Notes under the pieces: generated by a model
The model's database searches: none
Told to the model about the DNA's origin: nothing
The model's input: the letters and a program-made list of their open reading frames with translations, nothing else
Made by a program: the position numbers and the translations under genes
Shown here: positions 1 to 64,000 of the stretch, piece by piece
Layout: the number at the start of each line of letters is the position of its first letter
Position numbering within the stretch: position 1 is the stretch's first letter
Source: Candidatus Acidiferrales bacterium
GTDB taxonomy: Bacteria; Acidobacteriota; Terriglobia; Acidiferrales; UBA7541
Direction of reading: 5' to 3'
Length of the DNA: 64,000 bases
Assembly (NCBI GenBank): GCA_035934015.1
Contig: DASYYH010000027.1
Location: forward strand, 1 to 64,000

Positions 1-53
1 TTGGCCACTGCCAGCGCGATGCGAGAAAAAGGCAGGAGTCCGACTTCGGCCAT
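1..53 (-). CDS. 5' end of an unidentified gene running off the left edge
   Basis: An ATG at 53-51 on the minus strand is preceded by a near-perfect ribosome binding site (AGGAGG, five bases upstream). The reading frame then stays open to the window edge and encodes about 17 residues, beginning MAEVGLLPFSRIALAVA, a hydrophobic start that would suit a membrane or exported protein. Too little is visible to name a function. The gene would be divergent from the thioredoxin-like gene at 243, with the 189 bp between them carrying both promoters. Confidence 0.5.
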   Translation of the reverse strand, partial: MAEVGLLPFSRIALAVA

Positions 54-208
54 CGCACCTCCTGCTTCGATAGCAAACAACAATGGACCAGCGCCGAATA
101 TCTCGAATTTTCATCGCCGTAGCGAGGATGTCAACAGAGCCAGCTTTCTTCTTGACTCTATGCGATTCGCGAATGGTACAGGTCAGACATCCAATCAGAC
201 TCCTAGCC

Positions 209-237
209 TTGTACTCTTAGTGAATCAGACCGATAAT
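209..237 (+). promoter_or_regulatory. Candidate sigma-70 promoter placing the start site at the GTG codon
   Basis: TTGTAC (209-214) and GATAAT (232-237) are separated by 17 bp. The -10 matches consensus at five of six positions and the -35 is weak. Transcription would begin around base 244, almost exactly at the GTG start (243) of the thioredoxin-like gene. No Shine-Dalgarno sequence is visible, so the message could be leaderless. Confidence 0.35.
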
Positions 238-242
238 ATACG

Positions 243-1187
243 GTGGAAGGACGGAAGATTTTGCGCCGAACATTGGCAATATTGGCGGGGATGGCAGCGC
301 TAGTTACGGTTTGTTTGCTGACGTTGGCCGGAATCCACGCGCGGGCTCGGAATCGAGCTGCCGGGTCCAATGCTCCAACATCAGAAAAAACCGTTTCCAA
401 GCGAGCCGTGAACGCTGCTCAAGATGCTTCCGACGACAAGCCTGCGATTTTGTATTTCGCCAAAGATCCCGAGCCAGTACCGCCATTTCTTACTCAGGAC
501 CTTTCCGGCAAGCCCGTCTCGACAACCGCTCTAAGAGGCAAAGTTATCCTCCTCAATTTCTGGGCGACATGGTGCGGCCCCTGCCGCGAAGAAATACCGG
601 AATTAATTGCCTTGCAGGCTCAATATCCTGACCAGCTGGCGGTCATCGGTGCCTCGGAAGACGACATTCCGCCTGCGCAAGTTGCAAAGTTTGCGCAGAA
701 AATGAATATCAACTATCCGGTCATCATGGCTACTCGGCAACTCGACGAGGAATACGGGGGAATCGCAGCATTCCCAACTTCATTTTTGATCAACACGCAG
801 GGCCGCGTGGTACAGAAAGACGTCGGTGTATATTCATTCGCATACTACAATATGCAGATCCGGGCTCTCCTCGGACTTCCCGTAAACGCGAGGATCGAGA
901 CCTTCGAGGATGTGGGGCAAATTTTCTTGAAAAATGCCGCGCATGCCTCCCAGTTGCCAGGTGTCAGTTTCTCAGGCTTAACGCAGGCGCAGAAAAAAAT
1001 CGCGCTGCACAGATTGAACGCCGAGTCTTGTACATGCGGATGCAAATTTACGCTGGCTCAATGCCGGATTAATGACACGAGTTGTCCCGTAAGCAACAGT
1101 ATCGCCAACCAAATTGTCCGTGAAGTTGCAAAAGGAAGCACATCAAAGAACGTTTTTTCTCCGAAGACGCAATCCGAAGACCGATAA
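243..1187 (+). CDS. TlpA/ResA-like membrane-anchored thiol-disulfide oxidoreductase
   Basis: This 314-residue protein has an N-terminal hydrophobic segment (about residues 10-32), a linker, and a thioredoxin-like AhpC/TSA-Redoxin domain (about 80-215) with the redox motif WCGPC (Cys111, Cys114). It should act in the periplasm, reducing disulfides, as TlpA/ResA proteins do in cytochrome c maturation. The C-terminal tail (about 240-300) has a second cysteine-rich block, CTCGC followed by CRINDTSC, resembling the cysteine/histidine-type motif seen near cytochrome biogenesis proteins. That tail is an unusual addition, and what it binds is unknown. The start is GTG at 243 with no clear ribosome site; a later start inside the hydrophobic segment is possible. 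Confidence 0.8.
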   Translation: MEGRKILRRTLAILAGMAALVTVCLLTLAGIHARARNRAAGSNAPTSEKTVSKRAVNAAQDASDDKPAILYFAKDPEPVPPFLTQDLSGKPVSTTALRGKVILLNFWATWCGPCREEIPELIALQAQYPDQLAVIGASEDDIPPAQVAKFAQKMNINYPVIMATRQLDEEYGGIAAFPTSFLINTQGRVVQKDVGVYSFAYYNMQIRALLGLPVNARIETFEDVGQIFLKNAAHASQLPGVSFSGLTQAQKKIALHRLNAESCTCGCKFTLAQCRINDTSCPVSNSIANQIVREVAKGSTSKNVFSPKTQSEDR

Positions 1188-1230
1188 CAAAAGCTGCAAA
1201 TACTCGAAACATCTCGCGTTCAAATGAAAC

Positions 1231-1279
1231 GAGCGGCGTAGTCCTCGTTGTTTCTCGAACTGAAATGCATACGCCGCTC
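1231..1279. terminator. 10-bp perfect inverted repeat between convergent genes
   Basis: GAGCGGCGTA (1231-1240) and TACGCCGCTC (1270-1279) form a perfect 10-bp stem around a 29-base loop that can pair further. It lies between the ends of two converging genes (1187 and 1323), where a two-way terminator would be expected. No strong T tract follows on either side, so this is a structural call only. Confidence 0.45.
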
Positions 1280-1322
1280 ACCCTAGTAGAAATTCTATAG
1301 GTCCGACGACATCTCGGAGAGC

Positions 1323-1622
1323 CTAGTGCGTGTCAGCGTACTTAAGGGCTGCGTCAAGTTCCGCAAGAGCCTCAGCGATATGGTGCCTTGCTTTGTCGCG
1401 ATGACCGCCGAAATCGTGCGCCGCATGAGCCAGGTGATTGTCAGCTTGCCTTAAAAGACGCATGGCATCGTCAATCTCCGGGTGTGGCCTGGGTGCGGGC
1501 ATCGCAGCCGTGGCAGTTGTCATCGATGGCCCCGGCTCTGCAGAGATTGCCAAGGGAAACGAAAGGGCGATGCCGAAGGCCATTGCGGCAAGGATCGTCA
1601 AAATGCGCTTGGAAAGTGTCAT
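1323..1622 (-). CDS. Small exported histidine-rich alpha-helical protein, function unknown
   Basis: The 99-residue product begins MTLSKRILTILAAMAFG, a clear signal peptide or anchor with a likely cleavage region around residues 25-30. A Pro/Ala-rich linker follows, then a helical C-terminal half rich in His, Ala and Leu. I chose ATG 1622 because GAGGAGG lies about eight bases upstream; the longer frame to 1685 lacks such a site. The helical part resembles small periplasmic proteins with paired helices, but I cannot assign a family. Confidence 0.6.
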   Translation of the reverse strand: MTLSKRILTILAAMAFGIALSFPLAISAEPGPSMTTATAAMPAPRPHPEIDDAMRLLRQADNHLAHAAHDFGGHRDKARHHIAEALAELDAALKYADTH

Positions 1623-1637
1623 CCAGAAATCCTCCTC

Positions 1638-1664
1638 GTCCGACATTCGGCTCGGACAGCCGAA
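1638..1664. promoter_or_regulatory. Two overlapping, mutually exclusive hairpins upstream of the small exported-protein gene
   Basis: GTCCGA (1638-1643) pairs with TCGGAC (1652-1657), and TTCGGC (1646-1651) pairs with GCCGAA (1659-1664). Each hairpin uses bases from the other's loop, so only one can form at a time unless they make a pseudoknot. The pair overlaps the 5' leader of the minus-strand gene (start 1622). The role is unknown; it could be an operator or an RNA switch. Confidence 0.3.
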
Positions 1665-1723
1665 ATCATCCAACAGAAGAATCAAATCGTCTCAAAAAGC
1701 AAACGAAACAAACCGGCCCGTAT

Positions 1724-1756
1724 GACTCGACTGGAAAATCGAGTCGCGGTTTTTTT
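1724..1756 (+). terminator. Intrinsic terminator-like hairpin ahead of the desaturase gene
   Basis: GACTCGA (1724-1730) and TCGAGTC (1739-1745) form a 7-bp stem with an 8-base loop, followed by GCGG and seven T residues (1750-1756). This is a textbook Rho-independent terminator for plus-strand transcription. No plus-strand gene ends just before it, so it either ends a short transcript or read-through, or it acts as an attenuator in the desaturase leader. It also argues against long N-terminal extensions of the desaturase. Confidence 0.6.
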
Positions 1757-1919
1757 GGACCATATCCGGATGGAACGCGATGCGCAAATATCCGAACAGG
1801 GGATCCCAATTGCTCCTGCAATGAGGATTCTACTGTGCAAGCCGCGACGGCTCATTGCTCTCAGTGGATCATGCGTACTAAAAGTTATCTTAAAGAAGTC
1901 AGTCCAAGGCGGTGAAAAC

Positions 1920-2747
1920 TTGGAAAGCCCTCATGCCGTATCGTTTGACTATCGAATCTTTGCAGTCTATTCTGAGTTGTTCGCTTTCCGATCCGAAGCT
2001 GAACAGACTGAGGGAGCTTTGCTCTTACATCTCTTATACGCAACTATTGCCGTCGTTCTAGTGGTTCAACTCTCTGCCTTTGCAACAAGCATTTATCTCC
2101 ATCGGACGCTGGCTCACCGTGGGGTTTATTTGCACCCGGTTGTGGCATTCCCGATGCGCCTTCAGCTATGGCTCTGGACCGGAATCAACACAAAGGAGTG
2201 GGTAGCGGTGCACCGAAAGCATCATCGCCACACGGATGTAGAAGGTGATCCGCACAGTCCTGTTCTCGAAGGTTTGTGGCGGATTCTTCTTGGGAATGTC
2301 TACTACTACACGCGGGAAGCGAAGAATGCGGAAACCCTCACGACCTTCGCTCCGGACATTGGCAACGACTGGCTCGACCGCTATATTTTCGGCTTTGGCC
2401 TCGCTGGTGTGATTCTCGGAATTTCCATTTTCATGTTGATTCTGGGACCTGTTTGGGGCGGTGCGGCATTCCTGGTGCAGGCTTCGACGTACATTTTCCT
2501 CAATGCTGTCATAAACGGCGCGAATCACGCGATTGGCAAGCAGAATTTCGACAATACAGCGACGAATCTCGGTTTCATTGCATTACTTACTGCAGGAGAG
2601 GGTTGGCACAACAATCACCACGCGTATCCGACATCGGCACGCTTCAGCATATCTCGCGGCGAATTCGATCCCTCTTGGCCGGTGATTAAGATGTTGACGT
2701 GGATGCACCTTGCGCGTCCGCTGAAGCTGGCACCAAAAATGGAGTAA
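1920..2747 (+). CDS. Acyl-CoA/fatty-acid desaturase (stearoyl-CoA desaturase type)
   Basis: This is an integral-membrane di-iron desaturase that introduces a double bond into acyl chains. The three diagnostic histidine boxes are present: HRTLAH (residues 61-66), HRKHH (98-102) and HNNHH (230-234). Hydrophobic segments lie between them, with a further pair at about 170-200. The 275-residue length fits bacterial delta-9 desaturases. The frame is open back to 1482, but that part overlaps the opposite-strand gene and a terminator hairpin. The TTG at 1920 has AAGGCGG about eight bases upstream and is my choice; a TTG near 2019 is an alternative. The methyltransferase gene follows after 11 bases, suggesting cotranscription. 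Confidence 0.82.
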   Translation: MESPHAVSFDYRIFAVYSELFAFRSEAEQTEGALLLHLLYATIAVVLVVQLSAFATSIYLHRTLAHRGVYLHPVVAFPMRLQLWLWTGINTKEWVAVHRKHHRHTDVEGDPHSPVLEGLWRILLGNVYYYTREAKNAETLTTFAPDIGNDWLDRYIFGFGLAGVILGISIFMLILGPVWGGAAFLVQASTYIFLNAVINGANHAIGKQNFDNTATNLGFIALLTAGEGWHNNHHAYPTSARFSISRGEFDPSWPVIKMLTWMHLARPLKLAPKME

Positions 2748-2758
2748 TACGGCCTACT

Positions 2759-3598
2759 ATGGCCGGCGATTGGAATCCCGAAAACTACTTAAAGTTCGCT
2801 GAAGAGCGTACGCAACCGTGCCGCGATTTAGCAGCACGCATTGCTGTTCCTCAAGTTCGCACCGTAATCGATCTCGGCTGCGGCCCGGGCAATAGCACGC
2901 AAGTTCTCACGGAACGCTGGCCTGGCGCTCAAGTCACAGCGCTTGACAGTGACGCGTCGATGATCAACGCCGCGATTGAATCGAATCCACGCGGGCGATG
3001 GATCACAGGCGACATCGGGAAGTGGGCCGCTGGCGAGCCGCCCAATGCTACAGCGGAAAAATCTGCTGAAAGAGTCGCTGAAAACAAATCAGAGAATGAA
3101 CTTTATGACGTCGTTTTTTCCAATGCTGCTCTGCAGTGGCTGCCCGACCATGCCACGCTTTATCCTCAACTTTTTTCCCACGTCGCGCCCGGCGGCGCTC
3201 TGGCCGTTCAAATTCCAAGCAGCCAAGACCGCCCAGCCTATCGGCTTTTGCGTGAAATGGCTGCGTCAATCAGCTGGCGGAAATGGTTCCCTACGGGACG
3301 AGTCCGTACCTGGCACGCACACGACTGGGAGTTTTACTATGACTTGCTTGCCCCCTTGGCCTCACGCGTCAATGTTTGGCTGACGGAATATTTTCACGTT
3401 ATGCCTGACGCTAGAACCATTGTGGAATGGTACAGCGCCACGGGCATGCGCCCATACTTGACGCCTATTACGGAAGAGACTGACCGTGGGAAATTCATCG
3501 CCGAGTATACGGAAAAGATCCGCGTCGCCTACCCGTCCCGCCCTGACGGCAACATTCTGTTTTCATTTCTTCGCATCTTCCTCATTGCCTACCGCTAA
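2759..3598 (+). CDS. tam: Trans-aconitate 2-methyltransferase-like SAM-dependent methyltransferase
   Basis: The 279-residue protein starts MAGDWNPENYLKFAEERTQP, the characteristic opening of Tam proteins, which methylate trans-aconitate formed by non-enzymatic isomerisation of cis-aconitate. Class I methyltransferase motif I reads VIDLGCGPGNST (about residues 38-49), and the later NAALQWLPDH segment matches motif IV/V. A short charged insert (about 100-118) makes it longer than the E. coli enzyme (252 residues, from memory). ATG 2759 was chosen over the upstream GTG/ATG choices because homologues begin here. It follows the desaturase by 11 bases. Confidence 0.85.
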   Translation: MAGDWNPENYLKFAEERTQPCRDLAARIAVPQVRTVIDLGCGPGNSTQVLTERWPGAQVTALDSDASMINAAIESNPRGRWITGDIGKWAAGEPPNATAEKSAERVAENKSENELYDVVFSNAALQWLPDHATLYPQLFSHVAPGGALAVQIPSSQDRPAYRLLREMAASISWRKWFPTGRVRTWHAHDWEFYYDLLAPLASRVNVWLTEYFHVMPDARTIVEWYSATGMRPYLTPITEETDRGKFIAEYTEKIRVAYPSRPDGNILFSFLRIFLIAYR

Positions 3599-3635
3599 GC
3601 ACGTTCACCGGCAAGCGTCCATCGCCGTAGTTAGC

Positions 3636-5483
3636 TCAGCCAGCCGATCGCATTTCGAGCCTCGGATGCTTGAGGTGGAAGGGTGTCGCGTTCTGATAGG
3701 CACGGGCAAACGCGAGTAGTTTGCTTTCTCCAAACAGTTGCCCAAGAAATGTAAGGCTCACGGGAGTACCGGGTCCGCCATAATTTCCAACCATTCCATC
3801 TTTGTTCTCGACCGCCGGCGGAGCATCGTCGCCGCGAAAGCCATTCGGAAGAATCAGGGCTGGATGCCCCGTGAGATTCGTCACCGTGAGCTGCTCACCA
3901 TTTGTCGGCGCAACAATGACGTCAAAACTCCCGAAGGCCTTCGCTACGCCTTGCATCGCAAGGAATTTTGCGCGGTTTGCCTGAACATATTCAACGGCTG
4001 GAACGAAACGCGCGGCGCGGAAAGTATTCGGCCAGGCAGTGGGCCCCTGATCCACCATCAGTTTGTCGCGACCGGTGCGAGTCAATTCGTCGAAAGCCGC
4101 CGCTGCCTCCACGTTGAGGATCGTAACCATCGGCTGGTACGGTAGCTTCGGGAGTTCGACAGGAATCAATTTAACACCCATCTGGGACAATTTTCGAAGT
4201 GCCGCATCGTTAAACTTTTGATCTGACTCCGCTGATGCAATGAATTGTCGACGCTCCTCATCGCTGATTCCCCGAGATCCCTTCAGACGTTCTTCCAGCG
4301 CCGCTCGATCAAATTTGAATTCCGATTCGAGGTATCCGACGCGGAATTTGCGCCAATCCTGATGTGCGTTCCAATTAAAAACAGCCGGTCGAACCGAACG
4401 ATCTTCCCCATCCGGCCCGGCTATCGCGTCGAGTACAAGTGCACAATCCTCGACGCAGCGACAAATAGGACCTAGCTTGTCCTGGCTCCAAGACAATGCC
4501 ATCGCTCCGGTGCGCGGCACATGTCCAAATGTCGGACGCAGCCCCGTACAACCACAGCGTGTGCTGGGTGAAGAAATTGACCCGAGCGTCTCAGATCCAA
4601 CCGAAAAGCCAACGCATCCTGCGGCGGTCGCTGAGGCTGGCCCCGCTGAAGAACCACTCGATCCTTGATCAGGATTCCAAGGATTGCGTGTAACACCTCC
4701 GAACCAGCGGTCTCCCTCTGCAAGCGCTCCGAGCGTGAGTTTTGCGACAAGAACGGCGCCCGCGGCGTCGAGCCGCTTAACTACAGTTGCATCCTCGTCA
4801 ATTGTCTGCTCTTTGTAAGGCGCGGCGCCCCACGTGGTTGGATAGCCCTTGACTGCAAGCAGATCCTTCGCGCCCCACGGAATTCCATGCAGGGGTCCAC
4901 GATATTTCCCAGCAGCGATTTCGCGATCTACCTCCTTGGCTTTGGCGAGCGCACGATCCTCGGTCGGCGTGATTACGAACTGCAAAAGGGGGTCGTAACG
5001 CTTCAGGCGGGCAAGATACATCTGCGTCAGGGCCGTTGACGAAACTTTCTTTGTGCGCAAAATCTCGGTGAGCTCACGAACAGTATAAAAAGCAACCTCC
5101 TCGAGATCCTTTGGCACTCCGCGAACACCTATCGCAGGCGCCGCGGACATTGCCGGCGGACGCTTTACTTTTTCGAGATGCATATCTGTGCTGATGAATG
5201 GGTCGAAAACCATTGCCGGTTGCACGCCGTTGGCGATGTGTAGTTGATATATCTCATCGTAGCCTTTCGCCGCGCTCTCAAGATCGCGGAGCATCATCTC
5301 GCGATCTTCCGGCGGAATGGGAACATCAGCGATGATTGCAGCCTGGCTGATCATGTCCGATGTAATTTTTTGCGCATCGCCATCCGCCATAGCCCACAGC
5401 ACCCCTGGCAAAAGAGTCCCCGCAAGTCCGAATCTCGAGCAAGCGGAAAGGAAATGGCGGCGATCGATCATTATTTTCTCCAT
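3636..5483 (-). CDS. Tat-type exported amidase (amidase-signature family)
   Basis: The 615-residue product begins with a twin-arginine-like leader (IDRRHFLSACSRFGLAG, near residues 6-22), so it is probably folded in the cytoplasm and exported. The catalytic amidase-signature domain (about 130-600) shows Lys206 in GIPWGAKDLL, the Gly/Ser-rich loop GSSGSSAG containing the cis-Ser (about 278), and the nucleophile in GSETLGS (about Ser302). The spacing matches GatA-like enzymes. It hydrolyses an amide, but the substrate cannot be read from sequence. Genomic isolation and export argue against a role in tRNA amidotransfer. ATG 5471 (MIDRRHF) also has a good ribosome site and is an alternative start. 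Confidence 0.82.
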   Translation of the reverse strand: MEKIMIDRRHFLSACSRFGLAGTLLPGVLWAMADGDAQKITSDMISQAAIIADVPIPPEDREMMLRDLESAAKGYDEIYQLHIANGVQPAMVFDPFISTDMHLEKVKRPPAMSAAPAIGVRGVPKDLEEVAFYTVRELTEILRTKKVSSTALTQMYLARLKRYDPLLQFVITPTEDRALAKAKEVDREIAAGKYRGPLHGIPWGAKDLLAVKGYPTTWGAAPYKEQTIDEDATVVKRLDAAGAVLVAKLTLGALAEGDRWFGGVTRNPWNPDQGSSGSSAGPASATAAGCVGFSVGSETLGSISSPSTRCGCTGLRPTFGHVPRTGAMALSWSQDKLGPICRCVEDCALVLDAIAGPDGEDRSVRPAVFNWNAHQDWRKFRVGYLESEFKFDRAALEERLKGSRGISDEERRQFIASAESDQKFNDAALRKLSQMGVKLIPVELPKLPYQPMVTILNVEAAAAFDELTRTGRDKLMVDQGPTAWPNTFRAARFVPAVEYVQANRAKFLAMQGVAKAFGSFDVIVAPTNGEQLTVTNLTGHPALILPNGFRGDDAPPAVENKDGMVGNYGGPGTPVSLTFLGQLFGESKLLAFARAYQNATPFHLKHPRLEMRSAG

Positions 5484-5644
5484 GTCAGCAGCCTCACTGG
5501 CATCACCATGGTAGAGTATCGTGCAAATCAACTCTTGATGTCGGCGGCGCATTCTCCAACTACACGGCTAGCGAGTCAATAACAATAGGAGGCCCCTCTA
5601 TGAGCAGAAGAATAAGAGCATGAAATCGATTGAATACGAACGGG

Positions 5645-6085
5645 CTATTGGACGGTCAAAACGAGAGTGGCAGTCTTCTTCTCGCCAGAAGAATTGGTTA
5701 TGGTCAAAGTATAAGTCGTCGTTTTTTCTGGTGAAACCGAAACACACCTTTCAGGGGATGGCCAAACTCCCTCCGAGGGCTTTGGTGTAAGCATCACGTC
5801 CTTTGCGTTGGAAACGCCATAGCAAATCTGAGATGAGTCCCCCCGATGGATGGCGCCAGGTGCAGCGTAGAAATTCATAATCTCAAAATTGCTCCCGCCT
5901 AGCCCCTCCGCCAATCGTCGCGCGCGTTCTCGCTCCGCCCGTGCTGCTTTTTCCTCGATGGCCTGATTTTCTTCATGACGCGAATAAAATATGCTCGCGA
6001 CGACGAGGCCGACGATTACGACGACAACCCACGTAAATTTGAACAACGTCTGAGGCAATGATTTGTCGTGGGGATCATTTCCCAT
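5645..6085 (-). CDS. Membrane-anchored protein with an Ig-like extracytoplasmic domain
   Basis: The 146-residue protein begins MGNDPHDKSLPQ, has one transmembrane segment (about residues 15-36, VVVVIVGLVVASIF), a charged Glu/Arg coiled stretch (about 40-62) and a beta-rich C-terminal domain (about 65-146). That domain ends in TTTYTLTITNSSGEKKTATL, the usual closing strands of an Ig-like/PKD-like fold. It is probably a periplasmic-facing anchor protein of unknown role. ATG 6085 is preceded by GGAAGGA. Two cysteines (in QICYGV and PERCVS) could form a disulfide. Confidence 0.6.
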   Translation of the reverse strand: MGNDPHDKSLPQTLFKFTWVVVVIVGLVVASIFYSRHEENQAIEEKAARAERERARRLAEGLGGSNFEIMNFYAAPGAIHRGDSSQICYGVSNAKDVMLTPKPSEGVWPSPERCVSVSPEKTTTYTLTITNSSGEKKTATLVLTVQ

Positions 6086-6229
6086 TTGAGAATCCTTCCA
6101 ATAACCCAAGAGGCCGGATCTTCAATCTTCTTTCAGGAGCTCGCGCCATAAATCTCGTTTCAGGGCTTCTCTCAACACGATCCTCATACTTCTACTACTC
6201 TATCTCAAGTGCAACTTGGAAGGAGGAGT

Positions 6230-7387
6230 TTAAGCTTCAACAGCGGTCGACGGGCGTATCCGCTCAAAAATCGAGTCCAAAAAGTCGGGGATTTCAAATA
6301 CGGCTCGATTAGTCTCGCGGGACGCGTTCTTTCGGCACTCGGCAAGTCTCTCAGGCTGGAGAAGCTCTGCGACAGCCGGAACGATGTTCCGGAAAGAGCG
6401 GAGTACAATGCCCACATTTCGCGTGCGGATCCATTCCGCGTTGTATCGCTCTTGGGGGAGCGTCCATGCATTGCATTCGGCGATTACCGGCAGACCCTCG
6501 GCGACGGCTTCTGAAATGCTTCCCGGTCCTGGTTTGCCGATGAAGAAATCCGAAATATGCATGTAATAAGGAATTTCGTTTGTGAATCCTTCGACAAAAT
6601 AACGCACGCAAGATTTCTTCTCGCGGAGGGCTCTGGCAAGATCTCGGTTTTTTCCACAGATCAAAATCAGTTGAAGATCGATCTCAGAGCGAGCCAACCG
6701 ATCGACAATTTCGACCATGACACGATTTCCATGCCCGCCGAACAACACCAGAGCCGTCGGCACATCCGGCAGTAAGTTCAGCTGATGACGTTCCAGTGCG
6801 ACATCTGAGGATTGCGGCTCGTAAAAACGCGGATGGAGGATCATTCCCGAAGCCTGAAATATATGGTTCCTCCCATGTCCTAGAGCGATCGCTTGAGCGA
6901 CAGCTTTTTCTGATCCACAGACGAAAAATTGTTCCTGACGCTCGATCCAAAAATGTGGCGGGTAATCAGCTAGATCAGTAAGGATAGTGACAAACGGCCG
7001 ACCCGGAAAAACTTTCCTATAACTCTCGCACAAAGCGCGATTGAAGTGCGGGACAAAAGAAACCAGCATATCCGGCTGCGTCATCTCCCAATGCCGTTCG
7101 AGCAGCCGAACAATCTGCCGGCGATAAGCGCGAATGACCAGTTGCAGGACTCTCATGAGTTGCGTACTACCGAGCGTCCAGCCATTTCTGAGCATGCCGT
7201 TGTAGAAGTCCTGTATCCGGATGCCAGCGTATTTCTTCAAGATGTCAATATCGTCGAGAACTTCTTGGAGGTTGGTGAGTCGAATTTCCCATGGCCGCCG
7301 CTGGGCTTGAATGGCCATCTGAAGCGCCGTGGCTGCCGCGCGGTGGCCGCCACCGGCATCGAAAAAGCCGAATTCGATTCGCTCCAT
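6230..7387 (-). CDS. GT28-type glycosyltransferase, MGDG synthase/diacylglycerol glucosyltransferase-like
   Basis: The 385-residue protein opens MERIEFGFFDAGGGHRAAA, the glycine-rich acceptor-domain loop typical of MGDG synthase and UgtP-like diacylglycerol glycosyltransferases. A second Rossmann half contains LVLFGGHGN (nucleotide-sugar domain start) and GKPGPGSISEAVAEGLPV, the donor-binding signature of family 28. The likely reaction transfers a hexose to a lipid at the inner face of the membrane. ATG 7387 was chosen over the start at 7405 because the core fold begins immediately. It is divergent from the PHP-PAP2 pair, and together they suggest lipid remodelling. Confidence 0.75.
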   Translation of the reverse strand: MERIEFGFFDAGGGHRAAATALQMAIQAQRRPWEIRLTNLQEVLDDIDILKKYAGIRIQDFYNGMLRNGWTLGSTQLMRVLQLVIRAYRRQIVRLLERHWEMTQPDMLVSFVPHFNRALCESYRKVFPGRPFVTILTDLADYPPHFWIERQEQFFVCGSEKAVAQAIALGHGRNHIFQASGMILHPRFYEPQSSDVALERHQLNLLPDVPTALVLFGGHGNRVMVEIVDRLARSEIDLQLILICGKNRDLARALREKKSCVRYFVEGFTNEIPYYMHISDFFIGKPGPGSISEAVAEGLPVIAECNAWTLPQERYNAEWIRTRNVGIVLRSFRNIVPAVAELLQPERLAECRKNASRETNRAVFEIPDFLDSIFERIRPSTAVEA

Positions 7388-7537
7388 GCTTGGCCATCGT
7401 GACACCGGGAGTGCCGTCGCGTGCTACAGTTTTGTTAAATGTCCGTTACTATGCTGAAAGAGTTAAGTGCCGTGTTTTTGCAGAACTTTAGCCTCGCCGT
7501 CATGCGGGTGTAACAGGCATTTTCTACGCTCGTAGTT

Positions 7538-8425
7538 GTGAAGTGCGACATGCATGTCCACTCATACTTCTCCGGCCCGTGCACCACTCCTTTTTTTTCT
7601 CGGATATGCCGCGAAAGTTATAGCGATCCCGAAGAAGTTTATTCCCATCTGCGTCGCCGCGGGATGAGCCTCTTTACTCTGACGGATCACGACTCAATCG
7701 AGGGAGCCGAGAAGCTCCTGCGGCATCCCGGCTTTTTTGTGAGTGAGGAAGTTACATGCCGCATGCCGAGTGGCACGATAGCGCACATCGGCGTTTTTGA
7801 TATCACTGAAAAGCAGCATATACAGGTTCAGCAACGGCGAGGCGATCTGGTTGCATTGCTCATGTATCTGACAGAGCGCCGAATTCTTTTCAGTGTCAAC
7901 CACGTGTTTTCCGGTTTGACCGGTCCGCGCGCCGACGAGGATTTTCTCTGGTTCAAACAGTACTTCCCCGCTGTTGAAACACACAACAGCCACATGGCGT
8001 TTATTCAAAACGAAAATGCGGCGCAATTTGCCCGGCGGTTTTCAAAGCTGGAAATCGGAGGCAGCGATGCTCACGCTCTGCCGTCCGTCGGCAGCGCATT
8101 TACAGAAGTGCCCGATGCACGAAATAAAGAGGAATTTTTCGCCGGCCTGCGTGCAGGAATGGGTCGAATAGGCGGAGAGTCTGGGAGCACTCGAAAATTG
8201 GCAAGAGACCTTCTGCTCATCGGCCTTGAAATGATTCGAGAGGACATTCGCACCTCTCCACTTTTGCCATTGGCAATCCTTGTGCCCGTCGCCGCTTTTC
8301 TAAACTATCGTAGCGAACACAAATTTAGCAGGTATTGGTCCAAGAAGATTCTTGGCAAGCGCGAACCACGCAAACTTTCCGGCTGGATCAGTGTACCGCA
8401 GCGCGCAACGGAGGAATGGACATGA
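7538..8425 (+). CDS. PHP-domain metal-dependent phosphoesterase
   Basis: The 295-residue protein starts at GTG with CDMHVHSYFSG, the first PHP metal-binding motif. The other expected ligands follow: TLTDHDSI, SEEVTC, the His of VNHVF, ETHNSHM and GGSDAHALP. PHP proteins hydrolyse phosphate esters with two or three metal ions, but the substrate is not evident. The C-terminal 80 residues form an extra region with a hydrophobic stretch (PLLPLAILVPVAAFL) and a basic tail, which may hold it at the membrane. Its stop codon overlaps the next start, so it is translationally coupled to a PAP2 phosphatase, favouring a lipid or lipid-linked substrate. Confidence 0.78.
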   Translation: MKCDMHVHSYFSGPCTTPFFSRICRESYSDPEEVYSHLRRRGMSLFTLTDHDSIEGAEKLLRHPGFFVSEEVTCRMPSGTIAHIGVFDITEKQHIQVQQRRGDLVALLMYLTERRILFSVNHVFSGLTGPRADEDFLWFKQYFPAVETHNSHMAFIQNENAAQFARRFSKLEIGGSDAHALPSVGSAFTEVPDARNKEEFFAGLRAGMGRIGGESGSTRKLARDLLLIGLEMIREDIRTSPLLPLAILVPVAAFLNYRSEHKFSRYWSKKILGKREPRKLSGWISVPQRATEEWT

Positions 8426-8967
8426 CCGTGGCCAGAGCGGTTTGGAACCAGATTCAGTCTAACGATTATCGGCTAATGAAACGTGTTCATCGCTGGCGGG
8501 CGCCGCGCTGGTTTCGACTATTTATGATCTATGCCACGCGTCTGGGCGACGGATGGTTGTGGTATGCGATTGGCGTGCTTCTTGTTTTCTTCGGCGGGCC
8601 GTCTCGCTTCCCAGCCATTGGCTCCGCGGGGTTGGCGGCACTGCTCGGAATCGCCTTGTTCCGCTTCCTCAAGCAAGTGAGCAAAAGGCCGCGACCATGC
8701 GAGATTGAGCCTCATTGCTGGTCCGTGATTCTGCCCCCGGACCAGTTCTCTTTCCCTTCCGGACATTCGATCACAGCATTTGCTGTCTCTATAGTTCTTG
8801 GCTCGTTTTATCCGGAACTGCAGGTTTGCTTGCTTTTTGCCGCGGCGAGCATTGCTGTCTCGCGCATTATTTTGGGAATGCACTTTTTGAGCGATGTAAT
8901 CGTGGGGTCGGTAATCGGGATATTGCTTGGACTCACATGCTTTCATTTTTTCGTGAGAATCAGATAG
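8422..8967 (+). CDS. PAP2-family membrane phosphatase
   Basis: This 181-residue membrane protein carries the three acid-phosphatase motifs: KQVSKRPRP, FPSGHS and SRIILGMHFLSDV. Five or six hydrophobic segments surround them. Members remove phosphate from phosphatidic acid, phosphatidylglycerol-phosphate or undecaprenyl pyrophosphate; which one applies here is not visible. The ATG at 8422 overlaps the TGA of the PHP gene (ATGA) and has GGAGG about eight bases upstream, so I prefer it to the ATG at 8416. The pair probably works on the same lipid pathway as the divergent glycosyltransferase. Confidence 0.85.
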   Translation: MTVARAVWNQIQSNDYRLMKRVHRWRAPRWFRLFMIYATRLGDGWLWYAIGVLLVFFGGPSRFPAIGSAGLAALLGIALFRFLKQVSKRPRPCEIEPHCWSVILPPDQFSFPSGHSITAFAVSIVLGSFYPELQVCLLFAAASIAVSRIILGMHFLSDVIVGSVIGILLGLTCFHFFVRIR

Positions 8968-9117
8968 CTCAGCAAATCGATGCTTACATGCCGCGTCCAT
9001 GCTCCTTCGACTCACGCGAGATTTGAGTTTTTTGAAAGGGTCATCGCTGATGATTCGCGCTTAGGAAGACTTAAGTGCAGCAGCAGAAGAGGATTCGTTG
9101 GTGATTCCCTCGGAAGC

Positions 9118-9837
9118 TCAGGTTCCGTGCTTCCCGGAGCTTGGCGCGCCTTGCCAACCGGCGGTTTCCCACATCCTGAACGCACCTCGAAAGGCGTTCC
9201 TGTTGTCGCCTAGCTCCGCGCCAGGGGGGAGTTCCTTCAATTTCTTCGCGTTTCCTCCACCGATAATCACATAGTCTGGCTCCATTGCCAGTTTCAACCT
9301 TTCAACAATATCGGCGACATATCGTCGCCACTTCTTTTTCCCATGTCGCTGCAGACCACGCAACCCGATGTAGTCCTCGTACGTCCGGTCCTTCTTATAA
9401 GGCAAATGCGCAATTTCCATCGGCTCGACAATCCCATCGACGATCATCGCCGAGCCGAGCCCTGTGCCCAGTCCCAGAAAAAGCATGCGACCACCGCGAT
9501 AGCTCCCCAATGCTTGCATCGCAGCATCGTTCATTAGTTTGACGGGGTGCCCAAACGCCTTCCTGAAGTGAAAACCGACCCAACCATGCCCAAGATTATA
9601 GGGGTCTCTCAAAACCTGCCCATGCACAATGGGGCCGGGATAACCTATAGACACAACGTCGTACTTCCAGTCCTCAGCCAACCTTTTGACATCGCGGGTC
9701 ATTTTTTGCGGGGTCATAGCGAGGCCGGAATTGAGTTTGCGCTCTTCGTGTTCTCCCGTCGCCAAGATCTTGACATGAGTCCCGCCAACATCAATGGCAA
9801 GGACTCTTAGTTTTCGTTTGCTGACGGAAGTCTTCAT
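9118..9837 (-). CDS. ppgK: Polyphosphate glucokinase (ROK family)
   Basis: The 239-residue protein has the phosphate-1 motif AIDVGGTHVKI near the N-terminus, the sugar-binding LMNDAAMQALG, and GLGTGLGSAMIVDG. The length and these motifs match PpgK, which phosphorylates glucose using inorganic polyphosphate (some members also use ATP). ROK enzymes dependent only on ATP are usually longer. The neighbouring CHAD, Ppx and SixA genes support a polyphosphate link. It is transcribed divergently from the CHAD gene, with about 195 bp between them. Confidence 0.82.
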   Translation of the reverse strand: MKTSVSKRKLRVLAIDVGGTHVKILATGEHEERKLNSGLAMTPQKMTRDVKRLAEDWKYDVVSIGYPGPIVHGQVLRDPYNLGHGWVGFHFRKAFGHPVKLMNDAAMQALGSYRGGRMLFLGLGTGLGSAMIVDGIVEPMEIAHLPYKKDRTYEDYIGLRGLQRHGKKKWRRYVADIVERLKLAMEPDYVIIGGGNAKKLKELPPGAELGDNRNAFRGAFRMWETAGWQGAPSSGKHGT

Positions 9838-10032
9838 CGTGCGTCACCTTCGTAGCGGACCTGAAGTCATAAACAGTTGAATCGTCCGTACAAATTATCC
9901 ACCGCGCCTTCGCCGAAAACAACGTTTATGAGGCTTTTTTTTTCGGCATATCGGAGCCGTGCTTTCGGAGATTTGCTATGGCCCCCTTGGCAGAGGTAAC
10001 ATCATCCGCCCCGTCACTTACGGCAGGGCTTC

Positions 10033-11544
10033 ATGAACGCGACTTCACATCTAAAGAGCCACATTCAAGATAGTGCTGCGCCAAAGACTGGATTGCCATA
10101 CTGGATGTCACGTGTCTTGCAGGAACATGCGAAAGCTTCCAAGAATCTGAGCGGCGATCCGATTCACGATTTGCGAACGGCACTGCGCCGGTGTTTGACG
10201 ATCGAAAGTGCAATGTCTGAATTGGACCCACATCCTGCTTGGAAAAAATTGAGACGTACAGGCAAGAAGCTCATGAAGGGCCTGGGCTCCTTGCGAGATT
10301 CCGAAGTGCTTCTCGGTTGGCTGAGTAAATTCGAGAACGCCAATCGCACGGTCGGGCAGGCGCTGGAAACCTCTCTGCAGCTCGAATTTGATTTGGCTAA
10401 GAAAGAAGCTCAAGGGGCGCTTAAGAGCTTCGGCCGAGAGAAATGGGCCATTTTGCAAAAGCTTCTGGTCGAGCGGGCTGCACGATTAATACCCGAAACG
10501 GCGCCGGCACAATACCTGGCGCTCGAGCGCTGGGATGAAGCGTACAAGAAGCATCGCTTCGCTCTGCGAAGCCGTTCCAAAATCAGCTATCACCGTGCGC
10601 GAGCCGGTTTGAAGACTTTCCGGTACACATTGGAAAATTTCATGCCAGGCTTGCACGCCAAATGGCGTGGTGATGTGAAACAACTTCAGGATATGCTTGG
10701 CGAAGTTCATGACCTTGACGTGCTCTGGACAAAGATTGTGGCGCTTAGGCCAGCGCAAAACGATGCCGCAGGAATGGAATGGAAGACAGCGATCGAGAGC
10801 GAACGAATGTTCCGGCTGGCACAATACCGGACAAAAACCAGAGGTAAGAATTCAATATGGCAGGCATGGCGTGCTGCATTGCCCCATGGAGACGCCCAGG
10901 AAGAAGCGGCTCTGGCGAAGCTGTCCGTTTGGTCGGCGTATCGAACGCCTGAGTTCACACGTGCTGAGCGCGTAGCCACACTCAGCGCGGAGCTATACGA
11001 TTTGCTTGCTGCTCGCGGATTCACTGTTGGATTGCCGACTGAGCGCGGGAGAGTCATTCTTCGGGCAGCCGCATTGCTGGAGGATGTTGGCCGAATGAGC
11101 GGCAATAAAGGGCATCACAAGGAATCCTACCGCTTGATCCACAAGTTGCCTCTTCCGCTGGGATGGAGACCATCTGAACTACAGCTCGTGGCGCTTGTGG
11201 CGCGTTACCATCGCAAGGCGTTGCCCCAGCTTAAACACAAGGAATTCAGCTCCCTTTCTAGTTCTTTCCGTCAGGCGACGCTTCTTCTCGCGGGAATTTT
11301 GCGGCTTGCCATTTGCTGCGAACAATCTCCAATACAAATTCGGAGGATGGATTTGGAAGTGACACTGGACGGGCTGTTGATTCGTGCTTACGGGTTTGAC
11401 GGAGAAGAGCCGTTGCTGTCGAAGCTCGCAACGGCTAAACACCTGCTCGAAATTGCGTGTCGCAGACCGATCGCCATACTCCCCGGTGTCGCCGGCACCC
11501 CGGTCCGGACGTCTGACCTCAAAACGAAAACCGCCGCAGCCTGA
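10033..11544 (+). CDS. CHAD-domain protein fused to a Ppx-type HD-like domain
   Basis: The first 300 of 503 residues form a CHAD domain: a helical bundle with conserved basic and histidine residues (IHDLRTALRRCLTIESA; SKISYHRARAGLKTFRYTLEN; LGEVHDLDVLW), known to bind polyphosphate. Residues 310-490 resemble the C-terminal HD domain of Ppx/GppA: ALLEDVGRMSGNKGHHKES, then LVALVARYHRKALP. The metal-binding His-Asp pair is Glu-Asp here, so the domain is probably not a working phosphohydrolase. The fusion suggests a polyphosphate-binding protein that interacts with or regulates the Ppx encoded nearby. ATG 10033 lacks a strong ribosome site (GGCAGGGCTTC precedes it). Confidence 0.8.
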   Translation: MNATSHLKSHIQDSAAPKTGLPYWMSRVLQEHAKASKNLSGDPIHDLRTALRRCLTIESAMSELDPHPAWKKLRRTGKKLMKGLGSLRDSEVLLGWLSKFENANRTVGQALETSLQLEFDLAKKEAQGALKSFGREKWAILQKLLVERAARLIPETAPAQYLALERWDEAYKKHRFALRSRSKISYHRARAGLKTFRYTLENFMPGLHAKWRGDVKQLQDMLGEVHDLDVLWTKIVALRPAQNDAAGMEWKTAIESERMFRLAQYRTKTRGKNSIWQAWRAALPHGDAQEEAALAKLSVWSAYRTPEFTRAERVATLSAELYDLLAARGFTVGLPTERGRVILRAAALLEDVGRMSGNKGHHKESYRLIHKLPLPLGWRPSELQLVALVARYHRKALPQLKHKEFSSLSSSFRQATLLLAGILRLAICCEQSPIQIRRMDLEVTLDGLLIRAYGFDGEEPLLSKLATAKHLLEIACRRPIAILPGVAGTPVRTSDLKTKTAAA

Positions 11545-11574
11545 TTGCGGATCGCCTATTCCACGTGAGAATCA

Positions 11575-12072
11575 CTAATCCGCCAGCTGGCGGAGGGTTT
11601 TCGGCAGGTATACGCTGATTATCGACCCTCGTGGCGGAGAAAAGTTCTCCATATCCAGTGCCGCACAACCAGCTTTCTTGAGCGCCGTCACTGTGGAGTG
11701 AGATCCGATTCCGAGGGCAATCACCAAGTCTAAATTTGGAGCATGGCCAACGCAAAGCACTTCACCGGCCTTGACGGCGGAGATTTCTTCAAACAGAACT
11801 GCAGGTTTGGCCTCTGGTTTCAAGGCTTCGGTTTGGCGTAACTTCTTTACGGGATAGCCCAAGGCCTCACACACAATCTCTGCCGTCTGCACCGCGCGCA
11901 GCAAAGGGCTTGCGAGGATAACGCCCGGTTTGATCCCTATCGCACACAGCCCGCGCGCGGCGGCTTTCGTCTTCGCAATGCCTCTCGGCGTCAGGAAACG
12001 ATCCACCTCTGGCGGGCAGGCTGGGTCCGTGCGGTCAATCGCAATACCGTGCCGCATCAAAAAGAGTCTCAT
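11575..12072 (-). CDS. sixA: SixA-like phosphohistidine phosphatase
   Basis: The 165-residue protein begins MRLFLMRHGIA, the RHG motif of the histidine phosphatase superfamily, and continues with LTPRGIAKTKAAARGL, ASPLLRAVQTAEIV and CVGHAPNLDLV (second catalytic His). Size and motifs match SixA, which removes phosphate from histidine-phosphotransfer proteins. In this setting it may act on another phosphoprotein or on small phosphorylated molecules. A purine-rich ribosome site (AAGAAGACGA) precedes the ATG. It lies 70 bp downstream of ppx, probably in the same operon, and converges on the CHAD gene. Confidence 0.82.
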   Translation of the reverse strand: MRLFLMRHGIAIDRTDPACPPEVDRFLTPRGIAKTKAAARGLCAIGIKPGVILASPLLRAVQTAEIVCEALGYPVKKLRQTEALKPEAKPAVLFEEISAVKAGEVLCVGHAPNLDLVIALGIGSHSTVTALKKAGCAALDMENFSPPRGSIISVYLPKTLRQLAD

Positions 12073-12142
12073 TTCGTCTTCTTTTCCTTCCGAATCACGC
12101 GCCGCATCAAGCCAAAACCAAGCGGCTTAAGAAATCAAGCGA

Positions 12143-13735
12143 CTAGGCAGCCCGGTGCGCGCTCGTCGGCAGCCTTTCAAGCGATCTTGAACGACGGACA
12201 TTGCGTGCACGACCGAAGCGGAACCTCCATCCGGAAACCTCTTCAAAGAACTTCGCAGCCCTGCGGCATGTACTGATAGGCAGGCTATAGTGTCCTACAC
12301 AGTGCATACGAAGATGGATTGTCTTTCGATGAATCACCACATCGATGCTCTGAACCATTCGCCTGCGGTCCTTATCGAGCGCAATAGCAATTCTCAGGAT
12401 TCCCGTAAGCAGCCGAACTTCTTCACGACGCCTCGGGTCAAGCAATGAATAAACCTTATGCCCTGGATCCGGACTCGATTTCCCGTGATAACGGACTAGA
12501 CATGCAACAATCATCTGATTGGCTTCGCTCAATCCTGGAATCTGAGCATTACGAACAATGTATTCGCCATGCTTGTGATGCGCGGTCGAATTAATCGCAT
12601 ACCCCACGTCATGCAGAATCGCCGCCATCTCCAGCGGCAAGCGAAGTTCGTGCGGTAGTCCGTGAATTGGGGTCAGCTTATCGAACAGATAAGCGGCCAG
12701 GCTGCGCACGTACTCGGCATGCAAAGGATCACTGTCGAAACGCACGCCGATCCGACGCGCTTCTCGTAGAAGCGGCTCCGCAACAACGGCATAACTCTTG
12801 GGTGCGACACCAGAGTAGTGCGACGCTGCCAAATCCCAGAGAATTCCTTCCTTAACTCCAACTCCTGGAACGAGCAAGGCCCGCAAGCGTAACCATTGCG
12901 CCAGCGAACTGAAAACAATCGCAGCAATTCCAATAACCTCTGCACGGTCCTTGCGTAGGCCTAACGCCTTCATCCGCTCGCTGACGCCCAACCCCAAGAT
13001 ACCCCATAACCGTTCGTGCAGCAGCCGCAGGTTAATTGTGGCAATACCCCCGATTCGTGGTCCGGGCGCCAGTCGCGCCAGTGCGTCAGCGTTCCCCCCT
13101 GAAGCAACAGCGACGGCACCCGAGAGGTCCGGCGGGTTCGGCCAAACGCTTTGCAGAATCGAAAGCACGCGATGCTGCACGCGTTCGCATTCGTCTTCGC
13201 TGAATGCGCCATAAATGCCGAGAGTCTCCATTAGACGAACTGTGCCGAGCGGCAACGCAAAAATCTTGACGGGTGCGCGCTTTCGCAAAAGGCTGACTTC
13301 CAGGCTCCCGCCGCCAAGGTCCACGATGAGACGAGGCGAAAAGCGCTCCCCCACTGCGCCTAAAATCGTCGAGCGAACCAGACGCGCTTCTTCCGAGGAA
13401 TCGATTACTTCCAACTCAATGCCGGTCGTGTGGCGGATTCGCCGAATCAGTTCTGCGCGATTGTGGGCTTCGCGAGCTGCGCTCGTCGCGACAGCACGGT
13501 AGCGCTTCACGTCATAACGATCGAGCAAAGTCTTGAATTTGCGGAAGGCTTGCGTGGCCTGCAACATCGTCAATCGGCTGAATTTGTGTTTCGTGAACGC
13601 GCGGTGGCCCAGTCGAACAGGCCAGCGCTCCGATTCAAGAATTTGGATCTCGGATGCCGAGTTGGCTTGCGCAATGACGAGCCGTATCGCGTTTGAACCT
13701 GCATCGATGCCCGCGATTCGAACAGGGTCAGCCAA
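12143..13735 (-). CDS. ppx: Exopolyphosphatase/pppGpp phosphohydrolase (Ppx/GppA)
   Basis: The 530-residue protein starts LADPVRIAGIDAGSNAIRLV (actin-like ATPase-fold phosphate motif), followed by AVATSAAREAHNR, the phosphate-2 motif IVDLGGGSLEVSLL and GGNADALARL. A C-terminal HD domain has an intact AAILHDVGYAI and HHKHGEYIV. It degrades polyphosphate and possibly pppGpp. The frame is open to 13978, but that part overlaps the upstream kinase gene. The TTG at 13735 lies two bases past that gene's stop, so translation is probably coupled. Its HD domain is the intact relative of the degenerate one in the CHAD fusion at 10033. Confidence 0.85.
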   Translation of the reverse strand: MADPVRIAGIDAGSNAIRLVIAQANSASEIQILESERWPVRLGHRAFTKHKFSRLTMLQATQAFRKFKTLLDRYDVKRYRAVATSAAREAHNRAELIRRIRHTTGIELEVIDSSEEARLVRSTILGAVGERFSPRLIVDLGGGSLEVSLLRKRAPVKIFALPLGTVRLMETLGIYGAFSEDECERVQHRVLSILQSVWPNPPDLSGAVAVASGGNADALARLAPGPRIGGIATINLRLLHERLWGILGLGVSERMKALGLRKDRAEVIGIAAIVFSSLAQWLRLRALLVPGVGVKEGILWDLAASHYSGVAPKSYAVVAEPLLREARRIGVRFDSDPLHAEYVRSLAAYLFDKLTPIHGLPHELRLPLEMAAILHDVGYAINSTAHHKHGEYIVRNAQIPGLSEANQMIVACLVRYHGKSSPDPGHKVYSLLDPRRREEVRLLTGILRIAIALDKDRRRMVQSIDVVIHRKTIHLRMHCVGHYSLPISTCRRAAKFFEEVSGWRFRFGRARNVRRSRSLERLPTSAHRAA

Positions 13736-13737
13736 GG

Positions 13738-14562
13738 TTATTGCCAGAGGTGCACCAGCGCGTGCGAAGGACGGTAGCGAATGTTGCGGATTCCCAGATA
13801 AGAAGCGATTCGCTTGCGAAGGTCCGCGTTGACCGTGCGAATCGTGTTTTCGCCGTTCAGCGTCGCGAAACCATGACGTTTTGCCAGATTTACAAACTCT
13901 TTTCGAACCATCGTCTGGTAGCCAATGAAAGAATCGTAAAGATCGTCTGACAAATGTAAATCGCGCCCCGCTTCCCAAAAGCTGATGGCCGGCGATTTCT
14001 GAAATTCCCGCTCGAAAGCGACTTGCGGCCGGACGTTAAGGAAAAAAGTCAGGTCCGGAGGAAGCGCAAGATCATAAATTCGATGAAGATACTGATGATC
14101 CAGACCGCGAACAGCCGCGCGCGCAATCAATGTGTAGTAATACCGATCAGCCAGCACAATCATCCCAGAACGCAGCGCCGGGAGAATGCGGTTTTCAAGC
14201 TGGTCAAAAAAATCCGTGGCGTACATCAACGCCAGCGTATAGCGCGTCACGGAGTTCTTCGCAAGCAGGCTGTCGATATCCTTTGCAATCAGAAAGGATC
14301 GGCGCAGCCCCATCGTTTGTACCGCAAAGCCTTGCGATTCAAGCCATTCTGTGAGTAGGGCAATTTGTGTCGAACGGCCAGAACCATCCGTGCCTTCAAG
14401 TACGATCAAATGTCCGCTCAGCTCGCTGCGATCCAGCGTCGGCAAACCGGCCGACGCTCGTGTAACGATGGATTCGCCAATCCATGGCTGTACGCCTGAC
14501 GATGCGGACATCGCACTCATATATTCCTCGGGTGAATCCGCTCTTTCTGCGTTTTCTGCCAT
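13738..14562 (-). CDS. Thymidylate-kinase-like P-loop kinase, paralogue 1
   Basis: The 274-residue protein has an N-terminal extension of about 48 residues, then a P-loop GTDGSGRST (57-65), and the motif LADRYYYTLIARAAVRG in place of the Tmk signature DR(Y/F)xxSxxAYQ. The Ser and Tyr-Gln that hold the thymine base in true dTMP kinases are missing, so the acceptor is probably not dTMP. It is sandwiched between a second such kinase (8 bp upstream) and ppx (2 bp downstream). This tight linkage suggests a role in polyphosphate or nucleotide-phosphate turnover rather than DNA precursor synthesis. The function is inferred from context only. Confidence 0.7.
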   Translation of the reverse strand: MAENAERADSPEEYMSAMSASSGVQPWIGESIVTRASAGLPTLDRSELSGHLIVLEGTDGSGRSTQIALLTEWLESQGFAVQTMGLRRSFLIAKDIDSLLAKNSVTRYTLALMYATDFFDQLENRILPALRSGMIVLADRYYYTLIARAAVRGLDHQYLHRIYDLALPPDLTFFLNVRPQVAFEREFQKSPAISFWEAGRDLHLSDDLYDSFIGYQTMVRKEFVNLAKRHGFATLNGENTIRTVNADLRKRIASYLGIRNIRYRPSHALVHLWQ

Positions 14563-14570
14563 GTCCTCGA

Positions 14571-15296
14571 TTAGCCCTTGAAACGCTTCAATTCGATATG
14601 CTCGGAAACAACATCACGCATCCTCTGTTGAAGCTGATGCACTGGCAAAGTCCCATCCATCAGAACAAAATTGTCCGACTGGACCATTTGGTCGTAGCGC
14701 GCCAGCGTAATTCCCTGAAATTTTGTGAAGCTCTCGATGGGATCAAGCGACAATCCCAAGTCCATACCAGCTTCATAATACTTCAGGCGTGGACGCCCAC
14801 TGAGGATTCGCCGTATCGCAATTTCTAACGGTGCTCGAAAATAAAACGTAACGTCCGGAACGACCGCATACTGATAGAGGTTCCTCAGCCAATCCACAGG
14901 GCATCCACGGGCGCCGTCGCGCGCAAATGCGGTGTAGACGTAGCGATCCGCGAGAACAAGATGTCCACTTCGCAGCAAGGGTAGGATTTGTCGTTCGTAG
15001 CGATCCGCAAAGTCCGCCGCGTGAATCAGGGAGAACGTCACGGGAGTCAGCAGGCGGCGCCGCTTGCCCCTTCGAGTCGCCGATTTTACTAAAGGCGAGG
15101 AATTCCACTCAGTAAAGTACGTCCGGTAGCCACCCACCTCCAGCCACCGCTTCAGCAGATGGAGCTGCGTGCTTTTACCCGACCCATCAATGCCTTCAAC
15201 GACGACCAGCGCCCCAGAATATGGGCGCGTCGGTTGTTTCGGCCGTTTCTCTTCGGGCTGTGCGGCCTGCTCAATCGTTGTGCTTGGAGTTCCCAT
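14571..15296 (-). CDS. Thymidylate-kinase-like P-loop kinase, paralogue 2
   Basis: The 241-residue protein has a P-loop GIDGSGKST (35-43) and LADRYVYTAFARDGARG, again lacking the SxxAYQ part of dTMP kinases. The central block ADFADRYERQILPLLRSGHL closely matches the same block of the next gene (TDFFDQLENRILPALRSGMI), so the two are tandem paralogues. It is the first gene of the minus-strand set kinase-kinase-ppx-sixA. ATG 15296 was preferred to TTG 15308. A heterodimeric enzyme is possible, since related P-loop kinases dimerise. Confidence 0.7.
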   Translation of the reverse strand: MGTPSTTIEQAAQPEEKRPKQPTRPYSGALVVVEGIDGSGKSTQLHLLKRWLEVGGYRTYFTEWNSSPLVKSATRRGKRRRLLTPVTFSLIHAADFADRYERQILPLLRSGHLVLADRYVYTAFARDGARGCPVDWLRNLYQYAVVPDVTFYFRAPLEIAIRRILSGRPRLKYYEAGMDLGLSLDPIESFTKFQGITLARYDQMVQSDNFVLMDGTLPVHQLQQRMRDVVSEHIELKRFKG

Positions 15297-15371
15297 TCGT
15301 CCCGACAAACTCTACTAGTCTGCTCCGAAACTGTAAATGCCGCGTGACAGCATCGTTAAAATTGCGTCAAC

Positions 15372-18300
15372 CTACTGGTCGCGGCCCGCTACTTGCTCAT
15401 TGATATCGTAGAGCGGCATAGCGGGAGTTACACCGTCGCTTTCCTGCGCAACGGTAATCGCCATAACGCGGATTTTATCATTGTCCGGCAAAGTCAGCGT
15501 TCTCACACCGGCAGGCACGTCCAGTGCATACGCGAACAGATAGGAATAGGAGTAAGGCACGTTCGCACCATCGGCAGTGTGGTGGTGTGAGGCAAACCAC
15601 GCCACAGGCGCGCGCTTGATGAATCCGGGCGCTATACCAGCATAATGCGGCAGCATGATTGGCCCATTTTTCTCAATGTACGCGATAAACCTGCGGGTCC
15701 GCTGCGCGGCGTTACTGGTGTCGCTTGGATCCGGGGCCACAGGCGGTTTCAGCGCCTCCATCGTAAACGAGCGGTCATACCACTGGCCGATGAACCCTCC
15801 CCAGTCTTGAATCGTCAAAGCGTCGCTCCGGTCTCCCAGCCGAAACGTGGCTTTTTGATCGCCATCCGACGATGCCGCCAGAATATAGACCCGATTGTAT
15901 CGACCGACGGGAAGTTCGATCGTTTGCCCACGAGTTACGACGGCGTCCATTTTTCCAGTTCCCGAAGGGGCCAAGTGGAAATGGATGCCTGCATACGGAA
16001 TATCTGTTGGCAACATCTCGGCGGGGATCGCATCTCCGGCCGCATCGAACCCGCCCGCGGACTTCATACCGTCATTGCTGGTGACCGCCAGATCGTAGCG
16101 CACAGCAACGGAATGTGAAATCGGCGGGGTCGCATGAACGTGTGGTGGCGCAGGGGCAACTTCATAACTCTTGATTTCATAAGGGCTCAGATCTGTCACC
16201 AGCTCTCCGCCCTGAATTGCCACTTGTCCTTTCATCGGCAATTCCTGCCCATTGATTTCGCGAACGCTGACGACTGGCGCGTTGAATGACAAACGTACGT
16301 CATGCGCCGCCTTGCCAGTCATTTCAACGAGCCGCAAAACTTCGTCCTTGCCATCTTCTGCCTTCTTGAAAGCCATTACGCGCACATCGTCGCTGCTGAC
16401 TCGCAACAAGGAAAGCGCCTTGCCAAACGTTCCGGCGTGCTTTGCACTCTGAAATGCAATCAATGGGTCATCGAGGCGATATGCCTGCCAGGGAGTGTCT
16501 GACTGGTCCCAATTCCCCGCATGACTTGCCAGTCCATATGTGAATTCGTGGTGCCCCCAATCCTGGGTCGCTTGGTCGCGATAATCCTGACCGGCCGGAC
16601 TGACACCGGGCGTATAAAGCAAAGTCAGACGCAGAGTGTTGTCGTCCGGCTTGTCGGACCCGGTTTTCGCGCCGGAAAGAATCGTCACGCCAAAGTCATC
16701 GCTCTTATCCGTCAAATCGAACCAGCGATGCGAGGCCATCTCAAAAGTCTTCTCGTTGTCGGTTGAGCGTTGAATCGTTCCCGCGCCCCAGTTGTATGTA
16801 GCCATCGGGTTCGATGCCGTCAGCGGGAAAACCGCTTTCAACGCGGCTTCTCGTGTTTTCCAGTCAATAATGTTGCCAAATTCCACGCGATTCCCTGCAT
16901 CACCCGCGGACAAGCTGATCGTCTGTACGAATTTCGAACTCTCGGTTTCGCGTTCTACGCGCAAAGCCACGCGCACAGGCCCATCCTCGGCAATCGTGAC
17001 CTTGCAAATGCCCTCAACATACCCTCGCGGCGGCTGGCTCTGGTCTGACCAGTCCATATTCCATGCCGGCCATTGCGAGGGTTTCTCCGTTTGAAACGCT
17101 AACCTCATCGGCGAAGAAAGAAGCTCTCGCCCAAGCTTCTTGTCGTAGATGCTGGAGACGTCGCCGTCCTGATTCAATTCGATTCGATAGCGCGCATTTT
17201 CGAGTGAAGCGGCCGTAACCTTCAAATCGGAAGCCTTAAACGAAACTGGCGAATCGGAAGGCTCGATGTCATAAACCGCATATCCAACCGATGGCACCTT
17301 CGCCAGGAACAACACTTTCGAGATGCCATCATCTTCTCCACTCAGCTGCGCAGGCACTTCCCCGCCATCTGGCCCGTATGCACGAACTCCTTGCGGCGCG
17401 CCGCCGGCAAATTTGATTTTCGCTTCCACAACATCCTGGCGCTCAATTGAAAGAGGGTTATAAACGATGATCGGCGTTCCCTTTGTCTCCGTATCCAATT
17501 CGGAACTGATCCCGTTCGTCGCACTCTTCAATACTTGCGCAAACTGGTTCATGGCCAGCACGTCGTCATTCCACGAATATGTGTACGCCTTCGGCGTCGC
17601 TGTCCCTGCCATGATGTCGTGAAATTGGCCTCCAAGCACCAATCTCCATGCGTAATTGAGCCGGGCAAAGGGATACGGCCTGCTTCCCAGCCAATCCGCA
17701 GCAACCGACGCCGCTTCCGCCGCGCGCGCTAGATTTTCATTTTCGCGATTCCAGCGCTTGTGAACCGCCTCTGACGTGAGCGAACCTGCCGAATGATTTG
17801 TTAGCTCCAAATCGCCGTGATACTTCGGCAAGCCCCCAGTCAAATTTTCCGCGACTATGTCCTTAAACATCTGGTCTGCGGGAGACGAAACCACGTGCAG
17901 CGCCCCCATGCCCATGCGCATTTTCTGCCCCGTTGTTGGTGGCGCTTGCTCATGCTGATCTTCATCGTCATTGCGTCCCTGCGGCGGCAAAATCCCCATG
18001 CTTTTTGTGATCATCTCTTCGATCAATTTGACGGAAGCCTCGTCGGGCGACCCACCGATGTCACCCGTTCCATAATAGTGATAATCCGTGTAGGCGCCGC
18101 TCGCTTTGCCGTCCAAATCCACGCGATGTGGCCAGTCCACGAAATTGTGCGCTCCAGGAGGCGGAGTGGAAGCTGTTAAATCATAATGAACGGGAGCGCT
18201 GTAGCTACCCGGATTCAGCGCTGCAATCACGCCGTGGCCATCCGGACCGATCCACATGCCGACATTGAATGGAGTACCCACTGGCGTTTCTTCCGGAGAA

Positions 18301-18947
18301 TCCGGGCCGCCGACCGGCGCAGAAGAACCCCATGTAAGCTTTTGTGTCGAGAAACCCTTCACGCCCGCTGCATAGAGAATGCTTGGCAAATCCGCAGGGA
18401 AACCAAAGCAATCTGGCAGCATATATTCGTCGCTGGCTTTTCCAAATTCGCGCCGAAAGTATTCATTCCCGTAGAGCACTTGGCGAATGATCGACTCCGG
18501 TGAAGGCGAATTGACGTCATTTTCTTCCATGGAGGATCCCGCCGGAAACCATTGCCCGGTCGCGACGTAGTGCCTGATTTTTGCAAAGTCCGCTGGATAA
18601 TATTCCTTCATCATCATGTAGCGGTTCGCGCCTGTCCAATTGAAGATGTAGTGGGGGTATTTCGGGAACAGCGCGAAATTTTCCTTCATCGTGTTCAGCA
18701 GGTATTCTGAGATGACTTGCGGATATTCCCATCGCCACTGCGTGTCAAGGTGCGCGTAGCCGACGAGATACAGTGTCGGCTGCTTTCGCAAATTCGGCAT
18801 TTTTGATGGCGCAGTCGTACTCAAGTTCTTTGCTGCTTCGCCTCGAACGGGTTTCGTTGCCGATTGTCCAATCACTGTCGAGCCCATCGAAACGAGCCCG
18901 AACAACAAGCCACCCGCTACTAACGCTCGTACATGCCAATTTTTCAT
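15372..18947 (-). CDS. Secreted alpha-mannosidase, glycoside hydrolase family 38
   Basis: The 1191-residue protein has a signal peptide (residues 1-27) and a GH38 catalytic domain. Metal ligands appear in GYAHLDTQWRWE (His66, Asp68), and the nucleophile is Asp179 in LPDCFGFP. The middle helical domain and the large C-terminal beta-sandwich domains of GH38 follow. It should release alpha-linked mannose from glycans in the periplasm or outside the cell. The sodium:solute symporter gene lies upstream on the same strand (204 bp away), which suggests release and uptake of a sugar by one unit. Confidence 0.85.
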   Translation of the reverse strand: MKNWHVRALVAGGLLFGLVSMGSTVIGQSATKPVRGEAAKNLSTTAPSKMPNLRKQPTLYLVGYAHLDTQWRWEYPQVISEYLLNTMKENFALFPKYPHYIFNWTGANRYMMMKEYYPADFAKIRHYVATGQWFPAGSSMEENDVNSPSPESIIRQVLYGNEYFRREFGKASDEYMLPDCFGFPADLPSILYAAGVKGFSTQKLTWGSSAPVGGPDSPEETPVGTPFNVGMWIGPDGHGVIAALNPGSYSAPVHYDLTASTPPPGAHNFVDWPHRVDLDGKASGAYTDYHYYGTGDIGGSPDEASVKLIEEMITKSMGILPPQGRNDDEDQHEQAPPTTGQKMRMGMGALHVVSSPADQMFKDIVAENLTGGLPKYHGDLELTNHSAGSLTSEAVHKRWNRENENLARAAEAASVAADWLGSRPYPFARLNYAWRLVLGGQFHDIMAGTATPKAYTYSWNDDVLAMNQFAQVLKSATNGISSELDTETKGTPIIVYNPLSIERQDVVEAKIKFAGGAPQGVRAYGPDGGEVPAQLSGEDDGISKVLFLAKVPSVGYAVYDIEPSDSPVSFKASDLKVTAASLENARYRIELNQDGDVSSIYDKKLGRELLSSPMRLAFQTEKPSQWPAWNMDWSDQSQPPRGYVEGICKVTIAEDGPVRVALRVERETESSKFVQTISLSAGDAGNRVEFGNIIDWKTREAALKAVFPLTASNPMATYNWGAGTIQRSTDNEKTFEMASHRWFDLTDKSDDFGVTILSGAKTGSDKPDDNTLRLTLLYTPGVSPAGQDYRDQATQDWGHHEFTYGLASHAGNWDQSDTPWQAYRLDDPLIAFQSAKHAGTFGKALSLLRVSSDDVRVMAFKKAEDGKDEVLRLVEMTGKAAHDVRLSFNAPVVSVREINGQELPMKGQVAIQGGELVTDLSPYEIKSYEVAPAPPHVHATPPISHSVAVRYDLAVTSNDGMKSAGGFDAAGDAIPAEMLPTDIPYAGIHFHLAPSGTGKMDAVVTRGQTIELPVGRYNRVYILAASSDGDQKATFRLGDRSDALTIQDWGGFIGQWYDRSFTMEALKPPVAPDPSDTSNAAQRTRRFIAYIEKNGPIMLPHYAGIAPGFIKRAPVAWFASHHHTADGANVPYSYSYLFAYALDVPAGVRTLTLPDNDKIRVMAITVAQESDGVTPAMPLYDINEQVAGRDQ

Positions 18948-19150
18948 CAGCTCCCCACGATGTGGATGCTGTGTCGAGCGGCATCCAACATTTCAAATCC
19001 CGACAAAAATGTCGTTTTTTATCGCGAATGCTCTGCCGCGAACCATGGCGAAACGATCTCGCAGCGCCATACTATACGCATTTTATAATCGAAGTCCCAA
19101 CGCTTCATCGATTCAAACCTTTGGTGCTCCTGGCCCGCGCGTTCAATCAC

Positions 19151-21055
19151 TCATTTGGCCAAATCGGCATTGCTTTCAATCGCGCTGCGTCCGAGCTGGC
19201 GCGAGAGCGCCCACGCAAAAACAATCGTGAGCCCCGACAACAGCGCCCCCGGCTCCCACCGATGCAGCAGTAGTTTCCCCGCACCGAACAGAGCACAGTA
19301 GACCATCGCGCAGCCGAGAATCCAACAGTAGAGATTGCTTCCTAACTCACGCGTCTGCCTAATCTCCGGCGCCTTGGCGGCAATTCTCCCCCAACCATTC
19401 ACTTGCGGTCTTACTTTGCGATAGAACGAAACCAAAATCTCATCCCTCTCGGGTTTGGTCGCGAACGTCACGATCACCCATACAATCGTCGTAATCAACG
19501 TCGTCGTCAGTGCATCCTTCGCAAATTGCACCGTGCTGTCGCCTGTAAAAAGCGTCGGGCGGTTCAGCACGCGCAGCCAAAACGTGTGCCAGTCGAGAGC
19601 CAGTGTCGCCGCGAGCGACGATGCCATCGCGGAAATCTCGCTCCACGCGTTAATCCGCCACCAGAACCACCTCAAAATGTAAACCGCTCCTGTACCTGCT
19701 CCCAGCTGCAGGACGTCTTCCCATCCGGAGCGAATCGATCCGAGATGTGCCGCTACGTATCCCGTGATCGCTACGAGCAAAAGCGTAATGATTCTCGATA
19801 CGCGTACATAGTGTCGTTCGCTTGCATCCCGTTTCAGGAATCGGCGATACACATCTCCAATAAGATAGGAAGAACCCCAGTTCAATTGCGTGGCGATCGT
19901 TGACATAAACGCCGCCAGGAAGCCTGCCAATACAATCCCGCGCAGCGCATGCGGCACGTAATCGTTCACGATCATCATGTAGCTGGTCTCTGGATGCGAG
20001 AGGCCCGGGTAAAGAACAATTGCTGCCAGCGCAGTCAAAATCCACGGCCACGGTCGCAGAGCGTAATGCGCGATGTTGAACCACAGTACGGAATAAAGCC
20101 CTTGCTTTTCGTCGCGGGCACTAAAAATTCTTTGCGCAATATATCCCCCGCCGCCCGGCTCCGCGCCCGGATACCAGAATGCCCACCACTGAATCCCGAG
20201 ATAAGTCACAAAGGTGATCACTGGCAGTGTCCACAGCGCCTTGCCGGCAAAGCCGCGTGAGAAGTCAGGAAAAAATGAGAGCGGATCTGACCCGCCGTTC
20301 ACGGCTCGCATGGCCTCGATTTTCGAGATCATATGAGTCGTTCCGCCCGCGGCAATCACTGCGTAATACGCGACCACAATCACGATGCCCATCTTCAGCA
20401 CGAATTGAAACAAGTCCGTCCATAACACCCCGGACAGCCCTCCAAGCGAAACATAGATCCCCGTAAACGGAATCAGGAAGAAAATACAGATGACCAATGC
20501 ACGTCCGTCCGTTCCTGCGAACATCGAACCGAGAATATTGGTCAGCCAGTGCGCAAAAGCATTCAGAAACGCCCAGTTTCGCATCGTCGGGCCCATCGTC
20601 GTTCCGACGATTCCGATCATCGCCTTTGTGACCCACCCAAGAATCAAGCAATTCATCAGTAGCCCGAGATATACCGCGCGAAATCCGCGCAAGAAAGCCG
20701 CAGGCTTGCCCGCGTAGCGTATCTCCGCAAACTGTACGTCTGTCATCAGTCCAGAACGTCGCCAAAGCCGCGCGAACAAAAACACTGTGAGCATCCCGGA
20801 AAGCAAAAACGCCCACCAGAGCCAATTCCCTGCAATTCCCTGGGTGTAAACCAACCCTGCTACCAGCAATGGCGTGTCGGCCGCAAATGTCGTCGCCACC
20901 ATTGACGTTCCAGCGAGCCACCACGGCACGTTCCGCCCCGAAACGAAGTAGTCGTCGACGCTTTTCTCTGCGCTCCCCCGGAAATAAATCCCCAGCAGCA
21001 GCGTGATCAGGAGATATCCGAGAATCGCGGACCAATCCAGCAGCGTAAACTTCAC
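19151..21055 (-). CDS. Sodium:solute symporter (SSS family)
   Basis: The 634-residue protein has about 13-14 hydrophobic segments. Family marks are SVDDYFVSGRNVPWW, then SMVATTFAADTPLLVAG early on, and LAGFLAAFMSTIATQLNWGSSYL in the second half. It probably imports a sugar or related compound with sodium; the neighbouring alpha-mannosidase suggests mannose or a mannoside. GTG 21055 has AAAGGAAG seven bases upstream and begins at the usual point of the family, so I prefer it to the ATG at 21133. Confidence 0.85.
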   Translation of the reverse strand: MKFTLLDWSAILGYLLITLLLGIYFRGSAEKSVDDYFVSGRNVPWWLAGTSMVATTFAADTPLLVAGLVYTQGIAGNWLWWAFLLSGMLTVFLFARLWRRSGLMTDVQFAEIRYAGKPAAFLRGFRAVYLGLLMNCLILGWVTKAMIGIVGTTMGPTMRNWAFLNAFAHWLTNILGSMFAGTDGRALVICIFFLIPFTGIYVSLGGLSGVLWTDLFQFVLKMGIVIVVAYYAVIAAGGTTHMISKIEAMRAVNGGSDPLSFFPDFSRGFAGKALWTLPVITFVTYLGIQWWAFWYPGAEPGGGGYIAQRIFSARDEKQGLYSVLWFNIAHYALRPWPWILTALAAIVLYPGLSHPETSYMMIVNDYVPHALRGIVLAGFLAAFMSTIATQLNWGSSYLIGDVYRRFLKRDASERHYVRVSRIITLLLVAITGYVAAHLGSIRSGWEDVLQLGAGTGAVYILRWFWWRINAWSEISAMASSLAATLALDWHTFWLRVLNRPTLFTGDSTVQFAKDALTTTLITTIVWVIVTFATKPERDEILVSFYRKVRPQVNGWGRIAAKAPEIRQTRELGSNLYCWILGCAMVYCALFGAGKLLLHRWEPGALLSGLTIVFAWALSRQLGRSAIESNADLAK

Positions 21056-21448
21056 CGCCGCACTTCCTTTGCCCGACAAGTGCGCTCGCGACCGTTGCTC
21101 ATGCCGCCGGAGTCTATCGCTTGCCTTGGTCAAGGGGAAGGAAGAATGTGGCCGCCCCAGAGGCTCAAACGAATGGCACTTCTCGCGTAACCCGAGAGAA
21201 GTAATTTAAAAAACAAGAAAACCCATTGAAAAGTGGCGCGCCCAAGGGGACGATTTTAGAACTTTTTTGAGTCATTTGGTGGCAAGCCTCTCGCCTGCGT
21301 CCGGCGGATAGCAGAAAAAGGGAACGGTTCATCCGTCCGAAATCGTATCCGATTAGGGGCTAGAATTCGTGGGCAGGTCAATTGTACATCGTGCGCGAAT
21401 AGGTGGAAGCGAAGCGCGAACTTCCCAGCCAGTCGGAGTGCTGATAAT
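21056..21448. other. Gene-free stretch upstream of the symporter
   Basis: About 390 bp with no convincing gene. It holds an imperfect hairpin (CTTCTCG / CGAGAGAAG around 21180-21202) and A/T-rich patches that may carry the symporter promoter. Nothing else is recognisable. Confidence 0.4.
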
Positions 21449-21467
21449 ACGGCGAGCCGCTCGCCGT
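21449..21467 (-). terminator. Hairpin directly after the small membrane-protein gene
   Basis: ACGGCGAG (21449-21456) and CTCGCCGT (21460-21467) form a perfect 8-bp GC-rich stem with a 3-base loop, seven bases past the stop codon of the gene ending at 21474. The tract after it on the minus strand (ATTATC) is only weakly T-rich, so it is a modest terminator. Confidence 0.5.
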
Positions 21468-21473
21468 GTATCA

Positions 21474-21875
21474 TTATCGGACGTGGCTAATCGCGTTTTT
21501 CTGGTTCGACTGTGCCTCTTTTCTTACGCACGGTGCGATGAGGGTTACCACTATTAGGAAAACAAAAATGCTGATACCCAGGACAAGGCCCTTATGCAGC
21601 CTTGCGAGTCGGGAGTAAGCAACGGGGCTGCCCCTGGCCTCCACCAATCCACGGATTTCCCAATGCAAGAACAGAGAGGAAACCCAGGTAGCGAAAGGGA
21701 GCAGCATCAGTAGAAGCATGGCGTTGCTCAAACAGGTCGTCAACGATTCATTTGTATGTATCGATCTGAATTCAAAATAGGCCAGTATTGCCGTGACCAC
21801 CGTTACCGCGATGAAACTCGGAGAGCGAAATGGGGACCGCGAAAAGTATGTCCGAACACTCAGCTTATTTTTCAT
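21474..21875 (-). CDS. Small membrane protein, function unknown
   Basis: The 133-residue protein starts MKNKLSVRTYFSRSPF and has three predicted membrane segments (about residues 20-38, 48-68 and 100-122). The last ends in a short cytoplasmic tail with VRKEAQSNQKN. No family is recognised. The ATG at 21875 overlaps the stop codon of the upstream small frame (ATGA), suggesting coupled translation. Confidence 0.5.
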   Translation of the reverse strand: MKNKLSVRTYFSRSPFRSPSFIAVTVVTAILAYFEFRSIHTNESLTTCLSNAMLLLMLLPFATWVSSLFLHWEIRGLVEARGSPVAYSRLARLHKGLVLGISIFVFLIVVTLIAPCVRKEAQSNQKNAISHVR

Positions 21876-22096
21876 GGCACTCCTACGGGTGGTCCTCCAC
21901 AAAGCTTCGTATTGAAGTATTCCCCTAGTTTGGCATTGGCATATGACATTCCTCCCCACATTAGGGAGCTGAAAGGGTCGCCAATTAATGCCGACAACAG
22001 GCTGGCAGATCCAGTCGTGTCTGTTATGCTGTTTACGCCGCGGTTCATTTGGTTGGCGGGTGGCGAACTCTTTCGACGTTCGTAACGTTCCTCCAT
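21872..22096 (-). CDS. Small protein coupled to the membrane protein gene, function unknown
   Basis: The 74-residue frame from ATG 22096 (MEERYERRKSSPP) ends SYANAKLGEYFNTKLCGG and overlaps the next start by four bases. It has a Gly/Ser/Leu-rich middle (GSASLLSALIGDPFSS). No ribosome site is evident, and an internal ATG at 22048 is also possible. The overlap is the main support; the protein has no recognisable domain. Confidence 0.35.
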   Translation of the reverse strand: MEERYERRKSSPPANQMNRGVNSITDTTGSASLLSALIGDPFSSLMWGGMSYANAKLGEYFNTKLCGGPPVGVP

Positions 22097-22252
22097 TGAT
22101 AGCACTGTGGGCCGATGATACCACACACGGGGTCTGCCTACGGCTCGGCCGAAATCACTGCGGGTGCCGCATTCATTGCGTCTTGGGCAAAGAGTGCGGG
22201 GGTTGACTTGATGAAACACCCGGCAACATGTGCGCGCTCTCGCCAAAGAAAC

Positions 22253-22329
22253 TGGCGCGCCCGGAGGGATTCGAACCCCCGACCCCTAGCTCCGGAGGCT
22301 AGTGCTCTAATCCGCTGAGCTACGGGCGC
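22253..22329 (-). tRNA. tRNA-Arg (anticodon CCG)
   Basis: Read on the minus strand, the 77 bases begin GCGCCCGTAGCTCAG and end with the matching acceptor strand CGGGCGC, a G discriminator and encoded CCA. The anticodon arm is CTAGC / CTCCGGA / GCTAG, giving anticodon CCG, which reads the arginine codon CGG. The T arm contains GGTTCGAATCC. The D loop and variable loop are of normal size. Confidence 0.95.
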
Positions 22330-22427
22330 GTAGCACGACGCAGAAATCAACACTGCCATGCCGATTTCATTCTACCGCGCAAGCCATGGGCTGCAAAACA
22401 AAACCGACGCGTTGCTCTTGCCTGCGC

Positions 22428-22802
22428 TTACAGGCGGGCCAAGTCGCAGATTCTCTTCGCCAGTTTCTCGATCTGTTGCGTTTTATCTACAAAAGCTACG
22501 GACAGAACCTGCGAGGAATCAACTTTCTCTGTCTGAGTTTTCAAATCTTGGGCCAGCGAAAAAAGCTGGTCAACATCCTTCTTAATTTCCTTCTGATTCG
22601 CTTCCAGAATAGCCCTCGTGCGAAGTGGAGGTACGGCTGGAGCTGTTCCCGGTCGATCCGAATTCGACGGCAAAATCTGCGGGCCTGTCGGCAATGGATG
22701 CCCGTTCTGGCCTTCGGCCAGTCGCGTCGTCAGCAAGGTTGCGCCAACGGCCGTTGCGCTCGAAATCACAGCTGCCAGGAAAAAGCGCCTCTGATTATCC
22801 AT
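22428..22802 (-). CDS. Small exported protein with coiled-coil C-terminus
   Basis: The 124-residue protein begins MDNQRRFFLAAVISSATAVGA, a signal peptide with an RR-F-F core that could be Tat type. A Pro-rich linker follows, then a helical region (about 65-124) with heptad-like spacing, ILEANQKEIKKDVDQLFSLAQ. It is probably a periplasmic protein of unknown role. A site with GGAGGTGC lies upstream of ATG 22802; the ORF start at 22811 is less well spaced. Confidence 0.6.
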   Translation of the reverse strand: MDNQRRFFLAAVISSATAVGATLLTTRLAEGQNGHPLPTGPQILPSNSDRPGTAPAVPPLRTRAILEANQKEIKKDVDQLFSLAQDLKTQTEKVDSSQVLSVAFVDKTQQIEKLAKRICDLARL

Positions 22803-22880
22803 GTGCTGCACCTCCTTACAAACAATCCGCCAAATGCCGCCACAGCCGCGGTGATATAATCTCTCGCTTTCTGATTATAT

Positions 22881-23759
22881 ATGACTCTGTTCAACGACGC
22901 CTGGTTGGACGCAATAAAGCAGCGCGCGCCGCGTGTGTTGTTCGACGTGGCTACTGCTGTGATTTCCATCCTCGTTTGGCGAACGCTCACCTCCCACATG
23001 ATCGTCAAGGCCGCCGCGCAGACTCGCGCCGCGCAAGCCCGCGAGGATCAGACGCGCACGATGGCCGGTGTGCTCTATAGCGTTGGCGTTGTAATTATCG
23101 CGCTCATCGCCATCCTGATGATCTTGCCGGAGTTCGGCTTCGACATCACGCCCGTTGCTGCGGCCGCTGGCCTTTTCAGCTTGGCTCTCGGATTCGGCGG
23201 GCAATATCTCGTGCGCGACATCATCAACGGATTTTTCGTTATCTTCGAGGATCAGTATGGCGTCGGCGACAATATCAAACTCAATGGCGAAACGGGCCGC
23301 GTCGAGCACATTACGCTTCGGCGCACGGTTCTGCGCAACTCGCAAGGCGCAATTGTCACCATTCCCAATGGCTTGGTCGGCCAGGTGGCAAATCTGAGTC
23401 GCGACTGGTCGCAATATTTTCTCGATATCACGATTCCCAGCGAAGCCGGCGTCCCGCAAGCATTGGCCGCTCTCGAAAAATGCGCCAAAGAGCTTCGCGA
23501 CGACCCCGCCTGGTCGCCGCTTCTGATCGACGGCCCGAATGTCCTCGGCGTCGAATCTCTCGCTCTCGCTGGCACAACACTTCGCCTGCAATTCCGCAGC
23601 GCTCCCACGCGCAACGAAGACGTGGCGCGCGAGCTTCGCCGTAGAATTCTTTTGGAAATGGAGCGCGCCGGAATCAAGTTAGTCAGCGCGAATCGTGTTG
23701 TTTTTTCCGGGCCGGAAGGCCCTTTGACGACTTCTCCGCAAACAAGCGGAAAATCATAG
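22881..23759 (+). CDS. Small-conductance mechanosensitive channel (MscS family)
   Basis: The 292-residue protein has three membrane segments (about residues 20-38, 60-82, 90-112). The pore helix is rich in Gly/Ala (AAAAGLFSLALGFGGQYLVRDIINGFFVIFEDQ), followed by the beta domain (GDNIKLNGETGRVEHITLRRTVLR) and the alpha/beta end. These are the hallmarks of MscS channels that release solutes on osmotic downshock. A conserved 166-residue gene follows after 11 bp and shares a downstream terminator, so the two are probably one transcript. Confidence 0.9.
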   Translation: MTLFNDAWLDAIKQRAPRVLFDVATAVISILVWRTLTSHMIVKAAAQTRAAQAREDQTRTMAGVLYSVGVVIIALIAILMILPEFGFDITPVAAAAGLFSLALGFGGQYLVRDIINGFFVIFEDQYGVGDNIKLNGETGRVEHITLRRTVLRNSQGAIVTIPNGLVGQVANLSRDWSQYFLDITIPSEAGVPQALAALEKCAKELRDDPAWSPLLIDGPNVLGVESLALAGTTLRLQFRSAPTRNEDVARELRRRILLEMERAGIKLVSANRVVFSGPEGPLTTSPQTSGKS

Positions 23760-23770
23760 GGAGGATAGGA

Positions 23771-24271
23771 ATGAGCACCGTTACACATGAACAGGCAAAT
23801 TTGTTGCTTCGCTTATACGAATTGCGCCGTGAACCCCGGATGCGCGAGGCCCGCGCGTGGTTTTTGGCGAATTTCAATCCATCGAGCCCGGAAGATGCAA
23901 TGAGGATTGCCCCTCCCGGGACCGAGGCCAATGCTTCGTTGCGCATGGTCACGAGCTACTGGGAAATGGTGGCGAATATCGTCAGCCGTGGCCTCATTGA
24001 CGAGGAGTTCTTCTTTGAGAATTCCGGCGAGCAATGGATCGTCTGGGATCGCCTCAAACCCGTCGCCGGCCCCACCCGGGAACGGATGAAGAATCCCCAT
24101 GCGTATGAAAAGCTCGAGCAGCACGTCGCCCGTTTCGAAGCCTGGCGCGAACGCAGAGCTCCCGGTCACAATGACCTGATCCGCCAGATGCTGAAACAGA
24201 TGATCGCTCAGGCCCCTCCAGCGAAATCGCCGGCAAAAGGTGGAAAGGGAGCGAAAAAGCGCAGCCGATAA
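23771..24271 (+). CDS. Conserved protein of the DUF4760 type
   Basis: The 166-residue cytoplasmic-looking protein starts MSTVTHEQANLLLRLYELRRE and is mainly helical. The blocks EARAWFLANFNP and SYWEMVANIVSRGLIDEEFFFEN resemble proteins annotated as DUF4760, whose function is unknown. The C-terminus is a basic Lys/Gly tail (KSPAKGGKGAKKRSR) that may contact nucleic acid or membrane phosphates. AGGGAGGATAGGA precedes the ATG. It is likely cotranscribed with the MscS gene. Confidence 0.65.
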   Translation: MSTVTHEQANLLLRLYELRREPRMREARAWFLANFNPSSPEDAMRIAPPGTEANASLRMVTSYWEMVANIVSRGLIDEEFFFENSGEQWIVWDRLKPVAGPTRERMKNPHAYEKLEQHVARFEAWRERRAPGHNDLIRQMLKQMIAQAPPAKSPAKGGKGAKKRSR

Positions 24272-24339
24272 TGGAATCTGTCCTTCGAATTCAGATTCCG
24301 GCGCGTTAGTAATGGATTTGGTGCTCCGCTCGGGATCGA

Positions 24340-24387
24340 GAGCCGCTCAAACGCAGCTCTCGCCTGAGCGGCTCGTTTGTCTTATTT
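24340..24387 (+). terminator. Intrinsic terminator after the MscS operon
   Basis: GAGCCGCTCA (24340-24349) and TGAGCGGCTC (24365-24374) form a perfect 10-bp stem, followed by GTTTGTCTTATTT. It ends plus-strand transcripts of the MscS pair. Confidence 0.75.
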
Positions 24388-24410
24388 CAGCTCGCCCATT
24401 TTTTCTTCGC

Positions 24411-24498
24411 ATCAATCCTTGAGTCGTGGGTCAGTTCGAATTTTTTTGACCGTGCTTCAACGAGTCAAAATTCGAACTGACTCATGATCAATCCTTGA
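24411..24498. mobile_element. Palindromic mini-element flanked by 12-bp direct repeats
   Basis: The 12-mer ATCAATCCTTGA occurs at 24411-24422 and again at 24487-24498. Between them (24423-24486) is a near-perfect inverted repeat: left arm 24427-24450 and right arm 24464-24484 both contain GTCAGTTCGAATTTT...GAC and surround a 13-base centre. This is the layout of a MITE- or REP-like insertion with target-site duplication, although 12 bp is long for a duplication and no transposase is present. It sits between the MscS terminator and the SAM riboswitch. Confidence 0.55.
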
Positions 24499-24548
24499 CA
24501 CGCCCGGAGTTCTCCGTATATCTTTTCTGTGCTGCTTTAACGGCAGCG

Positions 24549-24644
24549 CTTATCCAGAGTGGCTGAGGGAACAGGCCCGACGAAGCCACAGCAACCTGGC
24601 GCAACCGCCAAGGTGCTAATTCCTGCCCGATGGGGAGCGATAAG
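24549..24644 (+). promoter_or_regulatory. SAM-I (S-box) riboswitch aptamer
   Basis: The sequence follows the S-box consensus closely: CTTATCCAGAGTGGCTGAGG opens P1/P2, GGCCCGACGAAGCC and GCAACC follow, then AAGGTGCTAATTCC and the closing GCGATAAG that pairs back with CTTATC. It senses S-adenosylmethionine and usually shuts off methionine-pathway genes. The gene downstream is an aspartokinase, which fits methionine-branch control. Confidence 0.92.
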
Positions 24645-24851
24645 ATCCTCGGCAATCGATTCCTGATCGCTTGAAGATTCTGGCTCTCAATTAATTTAAC
24701 CTCGCAGGCGATTTGTCTATCTCGCCTGTGGCAGGTCACTTGTATTTTCGCACCGCTCCACTGGTGGAATGCGCAGGTGACTTCACGGGTCGGCTGGCAA
24801 TGCCGTCAGCCGGATCCAAAATTGCGAATTTATGGCACAGGAGAATCTTCA
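24645..24851 (+). promoter_or_regulatory. Probable expression platform between riboswitch and aspartokinase
   Basis: This leader contains a hairpin CAGGCGA / TCGCCTG around 24703-24727 and further paired elements (CAGGTCAC and GTGACTTC near 24735-24784, CCACTGGTGG near 24760). No terminator with a T tract is visible, so control may act on translation by hiding the ribosome site (CAGGAG near 24838). Confidence 0.4.
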
Positions 24852-25649
24852 TTGTCGCAGGAATTGAGAGCTGAACATGTGGCCGTCATCAAAATCGGTG
24901 GTTCGATCTTCAAAGACACAGCTTCGTATCGTCGCGCCGCGGAATTTGTCGCACATAGGCTGGCTGCTGCGCCGGAGGAAAAACTCGTCGTTGTCGTATC
25001 GGCGCGAAATGGCGTGACGGATTTCTTGTTGCAGGAAGCGCAGGCAATTGTCACCGAACCCAGTCCGTCTGCGCTCGATTTGCTTTGGTCCACGGGCGAG
25101 CTGCACTCTGTCGCGCTCCTTGCCTTGCATTTGCAGGCCCTGGGAATTGCCGCGTCTCCACTGAATGTACACCAGACGGGCTTACGCCTTTCCGAGCGCG
25201 GGTCCAGCGCCGCCAGGGCAGATTTCAATCCGACGGCAATCCGCGAGGCTCTGCGAAATCATCGTGCGCTCGTCGTACCTGGATTTCTCGCCGCGGATCG
25301 TTCGAGCACAATTGTGAGCCTCGGACGAGGCGGTTCCGATTTGACCGCCGTTCTTCTTGCCGCTGGCCTCGGCGCCTCTCGATGCGAACTCATCAAGGAC
25401 GTGCCCGGCTATTTTTCCGACGATCCTCATTTGAACACACACGCGCGGCATCTTCCGTCTCTCTCTTTTTCGCAGGCGCTTGCTATGGCTCATGACGGAT
25501 GCGACCTCGTTCAGACGCAAGCGCTCGAAGCCGCGGCGCGTCATGATCTGCCGCTCGTCGTTCGCAGCTTGGGTGAACCAGCTCCGCAAACTTGGATCAC
25601 AAATGAAACGCGCGAATCTGCGGCGCAGGATGCGCAAGCGACAATCTAA
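24852..25649 (+). CDS. Aspartate kinase catalytic domain protein, lacking ACT domains
   Basis: The 265-residue protein is an amino-acid kinase: VIKIGGSIFKD (phosphate loop), VVVVSARNGVTDFLL and GRGGSDLTAVLLAAGLGASRCELIKDVPGYFSDDP, which matches the aspartokinase nucleotide/aspartate region. It makes aspartyl phosphate, the first step to methionine, threonine and lysine. The C-terminal ACT domains that give amino-acid feedback are absent. Control therefore seems to rest on the SAM riboswitch upstream. TTG 24852 has AGGAG nine bases upstream; the longer frame to 24777 runs into the leader. A related carbamate-kinase-fold enzyme with another acidic substrate is possible. Confidence 0.75.
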   Translation: MSQELRAEHVAVIKIGGSIFKDTASYRRAAEFVAHRLAAAPEEKLVVVVSARNGVTDFLLQEAQAIVTEPSPSALDLLWSTGELHSVALLALHLQALGIAASPLNVHQTGLRLSERGSSAARADFNPTAIREALRNHRALVVPGFLAADRSSTIVSLGRGGSDLTAVLLAAGLGASRCELIKDVPGYFSDDPHLNTHARHLPSLSFSQALAMAHDGCDLVQTQALEAAARHDLPLVVRSLGEPAPQTWITNETRESAAQDAQATI

Positions 25650-25742
25650 GCCCGGGCTTCTGAAGTATCGGCACAGATTTTTCGCCATTGTGCGAATTCA
25701 GCGATACAATCCCGCCTTCTATCCAAAGGAGGCATCTCTGGA

Positions 25743-28700
25743 ATGCGCCACAACGTTGCGTATCTTCGAGCCATCATTGCATTGCTTGTTTTCACAGTCT
25801 TTATTTCTATTCGCTTTGCGTCCGCGCAAACACTCGGCAAGAACTCCCTTTCAGGCATGACTTACCGCCTGGTCGGGCCGTTTCGCGGCGGGCGCGTCGA
25901 AGCGGTTCTCGGCATTCCCGGCAATCCCTACGTCTTTTATTTCGGCGCTGCTGCCGGCGGCGTCTGGAAAACGACCGACGGCGGTGGCAACTGGACGCCT
26001 CTGTTCGACCACGAGCCGGTCGCCTCAATTGGCGCGATTGCCGTGGCGCCTTCCGATCCCAACATCATTTATGTCGGCACCGGAGAACCTTGTTTTCGCG
26101 GCGACATTACCTACGGCGACGGAATGTACAAATCCGTCGATGGCGGCAAAACCTGGACGCACATCGGGCTCGATGATACGCGCCACATTTCGCGTGTGCT
26201 GATTGATCCCCATGACCCGAACATCGTTCTCGTCGCAGCGGAAGGCCACGCCTTTGGTCCAAACACGGAGCGCGGCGTCTTTCGCACGACCGATGGCGGA
26301 AAATCCTGGCAGAAGGTCTTGTACAAAGATGAGAATACCGGCGCAGTTGACCTTACTTTTGACGGCAATAACCCGCACGTGCTTTTTGCCGCGCTCTATC
26401 AAGTCGTACGCAAACCCTGGGACATCATCAGCGGCGGTCCGGGAAGCGGAATTTATAAATCTTCCGACGGCGGCACAACGTGGAAGCAAATCGAGGGCCA
26501 CGGCCTGCCAGAGGGAATCCTCGGGCGCATCGGCATTTCCATTTCCGCTGCGGACCCTGACCGCGTTTATGCGCTGATCGAAGCCGAAAAAGGCGGGGTC
26601 TATCTTTCAAATGATGCTGGAGAGTCCTGGCAACTCGTAACCGGCGATCACCGTTTCTTGCAGCGCGCGTTTTATTACACGCACATTTTCTCCGACCCCA
26701 GCCACGCCGACACGATCTACATTCTCAATGTCGGCGCATACAAATCGACTGATGCAGGAAAAACTTGGATCACGCTGCGTCCGCCGCATGGCGACAATCA
26801 CGCGTTGTGGATCGACCCTGAAGATTCCAACCGCATGATTACTGGTAACGATGGCGGCGCTGCCATATCCAACGACGGCGGAAAAACATGGACGTCGGAA
26901 GACAATCAGCCCACCGCGCAGTTTTATCACGTCGCTGCCGACGATCAATTTCACTACTACCTTTATGGCGCGCAGCAGGACAATTCTACTATGGCCATTG
27001 CCAGCAGCACCGACCACGGCGTCATCGGGCGTCAGGACTGGTATCCCGTCGGAGGCGGCGAGAGCGGCTATATCGTTTCCAGCGCGGATGGTGGAACGGT
27101 TTATGCCGGGGGAAACTACGGAATCATCACACGCTGGACGCGCGAGAACAATCAGGAGCATTTGATCACGCCAGCGCCTGTAATCATGGATGGCTCAGGC
27201 GCAGTAGATCAGAAGTACCGCTTCCAGTGGACCGCACCCATCGTCGCTTCGCCGTTTGATCCGCATACGATTTACATTGGCGCGCAAGTGCTCTTCAAAA
27301 CCACGGACGGCGGGCAGACCTGGACAATCATCAGTCCGGATCTCACGCGCAATGACAAAAGCAAGCAGCAGCTTTCCGGCGGGCCAATCACGAAAGACAG
27401 CACAAGCGTGGAATTTTACGACACGATTTTCGCCGTCGCGGAATCGCCCGTGCAAAGAAATCTCATCTGGGCCGGCAGCGACGATGGCCTCGTGCATATC
27501 ACGCGTGATGGCGGAAAAAATTGGGAAGACGTTACGCCCAAGCAAATGCCCGAATGGAGCAAGATCAGTCTCATCGAAGCTTCTCCATTCGACGCGGGCG
27601 CGGCATACATCGCCGTCGATCGTCACATGCTGGACGATTTGAATCCGTACATTTACAAGACGACGGATTTCGGCAAGACGTGGACTGAAATCATCAACGG
27701 GATTCCTACCGGCTCATTTGTTCACGCAGTTCGCGAAGATCCGAAAAGAAAAGGACTGCTTTTCGCCGGAACGGAAACGGGCGTCATGGTTTCCTTCGAC
27801 GATGGCGCGCAGTGGCAGCCGCTGCAACTGAATCTGCCGACCGTGCCGGTGCATGACTTGATCATCAAGAACAATGACTTGGCGCTCGCGACACACGGCC
27901 GCGCGTTTTGGATTCTCGACGACATTACGCCGCTCCGCGAGATCCGCCCGGATACGCTCGGCCAACTAGTGCATTTGTTCGAACCTGCACCGGCATATCA
28001 TTCGCACAGCGGCGGCGGTTTTTTCCGCCCGCGTGGAGCTGTGGGCCCGAATCCGCCGGGCGGCGTAATTATTGATTATGTGTTGAAATCCCCGGCCAAG
28101 AGCGACATCACGCTGGAAATTCTCGATGCCAGCGGCCATTTGGTTCGTAAATTTTCCAGCAAAAAACAAAATACGAGCGCGCCGTCCGAATTTCCGCGAG
28201 GACGAACAGCGGAAGCGCTGCCGAATAAGGCAGGGCTCAACCGATTCGTTTGGAATATGCGCACCGATGTTCCGCGCGAGGTGCCCGGAGCGGTCTATGA
28301 CAATGGCCCTCCTGAAGGCATTTTGGTTGTGCCTGGAAAATACCGGGCGAAGCTCACGGTCGACGGTCAGGATTACACGGCGCCAATTCAAATCGTTCCC
28401 GATCCGCGCACGAAAACTTCCATGGAGGATTTGCAGAAGCAGTTCGATCTGGCGATGCAGGTGCGAGGCCTGGAAGAAACTGACCACAACACCGTTCTGG
28501 CGATCCGCGATTTGAGAAACCAATTGCAGGCGCTCGAAAAACGTTTCGGGGAAAGCGCCGCAGAAAAAGATGTGGTCGCGCAGGCGCAAGCTATCGACAA
28601 GAAAATGACGGTGATCGAAGAAAAGCTCATCTCCGTGAAATCGACTGCCAGTGAGGACCAGCTGAACTACGGCAACATGCTCAGCAGCCAGATTGCGTAT

Positions 28701-28904
28701 CTGGAAAACAGCGTGGACGATTCAGACGAACCGCCGACGCAGCCGGAATACGAGCAGTACGCGGTTTACGAAAAACAGATGAATGAACTTTTGTCCCAAT
28801 GGAAAGAAATTCTGAGTAAAGATGTCGTTGAGTTGAATGATCGGATGCGGCGGTCGAATACGCCGCTCATCGGCGTCGCGACGGGAAACGTTCAAAGCAA
28901 ATAA
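25743..28904 (+). CDS. Secreted BNR/sortilin-like beta-propeller protein, copy 1
   Basis: The 1053-residue protein has a signal peptide (1-28) and many BNR-type repeats (KTTDGGGNWTP, KSVDGGKTWTH, KSTDAGKTWIT and others) that build VPS10/sortilin-type propellers across residues 35-730. A beta-sandwich-like region and a helical C-terminal part (about 890-1040) follow. Proteins of this type are exported in large families by Acidobacteriota. They are often annotated as glycosyl hydrolases, but no catalytic residues can be assigned. AAGGAGG precedes the ATG. It converges on an S9 peptidase gene and has a paralogue at 41225-44557. Confidence 0.8.
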   Translation: MRHNVAYLRAIIALLVFTVFISIRFASAQTLGKNSLSGMTYRLVGPFRGGRVEAVLGIPGNPYVFYFGAAAGGVWKTTDGGGNWTPLFDHEPVASIGAIAVAPSDPNIIYVGTGEPCFRGDITYGDGMYKSVDGGKTWTHIGLDDTRHISRVLIDPHDPNIVLVAAEGHAFGPNTERGVFRTTDGGKSWQKVLYKDENTGAVDLTFDGNNPHVLFAALYQVVRKPWDIISGGPGSGIYKSSDGGTTWKQIEGHGLPEGILGRIGISISAADPDRVYALIEAEKGGVYLSNDAGESWQLVTGDHRFLQRAFYYTHIFSDPSHADTIYILNVGAYKSTDAGKTWITLRPPHGDNHALWIDPEDSNRMITGNDGGAAISNDGGKTWTSEDNQPTAQFYHVAADDQFHYYLYGAQQDNSTMAIASSTDHGVIGRQDWYPVGGGESGYIVSSADGGTVYAGGNYGIITRWTRENNQEHLITPAPVIMDGSGAVDQKYRFQWTAPIVASPFDPHTIYIGAQVLFKTTDGGQTWTIISPDLTRNDKSKQQLSGGPITKDSTSVEFYDTIFAVAESPVQRNLIWAGSDDGLVHITRDGGKNWEDVTPKQMPEWSKISLIEASPFDAGAAYIAVDRHMLDDLNPYIYKTTDFGKTWTEIINGIPTGSFVHAVREDPKRKGLLFAGTETGVMVSFDDGAQWQPLQLNLPTVPVHDLIIKNNDLALATHGRAFWILDDITPLREIRPDTLGQLVHLFEPAPAYHSHSGGGFFRPRGAVGPNPPGGVIIDYVLKSPAKSDITLEILDASGHLVRKFSSKKQNTSAPSEFPRGRTAEALPNKAGLNRFVWNMRTDVPREVPGAVYDNGPPEGILVVPGKYRAKLTVDGQDYTAPIQIVPDPRTKTSMEDLQKQFDLAMQVRGLEETDHNTVLAIRDLRNQLQALEKRFGESAAEKDVVAQAQAIDKKMTVIEEKLISVKSTASEDQLNYGNMLSSQIAYLENSVDDSDEPPTQPEYEQYAVYEKQMNELLSQWKEILSKDVVELNDRMRRSNTPLIGVATGNVQSK

Positions 28905-28959
28905 ATTCAAATTGCTTCGTGCAGCCAAAATAAATTTCCAGCTGCGCGGCGCGCAAGTT

Positions 28960-31347
28960 TTAGAAGCGCGGCGCATCCTCGGCCGGGGGATGCATCTGAT
29001 ATTCGTGCGGCGGCTCGGCGCCGAGGAGATAGCGAACAAAATAATCCCAGCGGCGGCGAGTCATGTACGCCGTGTCGTCGGCATAACCGTGGTGCTCATT
29101 GGGCAAAAGCAGCAGATCGAAATCCTTATTCGCCTTGATGAGTGCGTCGACAACGAGAAGCGTGTTGTAGGGCGGCACGTTGTCGTCTATGGTGCCGTGG
29201 GCCAGAAGCAAATGGCCCTTTAAGTTTTTCGCGACGAGCTCGTTCGCCTGATTGTCGTAGTTCGTGGTTCCATCGGGATTCTGGACGAGAAGCCCCTGCC
29301 ACTTTTCTGCCCAATCATCTTCGTATTCGCGATTGTCATGGTTCCCGGATTCCGAGATGCCGACTTTGAAAAAATCGGGATAGCGGAACATGGCATCGGC
29401 CGTGGCAAAGCCTCCGCCCGAGTGGCCGTAAATTCCTGCGCGATCGACGTCAATCCAAGGATAACGCGCGGCGAGCTGCTTCATGCCTGCCACCTGATCG
29501 GGCAAAGTGTTGTCGCCCATGTCGCCGTAATACGCTTCGTGGAATTTTTTCGAGCGCCAGGGTGTGCCCATGCCGTCGATTTCAACGACGACAAAACCAA
29601 GCTCGGCGAGAGCCTGGCAGTCAGCGCGCGCGGCGGAAAAGTTTCGGCCTCCAACGCTGCCGGTCTGCGGGCCGGGATAAATATGATTGACGATGGGATA
29701 TTTCATCTTCGGATCGAAGTTCGTGGGGCGGAACATCAGGCCGTAGAGATCGGTCACTCCATCGCGAGCTTTGACGGTGAATGGAATTGGCGGCTTCCAT
29801 CCCGTGGCGAGAAGACGGGAGATATCCGTTTTTTCGATGGTCGAGACAAGCTTTCCATCACTATCGCGCAAGACGGCGACTGCCGGAGTCTCAGGTGTGG
29901 AGTAACTGTCGACGAAATACTGGCCTGACGGGGAAAGTGCGATTTCGTGGTTCGCGTTTTCGGGCGTCAATAACTGCAGATTCTTGCCATCAAAACCGAT
30001 GCGGTAGAAATGGCTGTAATAAGGATTGCGGCCTTTCTCCTTTCCTACGGCGAGAAAATACAGCATGCGATTTTTCTCATCCACACGCAGAAGCTGGGTG
30101 ACGTTCCCTTCTCCGGTCGTGATTTGATTCTTGAGCTTGCCGGTTTGGAGATCGTAGAGATAGAGCTGACCCCAATTGTCACGCTCGGAAAACCAGATGA
30201 CTTCGTTGGATTCGGGCAAATAACGCCAGTTGACCGCACCGTTTCCGGATTCGTAGAAGGTGGCTACGGTTTCCTCGAGAACGTCGCGGACGTCTCCAGT
30301 GGCTGCATCGGCGACGCGCAGAACTTCATGCTTGTGGTCGCGCGATGTGGAAACGAAGGCGACATGCGTGGAATCGGGGCTCCAGTTGACGTCTGTAAAC
30401 TGACCGGGGCGGCAGGCGATGTCATCACAAAGCGTCGAGCGATGCTGGTCGGGAGGCATTTTGAAGCGAATCACGCGCGGGCCGTCAAGATTGATGACGA
30501 CACGCTGAATCGTGGTGACAACTTTGTCGCCCGGCAGCGGATATTTCCATGCTTCGAGCGTGGGATGTCCAACCAGGGTGCGGACGAGATACATATCGCC
30601 ATCGCCGCGCTGGTCCTGGTGAAACGTGGCGATTTTTTTCGAGTCGGGCGACCAGAGAACGATGGGACGGTCGCTGTGAGTCCATCCGGCGTTGTCCGTG
30701 GCGTAACCGAAATCTTTCACGCCGTCGGTGGTGAGTTGCGTCTCCTGGCCAGACGAAAGATCGCGAACCCACAGATTGTAATCGCGGATGAAGATGGCTT
30801 TCGTTTTATCGGGAGAGATGGATTCCGGCGGATTCGTCGCCGCTTGACCGGGGATCTGTTCGGGCAGGTCCACGGGATTGTCATCCGCCTGGCACTGATT
30901 GGATTGCAAGTTGCATTTCCAGCCACGATTGTGGATGCGAAACGTGATCGCGTGGCCGTCGTTGAAAAATTCGAAGGTCATGAAGGGCAGGTGACGGGCG
31001 TCGTAGGTTTTGCCTGAGGCGGAAGAGAGCGCAGAGGCGACGGCGGCATGGTCAAAGGCAGGCGCGCGTGTGCCGTTCGTGGCATCGACCATGACAAATT
31101 CGTTGCCCTCGGCGGTTGTGAGGCGATACCAAAAATGGTTGTCGGGCAGCCAAGTCGCGCGCACGGTACGGTAGACGAGGGGGGTGGTGTTGTAGGGGAG
31201 GAATTTTTCGGCATGAGCGTAGTCGGCATCGGTCAGCGCGTGCGGATGAGCCGCAGCGGAGGTGTCGCCGGCCTGCGGCGGCTGTGCGGCAGCAATAGAA
31301 ACAGACAAAAACAAAATGGAAATTATTGCAACGAGCGTTTTGCGCAT
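28960..31347 (-). CDS. Secreted S9 prolyl oligopeptidase/dipeptidyl-peptidase IV-like peptidase
   Basis: The 795-residue protein begins MRKTLVAIISILFLSVSIAAAQ (signal peptide). An N-terminal beta-propeller (about 60-520) contains DPP IV-like segments such as SPDKTKAIFIRDYNLWVRDL, and an alpha/beta-hydrolase domain follows. The catalytic triad is Ser643 in GHSGGG, Asp721/722 in GTIDDNVP and His752/753 in NEHHGY. It cuts short peptides outside the cytoplasm. ATG 31347 has GAGAGGA six bases upstream; the frame extends to 31527 but without support. It is one of the cluster of extracellular degradative enzymes in this window. Confidence 0.88.
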   Translation of the reverse strand: MRKTLVAIISILFLSVSIAAAQPPQAGDTSAAAHPHALTDADYAHAEKFLPYNTTPLVYRTVRATWLPDNHFWYRLTTAEGNEFVMVDATNGTRAPAFDHAAVASALSSASGKTYDARHLPFMTFEFFNDGHAITFRIHNRGWKCNLQSNQCQADDNPVDLPEQIPGQAATNPPESISPDKTKAIFIRDYNLWVRDLSSGQETQLTTDGVKDFGYATDNAGWTHSDRPIVLWSPDSKKIATFHQDQRGDGDMYLVRTLVGHPTLEAWKYPLPGDKVVTTIQRVVINLDGPRVIRFKMPPDQHRSTLCDDIACRPGQFTDVNWSPDSTHVAFVSTSRDHKHEVLRVADAATGDVRDVLEETVATFYESGNGAVNWRYLPESNEVIWFSERDNWGQLYLYDLQTGKLKNQITTGEGNVTQLLRVDEKNRMLYFLAVGKEKGRNPYYSHFYRIGFDGKNLQLLTPENANHEIALSPSGQYFVDSYSTPETPAVAVLRDSDGKLVSTIEKTDISRLLATGWKPPIPFTVKARDGVTDLYGLMFRPTNFDPKMKYPIVNHIYPGPQTGSVGGRNFSAARADCQALAELGFVVVEIDGMGTPWRSKKFHEAYYGDMGDNTLPDQVAGMKQLAARYPWIDVDRAGIYGHSGGGFATADAMFRYPDFFKVGISESGNHDNREYEDDWAEKWQGLLVQNPDGTTNYDNQANELVAKNLKGHLLLAHGTIDDNVPPYNTLLVVDALIKANKDFDLLLLPNEHHGYADDTAYMTRRRWDYFVRYLLGAEPPHEYQMHPPAEDAPRF

Positions 31348-32239
31348 GGAAAGTCCTCTCATGGCCCGAAAAATGGCATAGCGAGCGGGAGCATCATCGC
31401 CGAGTTGCGGCTGAGAGTAAAGAGTTTGGATTTTCGCTCTCGCGTGATTGGCGGCGGAAAGAATGCGCCGAAAACGGCGCGAAGAGCGGCCAGAAAGTGT
31501 GCAATTCTTATCGATTAGGATTGGCATCGACCCTTTCTTTTGTATGAGTTACGAAGATTTCTAATAATTACAGTGTCGATTAGAGATGGTCCGGATGACG
31601 AAGGTTCTGCAGCGGGAGTTCGCAGGCGCGACGTAGGATTTCGGCGCGTTGAAGAAAAAGGCGGCAAAACGGCAAATCGAAACATACGCGATTTTGTGGC
31701 GATTAGAATTACACCGATCCTTTGTTTTCTATAAGTTACGGCGAATTCTAATTCCGCGGTGTGGCGATTAGAAATTACAGCGCCGGTTCGACGCCGGGAT
31801 TCAAGATGCGTGGCCGGCGTCCGTTTTGCGCGGCGACCAGCAAATTGCCATGCAATCAGCGGCGACGTACTCTCTCCTGCTCTACTTGCCGTCTTCATTT
31901 TCAAGTTTTCGCTCAAGCTTCACTTCCCTTTCGAGGCTCGCCAGTGATCGGGAGAGCCGCATGGGCTGCGAACATGCACGCGGCGCGCACAGAAAAATCA
32001 TGGAGAATCTTGCAGAGAAATACAAGGTGTAGTGGTTGTAAGACGAAGGTCATCCAGCAGTTCGTTCCGATGCGGCCGCAAACTGATTCCGGAGCGAAAT
32101 CAATAATCCATGACGTTCCAAGGCGCGGGTAAACTGCAGATTCCCTGCCCACGGCAGGCAGGCTCGTCGGAATGAAACACTTTGGTGATTTTTTTCGAGA
32201 AGCTATTGGATCAGCATCGCGTGCGGAAGAAATAGAGCG
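31348..32239. other. Long gene-free region upstream of the S9 peptidase gene
   Basis: About 890 bp with no convincing coding frame on either strand. It contains the two repeat copies listed at 31512-31771 and a short hairpin (CCTGCC / GGCAGG, 32144-32158). It may hold the peptidase promoter and a small RNA, but nothing known is recognised. Confidence 0.4.
31512..31771. repeat. Two diverged copies of a ~72-bp repeat, 188 bp apart
   Basis: Copies at 31512-31583 and 31700-31771 each begin and end with CGATTAG, exactly 65 bp apart in both copies. The middles align, for example CCTTTCTTTTGTATGAGTTACG against CCTTTGTTTTCTATAAGTTACG, followed by TTCTAAT. Similarity over the copies is roughly three quarters by eye. 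Confidence 0.6.
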
Positions 32240-32998
32240 CTATTGCGACGATGGATACCAATCGAGAAGGCGGACTTCGATGCCGGTACCCTCCAAGTCC
32301 CTCTTGAGGATGCTGAGGTCCGAGCCGCGATAGTGATAAGGGATGACGATTTGAGGATGAAACGCTTTGACGGCCTCGGCGGCTTCGTCGGGAGGCATGG
32401 TGTACGGGAGATTCATGCAGACGAAGGCGACGTCGATATTCTTGAGCGCGCGCATTTCGGGAATGTTTTCCGTGTCGCCGGAAAAATAAAAGCGCTTGCC
32501 GCCGTAGGTGAGGACGTAGCCATTGCCGCGCCCCTTTGGATGATACAACTGTCCGGCGGCAGGGCCGCGCTGGATGTTGTACATGGGAATGGCTTCTATG
32601 GTCCAGGCACCCCAAGTTTTCGTTTCCCCATTGGAGATCGGAGAGCCGGTAGTACCGGTGGCGATTACGGAGGGCGGAGCGAAAATCTGCGTGCCGGGCT
32701 TGCTGATTTGCGCGATGGAGCCGGTGTCCATGTGGTCAGGGTGAATATCGGTGATGATGATCAGATCGGCAGGAGGAAGACCGGCAAAATTCGAGGGCCG
32801 GGCAGGGTCGATGTAAATGATTTTTCCGGCGGCTTCGATCATGAGGCTGGCATGGTAAATCGGCGTGATGCGAACCGGGCCGGCGGAAGTTTCAAATGTC
32901 TGCACCTGACGCGCGGGGGCAGCAGGCGAAACCCGCGCGAATGAAAGAAGAGCAGCGGCGCATGCTGCGCCGGCGATGACAACTCTAAGAGGAATCAT
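32240..32998 (-). CDS. Exported metallo-beta-lactamase-fold hydrolase
   Basis: The 252-residue protein has a signal peptide (1-27, ending near SPAAPA) and an MBL fold: IYIDPARPS, the metal motif TDIHPDHMD, YFSGDTENIPEM and IPYHYRGSDLS. It resembles the UlaG-like/L-ascorbate-6-phosphate lactonase-like group of MBL proteins. That group includes many uncharacterised hydrolases, and the substrate is unknown. Export is unusual for UlaG-like enzymes. Confidence 0.78.
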   Translation of the reverse strand: MIPLRVVIAGAACAAALLSFARVSPAAPARQVQTFETSAGPVRITPIYHASLMIEAAGKIIYIDPARPSNFAGLPPADLIIITDIHPDHMDTGSIAQISKPGTQIFAPPSVIATGTTGSPISNGETKTWGAWTIEAIPMYNIQRGPAAGQLYHPKGRGNGYVLTYGGKRFYFSGDTENIPEMRALKNIDVAFVCMNLPYTMPPDEAAEAVKAFHPQIVIPYHYRGSDLSILKRDLEGTGIEVRLLDWYPSSQ

Positions 32999-33120
32999 GC
33001 TCGCACCTTTGCGAATTTCTTTCGTGCGAATGGGATGCTAGCACGTACAAACGAGGCGGGCAATCTCAACCGACGGCGGCAAGCGGAGGAGAGGGCGTTT
33101 GGGGCGCTGAAGGGCTGACG

Positions 33121-33957
33121 TTATTTCGCGGGAGAGACGACCGCTTGCTTATGGGCCTGCTTGTTTTCGTAAAGCAGATTATCAGCCGAGCGAAAGAAAT
33201 CTTCCGGAGTGTCACCGTCGTGATATTCCGCCGCTCCTTGAGAAAACGTCACCGGAATGCGATTTGTCCCCATGTCCACGGTGATCGATTCCAAGCGGTG
33301 CAGGACGTCAGGAACTTGCGAGACTTTGCAATCGGTCAGCAGGAGCATGAATTCGTCGCCGCCCAAGCGGGCCGCTAAATCACCCTCGCGAACGACCTCT
33401 GCCAAACGATCCGCGAATCCTTTGATGACCACATCGCCAGCGAGGTGGCCGAGGCGGTCATTCGTCTGCTTGAGGTTGTTGAGGTCGAACAGCACGAGCG
33501 TCAGAGCATAGCCGCGGCGGCGGGCGCGGGCGATTTCGATTTTCAAGTGGCGCTCGGCAAAGCGGCGATTATAGAGGCCGGTGAGCGGATCGACGAGAGC
33601 CAGATTGCGCCAAAGAGAAGAATGGAACTGGCGCTCGGCAAGCTCGGTGCGCAGGCGGTTAATCAGGACTTTTTCATACGTGAGATAACAGATGAAAATC
33701 AAAATGACGCCGATGAGGCCCAGAATCGTCTCCAGCACGCTGGCGCCAAAAGCGGACTTTCTATCCGCCAAGATCGCAGGAAAAGAAAGCGAAACCACGC
33801 TGGCGGTGAGAACGAGAATCACAAGGACCGAGAAGGCCCACATCCACCAATCACGCCAGCGCAACTCGCGCAAGCGGGCGGAGTATTCCCAGGAGCGAAA
33901 CGTCACATTTTTCGGGTCAGTTTCAGCGTTCTGGGCCTGCCGATCGTTGTGGTCCAT
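33121..33957 (-). CDS. Membrane diguanylate cyclase (GGDEF)
   Basis: The 278-residue protein begins MDHNDRQAQNAETDP, with two membrane segments (about residues 39-59 and 75-95), a short helical linker and a GGDEF domain (about 115-270). The active-site motif GGDEF is intact (199-203). An inhibitory RxxD site (REGD, 190-193) lies exactly five residues before it, so it should make c-di-GMP and be product-inhibited. The ATG at 33957 is preferred to the TTG at 33999. The YfiR-hybrid kinase operon lies about 1 kb away on the other strand. Confidence 0.88.
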   Translation of the reverse strand: MDHNDRQAQNAETDPKNVTFRSWEYSARLRELRWRDWWMWAFSVLVILVLTASVVSLSFPAILADRKSAFGASVLETILGLIGVILIFICYLTYEKVLINRLRTELAERQFHSSLWRNLALVDPLTGLYNRRFAERHLKIEIARARRRGYALTLVLFDLNNLKQTNDRLGHLAGDVVIKGFADRLAEVVREGDLAARLGGDEFMLLLTDCKVSQVPDVLHRLESITVDMGTNRIPVTFSQGAAEYHDGDTPEDFFRSADNLLYENKQAHKQAVVSPAK

Positions 33958-34119
33958 AAATGGCAACGTCCATTGCGCGCAGCGTTGGGCCGACCCCAAT
34001 CGAGCGAATTTCGCTGATTGTGAGGGTAGATCCTAAGAGCGCATAAGTTTAGTGAATTGTAGCAGATAGTACTTTGGCACTATTGCGCGGGGCGCATGCC
34101 TGCAGCAAACTAGTACACA

Positions 34120-34527
34120 ATGATTGCAGCGTTCATTTGCGTGATGTCGCTTGGCGCGCTGGTGCAGTTCGCCATCTCGCAGTGGCGGTCCATTTGGGTC
34201 ACGATGGCCGAGCAACCGCTCTCGAATTCGCTCGAGGCGGCGACGGGTATTGCCAACAGCGAGATTAGCGCACGACACTTCGACATGCTGGTCCGCGCAT
34301 CGGAACAACTGTCCCGATCTGCACAAAAAGGCAATCTGTGGATGAAAGAGGTGAAGGTTTATTACCGCGCGCTTCAGGCATGCTTGAAATTGAGCGGGAC
34401 AGCGCTGCCGAGGCTAGCGGGCTGGGCGAATCGAGAAATGACGGAATGTGCGCGGTTTGCGGCTGCGGTGCTGGACAGGCGCCTGAATAACTCCCTCGCT
34501 TACGACAACGGGACGCAAGACTCCTAA
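34120..34527 (+). CDS. Hypothetical protein with one membrane segment
   Basis: The 135-residue frame starts MIAAFICVMSLGALVQFAISQW, a probable membrane anchor, followed by helices with regular hydrophobic spacing (HFDMLVRASEQLSR, VKVYYRALQACLKL). No family is recognised. No ribosome site precedes the ATG, so the start or even the gene is uncertain. Confidence 0.4.
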   Translation: MIAAFICVMSLGALVQFAISQWRSIWVTMAEQPLSNSLEAATGIANSEISARHFDMLVRASEQLSRSAQKGNLWMKEVKVYYRALQACLKLSGTALPRLAGWANREMTECARFAAAVLDRRLNNSLAYDNGTQDS

Positions 34528-35006
34528 GCAATCCCTCCCGCCAATAGAAGCTCTGCTCAATCGAGAAAGAGAAGATCAAGGGCATTCGCGTACGGCAATC
34601 CGGCGAAAATTATGTATGCGGCGTGAATCGAGTTGCGCGCGAAGGTCAACCGCGGCTGTGTAGGAGAAAACAGGGTGAAAGCGGGAAAACGGAAGTCCTC
34701 CCGTATGGGGCAGAGCCATTCCAAAACGGAACGTGACGAGCGGCACAGAATCAGACGCGAACGCGAATACCGCACAAATACACGCTAACCTATTGAATCC
34801 GCTAATCATTAACAGAGGCTGATTTTCCTTCCTTTGGGCGAAATCTTGCAATTAGCGAAGGCGGGCGGTGAAAAGCGGCTCCAAGGCAGATTTGTGCCGC
34901 GGTCGTTGGGAGGAATCGGAAGGCATGCTCAGGAAAATGCAAACCGGCGAAATCTCACGGAGCAAATGGCCGAAGAGCACTGGAGATTCATCGCGATGAG
35001 GGAACG
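34528..35006. other. Gene-free stretch before the yfiR-like gene
   Basis: About 480 bp with no supported gene, RNA motif or clear terminator. It presumably contains the promoter of the YfiR-kinase operon. Confidence 0.3.
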
Positions 35007-35651
35007 GTGATGAGGTCGAGCGGCCGCGGGAGGATGCGCATATCTCCGACGCTTTCCGTCCGCCACGAGAAAGTGGCGGGAGCGTGCAAAATTTCCGTGT
35101 TGTGCATGGTGGCGATCGTATGCGGGATTGGCATGGCTGGGACGCAGCCTGTCCTTGGCCAATCCAAAACCGAGGATTACGAGGTGAAGGCGGAGGATCT
35201 CTACAATTTCGCTGAGTTCACCGAGTGGCCTCCGAACACATTCCCCGATAAAAAATCTCCGATTGCCGTCTGCGTTTTTGGCAAGGATCCCTTTTCGGGC
35301 GATCTGGAAACAACTGTGCTTGGAAAAAACAAACAAGGACGGTCATTTGAAACGCGACACACGAATCGAGTAAACGGACTACGCGGATGCCAGATGGTCT
35401 TCGTGGATAGAACAGAGGCGAAACATCTGCCGGAAATCCTGGAAGCAGTGAAAAGCGCACCCGTGCTTTTGGTTGGAGACAGGGCCGATTTTGTGGAAAA
35501 AGGCGGGGAAATCGCGTTTGTCACCGAAGATGGCAAAGTGCATTTCATTGTCAACGTAGACGCGGTTGAACGCGCGCACTTGAAGATCAGTTCAAAGCTT
35601 CTCTTGCTGGCGAAAATCGTTCACGACGAAGCAACTAGGAAAGAAAACTAA
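35007..35651 (+). CDS. YfiR-family periplasmic protein (DUF4154)
   Basis: The 214-residue protein has an N-terminal charged stretch, a signal segment (about 28-50, ending near VLGQ) and the YfiR domain: KAEDLYNFAEFTEWP, PIAVCVFGKDPF, GRSFETRHTNRVNGLRGCQMVFV and the end segment VHFIVNVDAVERAHLKISSKLLLLAK. Known YfiR proteins restrain a membrane diguanylate cyclase from the periplasm. Here the partner encoded seven bases downstream is a hybrid histidine kinase, so it probably acts as that kinase's input, with c-di-GMP control as an alternative. Confidence 0.82.
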   Translation: MMRSSGRGRMRISPTLSVRHEKVAGACKISVLCMVAIVCGIGMAGTQPVLGQSKTEDYEVKAEDLYNFAEFTEWPPNTFPDKKSPIAVCVFGKDPFSGDLETTVLGKNKQGRSFETRHTNRVNGLRGCQMVFVDRTEAKHLPEILEAVKSAPVLLVGDRADFVEKGGEIAFVTEDGKVHFIVNVDAVERAHLKISSKLLLLAKIVHDEATRKEN

Positions 35652-35658
35652 CGCGCAG

Positions 35659-38379
35659 ATGCTTTCCAATTTTTCAATACGCCAAAAACTGCATGCCATT
35701 GTGATGCTGCCCTGCGGCGCGGCATTGCTAGCTGCCGCGCTGGCATTTACGGCTTACGACCGGCTGTCCTTCTTCACGACGAACCCTGAGGATCTGGCAT
35801 CCATTGCCGAAATGGTCGGCGAAAACAGCACAGCGGCCATCAGTTTCGATGATGCGAACTCAGCAAAAGGCACGCTGGCTGCGCTCCGCGCCGAAAAGAA
35901 CATCGTCGAAGCATGCATTTACGACGAAAGAGGCGAGATATTCGCGAGCTACCGCCGCGATTCTGCGCATTTGAACGAAGCCTTTCCGAGGGTTCAAGCA
36001 AACGGCATCGTGCGAACGAAAAAGACCCAGGGGCTGTTCGAGCCAATTACTCTGAACGGCGAAAAGATCGGGACGATCTATATCGAATCGGATTTTGGGA
36101 AACTGCAGGAGCGCAGCGCGCGATCTTCGACAATCCGTTTGCTGGTGTCGCTAGGCTCGCTGGGGATCGCTTTTCTGTTGTCATCGAGGCTTCAGAACGT
36201 GATTTCCGTGCCCATCCGAAGCCTCGCGGAGACGGCGCTTTCCGTATCTGCGAGTGAAAACTATGCGACGCGGGCACGGAAAACGAGCAACGATGAGATC
36301 GGTTTTCTCTATGACCAGTTCAATACGATGCTGAGCCGGATCCAACAACGCGACGCGGCGCTGCAACGGGCTCGCAACGAGTTGGAGGAAAGGGTCAATG
36401 AACGCACAGCTTTCCTGAATGCGCTGGTTGAAAACACACCGCTGGCCGTCGTTGTGGTCAACCGGGATGATGAGGTTCAACTGTGCAATCCGGCATTCGA
36501 GAAACTATTCCAGTACAAACATGAAGAGGTATTCGGACGAAGACTGGACATGCTGGTCCTCAATGAAGAGATGAGAAGGAAGATGGACAAGGCGTTTGGC
36601 ATGAAGAGAGAATGCCGTTCGATAGAACTTGTGACGCAGCGGTGCCGAAAAGATGGCGCATTGATTGATGTTGAGGTCCACGGAGCGCCGTTGCTCGTGC
36701 GCGGAGAAGTGAATGGCGCGCTGCGCATCTATCAGGATATTTCCGAGCGAAAACGAGCCGAACAGGAAATGCAGCAGGCGAAAGAGGCGGCTGAGGCTGC
36801 GAGCGCGGCGAAAAGCGAGTTTCTGGCCAATATGAGCCACGAAATTCGCACGCCGATGAACGGAATCATGGGCATGACGGAGCTCGCACTGGAAACGGAA
36901 TTGACTTCGGAACAGCGCGAGTACCTCGACACCGTGAAATTTTCGGCGGAGTCGCTGCTTACGGTCATCAATGACGTTCTCGACTTTTCCAAAATTGAGG
37001 CGCGGAAACTGAGTATCGACGCGATTGATTTTGATCTGCGGGACAACATCGGCGACGCGATGAAAACACTCGGCATTCGTGCACACCAGAAGCGCCTGGA
37101 AATCGCATACGACGTGCAGCCGGACGTTCCTGAAACAGTCATCGGCGATCCGGGAAGATTACGCCAGGTTTTGCTGAATCTGGTCGGCAATGCGATCAAG
37201 TTCACTGAGCAGGGCGAGGTGACCGTAACAGTCGAAGCAAGCACACAAACGCCAAATGACGCGGATCTGCACTTTGTGGTAGCGGACACAGGGATCGGCA
37301 TCCCCAAGGAAAGACAGGCGGCCATCTTTGAAGCATTCACGCAAGCGGATGGGTCGATGACGCGCGAATACGGCGGCACAGGGCTGGGGCTGACGATCTC
37401 GACGCGATTGGTGGAAATGATGGGCGGGAGAATCTGGGTGGAAAGCGAGGCGGGCAAAGGGAGCCGTTTCCATTTTACGGTCCACCTTGGGAAACGCGCG
37501 GGACCGGCCAAGCCCTTAGCGATCAGCAGCGAGAGGGTGTTGCGCGGCATGCACGTGCTGGTAGTAGACGATAATGCCGTCAATCGAAGAATCCTCGAAA
37601 GAGTTTTGACCAATTGGGGGATGGAAGCCGCAACGGCGGACGGCGCGCAAGCAGCCATGGCATTGCTCGAGCAATTCAACAATACGAGCGAGCGATTCAG
37701 GCTGATTCTACTTGACGCGCGAATGCCCGGCATGGACGGGTTTACGCTGGCAAAAGAGATCAAGGATCATCCGGACTGGTCCTCGGCGACGATCATGATG
37801 CTTACGTCCGACGGCCAGCGAGGCGATGCGGCGCGTTGCAGACAACTGGGAATGGCGGCCTATCTGGTGAAACCCATCCGGCAATCCGAGTTGCTGGACG
37901 CCGTCCTGGCGCTCGCAGGAGCACGGCCGGAAACGAAGGAACCACAGCCGTTGGTCACCCAGCATTCGCTGCGCGAGCAACGGATGTCGCTCAACATTCT
38001 TCTCGCAGAGGACAATGCGGTAAATCAATTGCTCACCATGCGTTTGCTGGAAAAACACGGCTTCCAGGTGAGCGTCGCGCAAAATGGCCGAGAAGCACTC
38101 GATGCGATCGAAAAAGGCGTGTATCACCTGGTCCTTATGGATGTGCAGATGCCGGAAATGGACGGTTTCGAAGCAACGGACAGAATCCGGAAAGCGGAAG
38201 AAAAATCCGGGGGACACATACCGATTATTGCGATGACGGCGCACGCGATGGCGGGAGATCGCGAGCGTTGTCTGAAACATGGGATGGATGCCTATATTTC
38301 AAAGCCGATTCAAGGAAACGAACTCATCGCATTGATCAAGCGAATATGCAAGCTTGCTCCGGAGGCAATTGAAACGTAA
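35659..38379 (+). CDS. Hybrid sensor histidine kinase with two receiver domains
   Basis: The order of parts in this 906-residue protein is membrane segment (about 13-32), periplasmic sensor (about 35-160, CHASE8-like), membrane segment (about 165-183), HAMP (about 185-240), PAS (about 255-365), HisKA with His394 in MSHEIRTPMNG, HATPase with GDPGRLRQVLLNLVGNAIKF and GGTGLGLTIS, receiver 1 with Asp686 in LLDARMPGMDG, and receiver 2 with Asp828 in LMDVQMPEMDG. It would pass phosphate to an Hpt protein and response regulator not seen here. It is in one operon with the YfiR gene, which supplies a periplasmic partner. Confidence 0.92.
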   Translation: MLSNFSIRQKLHAIVMLPCGAALLAAALAFTAYDRLSFFTTNPEDLASIAEMVGENSTAAISFDDANSAKGTLAALRAEKNIVEACIYDERGEIFASYRRDSAHLNEAFPRVQANGIVRTKKTQGLFEPITLNGEKIGTIYIESDFGKLQERSARSSTIRLLVSLGSLGIAFLLSSRLQNVISVPIRSLAETALSVSASENYATRARKTSNDEIGFLYDQFNTMLSRIQQRDAALQRARNELEERVNERTAFLNALVENTPLAVVVVNRDDEVQLCNPAFEKLFQYKHEEVFGRRLDMLVLNEEMRRKMDKAFGMKRECRSIELVTQRCRKDGALIDVEVHGAPLLVRGEVNGALRIYQDISERKRAEQEMQQAKEAAEAASAAKSEFLANMSHEIRTPMNGIMGMTELALETELTSEQREYLDTVKFSAESLLTVINDVLDFSKIEARKLSIDAIDFDLRDNIGDAMKTLGIRAHQKRLEIAYDVQPDVPETVIGDPGRLRQVLLNLVGNAIKFTEQGEVTVTVEASTQTPNDADLHFVVADTGIGIPKERQAAIFEAFTQADGSMTREYGGTGLGLTISTRLVEMMGGRIWVESEAGKGSRFHFTVHLGKRAGPAKPLAISSERVLRGMHVLVVDDNAVNRRILERVLTNWGMEAATADGAQAAMALLEQFNNTSERFRLILLDARMPGMDGFTLAKEIKDHPDWSSATIMMLTSDGQRGDAARCRQLGMAAYLVKPIRQSELLDAVLALAGARPETKEPQPLVTQHSLREQRMSLNILLAEDNAVNQLLTMRLLEKHGFQVSVAQNGREALDAIEKGVYHLVLMDVQMPEMDGFEATDRIRKAEEKSGGHIPIIAMTAHAMAGDRERCLKHGMDAYISKPIQGNELIALIKRICKLAPEAIET

Positions 38380-38737
38380 AAAACGGCGTGGACGGAATGG
38401 GCAAGTTCACGGTGTCTCGCGCAGGATTTCGTCGCCATGAAGCAGCCACTACAGAAATTTCCGGTGTCCACACTTACCCCGTATGGGACCACAATGGAAG
38501 CCGACCAAACGGACTGAAACGTATGTTTTTCCTTGCAAAGTAAGCAAACGCGGCGATCTGTATTAGACGATCGCAACTGAGAAATACTTCTACGCTCGAA
38601 CGTTTCCAGCGCGTGAAACATTTGGTCCATAAAGCAGCACCGGGAATGACACCCCGGCAGTGGCCCAATCCTTGTTTAACTGTTCAATCTATTATAGATA
38701 ACATATCCGGATTGGGGTTGAACCAGCGGGGGATAAT
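38380..38737. other. Gene-free stretch before the RpiR-type regulator
   Basis: About 360 bp with no supported gene. An A/T-rich patch around 38685-38705 (TCTATTATAGATAAC) is the only promoter-like sequence, possibly that of the regulator. Confidence 0.35.
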
Positions 38738-39616
38738 TTGGGGTCGCGCGAGAAACCAGCCAAATCGTGGGGAAATTCGAGCAGCTTTCCAAGGATGGTT
38801 CGAAGCCTTTCGGCCAAGCGGCAAGAAGTGATCCGGCCACTGCTAGAAAATCCGAGAAAGTATGTTCTCTATAGCCTGCGAGGCCTGGCGAAGGAATTCA
38901 ACAGCGCGCCGGCGACCTTGCTGCGTATTGCGCGCGAAATGGGCTTTGCCAGCTATCGCGATTTTCGAAGCTACTTGCACGAGCTTGCGATTGCACAAGC
39001 GACGCCATTCGAAGTGCTAGAGAGCAGCGCGGGAAGTTCGAGTGTGGCGGGGCAAATTGAAGAGTCGCTGAGCCGCGATATGGCCAATCTTCGCGCTTTG
39101 CACCATAGCCTGGATGTCAAGCGCGTGATTGCGCTGGTGAAGAAGCTCTACGCCGCCGATTCCATTTTGATCCTGGGCGGTGACATGGCGGAGAGCCTTG
39201 CCCGTTTTCTAGAATACAATCTGATCGTAATCGGATTCAAGTCCATGGCGCTTTCCGGAGCGGGACACATTTCACACCGGGTTCGACAAGTAACGCGCCG
39301 CGATGTGGTGATAGCGATCAGCTACCGGCGCGGGCTGCGCCAAACCATTGAAGGATTGCGCCAAGCGAAGAACCGAGGCGCATATTGCGTGGGCATCACG
39401 GACAGCTCGATTTCGCCTGTCGCCAGATATGCGGATGAGTTTTTCTTAACGCCTACCGAGGGTCCGCTTTTTGCGGGATCGTACGTCGCGGCAATGTCGT
39501 TTCTGAATTTGCTCTTAGTTGGCTGTTCCAATTACCGCCGCGACCATACGCTGGCAATCCTCCGCGAAGCGGAAAAAGAACAGAGAACTGGCTTCCGCTG
39601 GTATTCCGAGACGTAA
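38738..39616 (+). CDS. MurR/RpiR-family regulator with SIS domain
   Basis: The 292-residue protein has an N-terminal helix-turn-helix (about 25-95; LAKEFNSAPATLLRIAREMGFASYRDF) and a SIS sugar-phosphate-binding domain (about 120-260; ILILGGDMAESLARFLEYNL, ISYRRGLRQTIEGLRQAKNRGAYCVGITD). It probably responds to a phosphosugar. The start is TTG 38738 with GCGGGGGAT seven bases upstream. The next gene, an oxidoreductase, follows after 70 bp on the same strand. Confidence 0.82.
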   Translation: MGSREKPAKSWGNSSSFPRMVRSLSAKRQEVIRPLLENPRKYVLYSLRGLAKEFNSAPATLLRIAREMGFASYRDFRSYLHELAIAQATPFEVLESSAGSSSVAGQIEESLSRDMANLRALHHSLDVKRVIALVKKLYAADSILILGGDMAESLARFLEYNLIVIGFKSMALSGAGHISHRVRQVTRRDVVIAISYRRGLRQTIEGLRQAKNRGAYCVGITDSSISPVARYADEFFLTPTEGPLFAGSYVAAMSFLNLLLVGCSNYRRDHTLAILREAEKEQRTGFRWYSET

Positions 39617-39686
39617 TTCGCCCTTGACTCAGAAACATCGCAGGAATCCCGCCAGGTCAAACGGCCAACTGCGCTAGAATGACAGC

Positions 39687-41111
39687 TTGCGCGAAAAATA
39701 TGATGTGGTCGTAATCGGTTCTGGCCCGAATGGGCTTGCTGCGGCCATTACCGTGGCGCAGGCAGGACGTTCGGTCATTGTGTTTGAAGCGCGCGAGACG
39801 ATTGGCGGCGGCGCGCGAACGGAAGAATCGACGCTTCCCGGATTTTTCCACGATGTTTGCTCCTCGGTATATCCCATGGCGCTGATGTCGCCGTTTTTCC
39901 GGACTTTGCCACTAGGAAAATACGGACTCGAATGGGTTCATCCGACTTTGCCTCTGGCTCACCCCATGGACGATGGGACGGCTGCATTTCTGGATCGTTC
40001 GATTGAGAAGACGGCAGCGGATTTGGGCGCGGATGGCAAACGATACAACGAGTTGATGTCCGTTCTTGTCGAGGATTGGCCGAAGCTCGAGGATTTTCTG
40101 CTGGGACCGCCGAGCCTGCCGCAGCATCCTTTTTTGGCGGCGAGATTCGGACTGGTGGCGATGCGCTCGGCGTCTTATGTAGCGCGAAGTGCGTTCCGAG
40201 ATGAGCGGGCACGGGCGCTGTTTGCAGGAATTGCGGCCCATTCGATTCTGCCCCTCGAAAAAATGCCAAGCGCGGCATTCGGGCTGGTGCTAGGGGCGGC
40301 GGGGCATCTCGTGGGCTGGCCCTTTGCGCGGGGCGGGGCGCAGAAGATTGCAGATGCACTTGGAAGACATCTGCAAGAGCTGGGAGGAGAGATTCGCACG
40401 GGCACGCCGGTCGAATCTCTGGAAGAATTTTCGACAGCGCAGACGATTCTGTGTGACGTGGGGCCGCGGCAGCTTGCGAAACTAGCGGGCCGCCGATTGG
40501 CCGACCGATTCCGACGCAAACTGGAAAGATTTCGCTATGGTCCAGGAGTCTGCAAAATGGATTGGGCGCTCGATGGGCCAATTCCGTGGAAGGCGAATGC
40601 CTGTGCTCAGGCTGGAACAGTGCATGTGGGAGGGACGCTGGAAGAAATCGCGGCGTCAGAGCGGGACTGCTGGGAGGGTCGCATATCGGAAAGGCCATTT
40701 GTTTTGGTTGCGCAGCCGAGCCTCTTTGATTCCACGCGGGCGCCCGCGAGCAAGCATGTCGGCTGGGCCTATTGCCACGTGCCGAATGGATCGGGAAAAG
40801 ATATGTCGCAGGCGATTGAAAATCAGATCGAGCGGTTCGCGCCCGGATTCCGCGAACGGATTCTCAAACGCAGCGTCCGCGTGGCATCGAATCTGGAAGC
40901 CTACAACATGAACCTAGTGGGCGGGGACATCACCGGCGGCGCGGCAGAAGTGAGCCAATTCTTTCTGCGTCCAACGTGGCGTATGTATCGCACACCGGCG
41001 AGGAATATATATCTATGCTCGGCATCCGCACCTCCCGGTGGCGGTGTGCACGGCCTATGCGGGTACTTCGCGGCTAAAGCAGCGCTGCGCGATCGCTCCC
41101 GAGCCAGTTGA
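39687..41111 (+). CDS. FAD-dependent phytoene-desaturase-like oxidoreductase
   Basis: The 474-residue protein opens with a dinucleotide-binding motif, DVVVIGSGPNGLAAAITVAQAGRSV, followed by EARETIGGGARTEE, the second FAD contact. The C-terminal part has ASAPPGGGVHGLCGYFAAKAAL, the closing FAD motif of the CrtI/PDH group. It is an uncharacterised member of the NAD(P)/FAD-dependent oxidoreductase family with no carotenoid genes beside it, so the substrate is unknown. The start is TTG 39687. Confidence 0.8.
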   Translation: MREKYDVVVIGSGPNGLAAAITVAQAGRSVIVFEARETIGGGARTEESTLPGFFHDVCSSVYPMALMSPFFRTLPLGKYGLEWVHPTLPLAHPMDDGTAAFLDRSIEKTAADLGADGKRYNELMSVLVEDWPKLEDFLLGPPSLPQHPFLAARFGLVAMRSASYVARSAFRDERARALFAGIAAHSILPLEKMPSAAFGLVLGAAGHLVGWPFARGGAQKIADALGRHLQELGGEIRTGTPVESLEEFSTAQTILCDVGPRQLAKLAGRRLADRFRRKLERFRYGPGVCKMDWALDGPIPWKANACAQAGTVHVGGTLEEIAASERDCWEGRISERPFVLVAQPSLFDSTRAPASKHVGWAYCHVPNGSGKDMSQAIENQIERFAPGFRERILKRSVRVASNLEAYNMNLVGGDITGGAAEVSQFFLRPTWRMYRTPARNIYLCSASAPPGGGVHGLCGYFAAKAALRDRSRAS

Positions 41112-41224
41112 ACATCAGCCGACCGGCGTAACTTTAGTCGCCGGAAAAGACGAGATGCGTGGCCATGAAGCGGCGGCGAAGACAGTTTAATACTGCCGCC
41201 GCCGGAGCATCGAGCCAGTCTTGC

Positions 41225-44200
41225 TTATTTTGAGTCGGCCTTGAAGCTGCATGATGCGCCAGCGAGCTTGCTCGGCACGACGTCGAGCTGCTGCAAATTG
41301 CTCTTTGCCAGGACGGTATTGAAGTTGACGATGTCTTTCTGTTGCATCGTCTTCCAGGCGTCCACGGTGCGGTTGTAGTTGCCGCAATCGCTCTCCCAAG
41401 TGGCGATCTGAGTGGGTGTCGGTTCCATGTCGAGACCCACCTGCATCATGCTGACCATGGTGTTGTAGTCGTCGTTCAGCATCAGGAACGAATGCAGCTC
41501 ACCGGGCTTGGGTGCTTGACGACGGAAAAAGAAGCCCGCGGCCGGCGCCGCGCCGCCAACCTTGGTCAGGCTGGCATCGAGCTTCTTGGCTTGCGCGGCT
41601 ACGTCACTGGGCAGGTTGCCCCGCATCAGAGATGCAAGCTGCGCCTTGACCGCGTCCACTTCGCTTTTGCCCGCGTAGCTCTGCTGCATGCCATGATACG
41701 CGAGCATCGTGAGCTGATTTTGAGCACGCAGGGCGGCCATAACCTTCGGGCTCTGGCCGACTCGCGGGTCGTTCATCACAGTTACCTGGCGCGTGTAGAC
41801 TTTGCCATCCACAGTGAGCTTGAGCGTGTAAACGCCGGGAATTACCTGCGGCCCGTGGGGACCAGCTGTCGTGCTGGCCGCCACCATGTTCATCTGATTT
41901 TCGAGATCGTGCTGGAAGGCAGGCGGGTCGTCATACTGCAAATCCCAGTTGAAGCGGTTCATGCCGATGTTGGTAGAGAGCACACGCGACTCGGGCGAGG
42001 CTAGCCAGTAGCGGGGATACGCTTGTCCCTCGATCGGCGGCGGTAAAGTGCTTGAAATGGTTCGCACCACATTGCCCTTGGAATCGAAGACCTGCAACTG
42101 AATCGGTCCATTGGGTTGGTGGCTGAGGTAATAGTCCACGATCGCGCCATAGGGCGGATTAGGAGCGTTGGGCACCTCGACAGAGGTCGGCTGATCCCAG
42201 TTGCTGTTCAGCCGGGCGCGGATGGCCTGTTCCGGCTGAAATAAATAGGCTGAGGAAGACGTGACCGCACTGGCGCTGGCGGCGATCTCGCGCAGCGGAG
42301 TTATGTCATCAAGAATCCAGAGGCCGCGGCCGTAAGTGCCGATGACGAGGTCGTTCACATTGTAATTCGTGTGGATGAGAAGGTCGCGAATGGAAGTCGT
42401 GGGCAAATTCTGGCGTAGAGATTGCCAGTGGTCGCCGTTATCGAAGCTGACATAGACGGTTGACTCGGTGCCAGCGAATAGCAGGCCGGGCTGCTTGGGA
42501 TCAGCGCGCAGAACATTCATCCAGCTTCCCGTGCGCTCGTCAGTGGGCAAGCCACTGACGATGCTGGTCCACGTCTTGCCGCCGTCGGTGGTGCGCCAGA
42601 CAAGCGGCACGTCTTCGTCTTGTTTGGCAGGCGCGGTGGCTGCAGGGCCGCGCTGGCCGCCGATGCGACCGGTGACGTAGGCGGTGTTGACCTCATCGCC
42701 AGCCTCGATAGTGTTGAAGTTCGTGTTCGGCGGCGCGCCGGTGATGTTGCTGACGTTGTTCCAATGTCTGCCACCATCCATGGTGTTATAGATCTGGCCG
42801 TTGCTGCTCACGGACCAGACCACGCCAGCCTTTACCGTCGAGATTGAAAAATCATTGATGGTTGGCGCGGGGGGTGGGAAGGTGCCCGGCGCTGGCGTCG
42901 GCGACGGCGGCAGTGGTGTACCGCAAGCGACCGGCGACGCGCCCTTGGCCGTGGTGAGGTCTGGGCTGAAGGCTTTCCAAGAATGCGCGCCGTCGCGAGT
43001 GACCAGCAGACACTGATAGGCAACGTAGAGCGCGCTGGGATCGAACGCGGTGTCGAATTTCTTCTGGAAGTCGCGCCCGGCGCGATATTTTTCGGCATCA
43101 GCGCCGAAGTTGGGCGCGACGTTCTGCCACTGCCCGGTCGACATATTAATTTTGACCAGACCATTGCCTCCGCCGCCGGGGCCATAGCCGACAGCATAAA
43201 GAATGTGAGGACTTTCGGGATCGGGGGTAATGACGCCAAATTCAGAGGAGGGTACCGGACTCCAGTCGGTAAAGAAATCGAGCTGGCCCCACATGCCGCG
43301 GCTGTTGACCATTACAGCGCCGGTATCCTGCTGCGAAGTCACGACCCAATACGGATACTGGCTGTCTGCGGCCACGTGGTAAACCTGCGAAATGGGTTGC
43401 GTATACCAGAGGCTCCACGTATCGCCGCCGTCGAGCGTGACGCTGGCGCCCTGGTCGGCGCCGACCAACATGCGTCTGCCGTTGGTGGGATCAATCCAGA
43501 GCTTGTGGTAATCCTCTCCGCCGGGCGCGCCCTTGAACGCGTGGAAAGTGACTCCGCCGTCGGTCGAACGGTACATGGCCGTGCTCACGGTGTAGAGAAC
43601 GTCAGGATTCTGCGAATCCACGAAGACACCGCAGCTATAGGAGCCCTGGCCGTTGCCGATGCGCGTGTCCTTGCCTGCCATATGTTTCCATGTGTTACCG
43701 CCGTCGTCGGAACGGAATAATCCGGAGCCGCCCTCGATATCGTTGCCAACGATGTAGATACGCCGGCCGCTGGTGCGCAAGGCAATCGCCAAGGCAACGC
43801 GGCCAGGAAAAGCAGGGATTTTGATCTGGGTCCATGTCTGACCCTCGTCGGTAGATTTGAAAACCAGCGGCGGCTTGGTCTTGGGACGAGGTCCGGTGCC
43901 GAAGAAAAAGCCACCGCCCGTGCCTTGCGTGTCTGCCACCATGACGCTGGGGTCGTCGTATGCGTATTCCACTTCGCGCGTGCCATCGTAGCCCTCGGGC
44001 TTGAGGGCATTGGTCCAAGTCTGGCCACCATCGGTCGAGCGGTAGATGCCGCCGCCGTCGTGAGTGGCATCGCCGAGAGCAGAGACAACCACGAGATTGG
44101 GATCGTTGGGATCGACGAGGATGCTGTCGATCTTCACCGTGTCATCCAGGCCAATGTGCTGCCAAGTTTTGCCGGCGTCGGTGGACTTCCACATGCCGTT

Positions 44201-44557
44201 GCCCAAGCTGCCGCCAATGGGATCGCCAGCTCCGGCATAAACGATATCGGGATTCGATGGAGCCACCTGAACTGCACCGATACTATCCACGCTCGTCACC
44301 TGATCGAAGATGGGATACCAAGTGACGCCTCCGCTGGTGGTTTTCCAAATGCCTCCCTGGGGGGTACCGAAATAGAAAACTCCGGGCTGACCGATCACGC
44401 CGGTAACGGAAGAGATGCGGCCGCCGTGGAAAGGCCCAACGTTGCGCCACCTAAGACCGGCGTAGAGGTCGGGCTTGACCTGCGCGGTCGCGGTCCACGT
44501 GAATGCCAGAAAACTGGCGAAGATCAGCCAATATGCAACTCGCGAAATTCGCGTCAT
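41225..44557 (-). CDS. Secreted BNR/sortilin-like beta-propeller protein, copy 2
   Basis: The 1110-residue protein begins MTRISRVAYWLIFASFLAF (signal peptide) and contains multiple BNR repeats such as KTTSGGVTWYP, KSTDAGKTWQH, RSTDGGQTWTN and RTTDGGKTWTS. The region RGLWILDDITPLREI matches the same point in copy 1 at 25743 (RAFWILDDITPLREI), so they are paralogues. The C-terminal 200 residues are mostly helical. The middle holds a Pro-rich stretch (PPSPTPAPGTFPPPAP) absent from copy 1. ATG 44557 has AGGGGG ten bases upstream. The function is probably extracellular binding or degradation. Confidence 0.8.
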   Translation of the reverse strand: MTRISRVAYWLIFASFLAFTWTATAQVKPDLYAGLRWRNVGPFHGGRISSVTGVIGQPGVFYFGTPQGGIWKTTSGGVTWYPIFDQVTSVDSIGAVQVAPSNPDIVYAGAGDPIGGSLGNGMWKSTDAGKTWQHIGLDDTVKIDSILVDPNDPNLVVVSALGDATHDGGGIYRSTDGGQTWTNALKPEGYDGTREVEYAYDDPSVMVADTQGTGGGFFFGTGPRPKTKPPLVFKSTDEGQTWTQIKIPAFPGRVALAIALRTSGRRIYIVGNDIEGGSGLFRSDDGGNTWKHMAGKDTRIGNGQGSYSCGVFVDSQNPDVLYTVSTAMYRSTDGGVTFHAFKGAPGGEDYHKLWIDPTNGRRMLVGADQGASVTLDGGDTWSLWYTQPISQVYHVAADSQYPYWVVTSQQDTGAVMVNSRGMWGQLDFFTDWSPVPSSEFGVITPDPESPHILYAVGYGPGGGGNGLVKINMSTGQWQNVAPNFGADAEKYRAGRDFQKKFDTAFDPSALYVAYQCLLVTRDGAHSWKAFSPDLTTAKGASPVACGTPLPPSPTPAPGTFPPPAPTINDFSISTVKAGVVWSVSSNGQIYNTMDGGRHWNNVSNITGAPPNTNFNTIEAGDEVNTAYVTGRIGGQRGPAATAPAKQDEDVPLVWRTTDGGKTWTSIVSGLPTDERTGSWMNVLRADPKQPGLLFAGTESTVYVSFDNGDHWQSLRQNLPTTSIRDLLIHTNYNVNDLVIGTYGRGLWILDDITPLREIAASASAVTSSSAYLFQPEQAIRARLNSNWDQPTSVEVPNAPNPPYGAIVDYYLSHQPNGPIQLQVFDSKGNVVRTISSTLPPPIEGQAYPRYWLASPESRVLSTNIGMNRFNWDLQYDDPPAFQHDLENQMNMVAASTTAGPHGPQVIPGVYTLKLTVDGKVYTRQVTVMNDPRVGQSPKVMAALRAQNQLTMLAYHGMQQSYAGKSEVDAVKAQLASLMRGNLPSDVAAQAKKLDASLTKVGGAAPAAGFFFRRQAPKPGELHSFLMLNDDYNTMVSMMQVGLDMEPTPTQIATWESDCGNYNRTVDAWKTMQQKDIVNFNTVLAKSNLQQLDVVPSKLAGASCSFKADSK

Positions 44558-44692
44558 GATGTCCATACCCCCTAGTAGAAGTCCCCTCACAGAAACAGGC
44601 GCAGTATAGTGTCACATTCCTGTTTCGGGCACAATTTCCGAATCCCTCTTTTGGACGTATTAGCGAAGAGATTTGATACAAGGGCGGAGCTT

Positions 44693-45616
44693 TTAGTTCT
44701 GATTCTTCGCGAAGAATGCGAGTACGCGCCGCTGAAATTCCGCTGGCTCGGTCCCGAACGCACCTGTGTGACCCGCTCCCGGCACGATCCATAATTGTTT
44801 CGGACCAATCGCTTCGTGGAAAAGCTGCTTGGAGTGCCGGCAAGGAATGGTTTTGTCGCGCGTGCCACAAATGAGCAGCACAGGGAAGGCGCGCTCAGAC
44901 ACGGCTTGGGCAGGGGAAACACCATCCGCGGGAAATCCGCCCTCGTTTTCCGCTGAGCGCAGCGCGAAATACGATGCCGGGCGAAAAAGCGTCCTCCCTA
45001 ACAGAGAACTCACAGCCAGTCCCGCATAATCGTAGCTGACCTCGCGCAAGCTGCTGAACGATGCTTCTGCCACAACGGCCTTAATTTGCGGGTCCACTGC
45101 GGCGGACTGCAGCGCGATGGCCGCGCCCATAGATTCTCCCAGCTCAAAAACAGTTCGAGGCCTTTCGCTGGCATAGAGTGCATCAACAATCTTTTTTGTA
45201 TCCCATCGCTCTTTCCAACCGAACGTGGCCAGTGTGCCATCGCTCGCACCCTGCGCGCGGGCGTCCATCATGACGGTGCCGTATCCCGCCTTCAGAAGAA
45301 AATCGGCGTATGGCGCCATTTCCGCGCGATTGTCCACAATGCCGTGAAACAGCAGAACCCAGTCGTCATTGGGCGTCCTCGAGCGAACCTTCCAACCGCG
45401 AAGCATCACGCCGTCCGGCGCTCGAATATCGAACTCCTCAGGCGTTACGCCGTCACGCGCGAAAATCCCGTCAGCCTTCGCGATTAACGCTGCATCCAGC
45501 GGTTTCCGCATTGGCCGCAAGATCCACGGGCCTAACGCAAACCCAATTGCGCCGGAAATCACCGGCGCGAACATGCTGAGACCTGCAAACCCGGCCAATA
45601 CCCGTCGAATTCGCAT
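44693..45616 (-). CDS. Membrane-anchored alpha/beta hydrolase
   Basis: The 307-residue protein begins MRIRRVLAGFAGL, has a hydrophobic anchor (about 5-32) and an alpha/beta-hydrolase fold: WVLLFHGIVDNR, the nucleophile elbow GESMGA (Ser162), then LLICGTRDKTIP (Asp region) and GAGHTGAF (His). It resembles BAAT/Bem46-like hydrolases of unknown substrate. The frame has TTG at 45625, but ATG 45616 is the more likely start. It is the last chromosomal gene before the accessory island. Confidence 0.8.
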   Translation of the reverse strand: MRIRRVLAGFAGLSMFAPVISGAIGFALGPWILRPMRKPLDAALIAKADGIFARDGVTPEEFDIRAPDGVMLRGWKVRSRTPNDDWVLLFHGIVDNRAEMAPYADFLLKAGYGTVMMDARAQGASDGTLATFGWKERWDTKKIVDALYASERPRTVFELGESMGAAIALQSAAVDPQIKAVVAEASFSSLREVSYDYAGLAVSSLLGRTLFRPASYFALRSAENEGGFPADGVSPAQAVSERAFPVLLICGTRDKTIPCRHSKQLFHEAIGPKQLWIVPGAGHTGAFGTEPAEFQRRVLAFFAKNQN

Positions 45617-45907
45617 TGGTAACAAGAGTTACGAATTCCGCGTGTGTTTGGTTCCAAGGGAAACAATTAAGCAGAATAAAAACAGAAGCGTTGGTAGGGG
45701 CGGTGGGGATTTCTACTATCATTGACCCAGAAGGATTTAGCTTTCGGCGCATCTGATTTTTCCAGTGTTGTTGGACAACATCTGGTAGCAGAACTGGTAG
45801 CATTTTCGGGCGAGCCTGTCAAACAAGTGAGCGCCTTCAGAAGTTCGCGTTGTCTTTCACGGCTCAATACAAGAATGATGCAAGTGCTTCCTAGTGCCAA
45901 CGGCCTA
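45617..45907. other. Junction between chromosome and accessory island
   Basis: Just under 300 bp without a supported gene. It has a short palindrome (GGCCTATTGGCC, 45902-45913) but no tRNA, recognisable attachment site or insertion-sequence end. The island's left edge probably falls here, because gene style changes from long chromosomal genes to short packed ones. Confidence 0.35.
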
Positions 45908-45936
45908 TTGGCCTACGTATGCCTGTGTGATACTAT
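45908..45936 (+). promoter_or_regulatory. Candidate promoter for the RHH gene
   Basis: TTGGCC (45908-45913) and TACTAT (45931-45936) are separated by 17 bp. The start site would fall at about 45943, the ATG of the ribbon-helix-helix gene. There is no Shine-Dalgarno, so a leaderless message is suggested. Confidence 0.4.
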
Positions 45937-45942
45937 GTGACC

Positions 45943-46086
45943 ATGAAGCGGACAGCCCTCTTCGTCAAAGAGGAGCAAATCAAGAAGCTGCTAAAGCTGT
46001 CCGACAAGACGGGCGCTCCGGTAGCGGAACTCATCCGACGAGCGATTGATCGGTACCTTCAGGAGCGAGCCAAAGAGTTGAAGTAA
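45943..46086 (+). CDS. Ribbon-helix-helix small DNA-binding protein
   Basis: The 47-residue product starts MKRTALFVKEEQIKKLLKLS and continues with TGAPVAELIRRAIDRYLQER. This is a beta strand plus two helices, as in CopG/Arc-type ribbon-helix-helix proteins, which bind DNA as dimers and often repress their own promoter. It is the first gene of the accessory island and may control the operon that follows. Confidence 0.72.
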   Translation: MKRTALFVKEEQIKKLLKLSDKTGAPVAELIRRAIDRYLQERAKELK

Positions 46087-46151
46087 GCGGGACGTCGGGC
46101 GGTTCCAGCCGCCTGACGCCCCTGACCAAGCAACCTGTTAAGGAGGCTGCC

Positions 46152-46364
46152 GTGGCTCTACGCAACCTACCACCATCGCCATTCTTGGCGAAAGCCCGAG
46201 CACCGCAGTCTGGCTGCTCGACGCCCTACCTTCATTTCATCAACGGTGTCACGGACGACAGGAAGCAGCATGCCCTCGTCTGCGAGAGCCGACCCCTGCT
46301 GGGTCTGGAAAGCGCTGGTAGCGCCCCGCGCAGGATATTTGAACAGGTTCTGCGAACGAGCTAA
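46152..46364 (+). CDS. Small island protein, function unknown
   Basis: The 70-residue frame starts at GTG after a strong ribosome site (AAGGAGG, seven bases upstream), which is the main support. The sequence (MALRNLPPSPFLAKARAPQ and on) has three Cys and no recognisable domain. The same leader pattern, AAGGAGGCT before a start coding Met-Ala-Leu, recurs at the next gene, so this could also be a decayed duplicate. Confidence 0.35.
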   Translation: MALRNLPPSPFLAKARAPQSGCSTPYLHFINGVTDDRKQHALVCESRPLLGLESAGSAPRRIFEQVLRTS

Positions 46365-46382
46365 GACCTGAAGGAGGCTCCG

Positions 46383-47027
46383 ATGGCATTGCAAGTCATC
46401 CGAAGCGATAACCGCACTTCTCGAAAACTGTTAGCGGCGATCTATTCGCGAGTTTCAACCGTGGCCCACGGTCAAGACCCTGCGGTGCAAACGCGAGAAC
46501 TGCGCGAATACTGCGAGCGTCGAGGCTGGGAAGTTTTCGACTGTTACGAGGACGTCGGCGTCTCGGGGAAGAAAGACTCTCGCCCTCAGTTAAATCGCCT
46601 CATGCACGACGCACACGCTCGCCGCTTCGATGTGACCGTTTGCTGGCGCTTCGACCGTTTCTCCCGGTCCGTGTCGCATCTGTGCCGGGCGCTAGAAACA
46701 TTCAACGCGCTCGGCATCCAGTTCGTTTCGCTTTGCGAGCAGGTGGACACCAACACACCCACCGGAAAGCTCGTTTTTACGATCCTCGGAGCCGTAGCCG
46801 AAGGCGAGCGAAATCTCATTGCGGAGCGCGTGCGTGCAGGCTTGAAAAATGCCAGAGCCAAAGGAAAACGCCTCGGGCGACCGAGAAAAGCCGTCGATGT
46901 TGACCGAATCAACTCGCTCCGGGCGTCCGGGCATTCGTGGCGCTCGATAGCTGGTTTGATGAAAATGTCGGTCGGAACTGTTTACAGCGCTGCCCAGTCT
47001 CAGCACGCTAGTTCTCGATGCGCGTGA
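46383..47027 (+). CDS. Serine recombinase (resolvase/invertase family)
   Basis: The 214-residue protein has the catalytic resolvase domain (about 15-150) with YSRVSTVAHGQDPAVQ, containing the nucleophilic serine, then GVSGKKDSRPQLNRL and CWRFDRFSRSVSHLCRAL. The C-terminal DNA-binding part is LRASGHSWRSIAGLMKMSVGTVY, a Hin-type helix-turn-helix. The size fits small resolvases or invertases rather than large serine integrases. It is the only recombinase seen in the island; it might resolve or integrate the element. GAAGGAGG precedes the ATG. Confidence 0.9.
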   Translation: MALQVIRSDNRTSRKLLAAIYSRVSTVAHGQDPAVQTRELREYCERRGWEVFDCYEDVGVSGKKDSRPQLNRLMHDAHARRFDVTVCWRFDRFSRSVSHLCRALETFNALGIQFVSLCEQVDTNTPTGKLVFTILGAVAEGERNLIAERVRAGLKNARAKGKRLGRPRKAVDVDRINSLRASGHSWRSIAGLMKMSVGTVYSAAQSQHASSRCA

Positions 47028-47053
47028 CGCGCCGCCAGTTTAGGAGATAGACG

Positions 47054-47218
47054 ATGTGTGACATCGGAAAACCTGTTGAGATCATCGACGTAGAACCGCT
47101 GAGCCTTCCCGCGCCGCTGCGCCGCGAGAGGGAAGTTCCGGTCGAGCAGCCCGTGACCATGGAAGTGCCTGTTGTTGCGGAGACGACCGTTGAGTCCAGA
47201 CTTATCGAAAATCTCTAA
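47054..47218 (+). CDS. Small acidic island protein, function unknown
   Basis: The 54-residue frame starts MCDIGKPVEIIDVEPLSLP and is rich in Glu, Val and Pro. The site TAGGAG lies eight bases before the ATG. Its end overlaps the proposed start of the next gene. Small proteins with this opening pattern are often found beside mobile-element genes, but I cannot name a family. Confidence 0.5.
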   Translation: MCDIGKPVEIIDVEPLSLPAPLRREREVPVEQPVTMEVPVVAETTVESRLIENL

Positions 47219-47900
47219 GCACGGCGGTCGTGCCCTCCCCCACGCCAAGTACGGAGTGGACTTGGCGAAGGTGCCCGAAACCTACATCGAGCCTTTCGTC
47301 GCGTACCGGGCGTGGAAGTGGACAGCCGAGGGCGTCAGTTCCCTGAACGGGGAGCTTTGGACACCCAAGGTCGCGTTCGAAGCCAAGTGCCCGCATGCCG
47401 ACGATCTGCGCTCGATGATTGCCGCTTGCACCACGGAATCCGCCAAGAGGTTCTGGCAAAGCAAATCCCACCACGTGCCCGACCCGGGCTGCACATGCGG
47501 CATGTACGCCGGGATCAACATGCAGCACATGATCGACAGCAACTACATCGAGCGCGGCATCCACGGCGAAGTCTACTTGTGGGGACGGCTTTACCGCCAC
47601 ACGCTCGGGTGGCGTGCTCAATTCGCCTACCCCAAATTTTTCATCGTTCCGACGAACATGATTCCGTTCAACATCGCGGACGCACAGGAGCGCCTCAAGA
47701 GCCTTGTCGAGTTCGATGTTGACATTTGGCTCCAGCCGGACAGGGAAGCGCGGGTCGGCGGCGAGAAGATTCCGTTGTGGGTGAGGGACTACGGCTACAG
47801 CCAGCAGGGCTTGTCATACCTCATCGAGAAGCGCAAGAAGTGGTACGGCGAGAACCCGAGGATTCATGCTCTCGCCGTGGGCGACCGATGCCTTTCGTGA
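47172..47900 (+). CDS. Conserved mobile-element protein with a Cys-rich motif, function unknown
   Basis: The 242-residue frame (TTG 47172) contains FVAYRAWKWTAEGVSSLNG, HVPDPGCTCGMYAG and EVYLWGRLYRHTLGWRAQFAYPKFFIVP. I recall such proteins as uncharacterised and common on plasmids and phage-like islands. The CxC motif next to the Asp-Pro-Gly could bind a metal. The real start may be the GTG at 47256, because the conserved part begins around there and the first 28 residues overlap the previous gene. Confidence 0.65.
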   Translation: MLRRRPLSPDLSKISKHGGRALPHAKYGVDLAKVPETYIEPFVAYRAWKWTAEGVSSLNGELWTPKVAFEAKCPHADDLRSMIAACTTESAKRFWQSKSHHVPDPGCTCGMYAGINMQHMIDSNYIERGIHGEVYLWGRLYRHTLGWRAQFAYPKFFIVPTNMIPFNIADAQERLKSLVEFDVDIWLQPDREARVGGEKIPLWVRDYGYSQQGLSYLIEKRKKWYGENPRIHALAVGDRCLS

Positions 47901-48019
47901 TGATTACTTCTGGCTCTGGTTTACAAGCTCGGCTACCGCGCCGGACGGAGGAGGAGCGTGCAGCGATGATTCGGTGGCTCAAGGAAATGTTTCTGCTCAC
48001 CATCCTGCTGGTGCGGTAA
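47888..48019 (+). CDS. Very small island protein with hydrophobic tail
   Basis: The 43-residue frame begins MPFVMITSGSGLQARLPRRT and ends with a hydrophobic helix (IRWLKEMFLLTILLVR). It overlaps the end of the previous gene by 13 bases and is followed closely by the next. It could be a small membrane peptide. Support is position only. Confidence 0.3.
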   Translation: MPFVMITSGSGLQARLPRRTEEERAAMIRWLKEMFLLTILLVR

Positions 48020-48032
48020 GAGAGGAGACCCT

Positions 48033-48452
48033 GTGCTCAGATTGCTACTGAGGTCGCTGCTGAAGGACTTGCTTATCGCGGTCGTGCTTCTCGCTGGTTC
48101 GGCAACTCTCCCGTTCGCGTCGTTTTGGCTGTGTCGGTCGGAGATCGGCGGTCAAATCGTGTTCTGGGTCGGGCCTTGGACTTGCGCTGTCTGGGTCTTG
48201 CTCGTGTCGCAGCTTGTCGGCTCTCGGTTTTGGCTCGGAGCCGTCCACGTCCGCGCATGGCGAGCGGCGCACGGAGGCTATCTAGCGACGAACCTCAAAG
48301 CGACCGCATGGATGTTTTTCGGCTTGTTCGCGAGCTATGCCTGCGAGCTTGGCGTCATCTTCCTTCTTCCCCTGTCCCCGCTCGCCGTGCGTCTTTTTCC
48401 GCTCTCGACCTACGCTCCCGTGCTGCTCGCCCTCGCATGGTGCAGCCGATGA
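48033..48452 (+). CDS. Small membrane protein of the island
   Basis: The 139-residue protein (GTG start, AGAGGAGA seven bases upstream) has four predicted membrane segments (about 8-33, 42-62, 90-110, 115-136). No family is recognised. The stop codon overlaps the next start (ATGA). Confidence 0.5.
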   Translation: MLRLLLRSLLKDLLIAVVLLAGSATLPFASFWLCRSEIGGQIVFWVGPWTCAVWVLLVSQLVGSRFWLGAVHVRAWRAAHGGYLATNLKATAWMFFGLFASYACELGVIFLLPLSPLAVRLFPLSTYAPVLLALAWCSR

Positions 48453-48733
48453 GCGCGAAAAGCCTGAAGGCAGCCCGGCGCGGGGGCAAGCGGAAGCCCG
48501 AGGAGCGCGAGAGGATCACGCCCGAGGCGCTGATGGAACTCATCCAGCGGCATAGTTCCTGCGTGCTCGACCAGCAGAGGAAGTGTCCGTTGCTCATGTA
48601 CACGCGGGCTATGGCATGGGAACTGAACGTGTTCTTCGGAGTCGGCAACGAGGAGGATCGTGCGTTTCGCAGGTGCGACGACATGCCCGCAGCACGACCG
48701 CTGTCCGACCACAGTGTAGGGGAGGAAGATTGA
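48449..48733 (+). CDS. Small island protein, function unknown
   Basis: The 94-residue frame begins MSAKSLKAARRGGKRKPEER (basic), then has a segment ALMELIQRHSSCVLDQQRKC with two Cys spaced by eight residues. ATG 48449 overlaps the preceding stop. ATG 48437 four codons upstream is the alternative. The end overlaps the next start codon by one base. Confidence 0.5.
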   Translation: MSAKSLKAARRGGKRKPEERERITPEALMELIQRHSSCVLDQQRKCPLLMYTRAMAWELNVFFGVGNEEDRAFRRCDDMPAARPLSDHSVGEED

Positions 48734-49101
48734 TGACGGAAGACGAAGCCGACAAGATAGTCGCGACAATGTTCGACGAACTTGTCAGCACGAAGATCGA
48801 GGGTGGCAAGGTCACGGTCGAGACTGAGGTTCTCAGCCCCGACCCGGAAGAGGTGGAGGACGCGGTCGCCGACCTCGTCCGGTCGTGGCGGCGGTTCAAG
48901 GAGATGGACGCATCGGTCGCCGCGACCTCCGGCGCGAACCTCGGCATCGAGTGGTGGCGAGCCGTTAAGCGTTTGGCGCTCGCCGACTTCCGGCTCAAGG
49001 AAATGTTTTGCGGCCCTGACCGCTCGGCTCGCAGCATGCGGAAATTCCATAAGTATAAGCTGAAGTTAATCGACGGCAGGCGCTACAGGACAGATGCCTA
49101 G
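48733..49101 (+). CDS. Small acidic-basic island protein, function unknown
   Basis: The 122-residue protein begins MTEDEADKIVATMFDELV, is acidic at the N-terminus and basic at the C-terminus (RKFHKYKLKLIDGRRY). GGGGAGGAAG precedes the ATG. It is the last of the tightly packed small genes (46152-49101) before the DUF2779 nuclease. Confidence 0.5.
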   Translation: MTEDEADKIVATMFDELVSTKIEGGKVTVETEVLSPDPEEVEDAVADLVRSWRRFKEMDASVAATSGANLGIEWWRAVKRLALADFRLKEMFCGPDRSARSMRKFHKYKLKLIDGRRYRTDA

Positions 49102-49189
49102 TCCGCCGCTCGCTGCTGGGCTGTGCTTGTCTTTGGGCGGCATTCCGAGTCATTGTGCAGTTGGTGCAAGAGGAAACGGTGCGGTGACA

Positions 49190-50668
49190 ATGAAACTCAG
49201 CAAGTCGAAGTTCATTGCGGGCTGCCAATGCCTCAAGCGGCTCTATTTACAGGTACACGAGCCGGAACTCGCCGCTGACCCGGACGGTGCCACAGAAGCG
49301 ATTATCGAGCAAGGGCACGAGGTCGGCTTGCTTGCCCGCCAGTTGTTTCCGGCCGGGGTCGAGGTTCGCAGCGACGGCGGGTTGGGTCAGGCGATTCGCA
49401 CAACGAAGCAGCTAATCGCGAATCCCGAAATTCCGGCGATTTTCGAAGGTGCCTTTGAACACGAGGGCATAATCGTCAAAGCGGATGTCCTGCAACGTCG
49501 CAAGGAGAACCTCTGGCGTCTTGTGGAAGTGAAATCCGCCACCAATTTGAGAGACCAATACGTCCCAGACTTGGCGATTCAGAGCTACGTGCTCTCCGGC
49601 TTCGGCTTGAAACTAGCGTCGGTTTGGCTGGCTCATATCAACCGAGCATACGTGCTGACGGGAACAAGGGTTGATCCCCAACAGTTGTTTTCATTTCGAA
49701 ATCTCACCCAGAGAGTACGGAACTTCCAGCCCGAACTTATTTTGCGGCTGCGCTCACAACTCCATGTTCTGGCGATGCCGAAAGCTCCCGATGTTCCCAT
49801 CGGAGCACAGTGTCTCAATCCGTTCATCTGCGAGTTTTTCACTCACTGCAACCCACCCAAGCCGCACAACCACATTGGCTACCTCCTTCGCCTTGATGTG
49901 AATGCAATGAAAAAGCTGGAGCAAATGGGTGTTCAGTCTATCGAAGACATACCCGCAGATTTTGAGCTAACCGAGATTCAACGGCGTGCATGTACGGCGG
50001 TACAAACGGGGCAGCCATGCTTCAGTCCAGACCTCAAGAGACAGTTCGCATCTCTCAAATTTCCGCTTTACTTTATGGATTTTGAAACTGTCAACCCAGC
50101 GATCCCGCGATTTTCTGGCATGCGTCCCTACGATCACCTGCCGTTTCAGTGGTCAGTCCATGTGCAGCGCCAGCCGGGTGATGCGCCCGAACATTTTGAG
50201 TTCTTGGCTACGGACAGAGGCGACCCTCGAACTCCGTTTATCTCCGCGCTCTGTGAGGCTTTGGGAGAAGGTGACGGCAGCATCGTCGTATACAACGAGC
50301 AATTCGAGTCACAGCGACTTTGGGAGCTAGCGAGTTGGCGGCCCGCTTACACTGATCGCATCAGGGGAATCCAACGCCGCCTCTGGGACTTGCTCCCGGT
50401 GGTGCGCAATCACGTCTATCATCCGGCTTTCCGAGGCTCATTTTCTTTGAAAGCTGTTCTGCCCGCCTTCGTCCCCAACATGACATACGAGGGAATGGAA
50501 GTCCCAGACGGGCAGGCCGCTGGACTTGCATGGGAGTCGATGATCAGCGACGGTTGCAGTGAACCGGAACGACAAGCAAAACGGAAGACGCTCTTAGCTT
50601 ATTGTGGGCAGGACACACTGGCACTTGTGCGGCTTCTCGAAACACTCCAGAGTCGCTGCGCGACCTAA
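49190..50668 (+). CDS. RecB-like nuclease, DUF2779/TM0106 type
   Basis: The 492-residue protein begins MKLSKSKFIAGCQCLKRLYLQ, a Cys-containing N-terminus. A PD-(D/E)XK-like nuclease region shows Asp99 in VKADVL and Glu113-Lys115 in EVKSAT. Further Cys (FICEFFTHCNP) suggests a Cas4/AddB-like iron-sulfur site. The C-terminal half is the DUF2779 domain (YFMDFETVNPAIPRFSGMRPY and YCGQDTLALVRLLE), an RNase H-like exonuclease fold. Function is inferred as nucleic-acid processing. Its stop codon overlaps that of the convergent Res gene. It may be part of the same defence block. Confidence 0.75.
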   Translation: MKLSKSKFIAGCQCLKRLYLQVHEPELAADPDGATEAIIEQGHEVGLLARQLFPAGVEVRSDGGLGQAIRTTKQLIANPEIPAIFEGAFEHEGIIVKADVLQRRKENLWRLVEVKSATNLRDQYVPDLAIQSYVLSGFGLKLASVWLAHINRAYVLTGTRVDPQQLFSFRNLTQRVRNFQPELILRLRSQLHVLAMPKAPDVPIGAQCLNPFICEFFTHCNPPKPHNHIGYLLRLDVNAMKKLEQMGVQSIEDIPADFELTEIQRRACTAVQTGQPCFSPDLKRQFASLKFPLYFMDFETVNPAIPRFSGMRPYDHLPFQWSVHVQRQPGDAPEHFEFLATDRGDPRTPFISALCEALGEGDGSIVVYNEQFESQRLWELASWRPAYTDRIRGIQRRLWDLLPVVRNHVYHPAFRGSFSLKAVLPAFVPNMTYEGMEVPDGQAAGLAWESMISDGCSEPERQAKRKTLLAYCGQDTLALVRLLETLQSRCAT

Positions 50669-53382
50669 ACTTTGATGGGAGTGTTATCAGATTTCAGCGT
50701 AAAAGCTGCCGCGAGACCTTGGAGCGTCTTTGCTTCATCAACGGCATCATGAGGAATCAGCAGGTATGACCACGGCTTGCCGCCCACTGCAATTTCGTGG
50801 TTGGTAGCGTGCTCGCACCATTCGACTGCCGCCTTCGCTTTCTCCCGTACTTCAGCAGAGGCGATCTCTTTCCTCATTTTTGTTTCGCAAATTAGCTTCG
50901 CCGCTTTCGTTTCGATGACGAAATCTGGCTCGTAGGGAGTGCCGCCAGCGTAGTAGATGTGGAACGAATCTTTGCCGGGCTTGAACCACTTCACCACATC
51001 AACGTCGTTTTCCAGCAAAACCGAAAATCGGCGCTCTGTGTCGGACTGAAACCTTTGGGCGGGATACAAGCACCTTTTGAATCCTCCGAACAGCATGCCC
51101 CGAATCATCAGTTTCTCTTCCACCGGAATCCGAAAATCTCTTGGTTGTTCGCCCACGGGAATCGAATAGCTGCTGGGTCGAAGAGTTGTGAAGCCCTTGG
51201 TTACATGCGCCTCGTATTCGCTCGCCTTTTCTTCGTAGTGCTCCTGCATTTGCGAGTGGATGAGAGCCACGAGTTGCGCTTGGTGATATTGGAGAACGTT
51301 TTTGACATCTTCCTCGTCCGCAAGATACGACTGAAGATGCTTCACCGCTTGCCCTGCCAATTTGTACAGAAGGTCGGCTTGGTCGTCATAGCTCACGTCG
51401 TCGAAATCGACTAGACCTCGGACGAGGTAGTCTTCCAATCTTTCCTCGGGAACGATTCCGTCGCCGCTAATCAGGCGGTATCGCTGGTGGTCATTCAGGT
51501 GCGCAATCAGAATGTCCTTGGCGACTGGCTGAAGTTGGACGCTCTTCAGGTCGAGATCGAAGTCCCGGTAGCCTGCGGTCACTTCGCCCTTGGGAGTTAC
51601 AACGATGCGCGGGATGTCGATTGAGTTCTCGATGAAGAGGTTGACGGTCTTTGACACGATGGCGGGAATATCGGCTTGCGGAACAACCTCAGCAAGTTCG
51701 CCCTGCGCCGGAGCACTGGCTGCCTGAACCTTCTCCACGATTTTCTGGATATTCTCTGGTTTCCTCAGATCGTCCGACCGCGCCAGTCGCTCAAAATCCT
51801 TGAGCACCGTTAGAGTCGCCCGGGCTACCTCCTGCTCGCGCTTTGTGTTGAAGAGCGGCTTTTGCTCGGGAATCGTTGGGTCGGCAGCCGCCCGTTTTTC
51901 CAGATTTGATGTCACCTCAAAGACGGTCATGTTTTTATCGGGGATGTCACGACCAATTACAACTCCAGTTCTGATGATGGAGTCCGGCTTGTTTGCCTCG
52001 TCGATAATTTCTTGAAAGCGGTCGTGCGAAACGATGGTGAGGCGATCTACAGACGCGACGCCAACTCTCTTTCCGTAGGGCAGGCGCAATCCACGTCCTA
52101 TCGACTGCTCGACTAATGTCTTCGAATTTGCCGCACGCAGAGGAACAATGGTGTAAAGGTTCGTAACGTCCCAACCCTCTTTCAACATGTTCACATGGAT
52201 GACGATTTCGGTGGGGTTGTCCCGGCTCTCAACGGACAGAAGTTGTTGTACGGTTTCGTCCTTCTCGTCGCCCTTTTGATTCGAATGAACCGTGATCACC
52301 TTGCCTTTGTAGCGTCCCTCGAAGAACGAGTCGTCTTCAATTCGCTTCAACAAATCGTCGGCGTGGTCGGTGTTTTCAGCGACAACGAGCATGAACGGTT
52401 TAACGATAGGTTTGTCGTTATCCCTAGCGAACACTTCTAGCTCGACCTTGGTGTTCTCGTGGATTCGGACACCGTCTTCCAGTTTTAACTTCTCCAGCCC
52501 TGCCTTGTCGTAATTTTTCGCATCGAAGTTCTCTCTGGTCGCCACCGCTGGCTCCTTGACGAAGCCGTCCTTCATCGCGCTGGAGAGCGGATAGCTGTAG
52601 ATCACGTTCTTAAACGGCTCAGTCTTTCCACCCGTTTCTATCTGCGGGGTGGCGGTAAGCTCCAAGCCCAAGATCGGCTTCAACTCATTGATCGCCCTCA
52701 CGCCAGCCGTCGCACGGTAGCGGTGCGATTCGTCCATCATGAGCACGAGGTCGTGGAGTCCCGCTAAATAATCGAAATAGCTTTGCCCGATGTATTCGCT
52801 GAGGCGTTTGATTCGCGGGGCCTTGTCGCCGCGAACCTCGGCGTTGATCTTCGAGATGTTGAAGATGTTGATGTGAATCGGGCTGGCGTCGAACAAATCG
52901 CCAGTCTTCCCAAGAACTTCCGCGCTCCGCACGCCTCGACCGCTCTCGTAATTGTCGCCAGTGATGACTTCCGGTGGGTTCGTCGCAAACTCTGCGATTC
53001 CTTCGAACACATACTTCGGGGTGTTCGGCGTGAAGTCAGCGATCAGCTTGTTGTAGATGGTGAGGTTTGGGGCGAGAACAAAGTAGTGGCGACTCAATTT
53101 CTGCCTGAAGAGATACGCAATGAAGGCACCCATGAGCCGGGTCTTGCCGACACCCGTTGCAAGGGCAAAGCACAGGGAGGGAAAATCCCGCTCGAAATCG
53201 GTGACGGATGGAAATTCCGCTTGAATCGTCTTTAGAGCGTTGCCAATCTCCAGTTCTGACGCGCCGGATACGATACGATCCAATGCAAGGATTTCAGCGA
53301 CTCGTGCCAGAATCTCCAGCGATTCCCGCTGCGGCAAACGGAGGCTTAGCCGATTCGCGATAGCGTTCACCGCAGAGTTCAT
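50665..53382 (-). CDS. Type III restriction Res-like helicase-nuclease
   Basis: The 905-residue protein has a superfamily 2 helicase core: Walker A ATGVGKT (Lys80), DESH (217-220), LTATP (about 242) and motif VI EQSIGRGLRLPYG. The C-terminus holds a PD-(D/E)XK-type nuclease, YEPDF (Asp820) followed by ETK (833-835). These are the marks of type III Res subunits, which pair with Mod to cut unmethylated DNA. It overlaps the upstream methyltransferase gene (ATGA) and completes the three-gene operon with the SNF2 helicase. Confidence 0.88.
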   Translation of the reverse strand: MNSAVNAIANRLSLRLPQRESLEILARVAEILALDRIVSGASELEIGNALKTIQAEFPSVTDFERDFPSLCFALATGVGKTRLMGAFIAYLFRQKLSRHYFVLAPNLTIYNKLIADFTPNTPKYVFEGIAEFATNPPEVITGDNYESGRGVRSAEVLGKTGDLFDASPIHINIFNISKINAEVRGDKAPRIKRLSEYIGQSYFDYLAGLHDLVLMMDESHRYRATAGVRAINELKPILGLELTATPQIETGGKTEPFKNVIYSYPLSSAMKDGFVKEPAVATRENFDAKNYDKAGLEKLKLEDGVRIHENTKVELEVFARDNDKPIVKPFMLVVAENTDHADDLLKRIEDDSFFEGRYKGKVITVHSNQKGDEKDETVQQLLSVESRDNPTEIVIHVNMLKEGWDVTNLYTIVPLRAANSKTLVEQSIGRGLRLPYGKRVGVASVDRLTIVSHDRFQEIIDEANKPDSIIRTGVVIGRDIPDKNMTVFEVTSNLEKRAAADPTIPEQKPLFNTKREQEVARATLTVLKDFERLARSDDLRKPENIQKIVEKVQAASAPAQGELAEVVPQADIPAIVSKTVNLFIENSIDIPRIVVTPKGEVTAGYRDFDLDLKSVQLQPVAKDILIAHLNDHQRYRLISGDGIVPEERLEDYLVRGLVDFDDVSYDDQADLLYKLAGQAVKHLQSYLADEEDVKNVLQYHQAQLVALIHSQMQEHYEEKASEYEAHVTKGFTTLRPSSYSIPVGEQPRDFRIPVEEKLMIRGMLFGGFKRCLYPAQRFQSDTERRFSVLLENDVDVVKWFKPGKDSFHIYYAGGTPYEPDFVIETKAAKLICETKMRKEIASAEVREKAKAAVEWCEHATNHEIAVGGKPWSYLLIPHDAVDEAKTLQGLAAAFTLKSDNTPIKV

Positions 53383-55175
53383 TTGCCTTTGTCTCCTTTC
53401 TCGGCGGCGGTGGCAAACAACTCCATAGAGTCATTATTGCGTTTCTTGCGACCGTTCGTTTGAAGCGAGGGGACTAGTTCCGGCTCGACTGCTTGTGGCA
53501 AGTTCTTGACCTCTAGACTGTAGTCATCCCTGCCCCATTCGCAGCGATTTAGAACCATCTTCGGAATCTTCTTGATGGTCATGTTCGGGAACTGCGAAAC
53601 GTCTCTTACTCGGAATGCCGAGCAGCACACCAGTAGGGATCGGTTCTCACCAACTTCGTCGCTCAGCTTTTGCAGTTGTTCGCGGGTGAGCGTCTGTGTG
53701 GTTACGTAGATAAAGTCACGCTCGGTGGAAAACCCATGGTTCCAATAATCAGCACCACTTGGTGCATACGTGAAACCCTCGAATTTGCACATAGCCTCGG
53801 CGAGCATCGCAGCGTTATATCGCTTGCTTATCACCCAGTTGCCGAACTTGTCCTTCTCAAGTAGCGAAGAGGCAAGACGGAAATAGCGGAACCCACCACC
53901 GCCTAGCCACCCAACTTCTCCAGTTATGCCACTCTCGTCGATTCCGTCGATGATGCGTTGTAATCTCGGAATTATAAGAGTGTGACAGTGATCCCTAAGC
54001 TCAACCATGATCCAGCGCCGTCTCATCTTGTGTGCTACTGCCCCTGTGGTTCCCGACCCAGCAAATGAATCGAGAACGATATCCCCGGGTCGAGAAAAGT
54101 GCTTCAAGATGATCTCCATGTATGTTTCCGGTTTCTTACCGGATCGAAAATCCACACCTCCTTCGTGTCTGCAATTTCCAAAATTTGCGGCAAGATCGTA
54201 AAAGTTCTCGATTGGTTTTTCTTTCGAGGAGCGACCGTTCAGGAGTTCCGCCAACCTGTCGAGCGGAATGCCTGAATAGAATTTCCCCTTGGTTGCTGCG
54301 GCTCTTTTGGGCCCCGTAAAGTATCTATAACCAATGCCGTCTTCGCCTATGCCGTACACCTTATAAAGGCATCCCAGCCCGTCTTCTTCTTTCCGGGGAG
54401 ACAAGTATTTCGCAAGAAACTCTCCCGAGCTTGCCTTCTGTTTTATCAGGGAGCCTGTTGCCCATGTCTCTTTCAGTGCCTTAAGGTGTGGTTTAACTTT
54501 TGTGACTTCGTATTCCCCGAGACGGAATACCTCCACTTTCTTCCCCGCCACTTCAACCTGTTTCCATGGAGTCTTCTCTCGGACTTCCCACTCGAACTTT
54601 TCGACTTTATATTCTTCGGATGCTTTCAGTGGGCGGCAAAGTGCGGCATCTCTTGCATAAACAAGGCATTGTTCGATCACCTTTTGATAATCATTATCTT
54701 CGGCTAAGGTCTTGTTGCCGTACCGCACTTGAATGTACATAGAGGTTAGATAATTAGCTCGACCGAACACTTCATCCAAAAGAACTTTGAGGTAATGACC
54801 TTCCGAGTCGTCAATGTGGCAGCAGAAGAACCCATCAGGTGCAAGGAGTCTTCTGAGAATTTCAAGTCTGTCGCGCATCAGGCTAAGCCAGACAGAGTGC
54901 TCCAGACCGTCATCATAGTGCTCGAATGCGTTTCCGCTGTTGAAAGGCGGATCGATGAAAATGCAATTGATCTTGTTTCCGAACTCCTGTTCAAGCGCCT
55001 TCAACGCCAAAAGATTGTCGCCAAAGATCACACGATTATCGAATAAGTCGTCATCTGTTATTTTTGCGTGAGCATGATACGATTTACTCGCATCCTCCAG
55101 CAGAATACGCGGCTCCAATAACGGGCGACTCTCTTTGCCTATCCACGTTAATTCCAGCTTTGTTGTTTTATTCAT
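53379..55175 (-). CDS. Beta-class adenine-type DNA methyltransferase (type III Mod-like)
   Basis: The 598-residue protein has its catalytic motif first, IFIDPPFNSGNAF (Asp75), and the SAM-binding motif second, DSFAGSGTTG (about 369-378), with the target-recognition region between them. This order defines beta-class enzymes and fits type III Mod. DPPF rather than DPPY is within the accepted range. ATG 55175 follows AGGAG very closely; GTG 55190, two bases past the previous stop, is the alternative. The gene sits between the SNF2 helicase and Res genes. Confidence 0.88.
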   Translation of the reverse strand: MNKTTKLELTWIGKESRPLLEPRILLEDASKSYHAHAKITDDDLFDNRVIFGDNLLALKALEQEFGNKINCIFIDPPFNSGNAFEHYDDGLEHSVWLSLMRDRLEILRRLLAPDGFFCCHIDDSEGHYLKVLLDEVFGRANYLTSMYIQVRYGNKTLAEDNDYQKVIEQCLVYARDAALCRPLKASEEYKVEKFEWEVREKTPWKQVEVAGKKVEVFRLGEYEVTKVKPHLKALKETWATGSLIKQKASSGEFLAKYLSPRKEEDGLGCLYKVYGIGEDGIGYRYFTGPKRAAATKGKFYSGIPLDRLAELLNGRSSKEKPIENFYDLAANFGNCRHEGGVDFRSGKKPETYMEIILKHFSRPGDIVLDSFAGSGTTGAVAHKMRRRWIMVELRDHCHTLIIPRLQRIIDGIDESGITGEVGWLGGGGFRYFRLASSLLEKDKFGNWVISKRYNAAMLAEAMCKFEGFTYAPSGADYWNHGFSTERDFIYVTTQTLTREQLQKLSDEVGENRSLLVCCSAFRVRDVSQFPNMTIKKIPKMVLNRCEWGRDDYSLEVKNLPQAVEPELVPSLQTNGRKKRNNDSMELFATAAEKGDKGK

Positions 55176-55193
55176 GCTCCTGCCGCGCACCGT

Positions 55194-58082
55194 TCACTTC
55201 AGTGACCAACGTACCGTAAACACCGGGGTTACATTGCAATCCTGCTGAAGTTTCCTCTCTATCGTCTCGATCAGGTCTTGCCGCTGCTTATCCACCCGGT
55301 CTTGGGCATCGAACAGTTCCCGGCGCTTACGGTTTCGTGCCGATTCAAGCTCACGAACTTGCTTTTGGATGGACAACTTCTCCGCCAAAGCCACAGCGAT
55401 TTGAGCGGATCGTCTCGTCTCCCGAATCTGTCGGTCGAGTTCCTTCAACTCTTGCTCCAACCCGATCTTGAGATCGTCTGACCAGCGGTCGAGCTTATCC
55501 AATTCGCTTTCGAAGAATGCCGCATTTCGCTCTGTAAGTTTCGCTAGAACTTCATTTTGTTGCCTTTGCAGACCCTCGTCCAACAGCGCTTGAAGCTGTT
55601 CAGACAAGGGAGAGCAATCTTCTCGTTTCTCTGATGCACCGAGCGAGAAGAATCGGCGGCACTGCTCCGCATCCATAGGAGTACCGTCATCGCACACGGC
55701 GCTCAAAAGAACGAAATCCTCGGTTTCGAGAGCGGTCACCGTTTGACAAGTGATCCGCATGAAGCCCTGCTTTCCGACGAGCGGCTCAAGGATAGAGATT
55801 TTCTTGCCGGAGTGCGAATATTCGAATGCCAACGCTTGCGAATCAGGCTCAAAGGCTTTACACCGCTCAATGATGCGCTGAGCGAGAGGGTGCCCCAACC
55901 TATATAAGTTGGCATCCTCGATGTTCTTGCCGCTACGGTACGGGCCGGGGTGAATCTGCTCTTCGGGGAACGGGTTCTTGATCAGCGTGAATCCATTTTG
56001 TCCATCGTCGAATTTGGCATAGGGCTGGAGGAAGAAGCGGGTCAGTTGCCAGAGCCAGTTATCGTACTTGGTCAGGGCTTCGCTGCTTTCTCGTTGGTTC
56101 ACCCGCAGTTTTTCGTGAACCTCCTCGTCGAAGTTCTCTAGCAACTTTTGGCGGGTCTGTTTTATGCGCTCGTCAATCTGAACTTCCATTTCCTGCTGAA
56201 GCTGGTCGAAATTAAACTGAATCTGCTCCTCCGTCCGGCACTTTTGGTAGATGTCAGCGATACGCTTTTCGAAATCTATGCCGGAGCCGATGCTTCCAAG
56301 CACTTCGTCGCTGGCTCCGAAGACACCGCTGAAGAGCTTGAACTTCTCATCAAGCAGTTGATATACGCGCTGATCCGCAGCGTTCTTTTTGTTGAGAAAA
56401 TTCACGACGACCACGTCGTGCTTTTGCCCGTACCGATGACAGCGCCCGATCCGCTGTTCGATCCGTTGCGGATTCCACGGCAGGTCGTAATTGATTACCA
56501 AGGAGCAGAACTGGAGGTTGATGCCTTCCGCAGCCGCTTCGGTCGCGACCATGATGATTGCCTCGTCTCGGAAGTAGTCAACGAGGGCAGCCCGCATGTC
56601 AGCAGTCTTCGAGCCTGTGATCAGGTCGGTGCCTTCATGCTTCTTCAGCCAGTCCTGATAAATCTCCTTCGATTTGGGATCGTTGTTCGAGCCATTGAAT
56701 AGGACGACTTTGCCTTTGTAGCGGGGAAGCTCCTCAAGAATGGAGCGGACGTATTCCTGAGTCCGAGTGGACTCCGTGAAGATGATCGCCTTTTCTCTAC
56801 CGCCCTTGCTTTTCGCTTCCGCTAGCCCACGCTTCAGCGCGGTTTGAAGTCTCTCGCCTTTCGAGTTTTTGACAATCGAATTCGCGAGTTCAGTAAAAAG
56901 CCGGAGCGACTGAATCTCTTCTGCCACCTTTCCCAACTCTTCCGGGCTGAGCACTCGTGGATCGGACTTCTTCTCACCCGCGCTCTCGTCCTCCTCTTCT
57001 TCCCATTCGTCCTCCAATTCCTCAAAGCTCTCGAAGGTTTCGGGTACCTCTTCAGGAGGCTCCACAACGGGTTTTTGCGCCTCAGTGGCTTTTTCCAGCT
57101 TTTCCGCCAATCCCTTCAGCGTTCCCGCAATCGCAAATGTCGATGAAGCCAAGAGCCGTCTGAGGATCAGAGTCATCAACTGCCGTTGGCTTGCTGGAAG
57201 CGCGTAGAGATTCTGCCGTTGCAGATAATCGGAGACGAGGTTGTAGAGCTTCTGCTCCGGCTCGCTCGGGATGAACTCCTCCACCAGTGCGATACGATTC
57301 GTAAACGGGATGTATTCGAGCACTTGACGCCGGAGTGTCCGTTGGCAAATCGGCTTCAGACGCTCACGTAGCGACCGAAAATCACCGTCCGTGTCCAGCC
57401 GAGAGAACTGGCTGCGAAAGCTCTTGATGTCCCCGAAAATGTGCTCATCGATGATGCTGACCAAGCCGAAAAGTTCGAGGAGCGAGTTCTGAAGGGGCGT
57501 GGCGGTCAGAAGCAACTTGTCAAACGGCGCGAGAGCAGCCTTGAGCGCATTCCCGATCTTGTTCGTGGGCTTGTACACGTTCCGAAGCCGATGCGCCTCA
57601 TCAATCACTGCGAGGTTCCATGCGACTTGCCTAACATACGGCTCTTTGGAGCGAGCAAACTGGTACGAGCAGATCACGATCTCGGAGCGGTCGAATGGGT
57701 TCAGGTTCCCCGCTCGAATCTGCTCGTTGAAAGTCTTCGTTTCCAGCAGTACAGAGGGCAGGAAGAACTTGTCCGAAAGCTCCTGATGCCACTGTTTGCG
57801 GAGGCTGGCGGGAACGATGATCAAAATTTTCCTCTTTCGTTCCGCCCACCGCTGGGACAACAGAATCCCTGCTTCAATGGTTTTACCGAGACCAACTTCA
57901 TCGGCGAGGATCGCCCCCTTCGAGAGCGGAGAGCGGAAAGCGAACAGCGCAGCCTCGACCTGATGCGGGTTCAAGTCAACCTGCGCGTCAGCAAGGGAAG
58001 CAGCCAGCTTCTCCATGCTGTCGGAGGCACACCGTTTTGTCAGTTCATACGCAAAGTACTTCGCGTGGTATGCAGTGCTCAT
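55194..58082 (-). CDS. SNF2/RapA-like helicase of a defence operon
   Basis: The 962-residue protein has the SNF2-type helicase motifs: ADEVGLGKTIEAG (Lys67), IDEAH (about 160-164), LLTATPLQNS, and in the second lobe GINLQFCSLVINYDLPWNPQRIEQRIGRCHR. The C-terminal 150 residues are a long charged coiled coil (RQIRETRRSAQIAVALAEK and on). It resembles RapA-like ATPases linked with DNA methyltransferase-Res pairs in defence loci. ATG 58082 (MSTAYHAKYFA) is the preferred start. It is the first gene of the operon, with 91 bp to the divergent TIR gene. Confidence 0.85.
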   Translation of the reverse strand: MSTAYHAKYFAYELTKRCASDSMEKLAASLADAQVDLNPHQVEAALFAFRSPLSKGAILADEVGLGKTIEAGILLSQRWAERKRKILIIVPASLRKQWHQELSDKFFLPSVLLETKTFNEQIRAGNLNPFDRSEIVICSYQFARSKEPYVRQVAWNLAVIDEAHRLRNVYKPTNKIGNALKAALAPFDKLLLTATPLQNSLLELFGLVSIIDEHIFGDIKSFRSQFSRLDTDGDFRSLRERLKPICQRTLRRQVLEYIPFTNRIALVEEFIPSEPEQKLYNLVSDYLQRQNLYALPASQRQLMTLILRRLLASSTFAIAGTLKGLAEKLEKATEAQKPVVEPPEEVPETFESFEELEDEWEEEEDESAGEKKSDPRVLSPEELGKVAEEIQSLRLFTELANSIVKNSKGERLQTALKRGLAEAKSKGGREKAIIFTESTRTQEYVRSILEELPRYKGKVVLFNGSNNDPKSKEIYQDWLKKHEGTDLITGSKTADMRAALVDYFRDEAIIMVATEAAAEGINLQFCSLVINYDLPWNPQRIEQRIGRCHRYGQKHDVVVVNFLNKKNAADQRVYQLLDEKFKLFSGVFGASDEVLGSIGSGIDFEKRIADIYQKCRTEEQIQFNFDQLQQEMEVQIDERIKQTRQKLLENFDEEVHEKLRVNQRESSEALTKYDNWLWQLTRFFLQPYAKFDDGQNGFTLIKNPFPEEQIHPGPYRSGKNIEDANLYRLGHPLAQRIIERCKAFEPDSQALAFEYSHSGKKISILEPLVGKQGFMRITCQTVTALETEDFVLLSAVCDDGTPMDAEQCRRFFSLGASEKREDCSPLSEQLQALLDEGLQRQQNEVLAKLTERNAAFFESELDKLDRWSDDLKIGLEQELKELDRQIRETRRSAQIAVALAEKLSIQKQVRELESARNRKRRELFDAQDRVDKQRQDLIETIERKLQQDCNVTPVFTVRWSLK

Positions 58083-58149
58083 CGCAAGGCGCAATCATAC
58101 ATCGAGAACCGATGGCGCTGTTGCCTAGATCGCCAATCCGCGCCTAAAA

Positions 58150-58169
58150 GCGCCTATACTGTCAGGCGC
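58150..58169. promoter_or_regulatory. Operator-like palindrome over a -10 box between divergent defence genes
   Basis: GCGCCT (58150-58155) and AGGCGC (58164-58169) form a 6-8-6 palindrome. The -10-like TATACT (58155-58160) lies inside it, seven to nineteen bases before the TIR gene ATG (58174). Further copies of GCGCCT (58139-58144) and AGGCGC (58087-58092) are near. No clear -35 is seen. Confidence 0.4.
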
Positions 58170-58173
58170 AACT

Positions 58174-59733
58174 ATGGGCACACAGGCGAAATTAGAACTA
58201 CAGCATCCTTCCTCGACTGAGAAGGACATATTTCTATGTCACAACGGCGCAGATAAGCCGTGGGTCGAGGCACTTGCCGAGCGGATCGAGCGCGAACCGT
58301 ACCGCGACCGTCGTCTCGCAGTCGTTTTCGACAAATGGGATTTCGAAAAGGGCGGCAACATCGTCCTCGATATTGAGCGATTTCTGGATAAGACCCGCTT
58401 CGTAGGTGTGGTCGTATCCCGCCCAATGCTGAACGCAGAGTGGCCGAGTTTGGAACGAAGCATCGCGGTGTGGAGCGACCCTTCGGGGGCACGCGGCCGG
58501 GTGATTCCCTTGTTGAAGGACAACATAACCCTCCCGGCAACTCTGAGGGTGCGGAACTGGATCGATTTCCGCGATCCCGAGAAGTTTGAGGAGAGCTTTG
58601 CCGAACTCATTCGGTACCTGCGGGGAGAGCCAATTCCAAGGGGCAAGGGCAGCTTTCTCCCCATGGTTCCGGCAACGCGTGCACCCTATGAACCAGCCCC
58701 TGTGCTTATCACTTCTTCCGTGGGTGCTGATCGGGTAACCGAACGCTTGGTCTGCAATCTCTACAGGGTCACCAGCCTGCCCGAGAGGGTGCACTACGCG
58801 TCAACGAACCTGCGTGAGAAGAAGGAAATCCAAAAATACTGCGAAAACGCGCCGCCATTCATCCTTCGTGAAGGAAATCTTTTCACTTTCTCTGACCTCA
58901 GCACGTGCGAGGCGTTGCGTCCAGTCTTGAAGAAAGATGCACGGACTGATTCGGACGCGTTCAAGGACTGGTTCTCAGATGAGGACTACAGTCGCCGCGC
59001 CATCGAACTTCTGAACGTCTGCCTGCGACAACACGCGTGGGAGCGTCGGCTCCGCTTCGACCGCATCAAGTCGCGGTACTTTTTCCAGCCACGCGGCATT
59101 CAGGTCGAAACAGAGGAAGCCAGCTCCGGTGTGGTGAAATATCGCTACAGCGGCGGCAAGCCTGTCCGTATCGCGTGGAAAATTGGCGGTAGAACCCGAT
59201 GGAGAGAAGTAACGACACGCCATATTCGCCGAGTCAAGCAGGAGGACGGCACCTACAAAGAAGAACCGTTCGGCTGGCGGCACCAAGGTTTCCGGGCTAA
59301 TTTCGTGCTGGTGTTCGAGAGCTTGATGCTACGGATCGAACCGACTTATCTTCTGACAAAGGACGACGGGAAGACGCCGCGTACATCGCGGTGGGTCGGC
59401 CCGATCCTATCGCACTGGCTAAATCAAGAACGGAACGGTCAAATTCTAAGGTCGCTCCGCTTCTGGTCGCTTGTGCTGGCGAGACCAAAAGAGCTAACGA
59501 TTGAGACGGGGCAGATGCCTATTCAGGTTGACCTCACGCCGATTTCGGGGGCGCTTGGGTTTGGCATTGTCAGCGACCAAGTGAATTTTGACCGCCTGAT
59601 GGATGCCGAAATACGGGACGACAGGAAAGTTCCTCAGCTTGAGCTTTTTGGGGAGGAAACCTCGATTGCGTACACGGAAGAAGCGGGCTTTGCCGAGGAA
59701 GACCGCGAGGACGAGAAGGCCATCGAAAGTTAA
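58174..59733 (+). CDS. TIR-APAZ-like protein of a short-Argonaute (SPARTA-type) system
   Basis: The 519-residue protein has an N-terminal TIR domain (about 15-155): KDIFLCHNGADKPWVEALAE, the BB-loop region KWDFEKGGNI, and VVVSRPMLNAEWPSLERS, whose Glu94 is the likely NAD-cleaving residue. Residues 165-515 form a long beta/alpha region with VCNLYRVTSLPERVHYAS, LLNVCLRQHAWERRLRFDR and FRANFVLVFESLMLRIEPTYLLTKDDG, consistent with the APAZ domain that replaces the Ago N/L1/L2 parts. In such systems the complex depletes NAD(P) when the Argonaute binds guided target DNA. No ribosome site is visible. It overlaps the following PIWI gene. Confidence 0.82.
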   Translation: MGTQAKLELQHPSSTEKDIFLCHNGADKPWVEALAERIEREPYRDRRLAVVFDKWDFEKGGNIVLDIERFLDKTRFVGVVVSRPMLNAEWPSLERSIAVWSDPSGARGRVIPLLKDNITLPATLRVRNWIDFRDPEKFEESFAELIRYLRGEPIPRGKGSFLPMVPATRAPYEPAPVLITSSVGADRVTERLVCNLYRVTSLPERVHYASTNLREKKEIQKYCENAPPFILREGNLFTFSDLSTCEALRPVLKKDARTDSDAFKDWFSDEDYSRRAIELLNVCLRQHAWERRLRFDRIKSRYFFQPRGIQVETEEASSGVVKYRYSGGKPVRIAWKIGGRTRWREVTTRHIRRVKQEDGTYKEEPFGWRHQGFRANFVLVFESLMLRIEPTYLLTKDDGKTPRTSRWVGPILSHWLNQERNGQILRSLRFWSLVLARPKELTIETGQMPIQVDLTPISGALGFGIVSDQVNFDRLMDAEIRDDRKVPQLELFGEETSIAYTEEAGFAEEDREDEKAIES

Positions 59734-61231
59734 GGCGCTTCGCGCCGTATCGCTGGAATCCTTACTGTCGCAAAACACGGACAGGCTCACTTGCACGTAC
59801 CTCGCCGAGCCGGAGCTTCTGTTTGGCAACAAACAGCGATGCGTTGATCCCCGTACAGGGCTTGCTGCGTTCGGCCCATACAGCAAGACTGATGCTACGC
59901 GGCGGGAACACATTCATGTCGGGATTGTCGGCCCCGCGGACGCAATCGACAGGGCGGTTGCGCTGCTCGCCCAGATACAGAACCCGATTGATCAGAAGGA
60001 ATCCGTCGATTGTGTGCTTCATCCATCGTTCCCCGGCATGAATTCAGGTGAACCATTCCAAATCGACATCACAACTCAGCCGATCTGGCGTCGCCCACTT
60101 CGTGCCCTTGACGTTCGGCTGGTTGAGCAAGAGGAGGATTTCACTCGCCGCGTTGGACTCCTGAAAAAGTTCGTCGCTGAAGAAGTTCACGCTCTTGCGG
60201 CGCTGGATTCGCCTCCTGATGTCGTCATCTGTGCCATGTCTCAGAACCTCGAAGAGCTTTGCCGAACCGGAATTGCCGAATACGACCGTGAGCATGCTGA
60301 AATCGCAGACCTATTGGGCGGCGACGTCGAGGAAGCGCCGGATGACACATCCCGCAGCTTTCGTAGGGGGCTGAAGGCGGAATGCATGGACGTTTTGCCG
60401 ACGCAGTTAATTTGGCACAAGACGTTGACCGGAACCCGAGGCGTACAGGATTTGGCGACACGGGCGTGGAATCTGACTACAGCCCTCATGTACAAAGCGA
60501 AGATCATTCCGTGGCGGCTGGCGGACATAGTGGAAGGCTCGTGTTTTGTGGGCTTGTCCTTCTACCACGAAGATGAAGCACGGTCGCCGTTCCTGCGAAC
60601 AAGCATCGCGCAGGCGTTTACCGACCGAGGAGAAGGATTTGTGTTACGCGGCGAAACCGTCGAATGGGACGAGCGTAAGGAAAAGGAAAAAGCCCCTCAT
60701 TTGACGAGTGCTCAAGCGCAGCAGATTCTCGGTCGGGTTGTTGAGGTTTATGAGAAACAGGTCGGTATCAGGCCAAGAAAAGTCGTACTCCACAAGACAT
60801 CCCGCTACAACGAAGACGAACGTGCCGGGTTTGAAGCCGCTCTAGCCGGGCAAACACCGCAATACTCATTCCTGACGATTACGCGACGAGGCATTTTCTG
60901 CCTACGACCGGGATACAAAGCTGTTTTGCGAGGAACGATCATCGACTTTGGCGGCAAGAAGGGCTTGGTGTATACGACGGGTTACGCGCCTTTCTTGCGG
61001 TGTTACTCCGGCTTTCGAATCCCGCAGCCACTCGAAATTTCGGAGAACTGGGGTTCGCTGACGTTCCACGAATGCGCTGAGGACATCCTCAGGCTGACGA
61101 AGCTCAACTGGAATACTTCTGCTTTCGCTACGCATGACCCGATCACACTCGCTTTTTCTCGACGCGTGGGCGACATCCTGAAGCTCGCCGGGAATCGCGA
61201 CCCCGCAGTCCAATATCGGTACTACATGTAG
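59666..61231 (+). CDS. Short prokaryotic Argonaute (MID-PIWI, catalytically degenerate)
   Basis: The protein (521 residues from TTG 59666) has a basic N-terminal tail (RTRKKRALPRKTARTRR), then MID and PIWI regions without PAZ or N domains. PIWI marks are VQDLATRAWNLTTAL...IIPWRL, GSCFVGLSFYHED, RPRKVVLHKTSRYNED, and the C-terminal LTKLNWNTSAFATHDPITLAFSRRVGDIL. The first catalytic Asp of active Argonautes is Ser in GLSFY, and HKTSRY lacks the HxD-type Asp, so slicing is unlikely. GGGGAGG lies nine bases before TTG 59666, inside the TIR gene; ATG 59603 is the other candidate. It would guide-load and switch on the TIR protein. Confidence 0.85.
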   Translation: MRTRKKRALPRKTARTRRPSKVKALRAVSLESLLSQNTDRLTCTYLAEPELLFGNKQRCVDPRTGLAAFGPYSKTDATRREHIHVGIVGPADAIDRAVALLAQIQNPIDQKESVDCVLHPSFPGMNSGEPFQIDITTQPIWRRPLRALDVRLVEQEEDFTRRVGLLKKFVAEEVHALAALDSPPDVVICAMSQNLEELCRTGIAEYDREHAEIADLLGGDVEEAPDDTSRSFRRGLKAECMDVLPTQLIWHKTLTGTRGVQDLATRAWNLTTALMYKAKIIPWRLADIVEGSCFVGLSFYHEDEARSPFLRTSIAQAFTDRGEGFVLRGETVEWDERKEKEKAPHLTSAQAQQILGRVVEVYEKQVGIRPRKVVLHKTSRYNEDERAGFEAALAGQTPQYSFLTITRRGIFCLRPGYKAVLRGTIIDFGGKKGLVYTTGYAPFLRCYSGFRIPQPLEISENWGSLTFHECAEDILRLTKLNWNTSAFATHDPITLAFSRRVGDILKLAGNRDPAVQYRYYM

Positions 61232-61378
61232 GGTAGATGACGAGTTCAGAATACAGATGATGGAAAAACGCTGATTTCCGCGATTTCTGACCTGCAAAAT
61301 CAAGCGGTTACCGCGCCGCAGCGAGCGGGGTTTTTCGAACGCCGTGGATCGCGCCGACCGAAGGCGGGCGAATCAAGG

Positions 61379-61699
61379 TTAGCCACCGGCCGCACGGAAC
61401 TTCGCCGTACCGTCCGAGAAGCTGTCGTCGGGGATGCGTTCGATCCTGACGCAAATGAAGCCGTTCTCTTTCCACGTGCATGAGAACATACGGACGACGC
61501 TGTCGCTTTGGTCGCCGTCCACACCGAGGTAAACCGCTCCATCGAGCATCGAGGCAATGCCAGTGGCTTCGCCCTTTTCGATGAAGCTTCCCGCCTTCTT
61601 CGCGACGCCTACGCCGCTCTCATGATAGATGTCATACTTCCTGCCGGGGACGAGCTTGTCTTCCAGTTCTCTGCTGAATTTCTGGGATGCCTTTGCCAT
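61379..61699 (-). CDS. Small island protein, function unknown
   Basis: The 106-residue protein begins MAKASQKFSRELEDKLVPGRKYDIYHESGVG and is beta-rich toward the end (VYLGVDGDQSDSVVRMFSC). Its start, ATG 61699, has AGGAGGG nine bases upstream. No family is recognised. It lies 88 bp downstream of the methyltransferase gene on the same strand and converges on the Argonaute gene (stop codons 147 bp apart). Confidence 0.55.
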   Translation of the reverse strand: MAKASQKFSRELEDKLVPGRKYDIYHESGVGVAKKAGSFIEKGEATGIASMLDGAVYLGVDGDQSDSVVRMFSCTWKENGFICVRIERIPDDSFSDGTAKFRAAGG

Positions 61700-61787
61700 G
61701 CGGTGTTCCCTCCTGTTGAGTACATCCAGAAGCCACTGCGGTTCAAGCACTGAGACAGCGATTGGCCTATCTGTCCAGTCTTCATAG

Positions 61788-62831
61788 CTACTTCTTTTTG
61801 AATACGAAGATCGGCTCCGTTTTGAAGGCACTTTTTCCGATGTGCTTCAGTCCGACCATTTTGGACAGTTGCAGATGCAAGGTCTCGACTCGACGCCAGC
61901 CGTTGTCTTCCGCGAATTTGACGAAGACTTTTGTCAGATTTGGATACGCAGCCACGCTGGCGATGTTGATCGCGAGGATTCCATTTCTCTTGAGACCGTG
62001 GGCGCAGTTGCGGAGGGTCGCCCCGATGAACCCGTGCAGCCAACTCTCCTGCGTAGGAAATTTGCAGTGGCTTTGCGTCGGTTCGTCGCTGTAATGTTCC
62101 CACCCGAAGTAGCTGGGACTACTGAACGCACAGTCCAAGGAATTCCGCTCCGGCTGGAAATCCTCGCTTCCAACCTTGTGAAGTTCGACTTCCATCGTCC
62201 GCCGACCGAATTGTTCAGCCATCGGAACGAGTTCCGCAGCCATCTCACGAAGCCCGTCCATAGCGTAGGTCGAGGGATCGGTTCCGATGTAACGATTCAC
62301 GCGGTCGCAGGCGAGCGCTCCCAGCAGGCGACCGCCAAATCCTGCCGACATGTCCCAGACCGCGCCGCCGCTTTCTGGAAGGAGCCGATGATAAACAGCG
62401 GCGGCTGCCGTGGGGCGAAAATTGGAAACGGATTGCGTGCTGGAGAAGCTCCTCAATATTTTTCGCAGCCCGCTGTCGGTGAATGCGTTCCCGAGTTTTG
62501 TCCGCCGCTCGATTGCCCTGAGAAATAGCAGATCATTGCTGAACAACTCAACTGGGGTCTTCCTGTTCCCGCACCTCACAGTCCACGCAAGGGGATGATA
62601 GTGCCAAGCCAGCGCGAGACCGTGCATCGTTTGCTTGATCCGCCCCTGCTTGTCGATGATCGTTGCGTGGTCGGCGACGAGAAGGTCGAGAAGGTCATGC
62701 CGTTTCTCATCCCTCTTCAGTGAGTAAACGGGAAAGCCCTGTTCTCGATATTGCTCGAAATCGGCGCGGCATGACGCGAGGTCGTCATGTCGAAGGAAAG
62801 GCAGCACTGCTGGTCGTGCGCTAGTGCCCAT
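61788..62831 (-). CDS. Mobile-element DNA methyltransferase-like protein with SPSY active-site variant
   Basis: The 347-residue protein has a class I methyltransferase fold with DMSAGFGGRLLGAL (about 160-173) as the SAM site and FSSPSYFGWEHY (Ser-Ser-Pro-Ser-Tyr, 237-241) where amino-methyltransferases carry (D/N/S)PP(Y/F). The order (SAM site first) and the spacing suggest a DNA amino-methyltransferase or a relative that modifies another substrate. The second Pro is Ser, which could lower activity. It starts at ATG 62831 (GGAG ten bases upstream) and overlaps the stop of the preceding gene by 11 bases. Confidence 0.7.
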   Translation of the reverse strand: MGTSARPAVLPFLRHDDLASCRADFEQYREQGFPVYSLKRDEKRHDLLDLLVADHATIIDKQGRIKQTMHGLALAWHYHPLAWTVRCGNRKTPVELFSNDLLFLRAIERRTKLGNAFTDSGLRKILRSFSSTQSVSNFRPTAAAAVYHRLLPESGGAVWDMSAGFGGRLLGALACDRVNRYIGTDPSTYAMDGLREMAAELVPMAEQFGRRTMEVELHKVGSEDFQPERNSLDCAFSSPSYFGWEHYSDEPTQSHCKFPTQESWLHGFIGATLRNCAHGLKRNGILAINIASVAAYPNLTKVFVKFAEDNGWRRVETLHLQLSKMVGLKHIGKSAFKTEPIFVFKKK

Positions 62832-63609
62832 TCCGACCGTTCTCCGGCGAATCCCCAAGCATCAGCGCGTGCCGAACTCTCGCTTGCCGCACAATAGCCA
62901 AACTGACTCCGCAGGCTTTTGCTGTTTCCTCGTCGGTGCCGCCGTTCTTGGCGATGAACTTGGCGATGCCATAGTGCATGTCGGCGCAGCCGCCGCAGTC
63001 TTGAGGGAAGGGTTTCTGAGTGGGTAGAATCGGCGGCAACGTGGCACTACCGTTCATCGCACTGTTTTGAGTTCTAGCTACGGCACGGCGATTTTGTTTA
63101 GCACGACTGTTCTGATTTCCGCGACTCGTCACGGCGACGGATACCTCAACTCGCCCGTGCCGCTCGCCGAACCGATCTGCCACGGCTTGCGCGAAGCTCT
63201 GAATCACTTTGGCGAAACGCTCGCCGCTTTCAAGCGGCCCAAACACCTTCGCCATCTGGTTCTCGGTGAGCATGAGCAGTGCACGCCAATCGCCTTTGGC
63301 CAATCTGGACTGTGCCTTCTGCCCTCGCGAAGAAATTTCGCTAGGCTCGCTTAGGAGTTGCTGCACGCGGCGGGGACTGACATGCAGATTTTGCTTGATC
63401 CATTCCGTCCAGCAGGGGCGTCCGGGCACAGGGACTTGCCGCCCCGGCTGCGCCCATCGCCTCCGCGCCTCCCGCAAATAGGGGACAAGCTCTCGCAGTT
63501 TCCTGAAGCCCTGAACGCACTTGTCCACCAACTCCGCGTCCGACAGCGTTCGCACGAAGTCGTCGGCTGGCTGAGCTTGAAAATCCAGCGTTCTCCTCTG
63601 GGGCAGCAA
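62821..63609 (-). CDS. Mobile-element protein with HTH-like segments, function unknown
   Basis: The protein (262 residues from TTG 63609) contains ELVDKCVQGFRKLRELVPYL, then WTEWIKQNLHVSPRRVQQLL, a helix-turn-helix-like unit. The C-terminal segment GGTDEETAKACGVSLAIVRQAR is a second HTH-like unit. A CGGCADM motif (two Cys) precedes it. TTG 63609 has AGGAG eight bases upstream; the frame is open to 63951, but the extra part (rich in Cys and Arg) looks non-coding. It resembles uncharacterised phage/plasmid proteins. It is the first of the minus-strand pair with the methyltransferase. Confidence 0.6.
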   Translation of the reverse strand: MLPQRRTLDFQAQPADDFVRTLSDAELVDKCVQGFRKLRELVPYLREARRRWAQPGRQVPVPGRPCWTEWIKQNLHVSPRRVQQLLSEPSEISSRGQKAQSRLAKGDWRALLMLTENQMAKVFGPLESGERFAKVIQSFAQAVADRFGERHGRVEVSVAVTSRGNQNSRAKQNRRAVARTQNSAMNGSATLPPILPTQKPFPQDCGGCADMHYGIAKFIAKNGGTDEETAKACGVSLAIVRQARVRHALMLGDSPENGRNGH

Positions 63610-63927
63610 ACGGGGTTCTCCTGCTGCCAGTGTAAAGTCGGCAGGGGCATCGAGAAGCCAAAGGCAGAGGAGTCGCCAATAACCGATTCGACAAAGTGTG
63701 GCGCAGAGCCGAAGCAAATGCTTATCGAGCAAGGCTGCGATTTTGCAAAGACACCGGATGCAAACACCGCTTTGTAGGAATTTTCGGGGATCGGCGAACG
63801 AAGGGAACTTTGCGGCGGGCACTGAGGTGGGGGGTGATGGAGTACCCAAAGGGAGAGCTGTCACCTCAAGATCGCGCCCAAGTCGTCGATCTCGATCCAG
63901 CGCCGAAAACGTATGCCGCGTCTGTGT
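63610..63927. other. Short gene-free stretch before the HTH-like protein
   Basis: About 320 bp with open frames but no supported start or motif. It may contain the leader of the 62821-63609 gene or a longer version of it. Confidence 0.3.
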
Positions 63928-64000
63928 CTTAGTCGCTGGAGCAAACGGCATCGATCCAATTACGGATAACCTCCGCCACGCCCTTTCTTTTAGGCAGTCC
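63928..64000 (-). CDS. 3' end of a gene entering from the right edge
   Basis: On the minus strand, the frame from the window edge encodes about 24 residues ending IRNWIDAVCSSD before TAA at 63930-63928. The sequence reads like a protein end with a helix, but it is too short for a family call and could be chance. Confidence 0.3.

Follow-up and report, generated by a model that had tools for sequence, protein, structure and literature searches.

Three minus-strand genes in the genome of an Acidiferrales bacterium, encoding an SNF2-family protein, a methyltransferase (Mod) and a restriction protein (Res), form one tight operon that probably represents a three-gene, type III-like, ATP-dependent restriction-modification (R-M) system of the Eco86II kind, in which SNF2 would act as a DNA motor in vivo. 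The operon lies within the window, by which we mean the whole analysed stretch of 64,000 nt of contig DASYYH010000027.1. Type III systems with m4C methylation were described by Murray et al. in 2021, and two of the six systems in the study, Eco86II of E. coli NCTC86 and BspHIV of Acinetobacter sp. H, have an extra gene for a helicase-like ATPase 5′ of mod; over 500 genomes have this gene near mod and res, and it was left without an assigned function (PMC8259958). Here, the gene is assigned to one SNF2 clade that keeps its place through changes in the class of Mod and Res. Moreover, SNF2 occurs across many phyla as well as in E. coli, often beside an exchangeable putative effector gene, which makes the role of the extra ATPase testable in E. 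coli.

Layout of the operon and its three proteins

The original prediction of a type III-like Mod/Res pair tightly linked to an SNF2 gene holds, all three genes being found on one strand at the positions given in Table 1. The nearly absent gaps that it reported are likewise present: the stop of Mod and the start of Res overlap by 4 nt (ATGA), and the stop of SNF2 is separated from Mod by 3 nt with the GTG start or by 18 nt with the ATG start. Since AGGAG is located upstream of the ATG and the N-termini of homologues match the same start, a gap of 18 nt is the most likely. Motif inspection showed that each of the three proteins has its catalytic motifs intact. Scans of promoters (3 matches versus a mean of 5.6 in shuffled sequences) and terminators (13 versus 15.6) revealed no excess, and the promoter scan found no sigma-70-like match in the divergent intergenic region next to SNF2.

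Table 1. Features of the operon and its surroundings in the window
Feature	Coordinates	Strand	Remarks
SNF2-family DNA motor, 962 aa	55194..58082	-	Predicted RapA-like fold without the first ~120 residues of RapA
Mod, beta-class amino-methyltransferase	53379..55175	-	598 aa from the preferred ATG
Mod, alternative longer start	55190	-	GTG
Res, SF2 ATPase with C-terminal PD-ExK nuclease, 905 aa	50665..53382	-	
SNF2-Mod junction	55176..55193	-	Empty in the window
Divergent intergenic region, 91 bp	58083..58173		Between SNF2 and the TIR-APAZ gene; presumed promoter region
TIR-APAZ protein	58174-59733	+	TIR_2 2.2e-20; divergent, 91 bp from SNF2
Short pAgo	59603-61231	+	PADLOC pAgo_I 6.2e-134; SPARTA-like pair with TIR-APAZ
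DUF2779 putative nuclease	49094-50668	+	PF11074 3.4e-42; convergent with Res, stops overlap by 4 nt
Serine resolvase	46383-47027	+	PF00239 3.2e-46
Protein with weak MADS mad2 match	61788-62858	-	27.4 bits; no Pfam match

SNF2 matches PF00176 (3.4e-36) and PF00271 (5.8e-21) and displays the motifs GLGKT, DEAH and QRIGR at residues 64, 161 and 543, respectively. DrmD models gave its highest-scoring matches in both PADLOC (679 bits) and NCBIfam (682 bits), and its closest solved structure, both by sequence and by Foldseek, is RapA. The predicted structure (pLDDT 79.7, pTM 0.62) aligns with RapA 8t0l_F over 734 residues (Z 19.5, rmsd 4.5, chain 123-966). Neither domain searches nor the structure model revealed a nuclease domain in SNF2, which makes Res the most likely source of the nuclease action. 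It is well supported that SNF2 is a conserved motor of the double-strand-DNA-translocase type and that its gene remains linked to Mod and Res.

Equally well supported are the assignments of Mod to the beta-class amino-methyltransferases, its recognition domain being variable, and of Res to the ATPases, its PD-ExK motif being intact. In the PADLOC search proposed with the original prediction, Mod was identified as MTase_III (574 bits) and Res as REase_III (806 bits). Mod also matches PF01555 (1.3e-37) and has the beta order of motifs, with motif IV (DPPF) at residue 80 and motif I (FAGSG) at residue 376 in GTG-based numbering. Residues ~151-350 are hypervariable in the alignment and have conserved flanks; this region is likely the target recognition domain. 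Among PDB chains, Mod matches those of EcoP15I, of an H. pylori-type Mod and of Mbo45V. Res matches PF04851 (1e-19) and contains ATGVGKT at residue 75, DESH at residue 217 and PD-ExK from residue 819, its similarity to the EcoP15I Res (4zcf_C) being weak (1.6e-9, 39.7 bits). The pair therefore has the parts of a type III enzyme, namely, a beta-class Mod with a predicted central recognition domain and a Res combining an SF2 ATPase with PD-ExK.

The neighbours listed in Table 1 are joined, beyond the window end on the same contig (65417-69528 and 71878-73050; L199), by the RNA-repair genes Pnkp (PF16542, 3.5e-184) and Hen1 (PF12623, 1.3e-114) and by a tyrosine integrase gene. The proximity of RNA repair to ribonuclease-type defences is suggestive. 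Taken together, TIR-APAZ/pAgo, DUF2779, Pnkp/Hen1 and the integrase around the operon look like a mobile defence island, the left edge of which is possibly represented by the serine resolvase.

Association of one SNF2 clade with different Mod/Res classes

To define the genomic context of SNF2, 105 loci (L032-L136) were retrieved from the phylum, plasmids and a genome collection, with similarity to SNF2 as the sole criterion. Loci with an SNF2 match of at least 650 bits and at least 7.5 kb downstream were considered assessable (n = 67, including five plasmid loci hand-picked from 30 and the near-identical L043-L045). The other 38 were excluded before the count, 26 with less than 7.5 kb downstream and 12 with a weaker SNF2 match; Mod and Res were both present in four of these 12 and both absent from eight. 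Both genes are found in 64 out of the 67 assessable loci, the exceptions lacking Mod and/or Res being L078, L123 and L125. Such a proportion argues that the linkage of SNF2 with Mod and Res is not due to chance. The 64 loci span over a dozen phyla, and in 62 of them SNF2 is followed, directly or after an intervening slot, by Mod and then Res; in the remaining two, Mod-Res is located upstream. In the reverse direction, SNF2 is present in 16 out of 19 genomes with a window-type Res, and in the three others the locus lies at a contig edge (G258), has decayed to leave a piece of SNF2 (G285) or holds just part of Res (G386). Four loci that were too distant or lacked Mod/Res were scanned as well; one of them, L130, turned out to be DISARM, and no match to a defence gene was obtained for the neighbours scanned in L078 and L118.

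Relatives were detected in 59 of 72,556 plasmid records, 33 of the 59 being conjugative. In E. coli, relatives are found at the DNA level in 248 of 5,426 genomes, with 245 of 252 places being chromosomal. A small HTH gene, labelled MAD1 by NCBI, lies just upstream of the E. coli SNF2 gene (L222:11814-12014, L223:9814-10014). The score of the L222 protein (83.5 bits; MAD1 cut-off 80) suggests that it may be a generic excisionase-like regulator. MADS consists of the genes mad1-mad8, and a search of nine window proteins with NCBIfam MADS models produced no match; PADLOC output comprised up to 25 matches.

In a ‘quick’ LG+G4 tree of 97 SNF2 sequences, built after exclusion of L044 and L045 as near-duplicates and of L041 and L123 because of their excessive length, 79 sequences form a single clade (SH-aLRT 99). 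It comprises 66 of the 67 sequences from SNF2-Mod-Res loci and 13 from loci that are unclear and in most cases truncated. Outside this clade lie RapA and four DrmD proteins scoring over the NF038317 cut-off. The only SNF2-Mod-Res member outside it, L127, pairs near the base of the family with DrmD of the DISARM locus L130. Due to the long branches of RapA, the distant helicases and L135, the deep branching order in this tree is unsure. Based on BLAST, three classes of Mod/Res can be defined: A, window-like; B, of ~1050/1100 aa; and C, of ~650/990 aa. The class changes at least eight times on the SNF2 tree (74 sequences: A 45, B 23, C 6). Tight class A operons are also found on plasmids of Paracoccus marcusii (L219) and Ketogulonicigenium robustum (L220).

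Possible roles of SNF2 and alternative readings

The proposed role in clearing roadblocks draws on what SNF2 motors do in general. By analogy with type III enzymes, a Mod dimer would mark a single strand at an asymmetric site of the host DNA, whereas on unmarked phage DNA Mod2Res would spend ATP to leave the site and slide, and its encounter with a second complex would lead to cutting. SNF2 would stand outside methylation and basal cutting and act in the infected cell, where its motor might clear or remodel protein-covered phage DNA, allowing Mod2Res complexes to meet; alternatively, it might lengthen the communication between sites to the same effect. Our best guess is that SNF2 serves the restriction complex in vivo as a motor for clearing or remodelling proteins bound to DNA. 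As reported for Eco86II, this enzyme methylates GAGCC and cuts ~25 bp away, its helicase was dispensable for methylation, with Mod working alone, and a partly purified fraction cut DNA while the helicase was undetected there by mass spectrometry, raising the possibility that SNF2 is no subunit of the enzyme (PMC8259958). No phage test of the helicase-bearing type III class was found in the literature searched.

The main rival to the motor reading is a guard function, which arises from the content of the slot between SNF2 and Mod. Among the 62 ordered loci, the SNF2-Mod gap is up to 200 nt in 21, 201-700 nt in six and more than 700 nt in 35, the extra DNA in the last group consisting mostly of genes. 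Gaps exceeding 700 nt are found in 29 of 39 class A, four of 19 class B and two of six class C loci. A gene of at least 200 aa is located between SNF2 and Mod, or less often between Mod and Res, in 40 of the 64 loci. In a Pfam scan of 30 slot representatives, many matched known toxin or abortive-infection families, and the names obtained include AIPR, Abi_2, AbiV HEPN, SIR2, Fic, RhuM, OLD and PLD, as well as Schlafen-AlbA, YhcG nuclease, DUF4411, GmrSD-HNH and kinase; a few representatives were of other kinds (ParA, sigma factor, DUF2130 or no match). In E. coli LS45, the slot holds both Abi and AIPR. The most common slot gene, found in 12 loci, encodes an ABC-type ATPase with an RNxxGxH motif in its C-terminal domain that is invariant in all 10 aligned sequences. 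The model of this domain has a mean pLDDT of 76, and Foldseek gave weak hits (best E 0.29). A second structure comparison, using a model built from a 5-row alignment, returned mostly HEPN among its best matches (Z 7.4-9.5), and the domain models as a HEPN-like bundle.

These genes would fit a two-tier platform, in which SNF2-Mod-Res both restricts DNA and silences a suicide effector in the slot, with SNF2 serving as a sensor or holder. A phage that blocks or overloads restriction would then free the effector, as PrrC is freed by PrrI. The window, with its slot empty, would be a stripped version, possibly using the adjacent SPARTA-like pair. We consider this reading possible but doubtful. Coupling between core and effector is putative, and defence islands gather such genes anyway. 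Furthermore, slot genes are absent from the 21 loci with the shortest gaps, from the window and from Eco86II, implying that the core works or persists without them. The SPARTA-like pair is divergent and lies outside the slot, and short pAgo matches were found in just two other loci (L043 and L051). Published work already describes HEPN domains embedded in R-M operons and guarding by PrrC (PMC3710099), as well as AIPR as common in R-M operons (PMC2292703); the portions of the open-licence literature covered by our search contained no description of the SNF2-slot-Mod-Res arrangement.

A broader and similarly tentative idea sees SNF2-Mod-Res as a mobile and widespread platform for restriction, into whose slot effectors can be plugged. 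SNF2 would be its constant component, Mod/Res and suicide effectors would be exchanged, and the core would guard the effector, such that phage anti-restriction leads to cell death; the pairing of SNF2 with type III genes would have arisen at least twice, including HKD-SNF2. The slot data suggest searching type III loci for embedded effectors, as has been done for type I systems (PrrC) and BREX.

According to a less likely reading, the window encodes an ordinary two-gene type III R-M system, and the SNF2 gene, travelling along by chance, serves defence or maintenance independently of it. The Eco86II results, with cutting in a fraction where no helicase was detectable and Mod working alone, agree with it (PMC8259958). 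An EcoP15I-like Res control points the same way: among the same 396 genomes of the phylum, 17 have such a Res, all 17 scoring below the model's own cut-off, and the window-type SNF2 is found beside none of them. However, the fetched stretch of nine of the 17 loci (L203-L208, L211, L213 and L216) contains a different SNF2-like helicase, an argument in favour of a function. All six of these helicases that were scanned match the PADLOC HKD+Snf2 model, and the nine loci represent a second SNF2/type III pairing. Chance travel is also at odds with the linkage across many phyla and with the retention of SNF2 through the class changes of Mod/Res. In L203, L204 and L207, DUF2779 genes also occur beside the HKD-SNF2 and type III genes.

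Very little favours the possibility that the operon is a reduced or diverged DISARM, with SNF2 as DrmD and Mod as the DrmM component, and we regard it as largely refuted already. Although DrmD models are the best matches of SNF2, and L127, a Mod-Res locus, joins the L130 DrmD near the base of the family, SNF2 scores 682 bits against a cut-off of 950 and 275.5 against 610 with the DrmD models, compared to 1448 bits on the PADLOC model for DrmD of a true DISARM locus. None of the 396 genomes has a match over the 950-bit curated cut-off, the search of these genomes for DrmD_b (NF038318) giving none over the cut-off. Moreover, the nine window proteins scanned include neither DrmA nor DrmB, the sole PF09369 gene of the genome is on another contig, and Res is not a DISARM gene. 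A housekeeping RapA, the RNA-polymerase recycler, is still less probable: despite being the closest solved structure, RapA branches far outside the SNF2 clade (SNF2 falling within a RapA clade would have spoken against the original prediction), SNF2 scores 168 bits against a cut-off of 576, its model leaves uncovered the residues of RapA before ~122, which belong to the N-terminal RNA-polymerase-binding region, and its gene is present in just 21 of 396 genomes of the phylum.

Two side observations concern DrmD relatives. L130 is a true DISARM locus (DrmMII, DrmD, DrmA, DrmB) with a type III-like Mod of 698 aa in front. L054, L055, L056 and L135 contain another DrmD-like SNF2 gene, followed in L056 and L135 by genes of ~390 aa and ~1000-1100 aa; the large proteins of L054 and L056 match LmuB, and these four loci possibly represent an unnamed three-gene system.

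Comparison with known systems

The original prediction had likened the operon to helicase-methylase-ATPase loci rather than to simple restriction. Hma comprises an m5C methylase and an ATPase together with a helicase (HmaB, HmaC and HmaA; PMC8565338), whereas in the window the methylase is a PF01555 amino-methyltransferase of the beta class, the third gene is Res (REase_III), and HmaA is just a side match to SNF2 (197 versus 679 bits for the DrmD model). ARMADA consists of a YprA-like helicase, a BrxHII-like SNF2 and a PglX-like methyltransferase (PMC12458937); the operon has no YprA-like gene. What is found instead is restriction-modification plus an extra gene, as described for Eco86II and BspHIV in 2021 (PMC8259958).

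The likeness to DISARM is confined to DrmD being the nearest named SNF2 family, with SNF2 staying under the DrmD cut-offs and DrmA and DrmB missing next door. PrrI-PrrC provides a precedent for a suicide ABC-HEPN nuclease inside an R-M operon (PMC3710099), but PrrI is a type I system and the window slot has no such partner. HKD-SNF2 (PADLOC C3a139) is another case of an SNF2-family helicase near type III genes, differing in the helicase family and in its Mod/Res class, which is EcoP15I-like. EcoP15I and EcoP1I share with the window a beta-class Mod with a central recognition domain, predicted in our case, and a Res with an SF2 ATPase and PD-ExK; however, they are usually described as two genes, and the Res similarity is weak. 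To our knowledge, classical type III systems have not been described with an SNF2 gene.

Eco86II is the closest in organization. In its NCTC86 locus, SNF2 is followed by Mod and Res with no gene in the slot, the helicase, as in the window, is without a nuclease motif, and it shares 45% identity with SNF2 of the window along the full length (969 columns). By contrast, the window Mod matches that of Eco86II just in short motif stretches by BLAST, Res gave no BLAST match at 1e-5, and the Eco86II Mod and Res are of class B (1040/1126 aa), whereas those of the window are of class A (598/905 aa). The m4C mark is described for Eco86II and BspHIV, and the window Mod, being of another class than that of Eco86II, may set this mark or a different one; the N6A methylation presumed in the original prediction finds no support, as the characterised three-gene relatives methylate N4-cytosine, and the class difference leaves the m6A mark unproven. 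The gene arrangement of the helicase-bearing type III kind, a nuclease-less SF2 helicase-like gene 5′ of mod followed by res, is nevertheless present, and the homologous helicase combined with a different Mod/Res class indicates that the window operon is a further member of the Eco86II kind belonging to another class.

Follow-up and report, generated by a model that had tools for sequence, protein, structure and literature searches.

The locus lies in a stretch of 64,000 nucleotides of acidobacterial DNA (the window), whose coordinates up to 64000 are also those of the contig. Two genes on the forward strand encode a TIR-APAZ protein and a short Argonaute (pAgo); their features and surroundings are collected in Table 1. 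An earlier note on this DNA had placed two overlapping ORFs here, and both the ORFs and their overlap were confirmed.

Table 1. Features of the TIR-APAZ/pAgo locus and its surroundings, in window coordinates.
Feature	Position	Strand	Basis or remark
attL-like 20-bp direct repeat, left island end	45691..45710	.	right copy at contig 73176-73195, in tRNA-Lys, beyond the window
Res and Mod of a type III restriction system with a DrmD-like SNF2 helicase (neighbouring defence cargo outside the pair)	50665..58094	-	model matches
TIR-APAZ effector protein, 519 aa	58174..59733	+	ORF, Pfam, APAZ models, fold match
TIR domain, residues 19-146	58228..58611	+	Pfam TIR_2, E 2e-20
Codon of Glu94, likely catalytic Glu of TIR NADase	58453..58455	+	aligned with SPARTA Glu77
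APAZ region, residues 175-472	58696..59589	+	fold match to SPARHA/SPARDA/SPARTA APAZ and profile match
Shine-Dalgarno-like GGGGAGG ahead of proposed pAgo start	59650..59656	+	sequence; similar in L071
MID-PIWI short Argonaute of 521 aa, counted from the proposed TTG	59666..61231	+	models, PDB matches, start analysis

The TIR domain that the earlier note had seen in the first protein was confirmed with Pfam. In an alignment with SPARTA TIRs, Glu94 falls on Glu77, which is the catalytic residue of SPARTA (PMC10474274), and by homology it is likely to be the catalytic residue here, as had been proposed. Seven of eight relatives share this Glu; in the remaining one, locus L088, it is Gln. This divergent clade member (L088, 2037-3605) is also without the FDKWDF motif, and its pAgo is intact. 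The C-terminal part, previously described as APAZ-like, was matched by PADLOC APAZ models (best 1e-32) and, by sequence, by the SPARHA HNH-APAZ chain 9om4_A (5e-9). In a fold comparison of the predicted model (residues 175-472), Z reached 19.1 to 9om4_A, up to 17.5 to SPARDA and at most 15.8 to SPARTA; the mean pLDDT of the TIR-APAZ model was 54, the APAZ core being its only trustworthy part. A nuclease effector on APAZ (DREN, SMEK or HNH), a trait of SPARDA and SPARHA, is absent from the window protein, which has a TIR instead.

The second ORF matched short-pAgo models at 6e-134, nine solved short pAgos of SPARHA, SPARDA and SPARTA type in the PDB at E < 1e-40 and SPARSA at 5e-25. The catalytic Asp positions of PIWI are occupied by Ser (GLS) and Thr (HKT), which bears out the earlier description of a MID-PIWI protein with Ser/Thr at these sites. 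HKT/GxS is also found in S2B and S1; in most SPARTA members these motifs read HA/HG and GLV. An AlphaFold model of the pAgo was set aside (pLDDT 40). Counted from ATG 59603, the ORF would give 542 aa. We prefer TTG 59666 as the probable start because it stands nine bases after GGGGAGG and is conserved in Occallatibacter; with this start the two genes overlap by 68 bp.

The guide-contact residues of NbaAgo have been named (PMC12205087), and we compared them with the window pAgo. Nine of them (F182, R183, K187, W201, R221, Q224, N232, L233 and K240) are all conserved, and the window pAgo differs at W159, N181, S447, N451 and R459. Apart from the window pAgo, Trp201 was found only in DREN systems within the compared set. 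The conserved pocket supports a 5'-phosphorylated RNA guide for the window pAgo, and would predict guides biased to 5'-A or 5'-AU like those of NbaSPARDA. Filament contacts shared with NbaSPARDA were also considered and rejected, the contact residues not being conserved in the window proteins. Their absence is uninformative because SPARHA is also without them, and the sequence backs no mode of assembly, filament or other.

In searches of the PDB, the window pAgo matched SPARHA at 2e-65 (224 bits), SPARDA at 2e-60 to 5e-54 (187-208 bits) and SPARTA at 1.5e-47 (162-166 bits). The window TIR-APAZ gave no match at E < 1 by sequence to the solved SPARTA TIR-APAZ chains in the PDB; as a control, a Rhizobium plasmid SPARTA matched solved SPARTA chains with both pAgo (1e-125) and TIR-APAZ (1e-60). 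The reference PDB sequences came from printed alignments and are partial. Profile scores of the APAZ region were 164 to SIR2-HATPase-APAZ, 157 to HNH-APAZ, 143 to DREN-APAZ and 51 to SPARTA APAZ. The TIR scored 93 and 60 against two pairs of stand-alone TIRs and 46 against SPARTA TIRs; this comparison is biased towards the stand-alone TIRs because the focal TIR was the query that found them.

We built a tree of 41 pAgo proteins, rooted on SIR2-type S1; the effector types of the reference loci, from Pfam or record annotation, were DUF4365, SMEK, HNH, SIR2+HATPase, PNP and SPARTA TIR. SPARTA formed one clade (100/100) that excluded the window pAgo, and the window and three relatives formed a separate one (100/100). 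The maximum-likelihood tree put the window clade with S2B (69/82) and beside SPARHA (71/70), both with weak support, and the deep branch order of S2 short pAgos is without firm support. Placement inside SPARTA (SPARTA minus its deepest member, L051) was rejected, being 94 log units worse (AU p 1.3e-8). Sister placement to the whole of SPARTA was not rejected (p 0.33 for pAgo, 0.45 for APAZ and 0.33 for TIR). The window system is outside the SPARTA (S2A) clade as sampled. The earlier label of a SPARTA-type system holds for the effector, a TIR, but not for the scaffold, since pAgo and APAZ fall outside the S2A clade.

The earlier note had also suspected a divergent branch, and the divergence itself stands, on the basis of the pAgo/APAZ lineage and not for the reasons then given. 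It had described many pairs as Argonaute-first, and had taken effector-first as a possible mark of divergence. A same-strand ORF lies immediately upstream of pAgo in 32/32 non-fused short-pAgo loci with upstream sequence (SPARTA, SPARDA, SPARHA, SIR2 and PNP types), and it was recognised as APAZ/effector in all but one of them, so effector-first is general. The 519-residue length of the TIR partner is no sign of divergence either.

Compared with known systems, the window pair shares with SPARTA (S2A; MapSPARTA, CrtSPARTA) a TIR-APAZ gene followed in an operon by a catalytically inactive short pAgo, an aligned TIR Glu and an APAZ of the same fold. It differs in that neither its pAgo nor its APAZ belongs to the SPARTA clade, its TIR-APAZ is undetectable by sequence with SPARTA chains, its PIWI has HKT/GxS instead of HA-HG/GLV and its TIR is of another subfamily by profile score. 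SPARHA (HNH-APAZ and short pAgo of Acidithiobacillus caldus, 9om4) is the nearest solved relative of both pAgo and APAZ, but has an HNH nuclease where the window has a TIR, and the pAgo identity is about a third. SPARDA (DREN/DUF4365-APAZ and short pAgo; NbaSPARDA, XauSPARDA) shares the guide-pocket residues including Trp201 and an APAZ profile match, whereas its effector is a PD-(D/E)XK nuclease and its filament contact residues are not conserved in the window. The S2B-like SIR2-HATPase-APAZ systems (L045, L046) gave the top APAZ profile score and belong to an NAD-directed effector class, with SIR2 plus HATPase-like domains where the window has a TIR. The published surveys consulted place TIR on the SPARTA branch alone: for APAZ group IIa, Ryazansky 2018 (PMC6299218) gives TIR, and for group IIb it gives DUF4365, SIR2 or the lack of any added domain. 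The S2A/S2B scheme is quoted in PMC12205087. No published report of a TIR on an S2B short pAgo was found in a literature search that did not reach Koopal 2022 or any SPARHA paper.

The window pair is real, complete and conserved. Its clade comprises eight loci, namely the window, L071 (Occallatibacter savannae) and the MAGs L072, L073, L074, L075, L076 and L088, and is nearly all acidobacterial, in agreement with the acidobacterial setting noted before. Some records are duplicates (L073 is the L087 sequence, L074 the L043 contig, and L075 matches G584/L082), and L072, labelled Syntrophobacteraceae, is a 4.3-kb contig that may be misbinned. TIR-APAZ and pAgo occur together in all six clade loci that cover both genes, and both proteins are under purifying selection (dN 0.10-0.21, dS saturated). 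In the L043/L074 contig, the pAgo (5085-6562) is split by a frameshift, either a pseudogene or an assembly error. The TIR-APAZ is present in 5/399 genomes of the class and absent from four other genomes of the genus. We found no relatives among viral contigs and phages and no full-length TIR-APAZ relative on plasmids, and a promoter and terminator scan gave nothing above chance.

The window copy is carried on a 27.5-kb island in tRNA-Lys (contig 45691-73195), with the 20-bp repeat TTGGTAGGGGCGGTGGGGAT at both ends. A tyrosine integrase adjoins the right end, and an empty, uninterrupted site was found in a genome of the same genus (G573). The cargo includes, besides the restriction and helicase genes of Table 1, a resolvase and a Pnkp/Hen1 pair. 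Of the relatives, L071 adjoins a type I restriction system, L073 the conjugation genes TrwB and TrwC, and L076 an integrase gene. The island setting and the mobile and conjugation neighbours of relatives therefore indicate that the system travels with mobile elements. Res, Mod and then the DrmD-like SNF2 helicase apparently form one operon, which may be an unusual restriction system. The Pnkp/Hen1 genes (L089 4418-8529, contig 65417-69528) are a bacterial RNA-repair pair. Adjoining the TIR-APAZ/pAgo pair, 61788-62858 encodes a protein resembling methyltransferases, which weakly matches the model of mad2, a defence protein of MADS (3.5e-7).

We consider it likely that the pair is a two-gene abortive-infection defence with a TIR effector on a separate, S2B-like short-pAgo lineage. 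The short pAgo would pair with the partner's APAZ region to form a single nucleic-acid-sensing heterodimer, which would load a small 5'-phosphorylated RNA and find complementary invader DNA. Target binding would make the heterodimers assemble and bring the TIR domains together, NAD(P) hydrolysis would be switched on, and the infected or plasmid-invaded cell would die or stop growing. We infer that the guide is RNA and the target DNA, that the complex oligomerises, that the TIR acts as an NADase and the cell dies, and that the TIR had an origin of its own. The mode of action is most likely like that of SPARTA, and the system probably destroys NAD on detecting foreign DNA in a soil acidobacterium. 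This NAD loss is deduced from the TIR and its Glu, and the NADase role suggested earlier is upheld on that footing. The sensing chassis is most similar to the SPARHA, SIR2-HATPase and SPARDA systems, and in its most likely history a TIR domain was placed on it independently of SPARTA.

SPARDA and SPARHA assemble as filaments and SPARTA as a tetramer. A stronger form of the proposal, which we hold only tentatively, is that a TIR NADase captured independently by the S2B chassis is activated through the chassis' own assembly (e.g. a filament) and not through the SPARTA tetramer, as a convergent second Argonaute-gated TIR. Another history would make the window branch a deep sister of SPARTA, with one ancestral TIR-APAZ/pAgo pair, fast evolution in SPARTA and slow evolution in the window branch, the same mechanism and no domain swap. 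A single TIR origin with later divergence from SPARTA is possible, and the larger distance to SPARTA could be due to SPARTA's own fast evolution; the common effector type, the common order of TIR-APAZ then pAgo and the topology tests of pAgo, APAZ and TIR agree with this. We nevertheless regard it as rather unlikely, as the tree puts the window, weakly, with S2B and beside SPARHA, the APAZ profile is nearer S2B APAZ and the TIR profile nearer stand-alone TIRs, and the window pAgo is without the PIWI motif changes of SPARTA.

A different product is improbable but conceivable, in that a target-triggered TIR might make a signal molecule or a product of base exchange, with NAD(P) depletion not its main effect. 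Some bacterial TIRs (Thoeris, AbTIR) yield cyclic ADP-ribose isomers, and by profile the focal TIR resembles stand-alone TIRs more than those of SPARTA; however, the pair has neither a receptor gene nor a further effector gene fused to it or beside it, its neighbours on the opposite strand encode restriction proteins and a helicase, and the relatives adjoin unrelated genes. That the pair is a decaying or inactive remnant kept as island cargo seems very improbable. The lost Glu of L088 and the frameshifted pAgo of L043/L074 would fit such decay, but the window copy is intact, guide-pocket residues and TIR Glu included, and against Occallatibacter dN is 0.10-0.18 with dS saturated.

A TIR on a branch other than SPARTA would mean that sensors and effectors can be exchanged. 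With such a system one could see, in a case provided by nature, whether the geometry of activation is set by the Argonaute chassis or by the effector, and this additional combination of guide pocket and TIR may serve NAD-based nucleic-acid detection.

Other partners of short pAgos were also seen. In L048, L049 and L050, acidobacterial short pAgos have as their partner an APAZ protein with a PNP_UDP_1 phosphorylase; the combination of PNP and pAgo has been listed as Cap17(pAgo) (PMC10952713). The partner of an S2B pAgo on a Nostoc plasmid (L065, 2215-3492) carries an EAD8-like (effector-associated) domain ahead of APAZ, which suggests recruitment of a separate effector.
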